A stretch of DNA of 36,415 nt, taken from a virus. Under the pieces are notes generated by a model, which made no database searches, was not told the origin of the DNA, and saw only the letters and a list, made by a program, of their open reading frames with translations. Positions 1 through 36,415 of the stretch are shown here, one piece after another; position 1 is the first letter of the stretch, and each line of letters opens with the position of its first letter. Position numbers and translations under genes: made by a program. Where the stretch lies: positions 1 to 36,415 of the IMG/VR virus record IMGVR_UViG_3300033145_001475; one strand, written 5' to 3'.

Positions 1-1
1 C

Positions 2-247
2 TGCGATCACTACCGGTTCAAACGATTCATCCTTAAGAGACACCGGGCCCAGGCGGATGTGGCGGTCAGCGGCCGGGCGGCCCGGGCAGAGAAGAAAAAA
101 AAGCCGATCCCGGTTGAGACCAGTGGCCGAGCAGCAAGGGTATCGGCGAGAGTTGATCACCCGAAGAAAAAATTAACGTTTTGGCAAAGGTTTTTCAAAT
201 GGGTGCACGAAGAGATTCCGGGAAGGGCAGGTAAAAAATGGCGGTGA
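2..247 (+). CDS. C-terminal part of the phage replication initiator, open at the left edge
   Basis: This frame is open from the first base of the window to a TGA at 245-247 and has no upstream stop, so it is probably the 3' end of a gene. The initiator at the right edge ends with two bases of an incomplete codon. Adding base 1 completes a Thr codon and leads directly into this frame. The tail is very basic, with Arg/Ala/Lys-rich segments and a final Lys/Trp/Phe-rich stretch, which would suit a nucleic-acid-binding C-terminus. If the window is linear instead, this could be a 62-aa protein from the GTG at 59. The stop overlaps the start of the next gene by ten bases, typical of a tight operon. 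Confidence 0.6.
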   Translation, partial: CDHYRFKRFILKRHRAQADVAVSGRAARAEKKKKPIPVETSGRAARVSARVDHPKKKLTFWQRFFKWVHEEIPGRAGKKWR

Positions 248-474
248 GAAAAAAAATAAGAAATTGCCCGGGGTGCGGCAATGAAAAGCGAGACGGTCGT
301 GATGGTGTTTCGCAGGTCTCGGCGGCGCTGATGCACTGCAGGAAGTGCGACCGGTGGTTTGCGAATTTCGAAGGCAGTTTCAAAACTGAAAAACAACCAG
401 AGGTTGAGGGCCAGCTTGTGCGGATGTTGAAAAAAATAAAAGCGGTTTTTAAACAAGGTTCGAGGGGTAGGTAA
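238..474 (+). CDS. small zinc-ribbon protein
   Basis: A 78-aa basic protein. Cys-x2-Cys near residues 10-13 and a second Cys-x2-Cys near 34-37 form a treble-clef or zinc-ribbon pair. The second half is Lys-rich. The ATG follows a purine-rich AAGGGCAGG Shine-Dalgarno and overlaps the previous stop. Its own stop overlaps the next start (TAATG), so translation is probably coupled. Small zinc ribbons of this kind are abundant in phage early regions, where they bind DNA, RNA or host proteins. The precise role cannot be read from the sequence. Confidence 0.75.
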   Translation: MAVRKKIRNCPGCGNEKRDGRDGVSQVSAALMHCRKCDRWFANFEGSFKTEKQPEVEGQLVRMLKKIKAVFKQGSRGR

Positions 475-1238
475 TGCTAAAAGAAAAACTGCTCTTTGGA
501 ACGGTGGACAAAGTAGATATTGCAATTAGAAGATTGCAGGCATTTGAACCGCCGGAAGGTTACTACTTGGCTTTTAGTGGCGGCAAGGATTCTATTGTAA
601 TTAAGCAGATGGCTATCGAGGCGGGGGTTAAGTTCGATGCCCACTATTCAGTTACCACGATAGACCCCCCGGATTTGATTTATTATATCCGGGAGCATCA
701 TCCTGATGTTATTTGGGAGAGGCCGGAAATGCCGTTTTTAAGAAAAATGATAAGCAAGGGATTCCCTTTACGGCAATCAAGATGGTGCTGTGAATTATAC
801 AAAGAGAATGGTGGTTCGGGCAGGTTAGTTGTTACGGGCATTCGCAAAGCAGAATCAAATAAACGGTCGAAGCGAAAAATGGTAGAGCATTGCATCAAAG
901 ATAAAAGCAAGCGGCTACTGCATCCGATTATTGACTGGCTCGATGAGGATGTTTGGGCGTTTATTAAAGACCGCAATTTGCCATATTGCAAACTGTACGA
1001 CGAGGGCTGGGCAAGGATAGGTTGTTTGTTTTGTCCGATGCAGCAGGCTTGGCATAAAAAGATTGAGGGTAAGAGATACCCGTCTTTTGAGAGGGCGTTT
1101 CGTAGGGCATTTCAAAAGTTATACGACACGGGCCGAGAGTCAATGGCTCGCTGGAAGGATGGAGATGAGATGTTCGACTGGTGGATTTCAGGTAAGGGGA
1201 ATAAAGAAGATGATGGTTTGTGGTTATTTGAAGGGTAA
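474..1238 (+). CDS. PAPS reductase / DndC-like ATP pyrophosphatase
   Basis: A 254-aa member of the adenine-nucleotide alpha-hydrolase (PP-loop) superfamily, phosphoadenosine-phosphosulfate-reductase type. The PP-loop SGGKDS is near residues 35-40. A Cys pair (WCCELY) lies near residue 104 and a Cys-x2-Cys-Pro (GCLFCP) near residue 183, the pattern of Fe-S-containing DndC/phage PAPS-reductase relatives. Phage homologues are common and poorly understood. Proposed roles include sulfur or nucleotide transfer in DNA modification and diversion of host sulfur metabolism. No DndA, DndD, DndE or cysteine desulfurase gene is present, so a complete phosphorothioation system is not encoded here. It sits in the early operon, two genes upstream of the Fis-type regulator and four upstream of the Dam methylase. 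Confidence 0.88.
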   Translation: MLKEKLLFGTVDKVDIAIRRLQAFEPPEGYYLAFSGGKDSIVIKQMAIEAGVKFDAHYSVTTIDPPDLIYYIREHHPDVIWERPEMPFLRKMISKGFPLRQSRWCCELYKENGGSGRLVVTGIRKAESNKRSKRKMVEHCIKDKSKRLLHPIIDWLDEDVWAFIKDRNLPYCKLYDEGWARIGCLFCPMQQAWHKKIEGKRYPSFERAFRRAFQKLYDTGRESMARWKDGDEMFDWWISGKGNKEDDGLWLFEG

Positions 1239-1242
1239 AAAA

Positions 1243-1386
1243 ATGATGAGCGATGAAACTACAGAAAAGGAATCGGTCGAGCAAGAGGCTTACCAGAAGT
1301 TTCTTGACGATGAGGAAACAATACAGTCGCTAAAGGCGGTGGGCGTGGACCTGCCGAAAAAAAAAGAGGAAACAAAAACGAGGTGA
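1243..1386 (+). CDS. 47-aa acidic/basic small protein
   Basis: A short ORF beginning at tandem ATGs (1243 and 1246), four bases after the PAPS-reductase stop and preceded by GAAGGG. The N-terminus is Glu/Asp-rich and the C-terminus Lys-rich. The segment GVDLPKKK resembles GVDLPKKC in the SAP-like protein at 14468-14803, so both may carry the end of a small helix-extended-helix DNA-binding fold. The frame stays open upstream inside the PAPS-reductase gene, but spacing and ribosome site favour 1243. Function unknown. Confidence 0.55.
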   Translation: MMSDETTEKESVEQEAYQKFLDDEETIQSLKAVGVDLPKKKEETKTR

Positions 1387-1388
1387 AG

Positions 1389-1688
1389 ATGCCCAGAGCT
1401 GACGGTGTACCGACAATCGAAGAGGTCAAGGATAAGCTAATCACGATTACTCTGGCCAAGACGGACGGCAATAGAACACAGGCGGCGAAACTGCTTGGGT
1501 TGAGTATGACGACGTTAAGACGTGAAATTAAAAGAAGAGAGACCGACGATGAACAGGAGCCGCGCAGACAGGAGCGAAATTTATCCGGCCCGCAACGCGA
1601 GGACTATATGCTGCTGAGGCGAGCCGGTATAGACAGCCAAACCGCGTTGAACTTTGTAATAAAATACGGAAGCGAAAGGAAAAGGTGA
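1389..1688 (+). CDS. Fis-family helix-turn-helix DNA-binding protein
   Basis: About 99 aa. Residues near 25-50 match the Fis/NtrC C-terminal helix-turn-helix: NRTQAAKLLGLSMTTLRREI, with the usual Asn-x-Thr-x-Ala-Ala-x2-Leu-Gly core. The remainder is charged and shows no ATPase or receiver domain, so it is a stand-alone Fis-like protein. It could be a nucleoid-type or transcription regulator of the early operon. The ATG at 1389 has AGGTGA just upstream; a GTG at 1383 overlapping the previous stop is an alternative. The stop overlaps the next gene's region by a few bases. Confidence 0.8.
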   Translation: MPRADGVPTIEEVKDKLITITLAKTDGNRTQAAKLLGLSMTTLRREIKRRETDDEQEPRRQERNLSGPQREDYMLLRRAGIDSQTALNFVIKYGSERKR

Positions 1689-1693
1689 ATAAA

Positions 1694-1960
1694 ATGACGA
1701 GTCCAAGAGAGCGTTATTTGAAAGACCCTGTTTTTCATCAATTGGTTGATTGTATGGTTGTGCAGTGTGAACGGTGCCAAGTTACACCAAGCGAGTTAAG
1801 GGAAGCAAGTATTTTGGCATCAATTATACACGCTGAAAGAAGGGCAGACCCAATGGTAGTACCAAGAGAAATAGCGGCGCATTTGTCTGGCTTTGAAAAG
1901 TGGCCCGGAAAAAACCCGCTGTCAAAGGAGGGTGATGTGGAGGGTGACGATGGTCAGTAG
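1694..1960 (+). CDS. conserved-type phage protein, function unknown
   Basis: About 88 aa from the ATG at 1694, which has AGGTGA upstream; a GTG at 1685 is an alternative start overlapping the previous stop. It is predicted helical, with a Cys-x2-Cys near residues 25-28 (from the ATG) and a central segment (TPSELREASILASIIHAER) that I recall from small proteins of other phages of similar hosts. No enzymatic motif is visible. The end overlaps the Dam methylase start by about ten bases, so the two are probably translationally coupled. Confidence 0.65.
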   Translation: MTSPRERYLKDPVFHQLVDCMVVQCERCQVTPSELREASILASIIHAERRADPMVVPREIAAHLSGFEKWPGKNPLSKEGDVEGDDGQ

Positions 1961-2831
1961 TCAAATGAAAATTAAGGCTATCGCACCCTGGTTTGGAGGG
2001 AAGCGAAATTTAGCATCGCTGATTGTCGAGCTGCTCGGTCCGCACCGTGTGTACTGGGAACCGTTTTGCGGGTCGATGGCGGTCCTCATGGCCAAACCGG
2101 CCTGCGCGATGGAAACCGTGAATGATTTACACGCCGACCTGATTAATCTTGCTCGCGTTATTCAAGATTCCAAGCTCGCGCCGCAATTGTACCGCCGGCT
2201 CCACCGTACATTGATGCACGAACAGCTCCATCGTGAAGCGGCAGAGCGATACAAAAACCGGGGCTATCACAGTGAGAATGATGTACCTGATATTGACAGG
2301 GCTTATGATTATTTTTTATGTGCATGGCTTGGCCGAAACGGGGTGGGTGGAACAAAAAGTTATAATCAAGGATTCTGCGTTCGGTATACGGCCAACGGGG
2401 GACATGCCGCCAATCGCTGGCAGTCGGTGATTAAATCTATTCCGGCGTGGCGGCGAAGACTGGCCAGTGTGACAATTCTCCAGCGGGATGCATTCGAGTT
2501 GTTAGAGCGAATTGATGATAAACGGGGGACGGTAATTTATGTCGACCCGCCATACCTGGAAAAGGGGACAAAGTATATTCATGATTTTGGGGATGGAGAC
2601 CATGAACGACTGGCGGGATTATTGAGCGGATTCACCGAAGCCCGCATTGTCGTCAGCTATTATAACCATCCGAAGCTTAAAGATTTGTACCCGGACTGGG
2701 GACGCGTTGAAGTTACCGTTACCAAATCTCTGAGCAACCAGAACAAGCGAGGCAATAAAAATAAGGGGACGAAGACAATTGAGGTGTTGTTGGTTAATGG
2801 ACCGTTAGAACAGAAGGGATTATTTGAATGA
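1950..2831 (+). CDS. dam: Dam-type (D12 class) DNA N6-adenine methyltransferase
   Basis: About 293 aa. It contains the D12 signature blocks in order: FGGKR near residues 15-19, WEPFCGS near 36-42 (SAM motif I), NDL near 58-60, and catalytic DPPY at about 199-202, followed by a Dam-like C-terminus. It transfers a methyl group from SAM to adenine N6, with the site not predictable here. In phages this usually blocks host restriction or marks DNA for replication and packaging control. The ATG at 1950 follows GGAGGGTG, which is why it is preferred over an in-frame ATG at 1893. All key motifs are intact, unlike the methylase at 4232-5596. Confidence 0.92.
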   Translation: MVSSQMKIKAIAPWFGGKRNLASLIVELLGPHRVYWEPFCGSMAVLMAKPACAMETVNDLHADLINLARVIQDSKLAPQLYRRLHRTLMHEQLHREAAERYKNRGYHSENDVPDIDRAYDYFLCAWLGRNGVGGTKSYNQGFCVRYTANGGHAANRWQSVIKSIPAWRRRLASVTILQRDAFELLERIDDKRGTVIYVDPPYLEKGTKYIHDFGDGDHERLAGLLSGFTEARIVVSYYNHPKLKDLYPDWGRVEVTVTKSLSNQNKRGNKNKGTKTIEVLLVNGPLEQKGLFE

Positions 2832-3022
2832 GAAACAGTAGTCAAGAGCAGCTGAGGGCGATGGTAGCGGACCTGCTCAAGGTCGAGGCCGGACTTACCG
2901 ACGGGCAGGTAGACTTCATCGACGATATGAACAGGTGGCGAGGCGACTATCGCGGCCGACAGCCATTGCGAATCGAGCAAATCTGGACGCGGGTCCTGGG
3001 CGATAAGGTGACAACTAATTAA
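2828..3022 (+). CDS. 64-aa protein of unknown function
   Basis: A small mixed-charge protein starting at an ATG that overlaps the methylase stop. It contains an alpha-helical stretch (LRAMVADLLKVEAGLTDGQ) followed by a short Trp/Arg-rich segment. No recognised domain. Its last codons and stop lie in a 19-bp sequence repeated exactly at 3927-3945, beyond the next two genes, which suggests a small module was inserted just downstream. Confidence 0.6.
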   Translation: MRNSSQEQLRAMVADLLKVEAGLTDGQVDFIDDMNRWRGDYRGRQPLRIEQIWTRVLGDKVTTN

Positions 3023-3026
3023 CGAG
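3008..3026 (+). repeat. 19-bp direct repeat, left copy
   Basis: GTGACAACTAATTAACGAG covers the last codons and stop of the preceding gene and is repeated exactly at 3927-3945. The two copies bracket a two-gene segment (3056-3879). Confidence 0.85.
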
Positions 3027-3055
3027 ATATTATGTTGATGAAGGGAGTTTGAATA

Positions 3056-3592
3056 GTGGATTTAGAGAAAAATAAAAAAGTCAGATGTCAACGGTGCGGA
3101 GCTGCTTTACAAGTAGATGGCCCGCGAAATTCAAAGGCGAGGATGTTGCGCCGGTCTAAAGAGCCTAAAGGCTTGTGTGTTAATTGTGCTGTCCATGACT
3201 GGCTGAGGAATACTTATCCGGTCAACCTGATACTTGCAGGCTCAAAACCAGAAGTACTTCGATTCGAGCATATTCAGCGGCAGTTCACAAATATTATGCG
3301 AGCTGGTGGTGCGGATGCCAATCCGGACGAGATAGACTGGGAATCGATAATTGCCAACTGGGATTTACCTTTTAAGAACAAAGTTAAGGGGTCGGCGATG
3401 AACCCTGCGTCGCAGGATGTTTTAGATATGGAGCCAGAGAGACAGGCTCATGAAGAAAATTACTTCAGAGAAGAGACGGCGGCGAAAGATGAAGGGTTTG
3501 AGAGTTTGTTTGAGAAGCAGCAAGCCGAGCGACGCAGAATAGTTGGAGAGGAATTTTTGCCTTTGATGCGGAAACAGGATAATCAGGAATGA
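3056..3592 (+). CDS. zinc-finger protein of unknown function
   Basis: A 178-aa protein from a GTG start preceded by GGGAG. The N-terminus has Cys-x2-Cys near residues 11-14 and a second Cys-x2-Cys near 42-45, a single zinc-ribbon or finger. The C-terminal half is highly charged and probably helical (Glu/Gln/Arg-rich, residues 125-178). No catalytic motif seen. Its stop overlaps the next gene's start (ATGA type), and with that gene it forms the pair bracketed by the 19-bp direct repeat. Confidence 0.7.
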   Translation: MDLEKNKKVRCQRCGAALQVDGPRNSKARMLRRSKEPKGLCVNCAVHDWLRNTYPVNLILAGSKPEVLRFEHIQRQFTNIMRAGGADANPDEIDWESIIANWDLPFKNKVKGSAMNPASQDVLDMEPERQAHEENYFREETAAKDEGFESLFEKQQAERRRIVGEEFLPLMRKQDNQE

Positions 3593-3879
3593 AGATATTT
3601 TCTCAAGTTGTTGCAACCGGCAAGGAATGGAAGCCGTGTATTGAATGTGGTGGGGGTTTTGTCACGGGTGAGATTATTACTTCAATATCCACCGATTCAG
3701 GCTTTAGTGTAACGTACTGGTATTGCTGTAAGTGTATCGAGAGATTTTTCCGGCCGAATTTATATGTCGAACCGGAATATATATGTCACAGGGTGGGTAG
3801 GCTCATAGAACTGGAAAAATTTAACAATTTTGAACGCTATACACCCTACGGCAGCATTGAATGGTGTTCGCGAAATTAG
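3589..3879 (+). CDS. small cysteine-rich zinc-binding-type protein
   Basis: 96 aa. Cys-x2-Cys (CIEC) near residues 17-20 and a CCKC cluster near 46-49 suggest one zinc site. The rest is aromatic-rich with many Tyr/Phe/Trp. The start overlaps the preceding stop by four bases, indicating coupling. The gene is followed by about 75 bases without an ORF that include the right copy of the 19-bp repeat. Function unknown. Confidence 0.65.
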   Translation: MKIFSQVVATGKEWKPCIECGGGFVTGEIITSISTDSGFSVTYWYCCKCIERFFRPNLYVEPEYICHRVGRLIELEKFNNFERYTPYGSIEWCSRN

Positions 3880-3926
3880 CATTTAGAATATTGATGAAAG
3901 AATTTTGAGCAGGGCCGAGTGGCCGA

Positions 3927-3945
3927 GTGACAACTAATTAACGAG
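3927..3945 (+). repeat. 19-bp direct repeat, right copy
   Basis: Identical to 3008-3026. Here it lies in non-coding DNA, still spells the end of the gene at 2828-3022 (Val-Thr-Thr-Asn-stop in one frame), and supplies sequence just upstream of the next gene's ribosome site. This is what a duplicated junction after module insertion would leave. Confidence 0.85.
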
Positions 3946-3955
3946 GTGAAAAAAA

Positions 3956-4216
3956 ATGTGCAAGCACGGCGATACGGTAAAAGTGGAAGTTCATCACGTC
4001 GGTGAGATAAGGTGTGTAGAGGTCGATGTGGATAGGTGTCTGGCTCCGATTGTCAAGGCCTTAAATCAGGCAGGCCCACCAGTACCGACAGAGGGATGCT
4101 GCTGCGGGCACGGTAAAACAACGGGACATATAACCCTCAGCGACGGACGGATTTTGGGGATTTTTCCAAATAGAAAAGTTTATTTGCCACATTGCCCTAT
4201 AGATCTAAACAAATAA
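3956..4216 (+). CDS. small Cys/His-rich phage protein
   Basis: 86 aa, starting at an ATG after GAGGTG and a run of A. The N-terminal MCKHGD and a central CCCGHGK (near residues 48-54) carry several possible metal ligands, with a further Cys/His pair near the C-terminus (PHCP). I recall similar MCKHG-starting small proteins in other phages, but their function is unknown to me. It lies directly upstream of the ParB-methylase fusion with a 15-base gap. Confidence 0.68.
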   Translation: MCKHGDTVKVEVHHVGEIRCVEVDVDRCLAPIVKALNQAGPPVPTEGCCCGHGKTTGHITLSDGRILGIFPNRKVYLPHCPIDLNK

Positions 4217-4231
4217 GAAAGGTAGACAGGG

Positions 4232-5596
4232 ATGGTTAAGAAAAATGTTCGGATGGAGCCGAAGATAGAGAGCTTCAAGCTCTCGCAGCTCAAAGAGGCA
4301 CCCTATAACCCAAGGACGATAACAGACGAGGCCATGGAAGGCCTGACGAACTCAATAAAAAAGTTCGGATGCGTCGAGCCGATCGTGGTAAATACGCGGG
4401 GTGGTAAAAAGACGATTATCGGGGGCCATCAAAGGTACAAGGCCCTGAAAAAACTCCACGGGCCGAATTATAAGTGCACGTGCGTTACCGTATGGCTGTC
4501 GCCATCGGAAGAAAAACTGCTCAACCTATCACTCAATAGTCCGTTGCTGCAGGGTCAGTTCATAGCCGAGTTGGCAGGGTATATCGATACGCTCAAAAAA
4601 CAGATCGGAAAACAGGATTATATCGACCTGCGACTGAAAGAGCTGAGGGCGGACTTTGATTGCGCTGAGAAAGCCGGGCTGGTACCGGATGACGAGGTCC
4701 CGAAGCCGCCGAGAAAAACAATAACAAAACCCGGGGACCTGTGGCAGCTGGGGAAACATCGACTCCTATGTGGTGACAGTACAAACCCAAAGGACGTGAG
4801 CCGCCTGTTTCACGGACAGAAGGCGAGCCTGTTTGCGACCGACCCGCCCTACTGCGTCGATTATACCGGTGACGACCGCCCGATCGGCGGTAAGGACTGG
4901 TCGGATGTTTTTCGCGAAATAGACATCAAGGACCCCAAAAGTTTCACAAAGGCCTTTTATATTGTCGGGCTCAAATTCATAAAACCAAAAACCGCACTAT
5001 ATATTTGGCATGCGGCCAGTCGTAGAAGCATGCTGGACGAGGTTTGTGAGGAACTTGGTATTTTAGTCCACCAGCAGATTATCTGGGTCAAACCGTGGTG
5101 TCTTTTGATGTGGGTGAAAGGTAAAATGCCGCCGTTCAAACCACACAACAAAAAAGTTGGAACGATCTGGCCGGTCGGCTATATGAAAAACGGGGACCCG
5201 ACGACGCCGGAATATTACACGGATGTATGGGAGCTGGACTGGGAAGGTAAAAAACGGAACTCGGGGCTCGAACATCCGACCGTCAAACCGATAGAGGTAT
5301 TCGCGATCCCGATGCGGATCCATACCAGCCCGGGTGACATATGTTATGAGCCGGCCCTGCTTGAGCTGCAGATGCGGCGGGACCCGGAATATGTAATCAA
5401 TTTGCGACTGGCGCAATCCAGGGCAGCCAAAAAACGCCACAAGCTTAACAGGCGAACAAGAAAATACTACAAAAGCAGACCGGCCGCTTGGGAATGTCCC
5501 AGCTGTGGTTTTGATTGTCAGGGGGAGCTTCCCGAGCAATGCCCCAAATGCGGCGGGTTGAGCTTCGTAAAATTGAAACAACGCATAGCGGTGTAA
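4232..5596 (+). CDS. ParB-domain / DNA methylase fusion, apparently lacking SAM motif I
   Basis: 454 aa. Residues about 12-78 form a ParB/sulfiredoxin-like domain (NPR near 26-28, GGHQRYKAL near 64-72). From about 168 comes a beta-class N6/N4 DNA methylase: GDLW..GKHRLLCGD, DPPY at 204-207, then a HPTVKP motif near 348-353. Family members continue PGDICYEP with an FxGSG SAM-binding motif. Here the sequence jumps from YEP (372-374) straight to LLELQMRRDPEYV, so roughly 20 residues including motif I are missing with the frame preserved. The C-terminus carries a zinc ribbon (Cys pairs near 422-425 and 437-440). The usual role is DNA protection; this copy may be catalytically dead or act only as a DNA-binding protein. 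Confidence 0.85.
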   Translation: MVKKNVRMEPKIESFKLSQLKEAPYNPRTITDEAMEGLTNSIKKFGCVEPIVVNTRGGKKTIIGGHQRYKALKKLHGPNYKCTCVTVWLSPSEEKLLNLSLNSPLLQGQFIAELAGYIDTLKKQIGKQDYIDLRLKELRADFDCAEKAGLVPDDEVPKPPRKTITKPGDLWQLGKHRLLCGDSTNPKDVSRLFHGQKASLFATDPPYCVDYTGDDRPIGGKDWSDVFREIDIKDPKSFTKAFYIVGLKFIKPKTALYIWHAASRRSMLDEVCEELGILVHQQIIWVKPWCLLMWVKGKMPPFKPHNKKVGTIWPVGYMKNGDPTTPEYYTDVWELDWEGKKRNSGLEHPTVKPIEVFAIPMRIHTSPGDICYEPALLELQMRRDPEYVINLRLAQSRAAKKRHKLNRRTRKYYKSRPAAWECPSCGFDCQGELPEQCPKCGGLSFVKLKQRIAV

Positions 5597-5624
5597 AAGA
5601 AACAAGGATATAGCGGATGTTTAA

Positions 5625-5897
5625 ATGAGAAGATGCAGGGAATGCAAAAAATTAAAGCCACTGAAGAAGTTCAAAAAACACGGCAGTGTGCACTCGAAGA
5701 CGTGCACGGAATGTCTCGACAAGGGGTGCCGCAGGGTCGAGCTGTCCGAGACGCCGGCGAATGTCAGGATAAGGATATGCTGGTCGGGCGGGTACCATCG
5801 GGTCTATGTCCGCGATGGCGCTGGGTGGGAGGAGGTCTTCGCCTCGAGAATAAAACAAGAGGCCCTCGGGGTACTCTGTGAATGGTTCGGAATATGA
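5625..5897 (+). CDS. small protein with HNH-associated zinc finger
   Basis: 90 aa. The first 30 residues (CREC...CTEC) match the N-terminal Cys4 finger present in both HNH proteins of this genome (9671 and 32260), but no HNH core follows. The C-terminal half is a separate beta-rich segment with several Trp residues. It may be a remnant or a stand-alone version of the HNH DNA-recognition finger. The only Shine-Dalgarno-like sequence (AAGGA) lies about 17 bases upstream, longer than usual. It is followed after 34 bases by the AP2 protein. Confidence 0.65.
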   Translation: MRRCRECKKLKPLKKFKKHGSVHSKTCTECLDKGCRRVELSETPANVRIRICWSGGYHRVYVRDGAGWEEVFASRIKQEALGVLCEWFGI

Positions 5898-5931
5898 AAA
5901 ATTGTTTATAAGTGAAAGGAGTCAGAAAAAA

Positions 5932-6759
5932 ATGTTGTCGGAAAAAAATCTATCGAAAAAGTTCTTTACCCGGACGGGAGAAGAAATCTTCCGTATCGAA
6001 GAGGTAATCGAACAGCCCGAGGTGGTCCTGGTCAACCTCGATTCCAGATTGAAACTGCAGGTCAGGCTGGGGACGCCGGAAGCGAAGGAATTCATGCCTA
6101 TCGCAATGCCGCTGATAAAACCGGCGGCGGTACCTAAGATAAAAAAGGCCAAAAAGAAAGTGTCAGCTGCCGGCAAATCAGAACGCGGAAGGCCCGGGAG
6201 GAAGCCTGGGTGGGGAAGCTCGAAGTACTACGGAGTTTCGTTTCATAAACAGACCGGTGAGTGGAAAGCGAAAATCAACCGGAAAGACGACCGATGGTAC
6301 GGCGGCGAGTTCGAGACTGAAGAGCTGGCAGCAGCGAAGGTAGCCGAACACCTGGGCGATCACAAAGAAGCGGCCAGGCTGAGAAAACTTTCAAAGGTGC
6401 TGGCAGAGGTCAAACCAGGCCCGGTAAAGACCACCCAAAAAGGAAGCTCGAAATATTACGGGGTCTCATACGTTAAGACGACCGGAAGATGGACGGCGCA
6501 GATAAACAGAGGAGACCTTAAGTGGTTTAAATCTGGATTCGAATCGGAAGAGCTGGCGGCAGCGGCGGTACAGGAGAAACTCGGCAATAAAAAAGAGGCG
6601 GCCGAACTTCGAAAAAAGGACCGGACAAAAGATAAAATCGCCAAGCTGAGAGCCCCGATACTGGTGGGCAAGTTCATGTGTCACGAGTGCGGCGAGACGT
6701 ACGATAAGAAACCGGACAAATGCAATAAGTGTAATTCGGGTGCGGTTGAAAGAGTATAA
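5932..6759 (+). CDS. tandem AP2-domain DNA-binding protein with zinc ribbon
   Basis: About 275 aa from the ATG at 5932, which follows AAAGGAG; a GTG at 5878 would overlap the upstream gene. Two homologous blocks begin SSKYYGVS (near residues 96 and 174), each with a Gly-x-Trp-x-Ala-x-Ile core and an E(E/S)EELAAA-type helix, the AP2/ERF-like integrase-type DNA-binding fold. Just before the first block is an AT-hook-like Arg-Gly-Arg-Pro. The C-terminus has Cys-x2-Cys...Cys-x2-Cys (CHEC...CNKC), a zinc ribbon. In phages AP2 domains usually accompany HNH homing nucleases; no nuclease core is present here. It is probably a DNA-binding regulator or a domesticated remnant, placed immediately before the packaging genes. 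Confidence 0.82.
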   Translation: MLSEKNLSKKFFTRTGEEIFRIEEVIEQPEVVLVNLDSRLKLQVRLGTPEAKEFMPIAMPLIKPAAVPKIKKAKKKVSAAGKSERGRPGRKPGWGSSKYYGVSFHKQTGEWKAKINRKDDRWYGGEFETEELAAAKVAEHLGDHKEAARLRKLSKVLAEVKPGPVKTTQKGSSKYYGVSYVKTTGRWTAQINRGDLKWFKSGFESEELAAAAVQEKLGNKKEAAELRKKDRTKDKIAKLRAPILVGKFMCHECGETYDKKPDKCNKCNSGAVERV

Positions 6760-6773
6760 AAAGAGCCGATGCG

Positions 6774-6845
6774 GGCGGTAAGTACCAGGTAAACCGCCTG
6801 AGACGGACAGGTGCAAGCTGTTCGCTCATTTTTGCGCATCAGCTT
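6774..6845 (+). promoter_or_regulatory. folded leader before the terminase genes
   Basis: Two hairpins in the gap after the AP2 gene: GGCGGT (6774-6779) pairs with ACCGCC (6793-6798), and AAGCTG (6815-6820) pairs with CAGCTT (6840-6845). The second resembles the terminator at 10392-10440: both end in a GCTTCTTT-type arm followed by GTTAAAAAAA. It lies inside the first 12 codons of the annotated small terminase frame, which casts doubt on that start. Confidence 0.45.
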
Positions 6846-7551
6846 CTTTGCAGTTAAAAAAAAGTACCAGAGAAAAGAACGTAAAACAATAAAAAAACGC
6901 GCTGTCCAGGTCGAGGTCGACCCGGTGGAGATTGCCGAGAAACAGAGGCATATCCACCTGCTCGATAAGGTGCGCAATAACCGGGCGCTCACTAAGAAAG
7001 AGCTGGAAGAGTTGGCAAAACTCGAAGAGAAAAATAAAAAGAAAAAGGCCAAAAAAAAGACCGGCCGGACGGCGAAGGCGGCCGAGATAGCGGCGGCCGA
7101 GCTTATCAATACGCAAAAAGACGCAGCCAACTATGCCGGGGTATCGACCAGGACGATAAGAAGATGGGCCAACGAGGGGATGCTTACACTCAAAGCGGAC
7201 GGGAAGAAAAAATTCATTAAGTCGCAACTGGACTTTTTCAAAAGGAACGCCGGCAAGGAAGCGACGGAAGAGAAAAAAAAGAGCCAGTCGGCCGACGCCC
7301 AGTACAAAGACGCGAAGGCCAAACTGATGCAGATGGAGCTGGAGCTCAAGCAGGGCCGGCTTATAAAGCTCGATGAGGTCGAGACGGGCCGAGTCGAACG
7401 GATACAGGCGATCAAAAGGGTACTGCTCGTACTGCCGAGGAAACTGCCAGCGCTGCTGCACGGCCAGTCGTCGAAGAGGATGCAGCAGATAATCAGAAAG
7501 GAAATAATACACGCCATCGAAGTGTTCGCCGGACAGCGCGAGGAACCATAA
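6811..7551 (+). CDS. terminase small subunit (Nu1-like, MerR-type HTH)
   Basis: Up to 246 aa. Residues near 100-125 (TQKDAANYAGVSTRTIRRW) form the winged-helix/MerR-like DNA-recognition motif of small terminases, with Lys-rich and helical segments on both sides and a C-terminal helical region near 200-246 for contact with the large subunit. It recognises the packaging site and recruits the large terminase encoded directly downstream, where stop and start abut. The start is uncertain: the GTG at 6811 has no good ribosome site and the first codons overlap a hairpin. A GTG at 6925 preceded by GAGG is a credible alternative, giving about 208 aa. Confidence 0.82.
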   Translation: MQAVRSFLRISFFAVKKKYQRKERKTIKKRAVQVEVDPVEIAEKQRHIHLLDKVRNNRALTKKELEELAKLEEKNKKKKAKKKTGRTAKAAEIAAAELINTQKDAANYAGVSTRTIRRWANEGMLTLKADGKKKFIKSQLDFFKRNAGKEATEEKKKSQSADAQYKDAKAKLMQMELELKQGRLIKLDEVETGRVERIQAIKRVLLVLPRKLPALLHGQSSKRMQQIIRKEIIHAIEVFAGQREEP

Positions 7552-9462
7552 ATGATAATGAGAGCAAAACAGCCCTGGACGCAGCTCGAGAAGGACACCT
7601 GGGCGATGCCGCCGGAAGTGACGGTAAGTCACTGGGCCGATAAGAACCGAATAGTGGTCGGCGGCGCCGAGCCCGGACCGTGGCGGACCGAGAGGGTACC
7701 GTATTCAAAAGGAATTATGGACGCCTACGGCGAACCGGTGGTCGAGGAAATTACGATCGTCGGGCCCGCGCAATGCAGCAAGACCGAGGATGTTTTTAAT
7801 ATGATAGGCTATACCGTCGATGTGGACCCGGTCGAGTCGGCGTATGTAATAGCGAGGGATGAGGACTGCGAGGATATATCCAACGACCGGCTCGGGCCGA
7901 TGTTCGAGAAGAGCCCGGCACTTGCCAGGCACCTGACGGGCCGGCCGTGGGACATGAAAATCGGACGGGTTTTCAGGTTCGACCGGATGCCGCTGTACTT
8001 TATCAGTGCACAGTCGGCGCCGGCACTGGCGTCGAAACCGATCGGCCGAATCTTCTTCGATGAGACGGACAAATATAAAGAGCTTATCGGCAAGGCAGGC
8101 TCACCGGTCAAACTGGGCAAACGAAGGACCACGACGTTCGGCGATGTGAAAATAGTTTACCTGTGCACGCCGACCACAAAAGACGGCTTTATCTACCAGT
8201 CGTACCAGCTCTCGAACATGCAGACGTATCACGTACCGTGCCCGCACTGTGGTGGGCGGTACCAGCGACTCAAATTTGGCAGGCTGAAGGTCGACCCGCC
8301 GGACCTGAGGGACCCGGAAGTAATAATTGAAAACGAATGCGTCTACTACGAATGCGAATACTGCGAGGGGAAAATCAAAGAGCATTACAAGATGGACATG
8401 CTGGCCAATGGGCTCTGGGTGCCGGCTGGATGCAGGGTAGATAAGAACGGCAGGCTTACGGGAAAGCCGCTGCGGGGCAGGCGCCACTGCGGGTTCTGGA
8501 TAGACGGGCTGCTCAGCCCGTGGCTGCTGTGGCACCGGGTACTGGCAGAGTGGTTCGAAGTGACAAAAGACGAGGTATCGCCGGCGGTGCTGCGCGAGTT
8601 CAAGAACCAGGTACTGGCCGAGGTGTGGGAGGAAATCGGGATGAAGGTCGATGTTACGCAGCTGCGCAGTCATAAGGGACAGTTCAGCCGGGGGACGGTG
8701 CCGGACGACTGTTTGATACTCGTAGCAGGAGCCGACTATCACGAGGACATGCGAGGGATGGTGCGCATAGATTACGAGGTACGGGGGTTCGGGTACGGAC
8801 TGAAGAACCAGGTCATCTCCAGCGGGTCGGTGGGAAGTTTCGAGGAGCTGGAAGATGAGGTATTGCTGAGCCCGTTCCCGTGGGCCGACCCGATCGGAGT
8901 AAATAAAAACAAACCCGAACTGGCGGTGGTGCAGCTGTTTATCGATTCGAGGTATAAACCGGATGTGGTATACGATTTCTGCCTGCAGTACCCGGGCCTG
9001 GCGATTCCCACCAAGGGCGTGCAGCACCAAAGGGCGCCGCTGGTCGCGGCGAAACTGGACCGGGTCAGTTACGAGAGAAGAAAAAGGTACAAAGGCATGC
9101 AGCAATTGTTAATCGATACGGAATTTTTCAAGGACCGTGTCACTACCTGGGCGAAACGAACGCCGGGAGAACGCGGGGCGACGGAGTTTTACGACGAGAT
9201 ACCGGAAAGGTACTTCCTGGACTTTTGCAACGAGGTAAAAGTAAAGACGCGTGACAAGTACGGCCGGGTCTCGTGGCACTGGCAGCCGGTGAGTAAGGGG
9301 GCGCCGACCCACCATCTGGATACGGCGGTACTGGCGGCGGCGGCGGCGTATTACAAAAAGGCACATATCCGCTTCGGCCGGCATCCGGGTAAAAAACGAA
9401 AACGGGCGGCAGCGCGAAAAAAGAAAATCAGACTGTCGGAAAAACAGAGACGAAGAAGGTAA
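7552..9462 (+). CDS. terminase large subunit (GpA family)
   Basis: 636 aa, the size of lambda GpA relatives. Residues 71-78 (GPAQCSKT) form the variant Walker A of this family, and RIFFDETD near 166-173 is Walker B. A Cys-x2-Cys zinc module lies near 227-280. The C-terminal nuclease has spaced acidic positions (AGADYHED, FIDSRY, HLDTA). It cuts concatemeric DNA and drives ATP-dependent packaging through the portal. The gene abuts the small terminase and is followed by a zinc-ribbon protein and an HNH nuclease, an arrangement often seen around packaging genes. A second in-frame ATG at 7558 is also possible. Confidence 0.95.
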   Translation: MIMRAKQPWTQLEKDTWAMPPEVTVSHWADKNRIVVGGAEPGPWRTERVPYSKGIMDAYGEPVVEEITIVGPAQCSKTEDVFNMIGYTVDVDPVESAYVIARDEDCEDISNDRLGPMFEKSPALARHLTGRPWDMKIGRVFRFDRMPLYFISAQSAPALASKPIGRIFFDETDKYKELIGKAGSPVKLGKRRTTTFGDVKIVYLCTPTTKDGFIYQSYQLSNMQTYHVPCPHCGGRYQRLKFGRLKVDPPDLRDPEVIIENECVYYECEYCEGKIKEHYKMDMLANGLWVPAGCRVDKNGRLTGKPLRGRRHCGFWIDGLLSPWLLWHRVLAEWFEVTKDEVSPAVLREFKNQVLAEVWEEIGMKVDVTQLRSHKGQFSRGTVPDDCLILVAGADYHEDMRGMVRIDYEVRGFGYGLKNQVISSGSVGSFEELEDEVLLSPFPWADPIGVNKNKPELAVVQLFIDSRYKPDVVYDFCLQYPGLAIPTKGVQHQRAPLVAAKLDRVSYERRKRYKGMQQLLIDTEFFKDRVTTWAKRTPGERGATEFYDEIPERYFLDFCNEVKVKTRDKYGRVSWHWQPVSKGAPTHHLDTAVLAAAAAYYKKAHIRFGRHPGKKRKRAAARKKKIRLSEKQRRRR

Positions 9463-9467
9463 CTAAG

Positions 9468-9674
9468 ATGTTCGGAAAAAAGAAAAAAAAGAAAAAAAAG
9501 AAAAGACCAGATGGACTCAAATGCCCCGCGTGCGGCTGCGCCGACTTTAGAACTATCGACGGCCGGCCGTTCGATACGGTAAAGACGGTCAATATTCCCG
9601 GCGCTGTGCGCAGGTATAAAATATGCCGCTACTGCGGAAAAACAATCCGGACGAGAGAGACGATTGATAAATGA
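9468..9674 (+). CDS. poly-lysine zinc-ribbon protein
   Basis: 68 aa. After three residues it has nine consecutive lysines, then CPACGC and a later CRYCG (near residues 52-56), a rubredoxin/zinc-ribbon fold. Com-like or Ogr-like small zinc proteins near packaging genes act as translational or transcriptional regulators in some phages, but nothing here proves that. The A-rich coding run (about 9478-9502) could slow or slip ribosomes. The stop overlaps the HNH start (ATGA). Confidence 0.72.
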   Translation: MFGKKKKKKKKKRPDGLKCPACGCADFRTIDGRPFDTVKTVNIPGAVRRYKICRYCGKTIRTRETIDK

Positions 9675-10243
9675 AAAAAAAGTGTTCGAAGTGTCATAAA
9701 TACAAAAGTTCGGAAGAATTTTACAAACACCCGACTAATCGAGATGGACTTAATGGTGAATGTAAAAAATGTCTCCGCAAATATCAACGTCTGTACCAAC
9801 AAAAAAATAAAACTTACTTAAAAGAGTGGGCTCGAATATATTGGAAAACTGAAAAAGCAAAAATAATCAAAAAAAACAGCATTCATAAATATCGAAAAAC
9901 GAAAACAGGCAGGGCTATAACAAGAAAAGTATTTCAGAAGTATCAGCGAACGGCAAAGGGGAAAGAAGCAAATCTCCGTGCCACATGCAAAAGACGCAGC
10001 ATATTTAAAAAGGCAAAAGAAGCCTTCACGCTAACTTTGGAGGAATGGTTGGAAACCCTGGAACATTTCAAAAATAGATGTGCTTATTGTGGGGAAAAAA
10101 GTAGAAAACTTGTGCACGAACATGTAATTCCATTAGAACGAGGTGGATGGCATACGAAGGTAAATGTCATTCCGGCATGTATAAGCTGTAATCGGTTGAA
10201 GGGTAGAAAAATTCCCTTTCTAGAATGGGAACCGCCAAAATAG
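9671..10243 (+). CDS. HNH endonuclease
   Basis: 190 aa. An N-terminal Cys4 finger (CSKC near 5-8, CKKC near 31-34) is followed by a long basic helical linker and a C-terminal HNH core: Cys137/Cys140, a His-x-His metal site at 149-151 (HEHVIP), Asn near 165-174, and Cys170/Cys173. The gene is clearly more A/T-rich than its neighbours, suggesting recent arrival. HNH proteins next to terminases are required for cos cleavage in some phages, but this form also resembles free-standing homing endonucleases. It is followed by a terminator that separates it from the head genes. Confidence 0.88.
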   Translation: MKKKCSKCHKYKSSEEFYKHPTNRDGLNGECKKCLRKYQRLYQQKNKTYLKEWARIYWKTEKAKIIKKNSIHKYRKTKTGRAITRKVFQKYQRTAKGKEANLRATCKRRSIFKKAKEAFTLTLEEWLETLEHFKNRCAYCGEKSRKLVHEHVIPLERGGWHTKVNVIPACISCNRLKGRKIPFLEWEPPK

Positions 10244-10365
10244 TATAAGAAAATATCTTAAATTGAATATTTTGGTCTACATTTGTACCATTTTCTTCAA
10301 AATCCCCATTTTCGCCGGTTTTGCGTTAACATTTCCTTACCCAATTTACGAAGATTATAACAGAA

Positions 10366-10381
10366 GCTCTTTGCAATACTG
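10366..10381 (+). repeat. 16-bp inverted repeat, left arm
   Basis: GCTCTTTGCAATACTG here is the exact reverse complement of 14421-14436. Both copies are intergenic and bracket the gpW-portal-capsid block. A weaker variant (AGTATCTGCAAAG) lies upstream of 14882. Confidence 0.7.
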
Positions 10382-10391
10382 AAAGGTCGAG

Positions 10392-10440
10392 AAAGAAGCG
10401 CTGTGCGGGGCCGCATCTCCGCGTCAGCGCTTCTTTTTTT
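10392..10440 (+). terminator. rho-independent terminator upstream of the gpW/portal genes
   Basis: AAAGAAGCGCTG (10392-10403) pairs perfectly over 12 bp with CAGCGCTTCTTT (10425-10436), with a smaller GC-rich helix (TGCGG/CCGCA) inside, ending in seven T. The 226-base gap 10244-10469 contains this, the inverted-repeat arm at 10366 and no gene. Read-through or a new promoter would be needed for the head genes. Confidence 0.8.
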
Positions 10441-10469
10441 GGCCGCGGTTAAAAAAAGAAAGGGAAAAC

Positions 10470-10685
10470 GTGGCCGACTATACGGCGATAATAGCAGCGA
10501 TAGATGCGGCAATCACAGACTGGGCGGGCTCGCCCGTGATGCTAACCGAGTCGGGACGCTCGGTGACGTACCGCTCGCTGAAAGAACTTATCGAGGCACG
10601 CAAGTATTACGCTAAACTAAACGTCGCATCGACCAACAGTCGGGGCTTTACAATCCGACATCTAAAGACCGGGGGGGCGAGGTAA
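10470..10685 (+). CDS. gpW-like head-tail connector / head completion protein
   Basis: 71 aa from a GTG start after AAAGGGAAA. Its size, helical N-terminus and the segment SGRSVTYRSLKELIEAR resemble gpW-family proteins, in which a short beta hairpin precedes a second helix. Position supports this: lambda order is Nu1-A-W-B, and this gene sits between the large terminase (after the HNH insertion) and the portal. gpW joins the portal after packaging and creates the tail-docking surface. The call rests on pattern and position, not on a search. Confidence 0.65.
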   Translation: MADYTAIIAAIDAAITDWAGSPVMLTESGRSVTYRSLKELIEARKYYAKLNVASTNSRGFTIRHLKTGGAR

Positions 10686-12221
10686 ATGAGATTTCTTTCA
10701 CTATTCAGCAGAAAAACAAAACAGAAAGCGCCGAGCCGCATGGCCGGCCGCGAACGGGTGAGGATACCATCGCGAAGTAACGCGCGCTCGTACGATGCGG
10801 CGGCGACCACGCGACATAACAAAAACCACTGGCTCTACGCAGACGGCCGGGACGCCGACTCGACTATCCGGCAGGACCTGGCGACACTTCGAAACCGGAC
10901 CCGGTACGAGGTAAGAAACAACTCGTATGCAAAAGGAATAACCGAGACCAGGGCCAACGATACGATCGGGTCGGGACCGCAACTGCAGATACAGACCGAC
11001 AACCCGGACCTCGATTCGGAAATAGAAAATAAGTTCAGGCAGTGGTGCGAAATATGCGACTCGACCGGAAAACTTAATTTCGCCGATATGCTGAAACTTG
11101 CCGGCAGCCTGCAGCAGGATGAATCGGGCGAGGCCTTTATCGTACTTACGAACGCGCCGAGAAAAAACAGCTGGATTAACGCCACGCCCGCGCCGCAACT
11201 GAGACTGACTATTATAGAACCCGACCGTGTCACTACCCCGACGTCGCTGTTCGGGACCGGAGGACTGGCGCTGGGCGATGATAAAATACGCGATGGTATA
11301 GAATACGACTCCGACGGAAAGCCGGTAGCGTATTACATACTCAAAAAACATCCCGGAGCGATGAATTCCTTCGTCGCGATGGGAGGGCTGGGCGAGTACG
11401 ACCGGGTGCCGGCGTCGCAGGTCATACACCTTTTCCGGATGGAACGGCCGGGCCAGTCGCGGGGAGTGCCCTGGCTGACACCCGCCCTGCCGCTGCTGCC
11501 GCTGCTTCGAAGGTACACCCTGGCGACGGTCGAGGGGGCCGAGCAGGCGGCGAATATCTCGGCGGTCATGAAGACCGAGGCCGAAGGGACGGAAGAAGAT
11601 GAAGTCGAGTCGATGGACGAGGTCGAGATCCCCCGGAACTCAATGTTGACACTGCCATCGGGAAGCGAGATGCAGCAGTTCAAGTCGGAACAGCCGACGA
11701 CCACATACGAGATGTTCAAGCACGAGCTGATAAACGAAATCGCACGATGCCTGAATATGCCGTTCAACGTGGCGGCGGCCAACAGCTCAAAGTACAACTA
11801 CGCATCGGGCCGGCTCGACTGGCAGGTGTATTACCGGTCGATAAAGACAGTAAGGGCCTGGCTGCAGGTGCATGTAACCAACAGAATATTCCACGCCTGG
11901 CTCAGAGAGGCAGCGCTAATACCCGGGTACCTGAAGAATCTCAGAAGGACGGACCTTGTAATTTCGCCCGCGTGGTTCTGGCCGGGACAGGAACATGTGG
12001 ACCCGGCGAAAGAAGCGCTCGCCCAGGAGAGACGATTAAAGTCGTTTACGACTAACCTGTCTATCGAGTACTCGCGCGAGGGTCGCGACTGGGACAGGGA
12101 AATCAAGCAGCGGGTCAAGGAAATTAAACTGCTCAAAGAGCTGGGGATAATAACGGAAAAAGACGCCAACAAAACCAAAAAAGATATTGCGCGTGCGGTA
12201 CAAACGGGCGTTCTTAGATAA
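10686..12221 (+). CDS. portal protein (lambda GpB family)
   Basis: 511 aa, typical length. The N-terminus is basic and features YDAAATTRHN and a segment with RNNSYAKGITETRANDTIGSG, characteristic of lambda-type portals. The central region has the PDRVTTP strand and a VIHLF..ERPGQSRGVPWL motif diagnostic for the family. The C-terminal region is helical with a long charged tail. It forms the dodecameric ring at the capsid vertex that the terminase docks to. The start directly follows the gpW-like gene without a gap; the next gene starts 13 bases after its stop. Confidence 0.93.
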   Translation: MRFLSLFSRKTKQKAPSRMAGRERVRIPSRSNARSYDAAATTRHNKNHWLYADGRDADSTIRQDLATLRNRTRYEVRNNSYAKGITETRANDTIGSGPQLQIQTDNPDLDSEIENKFRQWCEICDSTGKLNFADMLKLAGSLQQDESGEAFIVLTNAPRKNSWINATPAPQLRLTIIEPDRVTTPTSLFGTGGLALGDDKIRDGIEYDSDGKPVAYYILKKHPGAMNSFVAMGGLGEYDRVPASQVIHLFRMERPGQSRGVPWLTPALPLLPLLRRYTLATVEGAEQAANISAVMKTEAEGTEEDEVESMDEVEIPRNSMLTLPSGSEMQQFKSEQPTTTYEMFKHELINEIARCLNMPFNVAAANSSKYNYASGRLDWQVYYRSIKTVRAWLQVHVTNRIFHAWLREAALIPGYLKNLRRTDLVISPAWFWPGQEHVDPAKEALAQERRLKSFTTNLSIEYSREGRDWDREIKQRVKEIKLLKELGIITEKDANKTKKDIARAVQTGVLR

Positions 12222-12234
12222 GGAGACAAAATAA

Positions 12235-14385
12235 ATGCTGCAGACGAGAACTCCAGACATAAACGAACCAAACAAATCGAAGTTCGAAGGTCTGCAGCGA
12301 CGGGACCTGACGACGCGAGTGTACCAGCTGCGAGCTGATACACTGGACGAAAAGACGCGCAGTATAGAGGCGGTCATCGCGACCGAGGCGAAAGTAAAGG
12401 TCCTGGACTGGAGCAGCTTTAGAATAATCGAAGAGGTGCTGCTGATGGCCGGCTGCCGGATACCGAAAGACGAGCAGGTGCCCATGCTCGATACGCACGA
12501 CCGGTTCACCGTGCAGAAACAGCTCGGCTCGACAAGAAAACTACGCGTCGAAGGGAAAAAACTTATAGGAAGGAATTTCTTTAGTGCATCTGAGCCGGCC
12601 GAGCATGCCTGGACACTAACGAGAGAGGGACACCTGAAAGACAACTCGGTCGGGTACAAGGTCTACCGGGCAGTTGAGATTGAGCCGGGAAAGACAAAAA
12701 CGGTCAAAGGAGTAGAGTATACCGCCGGTGAGCTGCCGCTTCGGATAGCAACCGGCTGGGAGATAAGAGAAAATAGTGTCTGCGCTATCGGGGCCGACGG
12801 CGCAGCTAAGAATAGAGAAGAATCTGTTATCGAAAATCGAAAGGACAGTCAGATGGAAAAATTCAAGGAATGGCTAACCGCCAGGGGCCTTAGTTACGAC
12901 GACCTGAGCGACGAGCAGAGAACAGCGCTCAAGGTCGACTTTGAGGCCGAGCAAAAGAGGGCCGAGCTGGAAGCGAAGAACACCGAGCCGCCCACCGGCA
13001 ATGAGCCGGCACCCGGACAGCGGGCCGAACCGGACCCGCCCGAAAAAAGAACAGAGCCGCCGGAAGTAGATTCGCAAAAGATTGCCGATGATGCGGTCCG
13101 CATCGAACGGGAGCGAGTCAGCGCTATCAGGGGACTGGCCGGTGACGATCTCGATAACGAGATCGTCGAAAGATGTATCCGCGAGGGCAAGACCATCGAG
13201 CAGACGCGCGAGATGGTACTTACCGCGGTACGCCAGAACCGGGCGAAAGTGGCTGCGCCCGGGATAATGATACCGGACCGGACGATAACACGGGAAATCC
13301 TCGAAAATGCGATGCTGCTCCGCGCTGGATACGAGGACATTGTCACCGACGGAGACGATGGTAAGAAGGCCGAGCAGGCACACAGGTTCCGGGAACTGTC
13401 GATGCTTGATATGTGCCGCCAAGCGGTCCTGCTCGACGGCCTCGAGGTACCGGCCGGACGAGAGGATACGATAAGGGCGGCGTTCTCGACCGCGTCTCTG
13501 CCGCTGCTGCTGTCGAACGTGGCGAACAAGGCGCTGCTGAAGGGCTATAACATGCAGCCCGAGACCTGGCCAAAGTGGTGCACCACCGGGAACGCATCCG
13601 ACTTCAAGACGATGACACGGGCGAGGCTGACCGATACCGGAGACCTGCTCAAAGTAGGTGCCGGAGGCGAGGTCAAGTACGGTGGAGCGACCGAAGAAGG
13701 CGAGCAGTTTTCGGTAGCTACGTATGCGAAGAACTTCGCAATTACCCGCGTCCAGATTATCGACGACGACCTGAACGCCCTTACCAAACAGCCGCGGAAT
13801 ATGGGCTCCCGGGCGAAACGACTGGTAGGCGACCTGGTGTATATACACCTTCTGGCTAACGGGGCAATGGCGGACGGGACGGCACTGTTCCACGCCAACC
13901 ACGGCAACCTGAATACATCGGCCGCACTGACCAAGGACAACCTGGCGGCGGCACTCGTTGTATTCATGAAGCAGACCGATAAGGACGGTAAGAACATCAA
14001 CGTGCCGGTAGCTGTCCTGCTGGTGCCGCCGGACCTGTTTTTCACGGCTTCGGAGATTATAAAGGCAGCGACGATAGTAATCACGGGCAGTACCGACTCG
14101 GTCAAGCCGGCACACAACGCCATCAGCGACCTTAACATCGAGGCGGTCAGCGAGGCGAGACTCTCGAACGCAGCGTTCACCGGGTACTCGGCCACGAGCT
14201 GGTACCTGACCGGCAATAAGAACCTGTGCGATACGATCGAAGTGGCGTTCCTTAACGGCAGGCGCGAGCCGACGCTCGAGAGGTTCCCGATGGGACCGGA
14301 TCGGATGGGTATCACGTTCCGCGTGTACCATGATACCGGCTGTAAGAGTATGGACCATCGCAGTATGCAGAAGAACACGGCCTAA
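12235..14385 (+). CDS. prohead protease - scaffold - major capsid fusion
   Basis: 716 aa. Residues 25-200 are a herpes/HK97-type prohead serine protease, with the catalytic His in MLDTHD (H88) and Ser in DNSVGY (S138). Residues about 207-300 are charged and helical (Glu/Lys/Pro-rich), like a delta/scaffold domain. From about 330 to the end is a major capsid fold (VANKALLKGY, then long beta-rich blocks with HANHGNL). Protease-capsid fusions of this type are known in phages. An internal ATG at 12853 with a perfect ribosome site could also produce scaffold plus capsid without protease, as in lambda C/Nu3. The protein would assemble and then cleave itself into the procapsid shell. Confidence 0.92.
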   Translation: MLQTRTPDINEPNKSKFEGLQRRDLTTRVYQLRADTLDEKTRSIEAVIATEAKVKVLDWSSFRIIEEVLLMAGCRIPKDEQVPMLDTHDRFTVQKQLGSTRKLRVEGKKLIGRNFFSASEPAEHAWTLTREGHLKDNSVGYKVYRAVEIEPGKTKTVKGVEYTAGELPLRIATGWEIRENSVCAIGADGAAKNREESVIENRKDSQMEKFKEWLTARGLSYDDLSDEQRTALKVDFEAEQKRAELEAKNTEPPTGNEPAPGQRAEPDPPEKRTEPPEVDSQKIADDAVRIERERVSAIRGLAGDDLDNEIVERCIREGKTIEQTREMVLTAVRQNRAKVAAPGIMIPDRTITREILENAMLLRAGYEDIVTDGDDGKKAEQAHRFRELSMLDMCRQAVLLDGLEVPAGREDTIRAAFSTASLPLLLSNVANKALLKGYNMQPETWPKWCTTGNASDFKTMTRARLTDTGDLLKVGAGGEVKYGGATEEGEQFSVATYAKNFAITRVQIIDDDLNALTKQPRNMGSRAKRLVGDLVYIHLLANGAMADGTALFHANHGNLNTSAALTKDNLAAALVVFMKQTDKDGKNINVPVAVLLVPPDLFFTASEIIKAATIVITGSTDSVKPAHNAISDLNIEAVSEARLSNAAFTGYSATSWYLTGNKNLCDTIEVAFLNGRREPTLERFPMGPDRMGITFRVYHDTGCKSMDHRSMQKNTA
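12840..12855 (+). promoter_or_regulatory. internal ribosome binding site and start inside the capsid fusion gene
   Basis: AAAGGA (12840-12845) lies seven bases before an in-frame ATG (12853-12855), exactly at the protease/scaffold boundary (residue 207). Initiation here would give a 510-aa scaffold-capsid protein. Confidence 0.6.
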
Positions 14386-14420
14386 GAAAGGGCAGTGAAG
14401 GGACATAGTTTTTAACGCGG

Positions 14421-14452
14421 CAGTATTGCAAAGAGCAAATTGTTAACAATTT
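14421..14452 (+). repeat. inverted-repeat arm joined to a 16-bp perfect palindrome
   Basis: 14421-14436 is the reverse complement of 10366-10381. It is followed directly by AAATTGTTAACAATTT (14437-14452), a perfect 16-bp palindrome suited to a dimeric regulator. Both sit in the 82-base gap after the capsid gene, just before the ribosome site of 14468. Confidence 0.65.
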
Positions 14453-14467
14453 ATTGAAAGGTGAGTT

Positions 14468-14803
14468 ATGGAAACTAAGGAAATCAAATGCGACTGTGGC
14501 CAGGAGAACGAGCTGGTCCTTATCGACGATGAGTGGCACTATAACGTCAAACGGCACGGCTCGGAAGCCGCCGCCAACGGTAAGTGCTTTAACTGCTCAG
14601 CGCCCCTGGCGGGTATGCAGCAAAAAGAGCCGGAGAAACCGGCTGAGACCGAAGCGGTCGACATCCACGAGCTCCGAAAGCCGGAGCTCGTCAGGTACGC
14701 CAACGACTTAGGCGTCGACCTGCCGAAAAAATGCAACATGGCCGAGATAATCGGGCTTATCGAAGCAAAAGAGGCTGAGCTGACCGCGGTCGAGGTCGAC
14801 TAA
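14468..14803 (+). CDS. zinc-ribbon plus SAP/Rho-N-like small protein
   Basis: 111 aa. The N-terminus has CDCG and CFNC (near residues 9-11 and 41-44), a zinc ribbon. The C-terminal 40 residues (LRKPELVRYANDLGVDLPKK... and a following helix) look like a SAP/HeH helix-extended-helix. Small two-part proteins of this sort follow capsid genes in many phages, with roles in head completion or DNA contact not established. A good ribosome site (GAAAGGTGAG) follows the palindrome. Confidence 0.68.
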   Translation: METKEIKCDCGQENELVLIDDEWHYNVKRHGSEAAANGKCFNCSAPLAGMQQKEPEKPAETEAVDIHELRKPELVRYANDLGVDLPKKCNMAEIIGLIEAKEAELTAVEVD

Positions 14804-14881
14804 AACGGCCGGGTAGTATCTGCAAAGAAGTGGTAAAAAAGTAAAGAATTTAAAAATCAACATTTATCGAAAGGTTGAACC

Positions 14882-15667
14882 ATGAATCACGAATCAGAAT
14901 TTTATCAGACCGGCGAGGCCGTCGACTATACACCGGCCGTAGCCAGGACCGCAGGCGAGATAGTCCAGGCAGGTAACCAGGCAGGCCAGTGTGTTACCGA
15001 TATAGCAGCCAATGCACTCGGCGCCGCCCAGGTCAAGGGAATTATTAAGGCCCGCGCTGCGGCGGTCACCGGCAGCGATGGAGACGTTGTCGGCTGGGAC
15101 GAGGACGGCGACCCGTATGGTGGTACCGCCGGGACAGGCGCTGTGACAACGAAGCTGTCGGACGCCGATTTCCTTATCGGCCGGTTAAGGGCCGCCCTGA
15201 CGGCAACGGACGGTGAGGCCGTCGTGGAGCTTAACGGGTACGGGCCCGTGCTCAAGACGATGGTAAAACTTACCGCCGCCCAAATCATGCTGCTGGCGAC
15301 GACACAAATCGAGCTGATAGCCGCGCCGGGAGCCGACAGGGTCATTCAGGTGCAGGGCATCCAGATGATACTGGATTACGGCTCGGAAGTGCTGGCCGAA
15401 CCGTCTGCGCCGGACGACCTCGAAGTGGTCTACGATGCAGCCGGCGGGACCTCGATTGCCGATGTTGTAGGCGACTTTATTATAAACAGCGCTGATACCA
15501 TTGCCCAGCCGCAGATAAAAGACATTGCAGGGGCCGCGGTGACGACGATGGTGAATAAGGCGGTCGTGCTCGATAACAACGGCGACAACTACACCGGCAA
15601 TGCAACGGGCGATACGGTCCTTATAGTGATCTGCACCTATTTGGTCCACAGGGTGGAACTGGCTTAA
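14882..15667 (+). CDS. capsid decoration-like protein (DUF2190 type) with C-terminal beta domain
   Basis: 261 aa. Residues 1-100 match the DUF2190 pattern (FYQTGEAVDYTPA, then a V.DIA..ALGA strand), which in phages corresponds to capsid-stabilising decoration proteins and includes trimeric gpD-like folds. Residues about 125-261 form a second beta-rich domain (MVKLTAAQIMLL, then strands ending in an ILDYGSEV and LVHRVEL pattern) that I recall as a separate virion protein in other phages. This suggests a fusion. It lies directly between capsid and head-tail joining genes, as expected for a head accessory protein. Confidence 0.75.
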   Translation: MNHESEFYQTGEAVDYTPAVARTAGEIVQAGNQAGQCVTDIAANALGAAQVKGIIKARAAAVTGSDGDVVGWDEDGDPYGGTAGTGAVTTKLSDADFLIGRLRAALTATDGEAVVELNGYGPVLKTMVKLTAAQIMLLATTQIELIAAPGADRVIQVQGIQMILDYGSEVLAEPSAPDDLEVVYDAAGGTSIADVVGDFIINSADTIAQPQIKDIAGAAVTTMVNKAVVLDNNGDNYTGNATGDTVLIVICTYLVHRVELA

Positions 15668-15703
15668 TAAGCGAACAGCGAAATCACCTTTTTTCATAGA
15701 TAG

Positions 15704-15736
15704 AGGGCGGCGGTTTTCAACTCCGACCGCCGCCCT
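15704..15736 (+). promoter_or_regulatory. 11-bp perfect hairpin before the head-tail joining gene
   Basis: AGGGCGGCGGT (15704-15714) pairs with ACCGCCGCCCT (15726-15736) around an 11-base loop. No T-run follows, so it is more likely an mRNA processing or stability element, or an attenuator, than a simple terminator. It ends about 13 bases before the preferred ATG of the next gene. Confidence 0.7.
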
Positions 15737-15749
15737 GCCTGTGAAGGTT

Positions 15750-16118
15750 ATGACCAGTACATTCGAAAACAATATGGCAGCGGCCAACGCAAAAATTCTC
15801 ACCGAGTTCGGCGAGACGGTGACCTATACACCGAAAGGCGGAGAAGGACAAAGTATCACCGCGACCCTCAGCCCGCCGAACACCGACATTCAGGATGACG
15901 ATATGGGCGAGGCGGAAATCAGGTTCCGGACTATTACCGTGCCGCTGGCCGATGTGGCGGCGCCCGCCATCGGCGATACGATAACGGCAGGCGGCGAGAT
16001 GTGGGTGGTGACGGCGATAAATAATATTTCATCGGGTGTGGCGGAGCTGCAATGCAGAAACAGCGACGAATTGAGCCGCCGTCACGAGACACATAAAAAT
16101 AAACTTCCTGTCAGGTGA
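15750..16118 (+). CDS. head-tail joining protein (gpFII-like)
   Basis: About 122 aa from the ATG at 15750, preceded by GAAGG; a GTG at 15741 is possible. The N-terminal stretch (AKILTEFGETVTYTP) and a later DDMGEAEIRFRTITV strand fit small beta-barrel head-tail joining proteins of the gpFII/ATP-binding-sugar-transporter-like family. The position right after the decoration protein and before tail genes agrees. It would form the interface ring between head connector and tail. The assignment is from pattern and gene order. Confidence 0.6.
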   Translation: MTSTFENNMAAANAKILTEFGETVTYTPKGGEGQSITATLSPPNTDIQDDDMGEAEIRFRTITVPLADVAAPAIGDTITAGGEMWVVTAINNISSGVAELQCRNSDELSRRHETHKNKLPVR

Positions 16119-16128
16119 GAGACGTGAA

Positions 16129-16437
16129 ATGAACAGCAACGAAATGCTAAGGGAAATATACAGGGGCATCAAAGAACTTCTCGAATGGAAAGGAGCACTC
16201 GACGAGCGGTGCGATGCCCGCGGCGAGAAAATATCGAGGGTCGAGCAGGTCCTCTTCGGCAACCCGGACCCGGACAAAGGCTTATTAGCCCGCGTGCAAA
16301 GGTTAAACGGTTGTAAAAAATCAATCCTGCGTTCGCGAGAATTCTGGCTCGGGGTTCTGCAAAAAGTAATCGTCTGGGGCATTATCGGAATTATAGCTTA
16401 CGGACTGTACCTTTATAAAACTCATGGGAAAGGTTGA
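16129..16437 (+). CDS. small membrane protein, XhlA/holin-like layout
   Basis: 102 aa: a long amphipathic helix (residues 1-60) followed by one hydrophobic segment near 76-96 (VIVWGIIGIIAYGLYLY) and a short basic tail. This N-helix/C-anchor layout is that of phage XhlA-like hemolysin/holin accessory proteins. Its place among head-tail genes is unusual for a lysis gene; the lysozyme candidate is far away at 34510. It could alternatively be an injection or superinfection-exclusion protein. Confidence 0.6.
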   Translation: MNSNEMLREIYRGIKELLEWKGALDERCDARGEKISRVEQVLFGNPDPDKGLLARVQRLNGCKKSILRSREFWLGVLQKVIVWGIIGIIAYGLYLYKTHGKG

Positions 16438-16440
16438 AAT

Positions 16441-16941
16441 ATGACGGATGTAGTACCGACAGGCAACCGCGGCTTGGCAAAATCAAATCTGCGTGACCTT
16501 ATAGCGGAGTGTACAACTTTTCAGGATGCGATCGGCGCTACCGGGACACCGTCGGAGAAAATCACAGCGGCAAAACTGAGGATCCATATCACGGCTTACG
16601 AGGCGGAAAACCTCACGCGGCCGTTCGCACTGATCAGCTCGGTTGGAAATGACAAGAGCGACTTCGAGGCGGTCAGCCAGTACGTACACGGCGGCGATGT
16701 CGAGCTGAGGTTCGAGAGAGAAATACCGGCAGAATATAAGGACCAGCCCAACAATGCCGAGGCAGACTTCGAGAACTTCTACGAGGGTGTTATGAACGAT
16801 GCAATCGCGCTTAGTGTTCAGCCGGGGTACTTTGTGATTAACTCGTGGGACATCGTAGAAGGGCCTGCTCAATACGAGTCCGACGGCGGGGATTTTATTT
16901 ACGGGATAAGACTACTAATTAACTGGGGACTAAATGAATAG
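16441..16941 (+). CDS. probable tail terminator/completion protein
   Basis: 166 aa, mixed alpha/beta, acidic, starting three bases after the preceding stop. No signature motif is recognisable. Gene order places it between the head-tail joiner and the tail tube gene, the slot filled by lambda gpZ/gpU-type completion or terminator proteins that cap the tail tube. The segment FENFYEGVMNDAIALSV is predicted helical and the C-terminal strand set (FIYGIRLLINWGL) fits that small alpha/beta fold. Confidence 0.5.
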   Translation: MTDVVPTGNRGLAKSNLRDLIAECTTFQDAIGATGTPSEKITAAKLRIHITAYEAENLTRPFALISSVGNDKSDFEAVSQYVHGGDVELRFEREIPAEYKDQPNNAEADFENFYEGVMNDAIALSVQPGYFVINSWDIVEGPAQYESDGGDFIYGIRLLINWGLNE

Positions 16942-16952
16942 GAGAAATCCAA

Positions 16953-17837
16953 ATGAATAGTTACGTAATTTCAGCCTACAAACATTCGGCAACGCTTATC
17001 AAGGGCATACAGGACTCGAGATTGAATCCGAACCTCGAGCAGATGATTGTCGGCGGCTCCGGCGCCCCGAGCCCGGCGTTTGTCGGGGTAGGACAGATAA
17101 GGCCGGAACTTAACCTTGTCACTACGGAGATAAAAACGGCACTGGCCAATTGCGGCGGGATAACGGGCGCAGCGCTTAGCTCCGATGCGTTCTACTTTCA
17201 AAAAATGCTCGAAGCCGGACTGCGGGCCGGGACACTCGCTCATATCAAGGTCACGGCGGCGACGGGGATGATAATCCCGGTCTCGATAAACGCGGTACAG
17301 GGCCGGCCGGCGACGCTCAACTACCTTGTTATTATGACGAGCGCCGACGGGTCGGCGTCACCGATAGTAATCGCGGGCAGCCAGTCGCTGGAAGCCGGGC
17401 AGGATGTTACGGACGAGGTCTATACGATGGGGCCGATCAGTATTAACGGAACGGCGCTCGAAGGCCTTACCAGCTGGACCCTTAATTTCGGGAACGTACC
17501 GTGGGTCAATACCGCCGACGGTCATGTATATCCGACCGAGGTCGGAATCCGGGGGCAGGCACCGACGATTATCGCACGCTCGAGAGATGTCGAGGCGTTT
17601 GAGACCTGGGATATAGCCGGAGTGGCACAGAGCGATACGGACTCGACCATAATCCTGCACGACCAGCTGGCAGGCGGTGTGCGAGGCAGCAGCCCCATCA
17701 CATTTTCCGTCGACGCCGGCATGGCACACTTTCAGGACCTGGGAGCCGCCCATCCACAGATGGTCGAAGGCGGAGTATTGATAACGCCGGTCTACGATGG
17801 AACAGACGCAATTCTGGCCGTTACCGGCCTGACTTAA
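16953..17837 (+). CDS. probable major tail tube protein
   Basis: 294 aa, rich in beta-strand, Gly, Thr and Ala, with a good ribosome site (AGGAG). Position supports a tail tube role: upstream of the tail-assembly chaperone and tape measure, downstream of the putative terminator. The repeated strand pattern and the SWTLNFGNVPW segment fit a tube or sheath-free tail subunit. A single such gene and a single tape measure agree with a siphovirus. No sheath gene is seen. Confidence 0.6.
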   Translation: MNSYVISAYKHSATLIKGIQDSRLNPNLEQMIVGGSGAPSPAFVGVGQIRPELNLVTTEIKTALANCGGITGAALSSDAFYFQKMLEAGLRAGTLAHIKVTAATGMIIPVSINAVQGRPATLNYLVIMTSADGSASPIVIAGSQSLEAGQDVTDEVYTMGPISINGTALEGLTSWTLNFGNVPWVNTADGHVYPTEVGIRGQAPTIIARSRDVEAFETWDIAGVAQSDTDSTIILHDQLAGGVRGSSPITFSVDAGMAHFQDLGAAHPQMVEGGVLITPVYDGTDAILAVTGLT

Positions 17838-17853
17838 TCAAAGTGAGGTAATT

Positions 17854-18078
17854 ATGGCAAAGAAGGAAAAATCGGAACTGACACAGGCCCGCGAGGAGCT
17901 CAGAGAGGCCCAGCAGGCCTATGGCAGGCTCGCACGGCTCGATACACGGGCCTTGACGGGCCAGCAGGTGCAAAAGCACCGACAGGAGGCCCTGAAGGCC
18001 CTCGAAGCCAAACAGGCGGCCGCGGTGGTCGTCCAGGCACTGGAGCTCGGCAAGAAACCACCTGCAAAAAGGGAATAA
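17854..18078 (+). CDS. small helical protein of unknown function
   Basis: 74 aa, almost entirely alpha-helical with heptad-like Leu/Ala spacing (coiled coil about residues 5-65) and charged ends (KKEK, KREstop). It lies between the tail tube and chaperone genes, with 16 bases before and three after. It could be a tail-assembly adaptor. No family recognised. Confidence 0.6.
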   Translation: MAKKEKSELTQAREELREAQQAYGRLARLDTRALTGQQVQKHRQEALKALEAKQAAAVVVQALELGKKPPAKRE

Positions 18079-18081
18079 GTA

Positions 18082-18816
18082 ATGGCAGCGTTTATCTATG
18101 CAATACCAGGTACCGGCCTGGCCAGCGAAAGCAAAATAAAAAAGGCCGGGCTCGAGGGTTTGTTCGGGCCGGAGAGCCCGTCCCAGCGGCCGATTACCAC
18201 CGGGCCGGGCGGTAAATCGTGTATCTTAGTCAGTACAATTAAACCGAAACAACTGCTGTTCAAACCCGGCGAGCAGAACTGGGCCGAATCGCTCAGCGGC
18301 AAATACCAGGTAGGCTTTTATGTTAACGAGCCACCGGGGCCCGGGGACCTGGCGAGACCGACTCAACTGGCAGGTCACGAGGTAGAGCTGGGAGACGGGA
18401 ATAAATGGCTGGTCCCGGTCTGCAGGATAATACCCGGAGGCTCGACCCTGCCCAAGACCCTGCTACTCGGCAAAGACGGTGAGGTCATGACCGAGGACCT
18501 GCCGAAGTACGCGGAATTCAGCGCTATGGTAGAAAGACTCTGGGCCGATTTTCTCGGAGAGACAGGCAAAGACGAAAAAGACTACCAGTCGGAGATGCCG
18601 GTGACGGAAAGAATGCAACTGGCGATTAAGGCGCTTGGCTGGAACTACCGCGTCACTGCCGATGAGGTAAATGCGTTAAAACTCATAACGACCCAGCATC
18701 TATACCAGGTACTGAATGCGATTATAGATTTGCCGACACTGGTGGAGGTCATAAAAAAAAACAGCCGACCAGACACAGACGATTCGCCACATACCGGCAG
18801 TGGAGAGCCGGACTGA
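18082..18816 (+). CDS. tail-assembly chaperone, short (zero-frame) product
   Basis: 244 aa ending at TGA 18814-18816. It occupies the universal slot of the tail-assembly chaperone, between tail tube and tape measure (lambda G/GT position). Its C-terminal end contains a canonical -1 slippery heptamer at 18756-18762, after which the -1 frame stays open to 18875. The body has no known enzymatic motif; residues 1-100 look alpha/beta and 150-230 helical, suitable for coating the tape measure. The short form should be the major product, with a minority of ribosomes making the extended protein. Confidence 0.72.
   Translation: MAAFIYAIPGTGLASESKIKKAGLEGLFGPESPSQRPITTGPGGKSCILVSTIKPKQLLFKPGEQNWAESLSGKYQVGFYVNEPPGPGDLARPTQLAGHEVELGDGNKWLVPVCRIIPGGSTLPKTLLLGKDGEVMTEDLPKYAEFSAMVERLWADFLGETGKDEKDYQSEMPVTERMQLAIKALGWNYRVTADEVNALKLITTQHLYQVLNAIIDLPTLVEVIKKNSRPDTDDSPHTGSGEPD
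18756..18762 (+). promoter_or_regulatory. -1 programmed frameshift site A AAA AAC
   Basis: In the zero frame the codons are AUA AAA AAA AAC, giving the classic X XXY YYZ heptamer A AAA AAC in a run of nine A. The -1 frame contains no stop for 37 codons and ends exactly before the next gene's ATG. Confidence 0.75.
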
Positions 18817-18875
18817 TTAAGGAATATTACCCGAGCTGTGCGGATTTGTTCTGGCTGATGAACGAGGATGCATAA
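18762..18875 (+). CDS. tail-assembly chaperone, -1 frameshift extension (T-like domain)
   Basis: After the shift, reading continues from 18762 for 37 residues: a basic start, then LIKEYYPSCADLFWLMNEDA, a plausible helical protein segment with no low-complexity character. The full fusion would be 264 aa (227 zero-frame plus 37). The stop TAA at 18873-18875 abuts the ATG of the next gene at 18876, which means the -1 frame, not the zero-frame stop, defines the operon spacing. Without the shift there would be a 59-base gap here, unusual in this densely packed tail operon. This is a strong structural argument that the extension is real. Confidence 0.75.
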   Translation, partial: QPTRHRRFATYRQWRAGLIKEYYPSCADLFWLMNEDA

Positions 18876-19340
18876 ATGATACGCAGCGTTATGGTAATCG
18901 AAGGAAGTCCGAAGGGGATGGTGAAGAACTTCCGAAAGTTTGTAAAGGCCGGACTGTACAAACTGGTGGGTCGCTGGCATGAGAAAACTATGCCGCTTCA
19001 TTTCAAACCGCGGGCGAAGAAACAGTATGATTATGCACCGAGGAGTATCAAGTATACCAGGTACAAACGAAAGAGGAGACCTTCCGCGGGCCCGCTGGAA
19101 TTTTCCGGAAAGTCCATGCGCATGCTGACGCAATCGGTAAAAATCAGCGGGACGGCAAAAAGGGCATCCGGAACAATGAGGGCGCCCAGGCACTTCTGGA
19201 TGAAGCCGGCCGGGCATCCTGACAAGCCGGACGAGCTGACGAGAGTTACCAAAACGGAAGCGACGGCAATGGCAAAAAGGCTCAATGAAGAAGTTACGAA
19301 AAAACTCAATGCCCTCAAAGACAGGCAGGTGATACGCTAA
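18876..19340 (+). CDS. basic tail-module protein of unknown function
   Basis: 154 aa, strongly basic, Arg/Lys-rich throughout, with no predicted membrane segment. It begins immediately after the frameshifted stop and ends at the tape-measure start. Its position between chaperone and tape measure, plus its charge, suggest a tail-tube interior or DNA-contacting component, but no family is recognised. The sequence contains a run of Arg/Lys around residues 56-70 (Tyr-Lys-Arg-Lys-Arg-Arg), compatible with nucleic-acid binding. Confidence 0.6.
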   Translation: MIRSVMVIEGSPKGMVKNFRKFVKAGLYKLVGRWHEKTMPLHFKPRAKKQYDYAPRSIKYTRYKRKRRPSAGPLEFSGKSMRMLTQSVKISGTAKRASGTMRAPRHFWMKPAGHPDKPDELTRVTKTEATAMAKRLNEEVTKKLNALKDRQVIR

Positions 19341-21032
19341 ATGGCAAAGACCAAATTCATACTGGAAGCGGACGAGGCCAGGGCGGTGCACGCGTACCTG
19401 AAGGTAGTTGAGGCCCAGCGGAAAGCGACCGACGGGCAGCGGAAGGTGAACCGGGAGGGCAAAAAGGGCGAACAGGTAATGGGTGGTATGGCCCGCTCGG
19501 CAGGTACGTGGCTGGCCTCTTTCGCAACGATAGGCACGGTGGTCCAGGGGATAAGATCGGTTGTCTCGGAACTGGAAAAAGCGGCCCAACTGCAAAAGGA
19601 AATGCACGAAGTTGCCCTGACGACCGAGCAGCAGGTACTGAAAATTGCACACCTGAGAAGGGATGTATCGCCCGGCGGGATAAGCGTGGTGACAGGAGAT
19701 GTCGAGGAAGTCGCCCGGGCCAGCAGTATCTCGCTCGACGTGGCAGCGAAGGCCCTGTTTTTCTCCGAATCGGCAATGGATGCCGGGACGGCGAAAGCAA
19801 AGGCCGCGGCGCTATCGATAGGCCAGTTCGCCGCGCCAGCGGGACTCTTACCTGAAGAGACAACACTTATACCGAAGATGTTCGATCTTTTCGGAGCAAC
19901 AACCGGGCCGCAGCAGATGTGGATGCTGAACCAGTTGTATGCCGGAACGGCGTCGTCGATTGCAGAGACGGGAGAATTTATCAAGCCTTTTATTACGCCG
20001 CTGGTAACAGCTGAAGAGCAGGGGTTCACTTTTGCAGAGGCCCTCGCTCAAATGGTCGCGGCTGTCCAGACAACCGGTTCCGTCGAAAAAGCAGGGACCG
20101 CATCGAAAAGAGCCCTGGAGATTGCTGCAGGCGGGACCAAAAAGGCGATTAAATATTATACAACCGAAGCGGAGAAAAAGGGACTGGATTACAGTTCAAT
20201 GTTCGCGCCGGAACGGTACGAGTTCGTGAGGGAATTATATCAAGAGGTCGAGGCGGCCGGGCCGGCGGCGATGGACGTATTCAAGACCACGGTCGGAGGC
20301 AAAGGATTTCAGTATATGCGGCAGATGTTCGGCGAGGTGGGTCAGAGAAAATATTGGGAGGTCCTGCCGCAGATAGAGGCTGCCGCCGGGGCGGGGTACG
20401 TTGAACAAATGGCGGCCCAGTACAAGGAGACAATGACCGCAGAGGCCACGCAGATGGGGACACGAGGGCAAATGGCGGGGGCCGAGACGGGCAAGAAAGT
20501 GCGCCCGGTAGACGTCTTACAAGAGATGTCTGAAGCAATGCGAAAGCAGGTTAAATCCCTCGCAGAAACCAAACCGGAAATATACGGTCTTGGTCTCACG
20601 CCCGACAAATGGGAATTGCATAAAACTGCGCGTATGATACTGCTCGAAAATATCGAGCGGGGACTGGAGCTGGCAGAACCCGGCAGTAAGTGGGCGACGG
20701 AACTGGACGAGCTGGGCGGGAAAATTAGAGGACGACCGTCAGGACTCGGGGGAACACTTCCGCCGGAAATAACATTCTTCAAGCTACATCCCGAATTTGT
20801 CAAGCGGGCATATCGTGCGACGAAGGGCTTTACACTCGTGGAATCCGAGGGGAGGGCCCGAGGAGGGGAAGGTCTCAGCGAGGCTTCGAGCGCATACAAA
20901 AGGGGGTTTGAAGCTTATTACGGACTCGAAGAAGAGGTGAAGACCACCAATGAGTTATTGATGGAGATTAGAGATGCGATTCAGGGACAGGTGAATAATA
21001 CAACAAATGCCGGTTCGGAGGCCATGGATTAA
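19341..21032 (+). CDS. tape measure protein
   Basis: 563 aa, the longest mostly helical protein of the tail block. The N-terminus is helical and Lys/Glu-rich, then a hydrophobic/Gly-rich stretch (GGMARSAGTWLASFATIGTVV) near 48-70 typical of tape measures, then long Ala/Glu-rich helical blocks. At about 0.15 nm per residue it would predict a tail of roughly 80-85 nm, short for a siphovirus. It sets tail length and guides DNA exit. It sits immediately after a basic protein and directly before the tail-tip genes, the expected position. Confidence 0.82.
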   Translation: MAKTKFILEADEARAVHAYLKVVEAQRKATDGQRKVNREGKKGEQVMGGMARSAGTWLASFATIGTVVQGIRSVVSELEKAAQLQKEMHEVALTTEQQVLKIAHLRRDVSPGGISVVTGDVEEVARASSISLDVAAKALFFSESAMDAGTAKAKAAALSIGQFAAPAGLLPEETTLIPKMFDLFGATTGPQQMWMLNQLYAGTASSIAETGEFIKPFITPLVTAEEQGFTFAEALAQMVAAVQTTGSVEKAGTASKRALEIAAGGTKKAIKYYTTEAEKKGLDYSSMFAPERYEFVRELYQEVEAAGPAAMDVFKTTVGGKGFQYMRQMFGEVGQRKYWEVLPQIEAAAGAGYVEQMAAQYKETMTAEATQMGTRGQMAGAETGKKVRPVDVLQEMSEAMRKQVKSLAETKPEIYGLGLTPDKWELHKTARMILLENIERGLELAEPGSKWATELDELGGKIRGRPSGLGGTLPPEITFFKLHPEFVKRAYRATKGFTLVESEGRARGGEGLSEASSAYKRGFEAYYGLEEEVKTTNELLMEIRDAIQGQVNNTTNAGSEAMD

Positions 21033-21407
21033 ATGAGCAGTATAGATCCGATAAATTTTATCAATATGGGCGGACATCAGATACCGTCACTGGCAGCAGC
21101 CGTTGAAATTATCGATCGGCCCGGCATCGACGGGACGGGCCATAGGATAACTGCAAAGAAGGTAAGAGAAACAGTGGTGTATACAACCGAGGGCGTGGAC
21201 AGCCTTTCATCGGCCAGTGATGCAACCGACAGATACGGCGAGCTCAAGGGTACAAAAGTTACGGTCATCAACGACCTGGGGCGGGAGGTGGACAATGTTT
21301 TAGTGGTAGATGTATGGGTTATGAACGTGCAAAAGATTATCGCCTGCAGTGACTCAAGTATAGATTACATAATTATAGCCGGTTGGTTATTGAAACCGAC
21401 CGAATAA
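21033..21407 (+). CDS. tail-tip-region protein of unknown function
   Basis: 124 aa, beta-rich, starting directly after the tape measure stop. The pattern (MGGHQIPSLAAAVEIIDRPGIDG, later strands ending in DYIIIAGWLL) fits a small barrel such as those that close the tail tube or join the distal tail. No family assignment possible by eye. The codon style is still that of the upstream head/tail block; the next gene shows a different style. Confidence 0.6.
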   Translation: MSSIDPINFINMGGHQIPSLAAAVEIIDRPGIDGTGHRITAKKVRETVVYTTEGVDSLSSASDATDRYGELKGTKVTVINDLGREVDNVLVVDVWVMNVQKIIACSDSSIDYIIIAGWLLKPTE

Positions 21408-21418
21408 AGGAGCTCGTC

Positions 21419-21937
21419 ATGGTGACGCTTCAGCCGCCAAAAAGAGTCGGCTTGAAAAGCTGGAAGATAACTTTCAGCAGCGACTTACCCGAGCCAATTT
21501 TTTATATTTATATCGACGGCATCTTAGCCGCCGAAACAGAGCAGACCGAATACATTTTGTCGGCCGAAGTCGGTACAAGTTTTGTAGTTGAAGTTTTGGA
21601 CGACGCAAACGAACAGCCTATGCAGGTTTTTCCTGGCCGGCTCAGACTTTTTTGGTTCTATGTTGCCGATACAAAGTATTATCGTATCGACGAATATGTT
21701 GCATCGGTTTGGGTAAGCCGAAAAAGAATGCCGCAGCAGAACGGTTATCTTCAATTCGAGTCACGCTTTTTGGAGGACGGCCAGACACACACGTTTCGCG
21801 TAGTACCGGTCGGCGAAAATGGAAACGAAGGAACAGCAAAGCAGTTTCAAGTTTTGCTCGTTCGTTTTCCGGACAAGCCGTCGGTTGATTATAGTTACGA
21901 CGAAGGAACAAAGCATTTAACTATTACGGAGACTTAA
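21419..21937 (+). CDS. fibronectin-III-like tail protein
   Basis: About 172 aa from the ATG at 21419, which has AAAGGAG upstream; an in-frame upstream start would overlap the preceding gene. It is entirely beta-strand, with two immunoglobulin-like blocks (about 10-75 and 85-170), Gly/Asn turns and Tyr/Trp edges, as in FN3-type adhesin or tail-fibre segments. Its role is probably spacing or host-surface contact at the tail tip. It is the first gene of the differently written tail-fibre block. Confidence 0.62.
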   Translation: MVTLQPPKRVGLKSWKITFSSDLPEPIFYIYIDGILAAETEQTEYILSAEVGTSFVVEVLDDANEQPMQVFPGRLRLFWFYVADTKYYRIDEYVASVWVSRKRMPQQNGYLQFESRFLEDGQTHTFRVVPVGENGNEGTAKQFQVLLVRFPDKPSVDYSYDEGTKHLTITET

Positions 21938-21940
21938 AAA

Positions 21941-22435
21941 ATGGAAGCTAAAGCCTGGGGCGTTTTTAAATTTGAATGCTTCGACAAAAACGGAAAGCTG
22001 AAATGGACCAAAGAAGCTCGCAATGCAATGGTCAATGTCGGACGCGAATTATGGCTTGACACTATGTTTTTTACCACCGCAAAGTCAACCTGGCATATGG
22101 GATTGATTCGCGACGACAATTATACCGGTCTTAACGCGGCCGACACAATGGCGTCGCACAGCGGTTGGGAGGAAGCGAACGAATACGCCGAAACGGTACG
22201 CCAGTTGGTAACCTTTGCCGCGGCGGCAAGCGGCAGTATTACCCACACCGAACGCGTTTATTTTTCAATCAATGCAACGCAGACTATGAAAGGCGCCTTC
22301 CTCTGCACCGACGACACGAAACAGGGTTCAGCCGGAACTTTATTCTGCACAGCTTTGTTTACAGGCGGCGATGAGGCAGTTTCAAACGGCGATATTGTCA
22401 AGGTAACATACACAGTCAATTTGGCGGCGGCGTAA
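21941..22435 (+). CDS. phage tail structural protein, common small-adhesin type
   Basis: 164 aa. The pattern (KFECFDKNGKLKWTKEARNAMVNVG..LWLD, MGLI..DNYTGLNAADTMASHSGW, GAFLCTDDTKQGSAGTLF) matches a family I recognise from many phage genomes near tail genes, usually annotated as hypothetical. It is a beta protein with no catalytic site, three bases after the preceding gene. Most probably a minor tail or fibre subunit. Confidence 0.7.
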   Translation: MEAKAWGVFKFECFDKNGKLKWTKEARNAMVNVGRELWLDTMFFTTAKSTWHMGLIRDDNYTGLNAADTMASHSGWEEANEYAETVRQLVTFAAAASGSITHTERVYFSINATQTMKGAFLCTDDTKQGSAGTLFCTALFTGGDEAVSNGDIVKVTYTVNLAAA

Positions 22436-22439
22436 AAAT

Positions 22440-23495
22440 ATGCGAGGCAACGAGTTTTCAAACATTGACAGTCTTGGAGTTTTTCTAAGCGGCGCGGTCA
22501 GCGACGGCGGCGCACAGACAGACCCCGATTTATCACTCGGCAACTATCGCAGCTCTACGCGCGCCGACCTTATCGGCTTTACAATCAGCAAACCGATAAA
22601 TGGAATAAAAATCGAACGGATAGGCGCCGCCAACGGTTACGGCATAGGCAGCCTGGCAGCGGTCGATGGTGATAATCTTACCTGGACTGCGCCGGGCGGC
22701 GAACCAGGCGACGCAATTAGAATCAACAACAGCGAAACAAAGGTCCTTGAAACCGACGGTGACGCGAGAAAGTTTATTGTAGTATCGAGACAAACGACCG
22801 ACGAACTTATCGGCATTGCGTCGGTAACACTTTTGCCTATAGTCAACAATGTAATCGGTTTTTCTAACGTCTCGGACACTGAACGCGCCGCCGGCGAAAC
22901 AAAACTGCGCTGCATCATCTTTAAAAACCTCAACTCGTCTTACAAAATCCGCAATTTGAAATTTTACATCGGCACACTTGGCACTCGACAGACAAGCGAC
23001 GGTGGCCAGCTCGGCGCGTCCGGCTCTGGAACAATACAGACAACCGGAACTTTTATCGACTGGCCGAAAGTCGGCTATTGTCGCGTACAGCAAAACAGCG
23101 GCGACCTGCGAGAAATAGTCTATTACTCCGGACGGACAGACACGATTTTAACCGTGCCAGCTGCTGGCCGCGGTCTGCTCGGAACTACACCGGCCGCCGG
23201 CACAGCGACCGATACACTCGACGCCGTCCCTGGAATAAAAATAGCAAAGGAACTGCCGGTTGCAGACCAGTGTTCGGTCGCAGACGACGAAAACGACACG
23301 TCCGAAGTGACAGGCTTTGACTGGACGACCGGTATCACAACCGACGGCGGTTTTGTTGTTCCCGTCCTGGATCCCGACGATATGGCCGCCGTCTGGATTT
23401 GGCTTGAAATCCCCGCTGGTGCGACAGCGTCACCGCTTATGGAAAATGTTTTGATATGGGTATTTGGCATATACGACGTTGTATTGCAGGTGTAA
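22440..23495 (+). CDS. large beta-structured tail protein of unknown function
   Basis: 351 aa, beta-rich with many Gly/Asp/Asn turns, two long domains (about 1-150 and 180-351). No signature motif found. Positioned between the small adhesin and the protease gene, it is probably a baseplate or fibre component. It has the same codon style as its neighbours and no long gaps. Confidence 0.6.
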   Translation: MRGNEFSNIDSLGVFLSGAVSDGGAQTDPDLSLGNYRSSTRADLIGFTISKPINGIKIERIGAANGYGIGSLAAVDGDNLTWTAPGGEPGDAIRINNSETKVLETDGDARKFIVVSRQTTDELIGIASVTLLPIVNNVIGFSNVSDTERAAGETKLRCIIFKNLNSSYKIRNLKFYIGTLGTRQTSDGGQLGASGSGTIQTTGTFIDWPKVGYCRVQQNSGDLREIVYYSGRTDTILTVPAAGRGLLGTTPAAGTATDTLDAVPGIKIAKELPVADQCSVADDENDTSEVTGFDWTTGITTDGGFVVPVLDPDDMAAVWIWLEIPAGATASPLMENVLIWVFGIYDVVLQV

Positions 23496-23498
23496 CAG

Positions 23499-24839
23499 AT
23501 GAACCAAAAACAAGCACGACAAATTGTTAAACCCCTTGCTCGGAAATTGGTTCAAGAGACAGAAAACGCGCACGGTGTCTCATATGGTCCTAAAAACGGG
23601 CAATGGGTTCTGCGAATCAGGGTGACAAAAAAGAAAAAATCACACGAGAAACTCAAACGCCTGGCAATTGGAAAAGAAATTCGAACTTTAAAGGCTGGAG
23701 AAAAAGCCCACGACGACGAGCTTTCTGTTGATGTGGTGGAACGTGACGTGTTTAGAATGCTCCAGTTAGGTCACACAGATAAATGGCGGCCGGCTATCGG
23801 CGGAATAAGCGTAGGACATTACGATACATCCGCCGGCACAATCGGCGTGGTCTGTTATAAAGAATCGGACGGCAAAAAATACATTTTAAGCAATAGCCAT
23901 ATTTTGGCCAGTCAAGGCCAGGCCGACATCGGTGATGATATTTATCAGCCTGGCCCTTATGATGGCGGTGGGCCGGCCGACAAAATCGGCGAACTCGACT
24001 CTTTTATACCCTACTTATTTGGTGGTGAGGAGACCCCGAACTACGTCGACTGTGCCTTATGCAAGCCGACAAACGAAAGTGATGTACTGGAAGAGATATT
24101 AGGACTGGTCCAGCCACAGGAAATAAGGGAAGTGGTAATCGGGGAAGAAGTCACAAAGTCAGGCCGCACAACCGGCGTTACAGAAGGTTTCGTATCAGAG
24201 ATTGGAGAAACCTGGGTTGCCACTTCGCCTGAATGGACTTGGTGGGAAGACCAGATTATATCTCCAAGTAATATGAGCGCGGGCGGAGACTCCGGCTCTT
24301 TGCTAATCGCTAAAAGTGACGGTGCTGCCGTAGGTTTGCTTTTCGCGGGTCTTAATAATGAGACAATGTTCAACGAAATGACGAGGGTCGCCGACGCTCT
24401 CGGCATAACCTTTGACAACACTCGCGAGGCCTCAATATCTGTAGAGGCGGATGTCTCAGTAATCGAGTCAAAATACACACTTAAAACAGGCGCTATGGCT
24501 GTATCTGCAGAAGGGGACGTCAGCTCCGACTCCGAATGGATGGGCGCGGCAGAGATAGGCCTTTGCTCTGTATCGGCAGACGGCAGCGTTTTGGCCATAG
24601 GTTCCGCCATAAGTCCAAAAAATGTTACCTGCGAAATATCGGCGGAGGTCTCAGTTTTCGCCGACGAGAAAGGTTATTCACACTACGGACCGAACGAGGG
24701 ACTTGGCGGCTACCGGCTCGCCGAAGATGCGCTCGAGCGATACGAACTTTATCGCGGTATAGACGCCGACCCCGACTTCGAAGCTGCGCCGTTTGAAACA
24801 TTTACAACCTTACCACACGAAACAGGCGACATAACATAA
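23499..24839 (+). CDS. virion-associated trypsin-like serine protease with repeat adhesin tail
   Basis: 446 aa. The N-terminal 80 residues are basic (Lys/Arg-rich). A trypsin-like triad follows: His in LSNSHILA (H134), Asp in YVDCALC (D184) and Ser in AGGDSGSLL (S265, the GDSGS signature). The spacing H-50-D-81-S is typical of chymotrypsin-fold proteases. After about residue 310 come Ser/Glu/Val-rich repeated strands (EADVSVIES, SAEGDVSSDSEW, SAEVSVFADE) that look like adhesin spacers. In the tail-fibre block this is likely a virion enzyme that cuts proteins at the host surface. Self-cleavage during assembly is the alternative. Confidence 0.85.
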   Translation: MNQKQARQIVKPLARKLVQETENAHGVSYGPKNGQWVLRIRVTKKKKSHEKLKRLAIGKEIRTLKAGEKAHDDELSVDVVERDVFRMLQLGHTDKWRPAIGGISVGHYDTSAGTIGVVCYKESDGKKYILSNSHILASQGQADIGDDIYQPGPYDGGGPADKIGELDSFIPYLFGGEETPNYVDCALCKPTNESDVLEEILGLVQPQEIREVVIGEEVTKSGRTTGVTEGFVSEIGETWVATSPEWTWWEDQIISPSNMSAGGDSGSLLIAKSDGAAVGLLFAGLNNETMFNEMTRVADALGITFDNTREASISVEADVSVIESKYTLKTGAMAVSAEGDVSSDSEWMGAAEIGLCSVSADGSVLAIGSAISPKNVTCEISAEVSVFADEKGYSHYGPNEGLGGYRLAEDALERYELYRGIDADPDFEAAPFETFTTLPHETGDIT

Positions 24840-24851
24840 AGGATTTTTTGT

Positions 24852-26495
24852 ATGGGTTGGGAACTGCCAACAAGTCACAATGAACCTGGCGACGCCTGGA
24901 TAAATCCAGCGCAAGCATACGACAATAATGTCACCACCAACGCCTACAAGGGCGTTGCTTCGGCGTCCTGGGGGGATTGGTTGGAATTTTATCCGAACGA
25001 ACCGACCGCTTGCAGCAGAATTAGGTTTTACGCGACTTATTCGGTGGTACGCATAAGCTCAATTGACATCGACGCGTATTACTCTGGCGCCTGGCAGCAC
25101 GTTTACCAGGGCGCTTTTGCTGATGGGCAATATGTCGAAAAAAGTCTTGCCGACTTACAAACGGTTACAGCGTTTCGCGTTCGCTTTTATAATTCTTATG
25201 GTTCTATATGGCCTGGTTATTTATTTGAATTTCATTTTAATCAGCCGAAACCATATACCGACCTTAGTCTTGCGGTTTCGGGCGAATGGCAATTGAACGA
25301 CGACAAAGCGTCGAGCGATGTAGTCGACACTTCCGGCAACGGCAACGATGGAACATTGAAACAGAACGGCTCGCCATACAATACCGACAATGTATCGGAA
25401 GCGTCTTTCGCGGCGAACCTTGACAAGTGTTTCAATCTAACGGCAGCAAACGAGGAGGGGTTATTCATACCGCACAGCAGCATACTCAAACCGACCGCGC
25501 CTTTTTCCGTTAGTTTGTGGTTTGAAACGGGGGCATCAGTAGCAACGAGTCAAGCGCTGTATGAGTCTGAACCTCACGATGTTTATTATCGTGGTTTTTG
25601 GATACAGTTTCTTAACGGTGGTATACTCAACGTGGTTTATGGTGACGGTGGTTCTCAACAGTCATACAACCGTAGGACGCGAAATTCATCAATAGCATTG
25701 TCGGCCAATACCAAATATCATATAGTCTGCAATTTCAATCCTGACGGCAGTAATTTCCCCGATATTTATATCAACAATATTCTGCGCAACGGCGAATCAT
25801 CGGGAACAGGAAGCGCAATACTTCACTCAACCGGCGAGACACTAATCGGACTTCGTCAAGGCGCTAATAAAAAACCGTTTGACGGCAAAATGGACCAGGT
25901 TCGGCTATTCGACCGCCAGCTTACCGCCGCCGAAAGAACTTTCCTTTATAACGGCGGCGATGGTATCGAATCGCTTGGTGGCATACCGACCGAATATCGT
26001 TTCGTCCTGCGCAAGCGCAATAAGTACAATTTAGTTTCGCAAAACACCGAGCAGTTTAGAATCCGTCTCGACGACGACGGGAACGAAATCGAGCCGGCGC
26101 CGACCGCGCCGTCGAACATTCAAATTGAACCAGCGCCGGCCGGCCTTGCTCTCGTCACCGCGCAATACTTTTACGATACCGACGACAGTTACCAGGCCGA
26201 CCAATGGTTAATTTATTATACAAGCGACGGCGCAGACCCCGACCCCGAAACAGACGCACCTTTTGTTGTCGATATGAAAAAGTTAAACGGTATCGCGGCT
26301 CTAAACTGGACGTCGCCCTTCGGCGGCGATGGTCTGACCTTAAAGGCTCTTGTTCGCAGCCGCCGGTCTGGGACGCCGTACAACTACGACAGCGAGAACA
26401 CCGAAATTGTTTCCTGTATCGGCTCGACAGCAGGTCCAGCGGTTATCGACGAAGCGCATACGACGCAAGGCCAGGCAATGGAACTTATAAAATAG
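24852..26495 (+). CDS. discoidin/LamG receptor-binding tail protein
   Basis: 547 aa. Residues 10-130 resemble an F5/8-type C (discoidin) beta-sandwich (NPAQAYDNNVTTNAY opening, SRIRFY and FRVRFYNSYG strands). Residues about 140-375 fit a concanavalin-A/LamG-3 domain (VVDTSGNGNDGTL, PFSVSLWFET, FDGKMDQVRLFDRQLTAAE). The last 120 residues are FN3-like. Both sandwich types bind glycans or cell-surface polymers, so this is the leading receptor-binding candidate. It lies between the protease and the large tail-tip protein in one continuous operon. Confidence 0.8.
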   Translation: MGWELPTSHNEPGDAWINPAQAYDNNVTTNAYKGVASASWGDWLEFYPNEPTACSRIRFYATYSVVRISSIDIDAYYSGAWQHVYQGAFADGQYVEKSLADLQTVTAFRVRFYNSYGSIWPGYLFEFHFNQPKPYTDLSLAVSGEWQLNDDKASSDVVDTSGNGNDGTLKQNGSPYNTDNVSEASFAANLDKCFNLTAANEEGLFIPHSSILKPTAPFSVSLWFETGASVATSQALYESEPHDVYYRGFWIQFLNGGILNVVYGDGGSQQSYNRRTRNSSIALSANTKYHIVCNFNPDGSNFPDIYINNILRNGESSGTGSAILHSTGETLIGLRQGANKKPFDGKMDQVRLFDRQLTAAERTFLYNGGDGIESLGGIPTEYRFVLRKRNKYNLVSQNTEQFRIRLDDDGNEIEPAPTAPSNIQIEPAPAGLALVTAQYFYDTDDSYQADQWLIYYTSDGADPDPETDAPFVVDMKKLNGIAALNWTSPFGGDGLTLKALVRSRRSGTPYNYDSENTEIVSCIGSTAGPAVIDEAHTTQGQAMELIK

Positions 26496-26502
26496 GTTTG
26501 AA

Positions 26503-29097
26503 ATGACAACAACACAAATTCAGTCGGACGATATTTCAAAAAGTCTAAGGGTAACGACTTATTACAAGAAGCTATGGTCGGACGAATGGACACACGCGCC
26601 ACACTGGCAACCGATACACGCGACGAACGCGGCAGCGCCGGCGTATGGTTCAGCGTCTTTTCGTCTTTTATACGGAACTGGAAAATGGGAAGATGAGTTA
26701 AACTTAACCGATGGCACAGAACTTGAAACTTTTACATATTGTTACGTTCAAATTCGCGGTTACTATGGTGAGAACGAAATAATTTTATGGGTTGGAATAA
26801 TCCCGATAGAGAATTTCCGCTTGCTTGGCAAGTCAGACAGTCAGGCAACGGCAACAGCAGACCAGATATTGCAAGCGATGAGCCTGGACGCGCTTTTGGA
26901 AACCCGACTTGACGGCGGTTGGGTTCAGCCGGTCGGTGGCGGCGGCGACCCTGTCTGGCTCGATGAATTGCCGACGTTTAACCAGCGTTACGAATACGGT
27001 GGAACAATAATCGGCAACCGAAGCGAGGACAAAAAAGATGTTCAGCGTGAACATTGGACAAATTCTATTGATTGTCACGTTTTCTCCGACGAGGGACACG
27101 CCTGGGGCAACTATGATATAGCCGTTTATCTTTTACAAAACTACCAGGACTACAGCGGCCCGAAGTTTTTAATGAAAACAGCCGACGAGGGCGGCGAGGT
27201 CGCCGAAGCACTTAACCAGCTTATCGGCGTTTATGATTTTCATTCTACTGTCACCGTTCGCCAGGCCCTTGACATTCTAATCAGCAGGTCGCGCGGCTTT
27301 AGCTGGCGCTTCAACATTGACAGCGACGACAATGTTTCCGTTGTCCCTTTTACCCTTGTCGACGAGCCGATAACGCTTGGCAATACAGTTATACCGGCGA
27401 ACCCGAACAGGACAGAATTAAATTTGTGGGAACGGGCAGAGCAAACGACCGTCGATATTGTCCAGGACATTCGCCCGACTTACGACAGAATAATTGTTCG
27501 CGGCGCAAAGATAAAAGCTTGTTGCTCTTTGCGTCACGCCGACGATTCACTGGAAAAAGCCTGGACAGACGACGAGGAAAAAGCATTTCAGGACGCGGCG
27601 AAAAATGCAGACGGTTATTTGTCATTGACGGACGAGGAAAAAGGCGTATTGAACGACAAGTACCGGCAGACCGACAGGTTTTCGCGGGTTTATACAACGC
27701 TGCGAGTACCGCGCGAATGGAACTGGACCGTAAACAACGGAATAATTGTAAACTGGAAAAGAAAAAGCGACGGTCTTATCTATACGCAAGAGCAGGGGAA
27801 CTACTGGAACGTAAACAAACGCCTTTTGCCTTACCTGCCGTTCATTGTTGGCGTTGATTACAGCGGCACAAACGACGACGAACCGGTCGACAACAACGCA
27901 GGCAACAGCGAACCGGAGTACAGAAAACTTTTTGCGGTAGTCGAGAACCGTTTGGCCGACCAGTATCGCTACATTGAGAAATGCGAACCAGCGCCTGGTA
28001 CTGTCCGGCCGTTGTCGCGAGAGATGGGTATAAAAATTAAATTCAATCCGCAATACTTACTTGCTCGCGGCAATTGGAAAAAGGACGCCGAGCCTGGCAA
28101 GTGGACAATCGAGGAAATGTTTTCTTATGGCTTTAGCTGGAAAAAAGTAATTGCAACAGTTTTTATCGAAACGGACCAGTACAACCAGCTCATTGTAAAC
28201 TTGAACGACCGCGAAAACAAAAGAACCTTGACCATCGAGATACCGGAGGCGGAATTGTGGTACGTCGTCCCTGGAACAATCGTTGACATCGACGCAGACG
28301 GCAAGCTCGTCGAGTTTGGTTGTGAGTATCCTATACTGCGAGACGACCGCGACCGGCTGCGCTCTGCAATGGTGGCGGCTATATCCTGGTACGGCAAGCA
28401 GCATAACAAAATTACAATTACAATTCAGGGTATCGACGCAGCAGTCCCGCTTGGAACAATCATAGTCGGCGGCGATGTGACCGGTATCGACGCGGCAGAC
28501 AGCGTCGTAACTTCTATGCGTTGGCTCTTTGACGGCCGGCCGCCTAAAACAATTGTCACAACAGACTTTGCCCCTTTAAACATCGCCGGCGTTTTCAGCA
28601 GCCAGAGAGCATCGCAGGCCGGCGGCGGAACAGTCGCGACGCCGTCCGGTCTTGTCAGCAGCAAAAAAATAGAACAGCTTGAAAGTAAAATTGCATTGTT
28701 ATTTAAAGAAATAAGTCTGCACGCGGTACGGGTAGAGCCGGAAAAATTAAAAGAGACTTACACAGTCCGCGAGGCGGTAGCAAAAGAGGATGCGCCGTCT
28801 CAAAAGGTCGACGGCGAAAATATAATTGTCTGCAATATGTTAGACGACGAGGGGCGTCTTGTCGAGTACGACGACGACGGCGAGGAAATAAACGTCAATG
28901 TTTATTTAAACTTGCTCGCCGACGACGAAGCAACCGTCGGCGATTGTACGCCGGACATAAAGAAGGGTGACCCTTTATACGTTGTGAAATTGCCACACTG
29001 GAACGAGGAAGCACGAAAAAGCTCACAGCGATGGTCTTGTCTATTTTGGTTCGAGCGTGACGTTGTTTGTGGTTGTACGGAGTTTACAGAAGAATGA
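26503..29097 (+). CDS. large tail-tip / baseplate hub protein
   Basis: 864 aa, the largest protein of the window. Mixed beta with several separate domains and no transmembrane segments. It lies downstream of fibre genes with an ATGA overlap to the next gene. In other phages with this order the corresponding protein is the tail hub or central fibre-attachment protein (gp27/J-like role), and the early beta blocks (FRLLYGTGKWEDEL, then LWVGIIPIENF) fit such a hub. Assignment is by size, position and style, not by a specific motif. Confidence 0.55.
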   Translation: MTTTQIQSDDISKSLRVTTYYKKLWSDEWTHAPHWQPIHATNAAAPAYGSASFRLLYGTGKWEDELNLTDGTELETFTYCYVQIRGYYGENEIILWVGIIPIENFRLLGKSDSQATATADQILQAMSLDALLETRLDGGWVQPVGGGGDPVWLDELPTFNQRYEYGGTIIGNRSEDKKDVQREHWTNSIDCHVFSDEGHAWGNYDIAVYLLQNYQDYSGPKFLMKTADEGGEVAEALNQLIGVYDFHSTVTVRQALDILISRSRGFSWRFNIDSDDNVSVVPFTLVDEPITLGNTVIPANPNRTELNLWERAEQTTVDIVQDIRPTYDRIIVRGAKIKACCSLRHADDSLEKAWTDDEEKAFQDAAKNADGYLSLTDEEKGVLNDKYRQTDRFSRVYTTLRVPREWNWTVNNGIIVNWKRKSDGLIYTQEQGNYWNVNKRLLPYLPFIVGVDYSGTNDDEPVDNNAGNSEPEYRKLFAVVENRLADQYRYIEKCEPAPGTVRPLSREMGIKIKFNPQYLLARGNWKKDAEPGKWTIEEMFSYGFSWKKVIATVFIETDQYNQLIVNLNDRENKRTLTIEIPEAELWYVVPGTIVDIDADGKLVEFGCEYPILRDDRDRLRSAMVAAISWYGKQHNKITITIQGIDAAVPLGTIIVGGDVTGIDAADSVVTSMRWLFDGRPPKTIVTTDFAPLNIAGVFSSQRASQAGGGTVATPSGLVSSKKIEQLESKIALLFKEISLHAVRVEPEKLKETYTVREAVAKEDAPSQKVDGENIIVCNMLDDEGRLVEYDDDGEEINVNVYLNLLADDEATVGDCTPDIKKGDPLYVVKLPHWNEEARKSSQRWSCLFWFERDVVCGCTEFTEE

Positions 29098-29564
29098 CAA
29101 ACGGCAATGGTGAGAACGGCGACGAGGCGACAGAGCGCAAACCGCCAATACAAAAGAAAACACAAACACTCGCGATAGGCGACCCACCTGTAATTTTTGA
29201 CCGGCATAGTTTAAAAACCGACGACACTCAATTGAACTATCCGCGCAAATTGATTGTTCGCTATGGGGGAAGCGAGGACGCCGACACACCCTTAAAATGT
29301 CCGGAAGTTTACGACAGCTCTTATCCTTGCGGACAATGGCCGAATAAGCGTGACTGGTGTGATAAATTTTGCGTTTATAACGGCGACTGTCCTGGCGGCG
29401 AGCTTGGTAAACGCTGCATTGGAACACTTATAAAAGTATGCGACCAGGGATACGGTTATTGTTGGTTTGCAAATACGACGGCCTGGTGTACCGGAACATC
29501 AAGCCCACTTTGTTGGTGTCATTATTCTTATGTCTACGATAATTGTCAAGATGAACCACACTAA
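29094..29564 (+). CDS. cysteine-rich tail-region protein
   Basis: About 156 aa from the ATG at 29094, which overlaps the preceding stop. The C-terminal two thirds contain about twelve Cys in a pattern (WCDKFC, DCPGG, RCIGTL, SPLCWCHY) suggesting several disulfides or metal sites, with many Tyr/Trp/Gly. The N-terminal 55 residues are charged and disordered-looking. No family recognised. A stable extracellular tail appendage is one possibility. It overlaps the next gene by about 14 bases. Confidence 0.62.
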   Translation: MTNGNGENGDEATERKPPIQKKTQTLAIGDPPVIFDRHSLKTDDTQLNYPRKLIVRYGGSEDADTPLKCPEVYDSSYPCGQWPNKRDWCDKFCVYNGDCPGGELGKRCIGTLIKVCDQGYGYCWFANTTAWCTGTSSPLCWCHYSYVYDNCQDEPH

Positions 29565-30009
29565 AACAAAACAAAAAAAATACTGTCAAGTACCGTCGGG
29601 CGATGAATATTATTATATTTGCGACGAGGTATACACGCGGACAGGTTTTCCGCATTTAGTCGAGCCTGGAATCTGCGAAAAATTCTGTAACGAAAAATTT
29701 ATAAAAATGATGTGTGAGAAGGTGACGGAATGGAACACAATTCACAATCAACTTGAATATCCGTCGGCTAAAAAAATAGTGAGCAATTTTTTTGCGGCGG
29801 CTTCTGCACAATTCAAGGCCGGCAATCCGCAAAGAGAGTTAAAGGAACAGGAACGAATTTTAAAAATTTGTACCGGTGAAAACGACAAAGACCGGTGTCG
29901 GTATTACGACAAGGACGCGCGATTTAGTCCGCGTTGTAAATCTTGTGGCTGTTATATCAAAAGGAAAATCGCCTGGGAAACGACACATTGTCCGTTAAAA
30001 AAATGGTAG
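29551..30009 (+). CDS. phage protein with C-terminal Cys4 zinc motif
   Basis: About 152 aa from the ATG at 29551; an in-frame ATG at 29530 is also possible and would overlap the previous gene more. The C-terminus carries Cys residues ending in CKSCGCYIKRKIAWETTHCPL followed by KKW, a conserved small zinc motif I recognise at the end of many phage tail-region proteins. The middle is helical. It is probably a structural or assembly factor. It is the last gene of the rightward tail operon; the next genes run on the other strand. Confidence 0.68.
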   Translation: MNHTKTKQKKYCQVPSGDEYYYICDEVYTRTGFPHLVEPGICEKFCNEKFIKMMCEKVTEWNTIHNQLEYPSAKKIVSNFFAAASAQFKAGNPQRELKEQERILKICTGENDKDRCRYYDKDARFSPRCKSCGCYIKRKIAWETTHCPLKKW

Positions 30010-30038
30010 TCACCACCCGGCCGATAAATATGAGCTGG

Positions 30039-30560
30039 TTAGATTCCCCCCTGCTCTTTCTGAATTGCCGCCCAGTATCGCCGCTGAGCAGCTCTTTTTT
30101 TATCCCAGCGGTCGGCGTATCTTTTGCCGAGCAGGGCCCGGAGCTGTTTGTAGCGGCGCTGGTCTACCAATTTATGAAGTTCCATACTCTCCTCACATAC
30201 GGGCCAGACGATTTTTATCTGGCTTTCGACTAAGCGCTGCAGGCCCCGTTTCTCCTGGCGGGTCAAATATGCGCCGAGACTTTTTTTGGGCTTCTCACCG
30301 TTTGCCAGGGCAAATGATCTTCGATATTGGGCGTTTGTAATTAAGCGTTCCGGTGAGTATTGCCGGCTTTTCATTCTGGCTTTTGACCGGCCAACCTTAA
30401 TGTATGTTTTTTGCCGGGTAGAAGTCTGTTTTTTAACCTGCCAGGCGGATGTTTTTTGCCGGGAGGCACGGGTTCGGCGTCTCGGTCTCGCCGCCGTGGA
30501 GAGTTGATTTGCCAGGAGAATAAAAATAACCGCCAGAAAGATACATTTTTTACCGTTCAT
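30039..30560 (-). CDS. secreted basic protein of unknown function
   Basis: 173 aa on the minus strand. A classical Sec signal opens it: a lysine pair in the n-region, hydrophobic IFLAVIFILLANQL, then STA|A as a likely cleavage site near residue 23. The mature part is very basic (many Arg/Lys) and helical, with no transmembrane segment. AGAGGA precedes the ATG at a good distance. A candidate promoter lies upstream (TTGACA at 30622-30617 on the minus strand, weak -10). As the only secreted protein in the minus block it is a candidate lysogenic-conversion gene acting on the cell envelope. Confidence 0.68.
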   Translation of the reverse strand: MNGKKCIFLAVIFILLANQLSTAARPRRRTRASRQKTSAWQVKKQTSTRQKTYIKVGRSKARMKSRQYSPERLITNAQYRRSFALANGEKPKKSLGAYLTRQEKRGLQRLVESQIKIVWPVCEESMELHKLVDQRRYKQLRALLGKRYADRWDKKRAAQRRYWAAIQKEQGGI

Positions 30561-30678
30561 CGCTATGTCCTCTTATGGCTCACTCAAAAGCCTGTGTATC
30601 ATATCGGGCGGGCCGTGTCAAGGATTTTTTTAAATTTATTCATACTGAGTTTCTAAATTCATCATAGGCCGATAAGCC

Positions 30679-31500
30679 TTAATCGTTTTTTATATGTATA
30701 TATGTTTCCCAGAAAGAATAGTCAACTTGATTACCGAAGAAGAATTTTAGCCTGCTTGTTTCGACTTTATCTGTGCAGCTCAGTAACTCTCTATTATGAA
30801 ATGACGAAAAAGGAACATAATCATTGGAATTTTGAAGATGTTCTATCAGCTTGTTTTGACCCGACTGATATATTGCTGTAAGCGCAAGCAGGTCCCTGTG
30901 TGCTTTTTTAAGGTTTTCATTCGGGGGCATATCGAAGTTTTTAACGCGTGCATATAGCTCTTCAAACGCCTGTTGTGTTGTTAGGAGAACATTAAGAAAG
31001 CAAAAAGCGCTATAATTATCTTCTGCCCAGTACCTATTCTTGGCATTAAAGTCTATTTGCACTACCATATCCATCGTCATATAACTTTCATCTAACAGCA
31101 TCGCCGCGGCGATATAATCCAAATGTATATTCGGCGATATAAAACGGGTGGTTTTGGAAGAAGCCGCCGCTGTATAGCCTTTCAGCCAAAGTCCCGCCCC
31201 CCAGATATAATAAATAAAAAGAAACGCCGAAAATACTCCCAGCGTCCCCAGAAAAGTAACTCGAAACGCCGAGGGTGAAGTCCTCCAGAGCTTGGTTAAA
31301 AAGTTTTCTCCATTTTGTTTTCCCGGGCTTTTCTTTTTTCCCATCTGGTTTTCTTCCGTGATACCGCAAATCGGTTTTGGTTCTGCGGTCTTAGAAGTTA
31401 CTTTCAATAACTGGTTGCAGTTTTTGCATTTTATTGTTTTGCTGATATACTCTCGGGGGATGGAATAATTCGTGCGGCATTTAGGACATTGGAGCTTCAT
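30679..31500 (-). CDS. zinc-ribbon membrane protein
   Basis: About 273 aa from the ATG at 31500, chosen because GGGAGG precedes it on the minus strand; a longer frame to 31563 would overlap the upstream gene more. The N-terminus has the MJ0042-type zinc ribbon (CPKCRTNYSIP...CKNCNQLL, residues 4-29). A single transmembrane helix lies near 80-105 (TFLGTLGVFSAFLFIYYIW), and a soluble helical domain follows. Such zinc-ribbon/one-helix proteins are widespread in planctomycete and deltaproteobacterial genomes. Topology and role here are unknown; immunity or envelope modification are possible. Confidence 0.65.
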   Translation of the reverse strand: MKLQCPKCRTNYSIPREYISKTIKCKNCNQLLKVTSKTAEPKPICGITEENQMGKKKSPGKQNGENFLTKLWRTSPSAFRVTFLGTLGVFSAFLFIYYIWGAGLWLKGYTAAASSKTTRFISPNIHLDYIAAAMLLDESYMTMDMVVQIDFNAKNRYWAEDNYSAFCFLNVLLTTQQAFEELYARVKNFDMPPNENLKKAHRDLLALTAIYQSGQNKLIEHLQNSNDYVPFSSFHNRELLSCTDKVETSRLKFFFGNQVDYSFWETYIHIKND

Positions 31501-31501
31501 A

Positions 31502-31870
31502 TTAACCTCCCTTCTTTTTTGTCGTTTGTCGTTTTTTGGGAGTGATGAGTAGTCGGAACTCATCGAGGATTTTCTGTTCGTCCCGGCTTAAGACCCTGAA
31601 CACCGTGCCCGGCTGCTGCTTTTCGACTTCTGTCATCTCTTTAATCATTTCAAGGGCATTATGCAAGGAATTTTTTGGGGTGAGTTCAGAGGTAATTCCG
31701 GCGGCGAGGGCCATAAGCTCTTCTCTTTCTTCTGCACCGAGTTTGTCGAGTGCCAGGACGCCCGCAGAAAGCACCCTTTTTAATGAGCCACAGCGGACAA
31801 TTAATCGGTTGGCTATGGGCTGGGCTGTTTTTGTTAAAGCTCTTTCGATTGTTGTGGTATTTTTTGTCAT
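31502..31870 (-). CDS. candidate lysogeny-side regulator, possibly leaderless
   Basis: 122 aa, basic and helical. No canonical HTH is recognisable, but the helical segment LIVRCGSLKRVLSAGVLALDKL and a Lys-rich C-terminus could bind DNA. There is no Shine-Dalgarno: a -10-like TAAAAT (31883-31878 on the minus strand) lies only seven bases before the ATG, with TTGTGT 17 bases further upstream, so the transcript would start at or next to the AUG. Leaderless repressor mRNA is known for lambda CI. Its divergent placement opposite the rightward promoter also fits a repressor, but the protein itself does not show it. It ends one base before the zinc-ribbon membrane gene. Confidence 0.55.
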   Translation of the reverse strand: MTKNTTTIERALTKTAQPIANRLIVRCGSLKRVLSAGVLALDKLGAEEREELMALAAGITSELTPKNSLHNALEMIKEMTEVEKQQPGTVFRVLSRDEQKILDEFRLLITPKKRQTTKKKGG

Positions 31871-31877
31871 AAGTCAG

Positions 31878-31906
31878 ATTTTACAATTTTTTTTTCTAAC
31901 ACACAA
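31878..31906 (-). promoter_or_regulatory. leftward promoter candidate
   Basis: On the minus strand TTGTGT (31906-31901), 17-base spacer, TAAAAT (31883-31878). The start point would fall at 31870-31871, the first base of the ATG of the 122-aa gene. The -35 overlaps a GTGT/ACAC element. Confidence 0.5.
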
Positions 31907-31975
31907 GTAGTTGTTTTATAAATACTTATGGTGTATCAGCGTGTAATCTTACGTAATAATACACATAAAAGTGTT
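31901..31975 (+). promoter_or_regulatory. phased GTGT/ACAC operator-like array
   Basis: Elements ACACAA (31901), GTGTAT (31931), GTGTAA (31941), ACACAT (31961) and GTGTTG (31971) start at positions separated by multiples of 10 bp. The outer two overlap the -35 boxes of both divergent promoters. Confidence 0.55.
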
Positions 31976-32001
31976 GACAAACGCCACTAACTCCTTATAG
32001 T
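31974..32001 (+). promoter_or_regulatory. rightward promoter candidate
   Basis: TTGACA (31974-31979) perfect -35, 16-base spacer, TATAGT (31996-32001) -10 with one mismatch. It would drive the small ORFs, the HNH gene and perhaps the integrase. Confidence 0.7.
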
Positions 32002-32042
32002 TTATTCCGGCATTATACAGCGATATTAAAAGACTGGTTTTT

Positions 32043-32192
32043 ATGTCGGACAGAATATTCAATTCGTTCGGTTACTCAAAAAAAAGATTTTCAGTCGTCC
32101 GTGATACGAGACTGTTGGAAGCGCTTAATCGATGTTTTAACCCCATTGCCATCCAGGGCAATAAAGCGACTTTTACCGCAACCGGAGGCTGA
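32043..32192 (+). CDS. 49-aa small ORF in the Cro position
   Basis: The first ORF after the rightward promoter: ATG at 32043, stop at 32190-32192, 49 codons. The protein is basic, begins MSDRIFNSFGYSKKRFS and ends ATGG; no HTH visible. No clear Shine-Dalgarno precedes it. By position it would be the Cro-like partner of the divergent 122-aa gene. The stop overlaps the next tiny ORF (TGATG). Real expression is uncertain. Confidence 0.4.
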   Translation: MSDRIFNSFGYSKKRFSVVRDTRLLEALNRCFNPIAIQGNKATFTATGG

Positions 32193-32257
32193 TGTCAAGA
32201 AAAAAAGTTACCTATTTTAATAAAAAAAGAACGGAATGTAGACCAAAAAGGGCTTAA
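32192..32257 (+). CDS. 21-aa leader-like peptide upstream of the HNH gene
   Basis: ATG at 32192 preceded by GGAGG only three bases away, 21 codons, stop at 32255-32257, two bases before the HNH ATG at 32260. Very basic (MSRKKVTYFNKKR...). It could be a coupling peptide that delivers ribosomes to the HNH gene, or noise. Confidence 0.3.
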   Translation: MSRKKVTYFNKKRTECRPKRA

Positions 32258-32259
32258 AA

Positions 32260-32844
32260 ATGGACAGGCAATGCACTCTTTGCAAGCAGGTTAAGCCGTT
32301 AGACCGCTTCGGAATATATAAAAGGTCGAACACCCCTCGCAGCTGGTGTAAGGAGTGTTGCAGTAAAAAGGCGGACGAATATCGAAGGCTACACCCGGAA
32401 AAATTCAAGGCCTCAATCAAAAAATACCTCGAAAACCACAGGCAGGAAATACGGTTACGAAACAGAAACTGGCAGAAGGCTAATCCGGAAAAAGCCAGAT
32501 TGTCCTGCAGGAATTGGTACAGACGCAGAAGAAACAAAATAACAATGTGTCTGTATTCATCGCTAAGCCAGGCGTTTGGCCGTGGATTAGGGACCATGAA
32601 TATTTGGGAGATATTAGGTTATAGCTACGAAGAATTTACACGACACATCGAGGGCCGTTTCAAAGATGGTATGAACTGGGACAATCACGGTGAATGGGAA
32701 ATTGACCATATCATCCCCCAAAACTTTTTTGAGTTTCAAAGTTATAAAGATGTTGAATTTAAGATGTGCTGGCGGCTTGAGAACATACAGCCGCTTTGGA
32801 GGAGAGAAAATAAACAAAAAGGCAACAAGGCTCTTGTGGCGTAA
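32260..32844 (+). CDS. HNH endonuclease
   Basis: 194 aa. An N-terminal Cys4 finger (CTLC near 5-8, CKEC near 30-33) of the same type as at 9671 and 5625, a basic helical linker, then an HNH core with EWEIDHIIP near residues 147-155 and WRLENIQPL..REN..KGNK near 170-190, the Asn/His side of the ββα-metal fold. It sits between the divergent control region and the integrase, an unusual position for a packaging-associated HNH. A mobile homing-type nuclease is therefore likely. The ATG follows AAAAAGGGC. Confidence 0.82.
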   Translation: MDRQCTLCKQVKPLDRFGIYKRSNTPRSWCKECCSKKADEYRRLHPEKFKASIKKYLENHRQEIRLRNRNWQKANPEKARLSCRNWYRRRRNKITMCLYSSLSQAFGRGLGTMNIWEILGYSYEEFTRHIEGRFKDGMNWDNHGEWEIDHIIPQNFFEFQSYKDVEFKMCWRLENIQPLWRRENKQKGNKALVA

Positions 32845-32891
32845 CTGCTGATTTGCATTGAAAATTTAATAGAGAAAGAGGCGAACGGGGC

Positions 32892-32951
32892 TTGACAACT
32901 GTTATCTCAGGTCGTAAGCTGCTGCGTATTGCGGCTTGCGACTGTCTGAGA
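32892..32951 (+). promoter_or_regulatory. integrase leader with a 15-bp hairpin and a -35 box
   Basis: TTGACA at 32892-32897 could be a -35, with only a weak -10 near 32915. TCTCAG (32905-32910) plus GTCGTAAGC (32911-32919) pairs with GCTTGCGAC (32934-32942) plus CTGAGA (32946-32951), one wobble and a three-base bulge. The hairpin ends ten bases before the strong integrase ribosome site. It could control integrase expression or form part of attP. Confidence 0.5.
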
Positions 32952-32976
32952 CGTAATTTGAAAGGAGGTGATTTTT

Positions 32977-33918
32977 ATGAGTGGACAGTTGGCAAAGCCA
33001 CAACATTTAAGCGAACTGGTAAAGCTGTATTTGAGTCGCAATAAGAGGATTGAGCCGTCAACAGTGTGTATGACGAGACTTGCCTTTAGGTACCTGGTAG
33101 AGGCGGTTGGCGACCTTGACATCACGGATTTCGATAAGAACACGGCCGAGGAATATCAATCGGGTCTAATCGACCGGGGTCTTAGTAAAATATCGGCGAA
33201 TGACTACTGTAAGATGGTGTCACCGGTGTTTTCATGGGCGGTTGGTTGTAGCTGGATTGAGAAGAACCCGTTTTTCGGTCTGAAAAAGTTTAAGGTCACA
33301 CCATCAGCGGTAAGGTTTTATCGGCAGGATGAACTACAGAGACTCCTGAAAGTGGCCGATAAACTCTGGACGGGCCGGATACTTATGGGCCTTATGATGA
33401 GAACGGGAGAAGTCCTTAATACTACCGTTGATGATGTAGACTTTGAGCAGGGATTCGTTTCGGTATCGGCCAAGAAAGACGGGCCCTATACCTGGCGGTT
33501 CGAGCCGAAGGATCACGACCGGAGAATATTGCCTTTGTACCCGCAACTTGCTACTGTACTATTGAGGCGATTCGATGAACTGCCACAGGGACAGCCCTAT
33601 TTGTGGTTGACTAAAGAGCGGTACTCTTATTTAATGGTTCACAAAGATAAAATGTCGGACCGTATGAAAAAGCGGCCGGACAACAACTTTGATAGAAACT
33701 GGAAGGCTTTGACCAGCAGAGCGTTTGTGAACGGAAGTTTTGGAATGTTACGCAAAACAGGACTAACTATGCTTTCGGGTGATATACCACTCCAGGAGGT
33801 ACAGACCTTCGGCGGTCATTCGAGCATAGAAACAACAAGGAGATATTTAGGTGTTCGCAGAGACGTATTGACCCGAGCGGGTGACGTATTAAACCGGGGC
33901 GTGGCGCAGTTTGGATAG
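32977..33918 (+). CDS. int: tyrosine site-specific integrase
   Basis: 313 aa from the ATG at 32977, which follows a full AAAGGAGGTGA Shine-Dalgarno. An N-terminal SAM-like core-binding domain (residues 10-95) is followed by the catalytic domain: Arg142 (MMRTGE), basic/Lys block near 166-183, Arg259 (GMLRKT), His281 (FGGHSSIETT) and nucleophile Tyr290 (RRYL). The usual His of the HxxR box is Gly256, a tolerated variation in this family. It integrates and excises the phage genome. Tandem terminators follow, then a tRNA gene that could serve as attachment site. Confidence 0.92.
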   Translation: MSGQLAKPQHLSELVKLYLSRNKRIEPSTVCMTRLAFRYLVEAVGDLDITDFDKNTAEEYQSGLIDRGLSKISANDYCKMVSPVFSWAVGCSWIEKNPFFGLKKFKVTPSAVRFYRQDELQRLLKVADKLWTGRILMGLMMRTGEVLNTTVDDVDFEQGFVSVSAKKDGPYTWRFEPKDHDRRILPLYPQLATVLLRRFDELPQGQPYLWLTKERYSYLMVHKDKMSDRMKKRPDNNFDRNWKALTSRAFVNGSFGMLRKTGLTMLSGDIPLQEVQTFGGHSSIETTRRYLGVRRDVLTRAGDVLNRGVAQFG

Positions 33919-34016
33919 CGCGCGTGACTGGGGGTCAAGCCGTCCCGACAAGCAGTCAGTCAAAACGGTCGTAAGCCGCAATTTGTTAAAACAGCACTCA
34001 TATAACTCCTTCAAAG

Positions 34017-34068
34017 TTGCCGATGGTCGAGTTCTTTTCCGGCCGTCGGCAAGCCATTATTTTTTTTT
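34017..34068 (+). terminator. integrase terminator 1
   Basis: TTGCCGATGG (34017-34026) pairs with CCGTCGGCAA (34043-34052) with one G-U pair, followed shortly by eight T (34061-34068). Confidence 0.72.
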
Positions 34069-34075
34069 ACAGCAG

Positions 34076-34102
34076 CCAGCGGGGTTTCGTACTGCCCGCT
34101 GG
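34076..34102 (+). other. hairpin between the two terminators
   Basis: CCAGCGGG (34076-34083) pairs exactly with CCCGCTGG (34095-34102); the loop is 11 bases. No T-run follows directly. Confidence 0.6.
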
Positions 34103-34114
34103 CCTGGATGCCGC

Positions 34115-34166
34115 CGGGGCCGGGTTAATATCGCTTCTCTCTCCCTCCAATCCGGCCCCGCTTTTT
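34115..34166 (+). terminator. integrase terminator 2
   Basis: CGGGGCCGGGTT (34115-34126) pairs over 12 bp (one G-U) with AATCCGGCCCCG (34149-34160), followed by C and five T. The stretch 33919-34282 holds no credible gene apart from these three hairpins. Confidence 0.82.
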
Positions 34167-34266
34167 GATCACAGAGCCATAATATACTCCTAAATTGGCT
34201 TAGGCTGGTCCGAATTTCCTGCATGAAGGTTTGTGTAAGGCCAGCCCGGAATTATTAAATCATAAG

Positions 34267-34280
34267 TTTGAAAAGTGAAT
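34267..34280 (+). repeat. direct repeat flanking the tRNA (left copy)
   Basis: TTTGAAAAGTGAAT, two bases before the tRNA. Near-identical copies lie at 34358-34371 (TTTGAAAAGTTAAT, 13/14) and 34390-34403 (TTTGAAAAGGTGAA, shorter match). Confidence 0.6.
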
Positions 34281-34282
34281 AT

Positions 34283-34356
34283 CGCAGGGTAGAGCAGTCC
34301 GGCAGCTCATCGGGCCCATAACCCGAAGGTCGCAGGTTCGAATCCTGCCCCTGCTA
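34283..34356 (+). tRNA. initiator-type tRNA-Met (CAT), with unusual position 33
   Basis: 74 nt without encoded CCA. Acceptor CGCAGGG pairs with CCCTGCT from pair 2 on, leaving a C·U mismatch at 1-72. The D stem is GAGC/GCTC (A11-U24). The anticodon stem TCGGG/CCCGA has three G-C pairs and the loop CCCATAA carries anticodon CAT. The T stem is GCAGG/CCTGC with TTCGAAT. The 1-72 mismatch, A11-U24 and GGG/CCC stem are hallmarks of bacterial initiator tRNA. Position 33 is C, not the near-universal U. It could be a working phage initiator tRNA or a captured attachment-site tRNA. Confidence 0.88.
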
Positions 34357-34357
34357 T

Positions 34358-34371
34358 TTTGAAAAGTTAAT
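34358..34371 (+). repeat. direct repeat flanking the tRNA (right copy)
   Basis: TTTGAAAAGTTAAT, one base after the tRNA; 13 of 14 bases match the copy at 34267-34280. Confidence 0.6.
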
Positions 34372-34372
34372 A

Positions 34373-34479
34373 GGGCGACGGTCTCAAATTTTGAAAAGGT
34401 GAAACAAAAAATTGGAGGCTCACTCGCATCCATACACAAGTTTTAGTTTTTCGCCGGTACGGTACCGGCGCCGTCGCCC
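34373..34479 (+). promoter_or_regulatory. 107-nt folded element with palindromic core
   Basis: GGGCGACGG (34373-34381) can pair with CCGTCGCCC (34471-34479). Just inside the right arm is CGCCGGTAC-G-GTACCGGCG (34452-34470), a near-perfect palindrome with one central base. It sits between the tRNA and the lysozyme gene, and its 3' end is 30 bases before the lysozyme ATG (34510). It could be an operator, an origin-type structure or a leader RNA. Confidence 0.6.
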
Positions 34480-34509
34480 GTTTTAAAAAAAGAGAAAGGA
34501 GTCTTTGTT

Positions 34510-35052
34510 ATGAAGAGTTCAACTTTTAACAATTCCGTGCGGATTATTGCCATCTCAGCAGTTGCCATCGCTCTTGTTCTTTCCCTGCATATTTATCTGT
34601 TACGGGAAAGTCCGTCGGCGGTCGTCGGTCCTGCCGAGGCAGAATCCACCGGGTTCGACCCGGAGTTTGAGAAGTTTTTATCTGCACTGCGCATTACGGA
34701 AAAGGACCGAAATAAAACCGGAGCCGCAGGTGAGGTTGGTGACTATCAAATCAAAAAAATATATGTCGACGATGTGAATCGTATCCTGGGCCGTAAGGAG
34801 TTCACCTACGGGGACCGGCTGGACCTGATTGCCAGTCGGCAGATGGTGACGATTTACGTTTTGTACTATGCCACAGGGGAAAGACTCAGCCGGCCGCCCA
34901 CATTTCTGGACCTGGCCCGGCTCCACAAGGGCGGACCGGATGGCTGCTGGCGGGAGGCAACCGTCGAAGGTGCCCAGCGTGTAGTGAATCTAATGTCAAT
35001 AATGGAATGCTCAAAAGACAGGGAAGTCACTTATGGACGAATCGGAAAATAA
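34510..35052 (+). CDS. membrane-anchored lysozyme-like transglycosylase (endolysin candidate)
   Basis: 180 aa, start after AAAGGAG. A hydrophobic segment near 11-30 (IIAISAVAIALVLSLHIYL) acts as a signal anchor or signal-arrest sequence. The body follows the lysozyme-like/SLT pattern: Glu64 in ITEKD as likely catalytic acid, then GEVGDYQI (74-81), the YVDDVNRILG helix and HKGGPDG near 139-145. I recall closely similar proteins in planctomycete genomes. It would cleave the glycan strands of peptidoglycan, either for lysis or entry. A separate holin is not obvious nearby; a signal-arrest export route would explain that. Confidence 0.75.
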   Translation: MKSSTFNNSVRIIAISAVAIALVLSLHIYLLRESPSAVVGPAEAESTGFDPEFEKFLSALRITEKDRNKTGAAGEVGDYQIKKIYVDDVNRILGRKEFTYGDRLDLIASRQMVTIYVLYYATGERLSRPPTFLDLARLHKGGPDGCWREATVEGAQRVVNLMSIMECSKDREVTYGRIGK

Positions 35053-35269
35053 CCTATCCTTTACTGCGGAAGAAATTCACGAAGCAATACCGCACAACAT
35101 AGATTTTTTGCAATCATTCGGGCTATCACCGTATGAAATTTACGAGCAGTTTATCGACGAGCATGACGAGTACTGGGGCATCGTAATCTGGGGCGGACGG
35201 ATGTTCACTGACGAAAGCGATGGCTACTGGAATATGGTAGAGACGGGAATTCGGGGCAAGGATTTATGA
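35033..35269 (+). CDS. acidic 78-aa protein of unknown function
   Basis: A strongly acidic small protein (many Asp/Glu, several Trp/Tyr) whose start overlaps the lysozyme end by 20 bases with GGAAG upstream. Its surface charge is DNA-mimic-like, which in phages is often linked to inhibition of host DNA-binding proteins, but no specific family is recognised. Its stop overlaps the next gene. Confidence 0.6.
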   Translation: MDESENNLSFTAEEIHEAIPHNIDFLQSFGLSPYEIYEQFIDEHDEYWGIVIWGGRMFTDESDGYWNMVETGIRGKDL

Positions 35270-35742
35270 CGATACGGGATACCAGCCTGATTGCATTGGA
35301 GCAAATCAAAGACCGGCTCGGCCATGATGAGCAGCTTGTCTTTGAGATCCTGCTCGAGCTGGGACCTTGTCATGACAGACGTATCCTCGAGGCGCTTAAT
35401 CAAAAAGAATCAACAACGCCCAGGCGGCAAAGACGCAAATGGGAGATCAACTCGGTGACGGGCCGGCGCAACGGATTGGTTGCGATGGGAAAGGTCAGGG
35501 ATCTGGGACCGTACAAGGGAGTGTGGAACGGCAAGGTCAAGACGTATCACTTCTGGAAGGTTCGCAGTGACGACAGAGCCGTACCGCCGGGATGGAGTCC
35601 GGCACCCAAAGCACGCCGGCCCGGACCAAGGCGCAGCCGCATCGAAGCGGACAATCACCTGCAGCAAATCAAACGAAAAGCCGAGGCCCCGGTACTGGCC
35701 CGGCTGCTGCAGGGCGAGCAGCAGCTGTTGTTCACGACATAA
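35266..35742 (+). CDS. winged-helix-like DNA-binding protein
   Basis: 158 aa. Residues 15-95 show a winged-helix pattern (DEQLVFEILLELGPCHDRRILEAL, then RRKWEINSVTGRRNGLVAMG and a beta wing GVWNGKVKTYHFWKV). The C-terminal third is basic and Pro/Arg-rich. The start overlaps the preceding stop. It is encoded directly upstream of the replication initiator, 14 bases apart, so a role in origin control or replication is reasonable. I recall similar small proteins next to phage replication genes. Confidence 0.68.
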   Translation: MTIRDTSLIALEQIKDRLGHDEQLVFEILLELGPCHDRRILEALNQKESTTPRRQRRKWEINSVTGRRNGLVAMGKVRDLGPYKGVWNGKVKTYHFWKVRSDDRAVPPGWSPAPKARRPGPRRSRIEADNHLQQIKRKAEAPVLARLLQGEQQLLFTT

Positions 35743-35756
35743 AAAAGGTGAAAGTG

Positions 35757-36415
35757 ATGGAGCACTTATTCAACGTAGAAATCGCACAACGCTACGGTGT
35801 TAACGCCGCGATTATGATTCGGCACTTTCAGTTCTGGATCATAAAAAATAAAGCCAACAACCGGCACTCCCACGATGGCCGTACCTGGTCGTATAGTTCG
35901 GTCCAGGCCTTCACCAAGATTTTCCCGTACTGGTCGGCAAGGCAGGTCCGGGTGATTCTCGATAAGCTGGCTGCCGAAGGGATATTGCTCAAAGGTACCT
36001 ACAGCCCCAAGGGTTACGACCGGACGACGTGGTATGCATTCGCCGACGAAGAGGCATTTGTCAATTCTGACAAATGCATTTGTCAATTCCGTCAAATGGA
36101 TTTGTCAAAACCGTCAAATGGATTTGTCAAAAAGGGCAAACCTATAACAAATCCAATACCAAATGAGTTACCAGATAATTCAACAGATAATACTGTTAGC
36201 TCTCCTGAAGAGGTTTTGAGATTGGATTTGCAACTGGCCGGGAAGGTTAAATTTTTCACAACGCAGGTCTCGAGATGTCTGCACCCCAACAAAAAAGAGG
36301 CGGTCACTTTTGCGCGTGTTGCTCAGTACCTTGTCGCAGAATGCCAGGCCGGCCGGCTCGAGCCGGGGGTGTTTTCTGATGCGGTCGAATGGGCCCGGGC
36401 CGCGAGTGCTTCAAC
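35757..36415 (+). CDS. replication initiator (lambda O-like layout), cut by the right edge
   Basis: 219 codons are visible plus two bases of the next; it probably continues at 2-247. Residues 1-95 are a winged-helix replication-initiator domain (YSSVQAFTKIFPYWSARQVRVILDKL, then a beta wing ending in TTWYAF). Residues about 100-150 are low-complexity and encoded by four 22-bp iterons plus AT-rich DNA. The helical domain from about 155 on would contact a helicase loader or host protein. The gene starts with ATG 35757 after AAAAGGTGAAAG. With the putative C-terminal piece it would be about 300 aa, the size of lambda O. Confidence 0.82.
   Translation, partial: MEHLFNVEIAQRYGVNAAIMIRHFQFWIIKNKANNRHSHDGRTWSYSSVQAFTKIFPYWSARQVRVILDKLAAEGILLKGTYSPKGYDRTTWYAFADEEAFVNSDKCICQFRQMDLSKPSNGFVKKGKPITNPIPNELPDNSTDNTVSSPEEVLRLDLQLAGKVKFFTTQVSRCLHPNKKEAVTFARVAQYLVAECQAGRLEPGVFSDAVEWARAASAS
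36054..36141 (+). repeat. four tandem 22-bp iterons: putative replication origin
   Basis: Units at 36054-36075, 36076-36097, 36098-36119 and 36120-36141. Each starts G(C/G)ATTTGTCAA; the first three end in CAAAT and the fourth is more divergent. Unit 1 is a perfect inverted repeat: ATTTGTCA, four bases, TGACAAAT. Since 22 is not a multiple of three, each unit is read in a different frame, so conservation is at the DNA level. Confidence 0.8.
36142..36205 (+). other. AT-rich stretch beside the iterons (candidate unwinding element)
   Basis: Immediately after the iterons the coding sequence becomes conspicuously A/T-rich and encodes an Asn/Thr/Pro/Ser linker. In lambda an AT-rich segment follows the O-binding iterons and melts first during initiation. 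Confidence 0.55.

Follow-up and report, generated by a model that had tools for sequence, protein, structure and literature searches.

A divergent promoter region with a predicted leaderless gene and candidate operators in a probable temperate phage of uncultured bacteria

The window analyzed here, that is, the whole stretch of 36,415 nucleotides, comprises the first 36,415 bases of the 42,822-base IMG/VR record IMGVR_UViG_3300033145_001475. PHROG and Pfam scans revealed tailed-phage genes in the window (terminase, portal, capsid-protease and head closure) and two tyrosine recombinases encoded in the phage record. Candidatus Omnitrophota accounted for 9 of the best 13 terminase matches in a one-genome-per-species collection (33-38% identity), and Candidatus Omnitrophota is therefore the likely host. 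Nearly all genes of the window run rightward, the exception being three leftward genes that extend from 31870 down to 30039; the region 31871-32042 is thus the only divergent junction, as a sequence-only reading of this DNA had claimed. The features on its two sides are listed in Table 1.

Table 1. Genes and predicted control features around the divergent region, in window coordinates
Feature	Position	Strand	Details
173-aa basic protein, signal-peptide-like N-terminus	30039..30560	-	Third leftward gene; ORF list
273-aa zinc-ribbon protein, one hydrophobic stretch	30679..31500	-	Zn_ribbon_4 8e-5, MJ0042_CXXC 2e-4
122-aa gene	31502..31870	-	First in leftward operon; pI 9.8 (basic); founder of 5-member family
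Leftward promoter (predicted)	31878..31906	-	-35 TTGTGT 31906-31901, 17 nt, -10 TAAAAT 31883-31878, 7 nt, ATG 31870
GTGT/ACAC elements	31901..31974	.	Starts 31901, 31931, 31941, 31961, 31971; 10-bp register
Block CRTAA-N4-TTAT-N9-ACTTG	31904..31930	-	Present in 5/5
Dyad ATAAATACTTAT, candidate operator adjoining leftward -35	31918..31929	.	TAA-N4-TTA symmetry in 5/5
TACGTAA (TACRTAA element)	31949..31955	-	One copy per inter-promoter region in 5/5
Rightward promoter (predicted)	31974..32001	+	TTGACA 31974-31979, 16 nt, TATAGT 31996-32001
49-aa ORF	32043..32192	+	No Shine-Dalgarno; codon score -0.02; coding status uncertain; slot of relatives' RHH-like gene
194-aa endonuclease VII / HNH-like protein	32260..32844	+	phrog_1035 8e-18
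Tyrosine integrase	32977..33918	+	Shine-Dalgarno GGAGG; Phage_integrase 5.6e-14; phrog_1 6.6e-35

Codon statistics identified the 122-aa ORF as coding, its score of 0.19 falling in the range of sense frames and exceeding the 95th percentile for wrong ones; an antisense ORF at 31536-31910 was rejected as a gene with a codon score of -0.23. The ATG of the 273-aa gene lies just past the stop codon of the 122-aa gene, within the end of which its Shine-Dalgarno sequence GGGAGG sits. The 173-aa protein had no family match in Pfam or PHROGs, and its gene contains a 15-base direct repeat (window 30404 and 30449). Direct homology searches with the 122-aa protein gave no match in the viral_contigs, genome_contigs, phages and plasmids collections, nor in PDB, Pfam, PHROGs, NCBIfam or PADLOC, and comparison with 384 Omnitrophota-phylum and 392 Planctomycetota-phylum genomes gave chance-level matches only.

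Relatives were reached using conserved genes as baits. Terminase and then capsid led to G809, and the wHTH gene at 35266 led to L208 (IMGVR_UViG_3300029813_000414) and L210 (IMGVR_UViG_3300035698_017115), whereas the integrase and a tail protein as baits gave no matches or distant ones only. A profile of three sequences (window, L208 and L210) then found L217 (IMGVR_UViG_3300012964_000031) and L218 (IMGVR_UViG_3300009149_008119), and gave no match in the 384 genomes. These four distant IMG/VR phages carry homologues of the 122-aa protein with 31-53% identity and, judged by these sequences, the gene is a member of a protein family not recognised in the databases searched. In L208 and L210 the leftward homologue faces a rightward small gene and an integrase, and L218 has the divergent layout of the window, likewise with an integrase; the integrases at this place are 36-37% identical to the window's in L208 and L210 and 30% identical in L218. 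In L217, which keeps the 122-aa gene and the promoter block, the stretch that was retrieved contained no homologue of the window integrase. The family gene is thus placed opposite the integrase operon in the window and three relatives. This comparison, which the sequence-only reading had proposed as a check, showed that the divergent promoter layout recurs and that the family gene heads the leftward operon in all five regions.

The predicted leftward promoter and the leaderless 122-aa gene had also been proposed from the sequence, and the hexamers, their spacing and the missing Shine-Dalgarno sequence were found as described. Scored alone, the promoter matched 3/6 positions at -35 and 5/6 at -10 (8/12 in total), and about 1.7 sites of this quality are expected by chance per 186 bp; judged in isolation, it is not significant. 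Since it stands at chance level alone, the argument for its reality comes from the relatives. In all five sequences ACTTG lies at -37 to -39 from the ATG (0 of 2000 shuffles) and is followed by a spacer of 16-17 nt and then by a TAAAAT-like -10 element placed 7-9 nt before the ATG. The Shine-Dalgarno sequence is absent before the family gene in the window and the four relatives, in contrast to an SD-like core in 23 of the 33 long ATG ORFs of the window and in roughly 60-75% of the long genes in these phages. Leftward transcription is predicted to start at the ATG at 31870 or at most 2 nt from it, which would yield a leaderless mRNA; the comparison gives strong support to a leftward promoter and a leaderless-type start.

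Upstream of ACTTG, the 30 nt of the five sequences share 8 identical columns compared to 0.6 in shuffles (0 of 5000), a result that comes from five sequences only, related by descent. Among 218 fetched loci, the block pattern occurred only before 122-aa family genes. The TACRTAA element lies 47, 47, 24, 24 and 24 bp from ACTTG in the five regions and, because some shared 7-mer of this kind was present in 25 of 300 shuffled sets, it is only suggestive as a conserved element. In the window, TACGTAA forms the centre of an imperfect 24-bp palindrome (31941-31964) with 10 of 12 pairs, which was equalled in 105 of 1000 shuffles. The -35 boxes are 70-71 bp apart in some of the five regions and 58-60 bp apart in the others, forming two classes that differ by roughly one turn of the helix. 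From this conservation, the dyad and the TACRTAA core are the candidate operators.

The sequence-only reading had assigned the operator role to five GTGT/ACAC elements, said to lie on one helical face and to overlap both -35 boxes at their outer ends. Their positions were correct, with a further ACAC at 31899 missing from its list, and the phasing is unusual: five same-phase GTGT/ACAC elements were obtained in 0 of 5000 dinucleotide shuffles, and five in-phase copies of any 4-mer occurred in 0.48% of shuffles. B-DNA has 10.5 bp per turn, at which the strict 10-bp step of the ladder accumulates a rotation of about 120 degrees along 70 bp, so that the description as one face is loose; the outermost GTGT shares just one base with the rightward -35. 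As operators, the elements were not borne out. They are absent from the matching places in the four relatives, in whose control regions no general 10-bp periodicity was found, and GTGT/ACAC was for this reason rejected as a conserved operator. In sum, the relatives support the leftward promoter with its leaderless-type start, whereas for the operator they point to the dyad, a better candidate than the elements first proposed.

On the other side of the junction, the rightward promoter named in the sequence-only reading held up with a score of 11/12, which just one other site reaches when both strands of the whole window are considered, and its -35 element is kept in the relatives as TTGACA, TTGACG or TCGACA. 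In L208, L210 and L218 the rightward side opens, shortly before the integrase, with a gene for a protein of 62-86 aa; the three proteins are homologous and show an RHH-like strand-helix-helix pattern by eye only; no RHH match was obtained for them in Pfam, PHROGs or PDB, and the 49-aa ORF of the window has no recognisable homology to them. A ParD profile, used as an RHH yardstick, gave no usable match in Omnitrophota genomes. L210 encodes a 135-aa protein (L210:6602-7009) between the RHH-like gene and the integrase, part of which resembles the C-terminal domain of the alpha subunit of RNA polymerase (Pfam 2.4e-4, a match that does not reach the curated cut-off). The endonuclease VII/HNH-like protein of phrog_1035 is one of two in the genome (window 9671-10243 and 32260-32844), and another HNH protein is encoded at window 5878-6759. 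A tRNA-Met gene (window 34283-34358) lies between the integrase and the next gene, and a tRNA is found 1.2-1.5 kb before the same wHTH gene in L212 and L214 (tRNA-Met) and in L210 (tRNA-Phe). Less than 0.75 kb of L212 and L214 lies on the upstream side of the tRNA, so the tRNA may mark the attachment site.

The genes on both sides belong to a module at 30.0-35.2 kb. G809, a colinear relative, keeps homologues of the genes at 29467 and 35266 together with the radical SAM and 250-aa recombinase genes, and unrelated rightward genes replace the whole module in it. Because this colinear relative has other genes in its place, the module is exchangeable. It was also absent from the relatives found via terminase, in a search in which the positive control was detected. 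A mobile insertion at 30.0-35.3 kb marked by flanking direct repeats was rejected, as no repeats were found. The same slot of G809 holds a gene for a small protein (L204:8859-9233) that is HTH-regulator-like by eye (phrog_4441, E 0.017). The second tyrosine recombinase (L002:10846-11598, record 40845-41597) is conserved at 43-57% in the colinear relatives (G809, L208, L209, L213 and L214), whereas the integrase at 32977 lies inside the exchangeable module; a radical SAM protein (L002:9386-10147) is 44-65% conserved in nearly all relatives of the phage group.

The five family proteins are all basic with a positively charged C-terminal tail, and the C-terminal half of the 122-aa protein is not conserved in L210. 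An AlphaFold model from the five sequences reached pLDDT 62 and pTM 0.24; predictions from one sequence or from five are too weak for use, and a Foldseek search with the five-sequence model gave no match. With low confidence, the family protein is probably helical. The sequence-only reading had argued for a 122-aa repressor from the lack of any classical HTH protein elsewhere, an argument that fails because a Fis-type HTH protein of 101 aa is encoded at 1383-1688 (Pfam HTH_8, 4e-11). A MerR-like HTH within the terminase small subunit, a DnaD-like replication initiator and a ParB-like protein are also encoded.

Together, sequence comparison establishes the predicted promoters, the missing Shine-Dalgarno sequence, the conserved block and the gene arrangement. 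Our best explanation, which we consider fairly probable as a whole, is that the source is a temperate tailed phage whose control region is a lysis-lysogeny-type switch with a leaderless leftward gene, the choice being set by a protein. Two back-to-back promoters, with 58-71 bp between their -35 boxes across the five regions, would drive the two sides. From the rightward promoter, on the lytic or excision side, the integrase would be transcribed together with a short gene ahead of it. The leftward promoter, to which we assign a presumed prophage-side role, would give a leaderless mRNA starting no more than 2 nt from the 122-aa ATG and running on into the genes for the zinc-ribbon membrane protein and the secreted basic protein; the relatives carry other small membrane or secreted proteins downstream of the homologue, and in all five the family gene is followed by one for a small protein bearing a hydrophobic or signal-like segment. 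The active side would be selected by a protein that binds two sites, the dyad adjoining the leftward -35 and the TACRTAA core. Against this explanation stand the leftward -35, with its 3/6 match, the absence of the module from G809, the lack of conservation of the C-terminal half of the protein in L210, and the small basis of the block, five sequences with common descent. The first candidate for the regulator is the 122-aa protein, present in all five regions and basic with a positive tail, and the second is the RHH-like rightward protein. A role of the 122-aa family protein, which is basic and probably helical, as the DNA-binding regulator is quite possible, if just short of probable, and a repressor function is plausible; against it, no DNA-binding fold was recognised in the family in Pfam, PHROGs, NCBIfam or PDB.

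In the main rival account, the regulator is instead the product of the first rightward gene, in L208, L210 and L218 an RHH-like protein of 62-86 aa, which would act on both promoters like Cro, Cox or Apl, with the 122-aa gene as a regulated passenger. The three homologous proteins in that slot with their RHH-like pattern by eye would fit such a role, and direct repeats at 10-11 bp spacing like those bound by Apl would suit the 10-bp GTGT ladder of the window. However, the ladder is not conserved, the proteins have no RHH match in the three databases, and the 49-aa ORF of the window is non-homologous, lacks a Shine-Dalgarno sequence and has a weak codon score while the leftward block is still fully kept; we regard this account as possible but on the improbable side. 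Alternatively, though this is unlikely, the 122-aa gene could head a prophage-expressed accessory operon without being a regulator itself; such an operon would serve superinfection exclusion or modify the host, under the control of a factor whose gene lies elsewhere in the phage or in the host, for instance the Fis-type HTH protein. Membrane or secreted-protein genes always follow the family gene, the module is missing from G809 and the HTH_8 gene is present, all of which such an operon would accommodate; yet these downstream genes differ among relatives whereas the 122-aa family and the promoter block are constant, and a position opposite the integrase operon is where lysogeny regulators are usually found. 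Chance in an AT-rich gap as the origin of both ladder and divergent promoters is very improbable, being possible for the ladder and disfavoured for the promoters: the leftward promoter alone and the palindrome are compatible with chance, but neither the block shared by five relatives nor the -35 position was reproduced in shuffles.

By analogy, the arrangement would work like a lambda-type switch, although by its proteins it is not of the lambda family. The lambda PRM-cI-rexA-rexB/PR-cro region and the immB region of PY54 also have a dyad flanked by divergent early promoters, and here divergent promoters with putative operators between them, as suggested by conservation, are likewise present. 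In phage PY54, leaderless cI and cro mRNAs have been mapped experimentally (PMC4488713). In both phages, accessory or membrane genes lie behind a prophage-side leaderless gene, and the leftward cI-rexA-rexB of lambda resembles the 122-aa gene (leaderless by prediction) with its membrane and secreted-protein genes. Unlike these phages, the window has no HTH protein of CI or Cro type on the two sides (the 122-aa and 49-aa proteins and the small proteins of the relatives were searched), its leftward protein is basic with no recognised fold, and its integrase lies in the opposing rightward operon. Apl of phage 186 is both a directionality factor and a switch regulator, and its binding sites between the early promoters are direct repeats spaced 10-11 bp apart (PMC7498355). 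These repeats may be the closest known parallel for the GTGT ladder: in the Apl/Cox switch of 186/P2-type phages the regulator sites also lie in about 10-bp register between opposing promoters, with a control gene linked to the integrase, and in the relatives a small gene beside the integrase, without a family match, may correspond to an RDF gene. However, the promoters of 186 are face to face and those of the window back to back, no Apl or Cox homologue was found, and the ladder is confined to the window without recurrence in the relatives. The integration-dependent immunity of mycobacteriophage BPs likewise has an unusual repressor near the integrase and palindromic operators (PMC4557955), but no sign of attP was seen inside the 122-aa gene, and the proteins were unrelated in the searches made.

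A further reading, tentative and in our judgment rather doubtful, is that the 122-aa family represents a structurally new kind of lysogeny repressor in phages of uncultured PVC-type bacteria: small, basic and helical, lacking a classical HTH and translated from a leaderless mRNA, it would bind the ATAA-N4-TTAT dyad by its own promoter and repress the integrase or lytic side. To our knowledge, few host phyla have provided examples of lysogeny control. The 122-aa family and its conserved region offer a comparatively defined switch with candidate operators and a small orphan protein family in phages apparently of uncultured bacteria, and leaderless prophage-side genes seem to recur far from lambda. 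The region is small enough to be rebuilt with reporters, which would make a repressor class outside the HTH, RHH and integrase-like folds directly testable.

Follow-up and report, generated by a model that had tools for sequence, protein, structure and literature searches.

The initiator gene and its protein

The stretch of DNA analysed here, called the window hereafter, comprises 36,415 nucleotides of a 42,822-base virus record and ends within a gene, P0001, whose reading frame opens at ATG 35757 behind a ribosome-binding-like AAGGTG and holds a series of tandem repeats (table 1). Just past the window end, a run of N (L002 about 1014-1023) interrupts the 3' part of the gene; since the frame reads into this run, the C-terminus of the protein is unreliable, and the approximately 20 residues that follow the N run may be a scaffolding artefact. 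P0001 matches PHROG 11233, annotated as replication initiation protein, with an E-value of 4.3e-33; its weaker matches are to PHROG 6493, 270, 428, and the O-like 678. PHROG 11233 is matched by all members (16/16) of the relative set A2. AlphaFold2 predicts with high confidence a winged helix over residues 1-97 (pLDDT mostly 92-98; helices 7-13, 15-33, 49-55, and 61-73; strands 77-81 and 91-95), which is followed by a disordered linker and then by a helical C-terminal part of lower certainty.

The closest structures to this N-terminal domain in the PDB are the N-domains of RepA_N initiators, a Rep-DNA complex among them, from pSK41, pTZ2162 (RepA), and PLE (RepA): 4pql, 4pt7, 5kbj, and 4pta, with Z between 8.9 and 9.9, the best match extending over 90 residues at 2.8 A with about 11% identity. 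Given that Foldseek alone returned E-values no better than 0.03, the match in fold suggests kinship but does not prove it. Predicted viral structures matching the domain are, where named, mostly phage replication proteins, and a sequence search of the PDB using the family profiles returned nothing convincing. On this combined evidence P0001 is very probably a DNA-binding protein that starts replication, in agreement with the sequence-only reading, which had placed the repeats inside the coding sequence of a winged-helix initiator.

Other genes of the record deserve a brief mention. Two different tyrosine-integrase genes flank the initiator region (window 32968-33915 and L002:5446-6195, record 40845-41594), and there are two separate ParB-like genes, one at window 4232-5593 and a second a short distance downstream of the initiator (L002:1978-3588, record 37377-38987); one of the two also has a match resembling a DNA methyltransferase (PHROG 498, E 2e-71). 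The nearest relative, L003, carries a similar ParB-like gene downstream of its initiator. At window 12235-14382 a head-maturation protease is fused with the major head protein (PHROG 4523, E 5e-131); opposite this gene runs a long antisense open frame, 510 codons in length (12874-14406).

Table 1. Coordinates of the initiator gene and of the features within it (window numbering)
Feature	Position	Strand	Evidence
Initiator gene P0001	35757..36413, runs past window end	+	ORF, 219 codons in window; PHROG 11233
Winged-helix DNA-binding domain codons (residues 1-97)	35757..36047	+	AlphaFold2, PDB structure matches
Residue 49 codon, start of helix before recognition helix	35901..35903	+	third covarying position, weaker
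Predicted recognition helix codons (residues 61-73)	35937..35975	+	covariation, predicted structure
Residue 62 codon	35940-35942	+	covaries with iteron arms
Residue 65 codon	35949-35951	+	covaries with iteron arms
Iteron 1, GCATTTGTCA-ATTC-TGACAAATGC	36054..36077	+	repeat finder, pattern search
Spacer-less perfect 18-bp palindrome TGACAAATGCATTTGTCA, overlapping units 1 and 2	36068..36085	.	sequence, dyad covariation
Iteron 2, ATTTGTCAATTCCGTCAAAT	36078..36097	+	repeat finder, pattern search
Iteron 3, ATTTGTCAAAACCGTCAAAT	36100..36119	+	repeat finder, pattern search
Iteron 4 (degenerate), ATTTGTCAAAAAGGGCAAAC	36122..36141	+	pattern search, 3 mismatches
AT-rich tract, candidate DNA-unwinding element, also coding for low-complexity linker	36143..36205	.	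GC, family-wide AT rise

The iteron array and its distribution among relatives

Repeat finders define a tandem array at 36054-36130 with a period of 22 bp (3.5 copies, 90% match, score 112), the top-scoring tandem repeat of the whole window. It begins at codon 100 of the frame, right after the winged-helix codons, and thus between the sequences coding for the N- and C-terminal parts of the protein. At the same pitch, four units span 36054-36142, with starts at 36056, 36078, 36100, and 36122; the first three fit the pattern derived from the array and the last has 3 mismatches, so that the four tandem iterons initially proposed amount to three strong units and one degenerate, with the array and its pitch standing as described. 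The unit pattern has 5 matches in the window, all of them in the array, against 0.07 expected by chance, and no further match within the final 7.4 kb of the record. A further claim was that the first unit forms a perfect inverted repeat; this holds for its two 10-nt arms, which are perfectly complementary, but not for its 4-nt spacer, ATTC, which is not symmetric. Since 22 is not divisible by 3, successive units fall in different reading frames, and the array scores 45 when all 100 synonymous-codon shuffles of the gene remain lower (maximum 22), both of which bear out the original argument for selection on the DNA.

The array is followed directly, again as proposed, by an AT-rich stretch, the GC content falling to 0.30 at 36140-36199 from about 0.5 in the parts of the initiator gene on either side. 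The same trend is present across the family: over the first two 30-bp bins on the 3' side of the arrays AT content lies about 7 points above the gene mean (79 of 94 members), and in nearly all other bins, the gene start excepted, it is near or below that mean. In the linkers of three relatives (L026, L022, and L072) the AT-rich tract is itself tandemly repeated, with a period of 24 or 15 bp (e.g. in ACAGATAATAAT-type units); these periods being divisible by three, expansion of the candidate unwinding region seems to preserve the reading frame, unlike that of the iterons.

We gathered at least about 370 loci with relatives of P0001 from viral contigs, genomes, phages, and plasmids, including Burkholderia phage BcepMigl, Pseudoalteromonas phage H6/1, and several phages of Vibrio, Bacteroides, Flavobacterium, Lactobacillus, and Staphylococcus. 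From these a set of 176 non-redundant relatives (75% identity filter) was surveyed for the best tandem-repeat score in three regions of each gene, with a threshold of 14. In the linker region 94 of the 176 reach this score, so that homologues do carry repeats at the position of the array; the expectation is 0.1 under base shuffling and 7.4 under synonymous-codon shuffling. The synonymous control is conservative, because its null also favours a period of 22, as would be expected if the encoded peptides bore an imprint of the DNA repeat. In the control regions no gene attains the threshold, whether in the winged-helix codons (0/176) or in the C-terminal codons (0/170). A period of 22 is found in 81 of about 111 relatives scoring at least 12, and about 40% of relatives have no significant array by the survey's repeat detector. 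L003 had at first appeared to be repeat-less, an impression overturned by alignment, in which the same array is present in register, its units degenerate but its first palindrome intact.

Essentially all units lie within the initiator gene. In the 431 kb of the 94 loci with arrays, 257 units matching the consensus of their own phage lie in the arrays and 9 elsewhere, 8 of these within about 450 bases after the gene start and one 2.2 kb further on. In several relatives the next gene or genes encode a DnaC-like loader, a DnaB-like helicase, or a TOPRIM primase/helicase. Models for DnaB_C and IstB/DnaC had no match in the window's own record, which is possibly a fragment with a gap right after the window, and a P-like or DnaC-like loader was not found in the genes downstream of P0001 or in this possibly incomplete record. 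Plasmids with the initiator family, for example CP000621.1 and 29 plasmids of Piscirickettsia, are mostly predicted to be non-mobilizable and may be phage-plasmids; one plasmid, pBVIE05 (L016), has no clear 22-bp array.

Dyad symmetry of the unit and its covariation with the predicted recognition helix

The 94 arrays of period 22 align to a single unit, AAnnGGCAAATSSAWTTGCCnA, in which inverted arms converge on an A-tract that is nearly constant on the coding strand; AATSSA is likewise nearly constant, and the arms vary. A requirement that no sense frame of a unit contain a stop codon was considered and is not supported, as 42 of the 94 units have one. When complementary covariation was computed for all pairs of unit positions, one dyad emerged (pairs 6-17, 5-18, 7-16, 3-20, and 4-19, z 5.6-8.6), with a summed z of 38.7 along its axis versus 7.4 for the next best axis, and 28.4 versus 6.5 in a smaller set. 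Among the nearest relatives, moreover, the first palindrome has stayed perfect although its outer bases have switched from GC to CG, the switch having occurred on either side; compensatory change of this kind is to be expected of a site for a two-fold symmetric protein. Every periodic array of palindromes contains two dyads per unit, the second being here the palindrome TGACAAATGCATTTGTCA. The order of half-sites at the array ends favours the A-tract-centred dyad in 31 clear cases versus 12, and hence the evidence leans, not decisively, towards this dyad as the site of the dimer.

The sequence-only reading had suggested comparing iterons across homologous phages to see if DNA and protein co-vary, and they do so at the predicted recognition helix. 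Residues 62 and 65, in the first turns of helix 61-73, covary with the arm bases with z up to 13.3, whereas nearly all other columns of the alignment remain below about 5.5; the exception is residue 49, with z 9.5 against unit position 7, for which independent contrasts are not significant. Initiators sharing both residues 62 and 65 have an arm identity of 0.60-0.77, versus 0.37-0.40 otherwise, and this is so at every level of overall identity; no other of 1151 column pairs has as strong an effect on arm identity. At residue 62, Lys pairs with G in 29 of 34 cases and Asp, Asn, Tyr, or His with C in 13 of 16; at residue 65, Arg pairs with C:G in 42 of 51, Glu with G in 6 of 8, and Gln with T in 4 of 6. 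These pairings are chemically sensible. The window phage, with Arg62 and Arg65 and with T and C at the respective arm positions, shows the commonest pairing for each residue (10/19 and 42/51, respectively).

Independent contrasts were drawn on a tree built without the covarying columns. For residue 62 they are unanimous, Lys or Arg going with G or T in 14:0 (median p 1e-4) and Asp, Asn, Tyr, or His with C in 12:0 (median p 5e-4); for residue 65 they point in the same direction with median p of 0.008-0.04. Among control contrasts, 1 of 216 had p<0.05. The worst-case p exceeds 0.05 for some pairings, and the contrasts rest on unsupported branches, because the tree of a 95-residue domain is poorly supported (one independent pair lies on starred branches). 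Leave-one-out prediction of the arm bases among sequences less than 50% identical gave a moderate gain over the baseline at most, though not all, positions. Altogether, these data make it likely that PHROG 11233 and its kin, a large and scarcely studied family, obey a residue-to-base recognition code. By this probable code residue 62 would read one arm base, Lys specifying G, Arg T or G, Ser, Gln, or Ala A, and Asp, Asn, Tyr, or His mostly C, and residue 65 would read the next base, with Arg for C:G, Glu for G:C, and Gln for T:A.

Comparison with known origins and the probable function of the array

Two experimentally known systems have a comparable architecture. In phage lambda, the replicative helicase is loaded after an AT-rich tract has unwound. 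The lambda O protein binds iterons within its own gene, next to this tract, and the origins of lambda and of Stx phages lie in the middle of the O gene, with four dyad-symmetric O-binding iterons around a run of A, then the AT-rich tract (PMC7466680). The mean spacing of the lambda iterons is about 22 bp (20, 24, and 23), irregular in lambda but strictly 22 in the window phage. Thus, the initial comparison with lambda O, qualified by a different iteron sequence and period, was right as to the sequence and overstated as to the period. Lambda iterons were tried as members of the family's profile and rejected, their score not rising above shuffled controls, so that the present system, if it works like lambda O, is not the ori of lambda. 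A direct hhalign test for homology to lambda O, run against a single sequence, found nothing; PHROG 678 forms a bridge of sorts, being matched by lambda O (1.7e-35), by 14 of 16 relatives with E<=0.001 (best 2.6e-9), and by P0001 itself at only 0.0036. The absence of an adjoining P-like loader gene, noted above, is a further difference from lambda.

In the plasmid pSK41 the N-domain of Rep binds four boxes lying centrally in rep, the ori stretch encodes a linker, and the C-terminal domain contacts the host DnaG (PMC5703833). RepA_N iterons in general are arranged as inverted repeats that point towards an A-tract and lie in the central part of the rep gene (PMC7145576, PMC5703833), a site design that the phage arrays reproduce along with their position in linker-coding sequence. 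The shared winged-helix fold alone gives no membership of the RepA_N family: identity over the fold is about 11%, P0001 has no match to the Pfam model RepA_N (PF06970), the context is that of a phage and not of a plasmid, and the structural match concerns the N-domain. A third comparison is with initiators of PHROG 11233 and 6493, such as gp22 of BcepMigl and the replication initiation protein of Flavobacterium phage elemoF, which belong to the same protein family and in several members (e.g. L007, L008, and L009) have the same type of array, although the database records examined annotate the gene only, with no origin or iterons marked. P0001 is, on sequence grounds, a demonstrated member of neither the lambda O nor the RepA_N family; by analogy of fold, anatomy, and site design, the best reading is that it works like both.

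How, then, would the array function? The explanation that we consider highly probable is that the initiator gene carries its own origin, in which dimers of the protein bind the iterons, the AT-rich DNA melts, and the replisome is loaded. The lambda-like reading of an in-gene origin is supported by the fold, the initiator family, the helicase, loader, or primase neighbours in relatives, and the AT tract 3' of the arrays. In this mechanism the N-terminal winged helix would bind one dimer per dyad on iterons spaced by 22 bp, which sit in the codons joining the N-domain to the C-terminal part; because each unit measures two helical turns, all dimers would come to lie on approximately one face of the DNA, and the protein complex would then bend and wrap the array, leading the adjacent tract at 36143-36205 to melt. 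The C-terminal part may recruit the replicative helicase, either directly or via a loader. GC skew gives no sign of an origin at the array.

Of the other explanations, the one that survives best, though we judge it improbable, regards the array as mainly an operator for autoregulation or copy control, at which the protein blocks transcription or handcuffs copies, the actual origin being situated at another place. That the protein should bind the array would agree just as well with this view, and autoregulation via origin-proximal iterons has been discussed for Rep_3 plasmids (PMC5703833). However, operators usually overlap promoters and not a single unit lies upstream of the gene in 94 loci, which led us to reject the idea of promoter-proximal operator copies; an operator would also have no need for the AT-rich tract that adjoins the arrays on their 3' side, and the known systems of the same architecture, lambda O and pSK41 Rep, use the array as origin. 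Even less credible is that the array constitutes some other cis site, for recombination, partition, or packaging, with the initiator-like protein as its binding factor: ParB-like and integrase genes do lie nearby, but the array recurs in very different phages with varied neighbours, PHROGs assign an initiator function, and helicase or loader genes adjoin it in several relatives. Finally, the notion that the repeats stem from selection on a repetitive peptide or from chance slippage, for which one might invoke the low complexity of the following PIPDNNTD-type linker in many members, can practically be dismissed in view of the frame shift between units, the score of the window array above every synonymous-codon shuffle, the compensatory dyad changes in the arms, and the covariation of these arms with the recognition helix.

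The principle of an in-gene origin is already known from lambda and the RepA_N plasmids; the 22-bp design shared across the family and the covariation of residues with bases appear to be undescribed in the open-licence papers that we searched. Interpreted as an in-gene origin, the array would point to a likely origin, together with its initiator, in a large number of uncultured phages from many environments. The covariation between helix and iterons offers a test at the level of single residues, on natural variation, of the old idea that the replication specificity of lambda-like initiators resides in an N-terminal domain and its matching sites. In evolutionary terms, DNA sites and protein residues would be co-evolving in one reading frame under a double constraint in about a hundred related phages. 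If the code is true, key and lock lie in one gene, and hence replication specificity could be transferred by a single recombination event; it would also become possible to read this specificity, and to locate origins, from the initiator gene alone.
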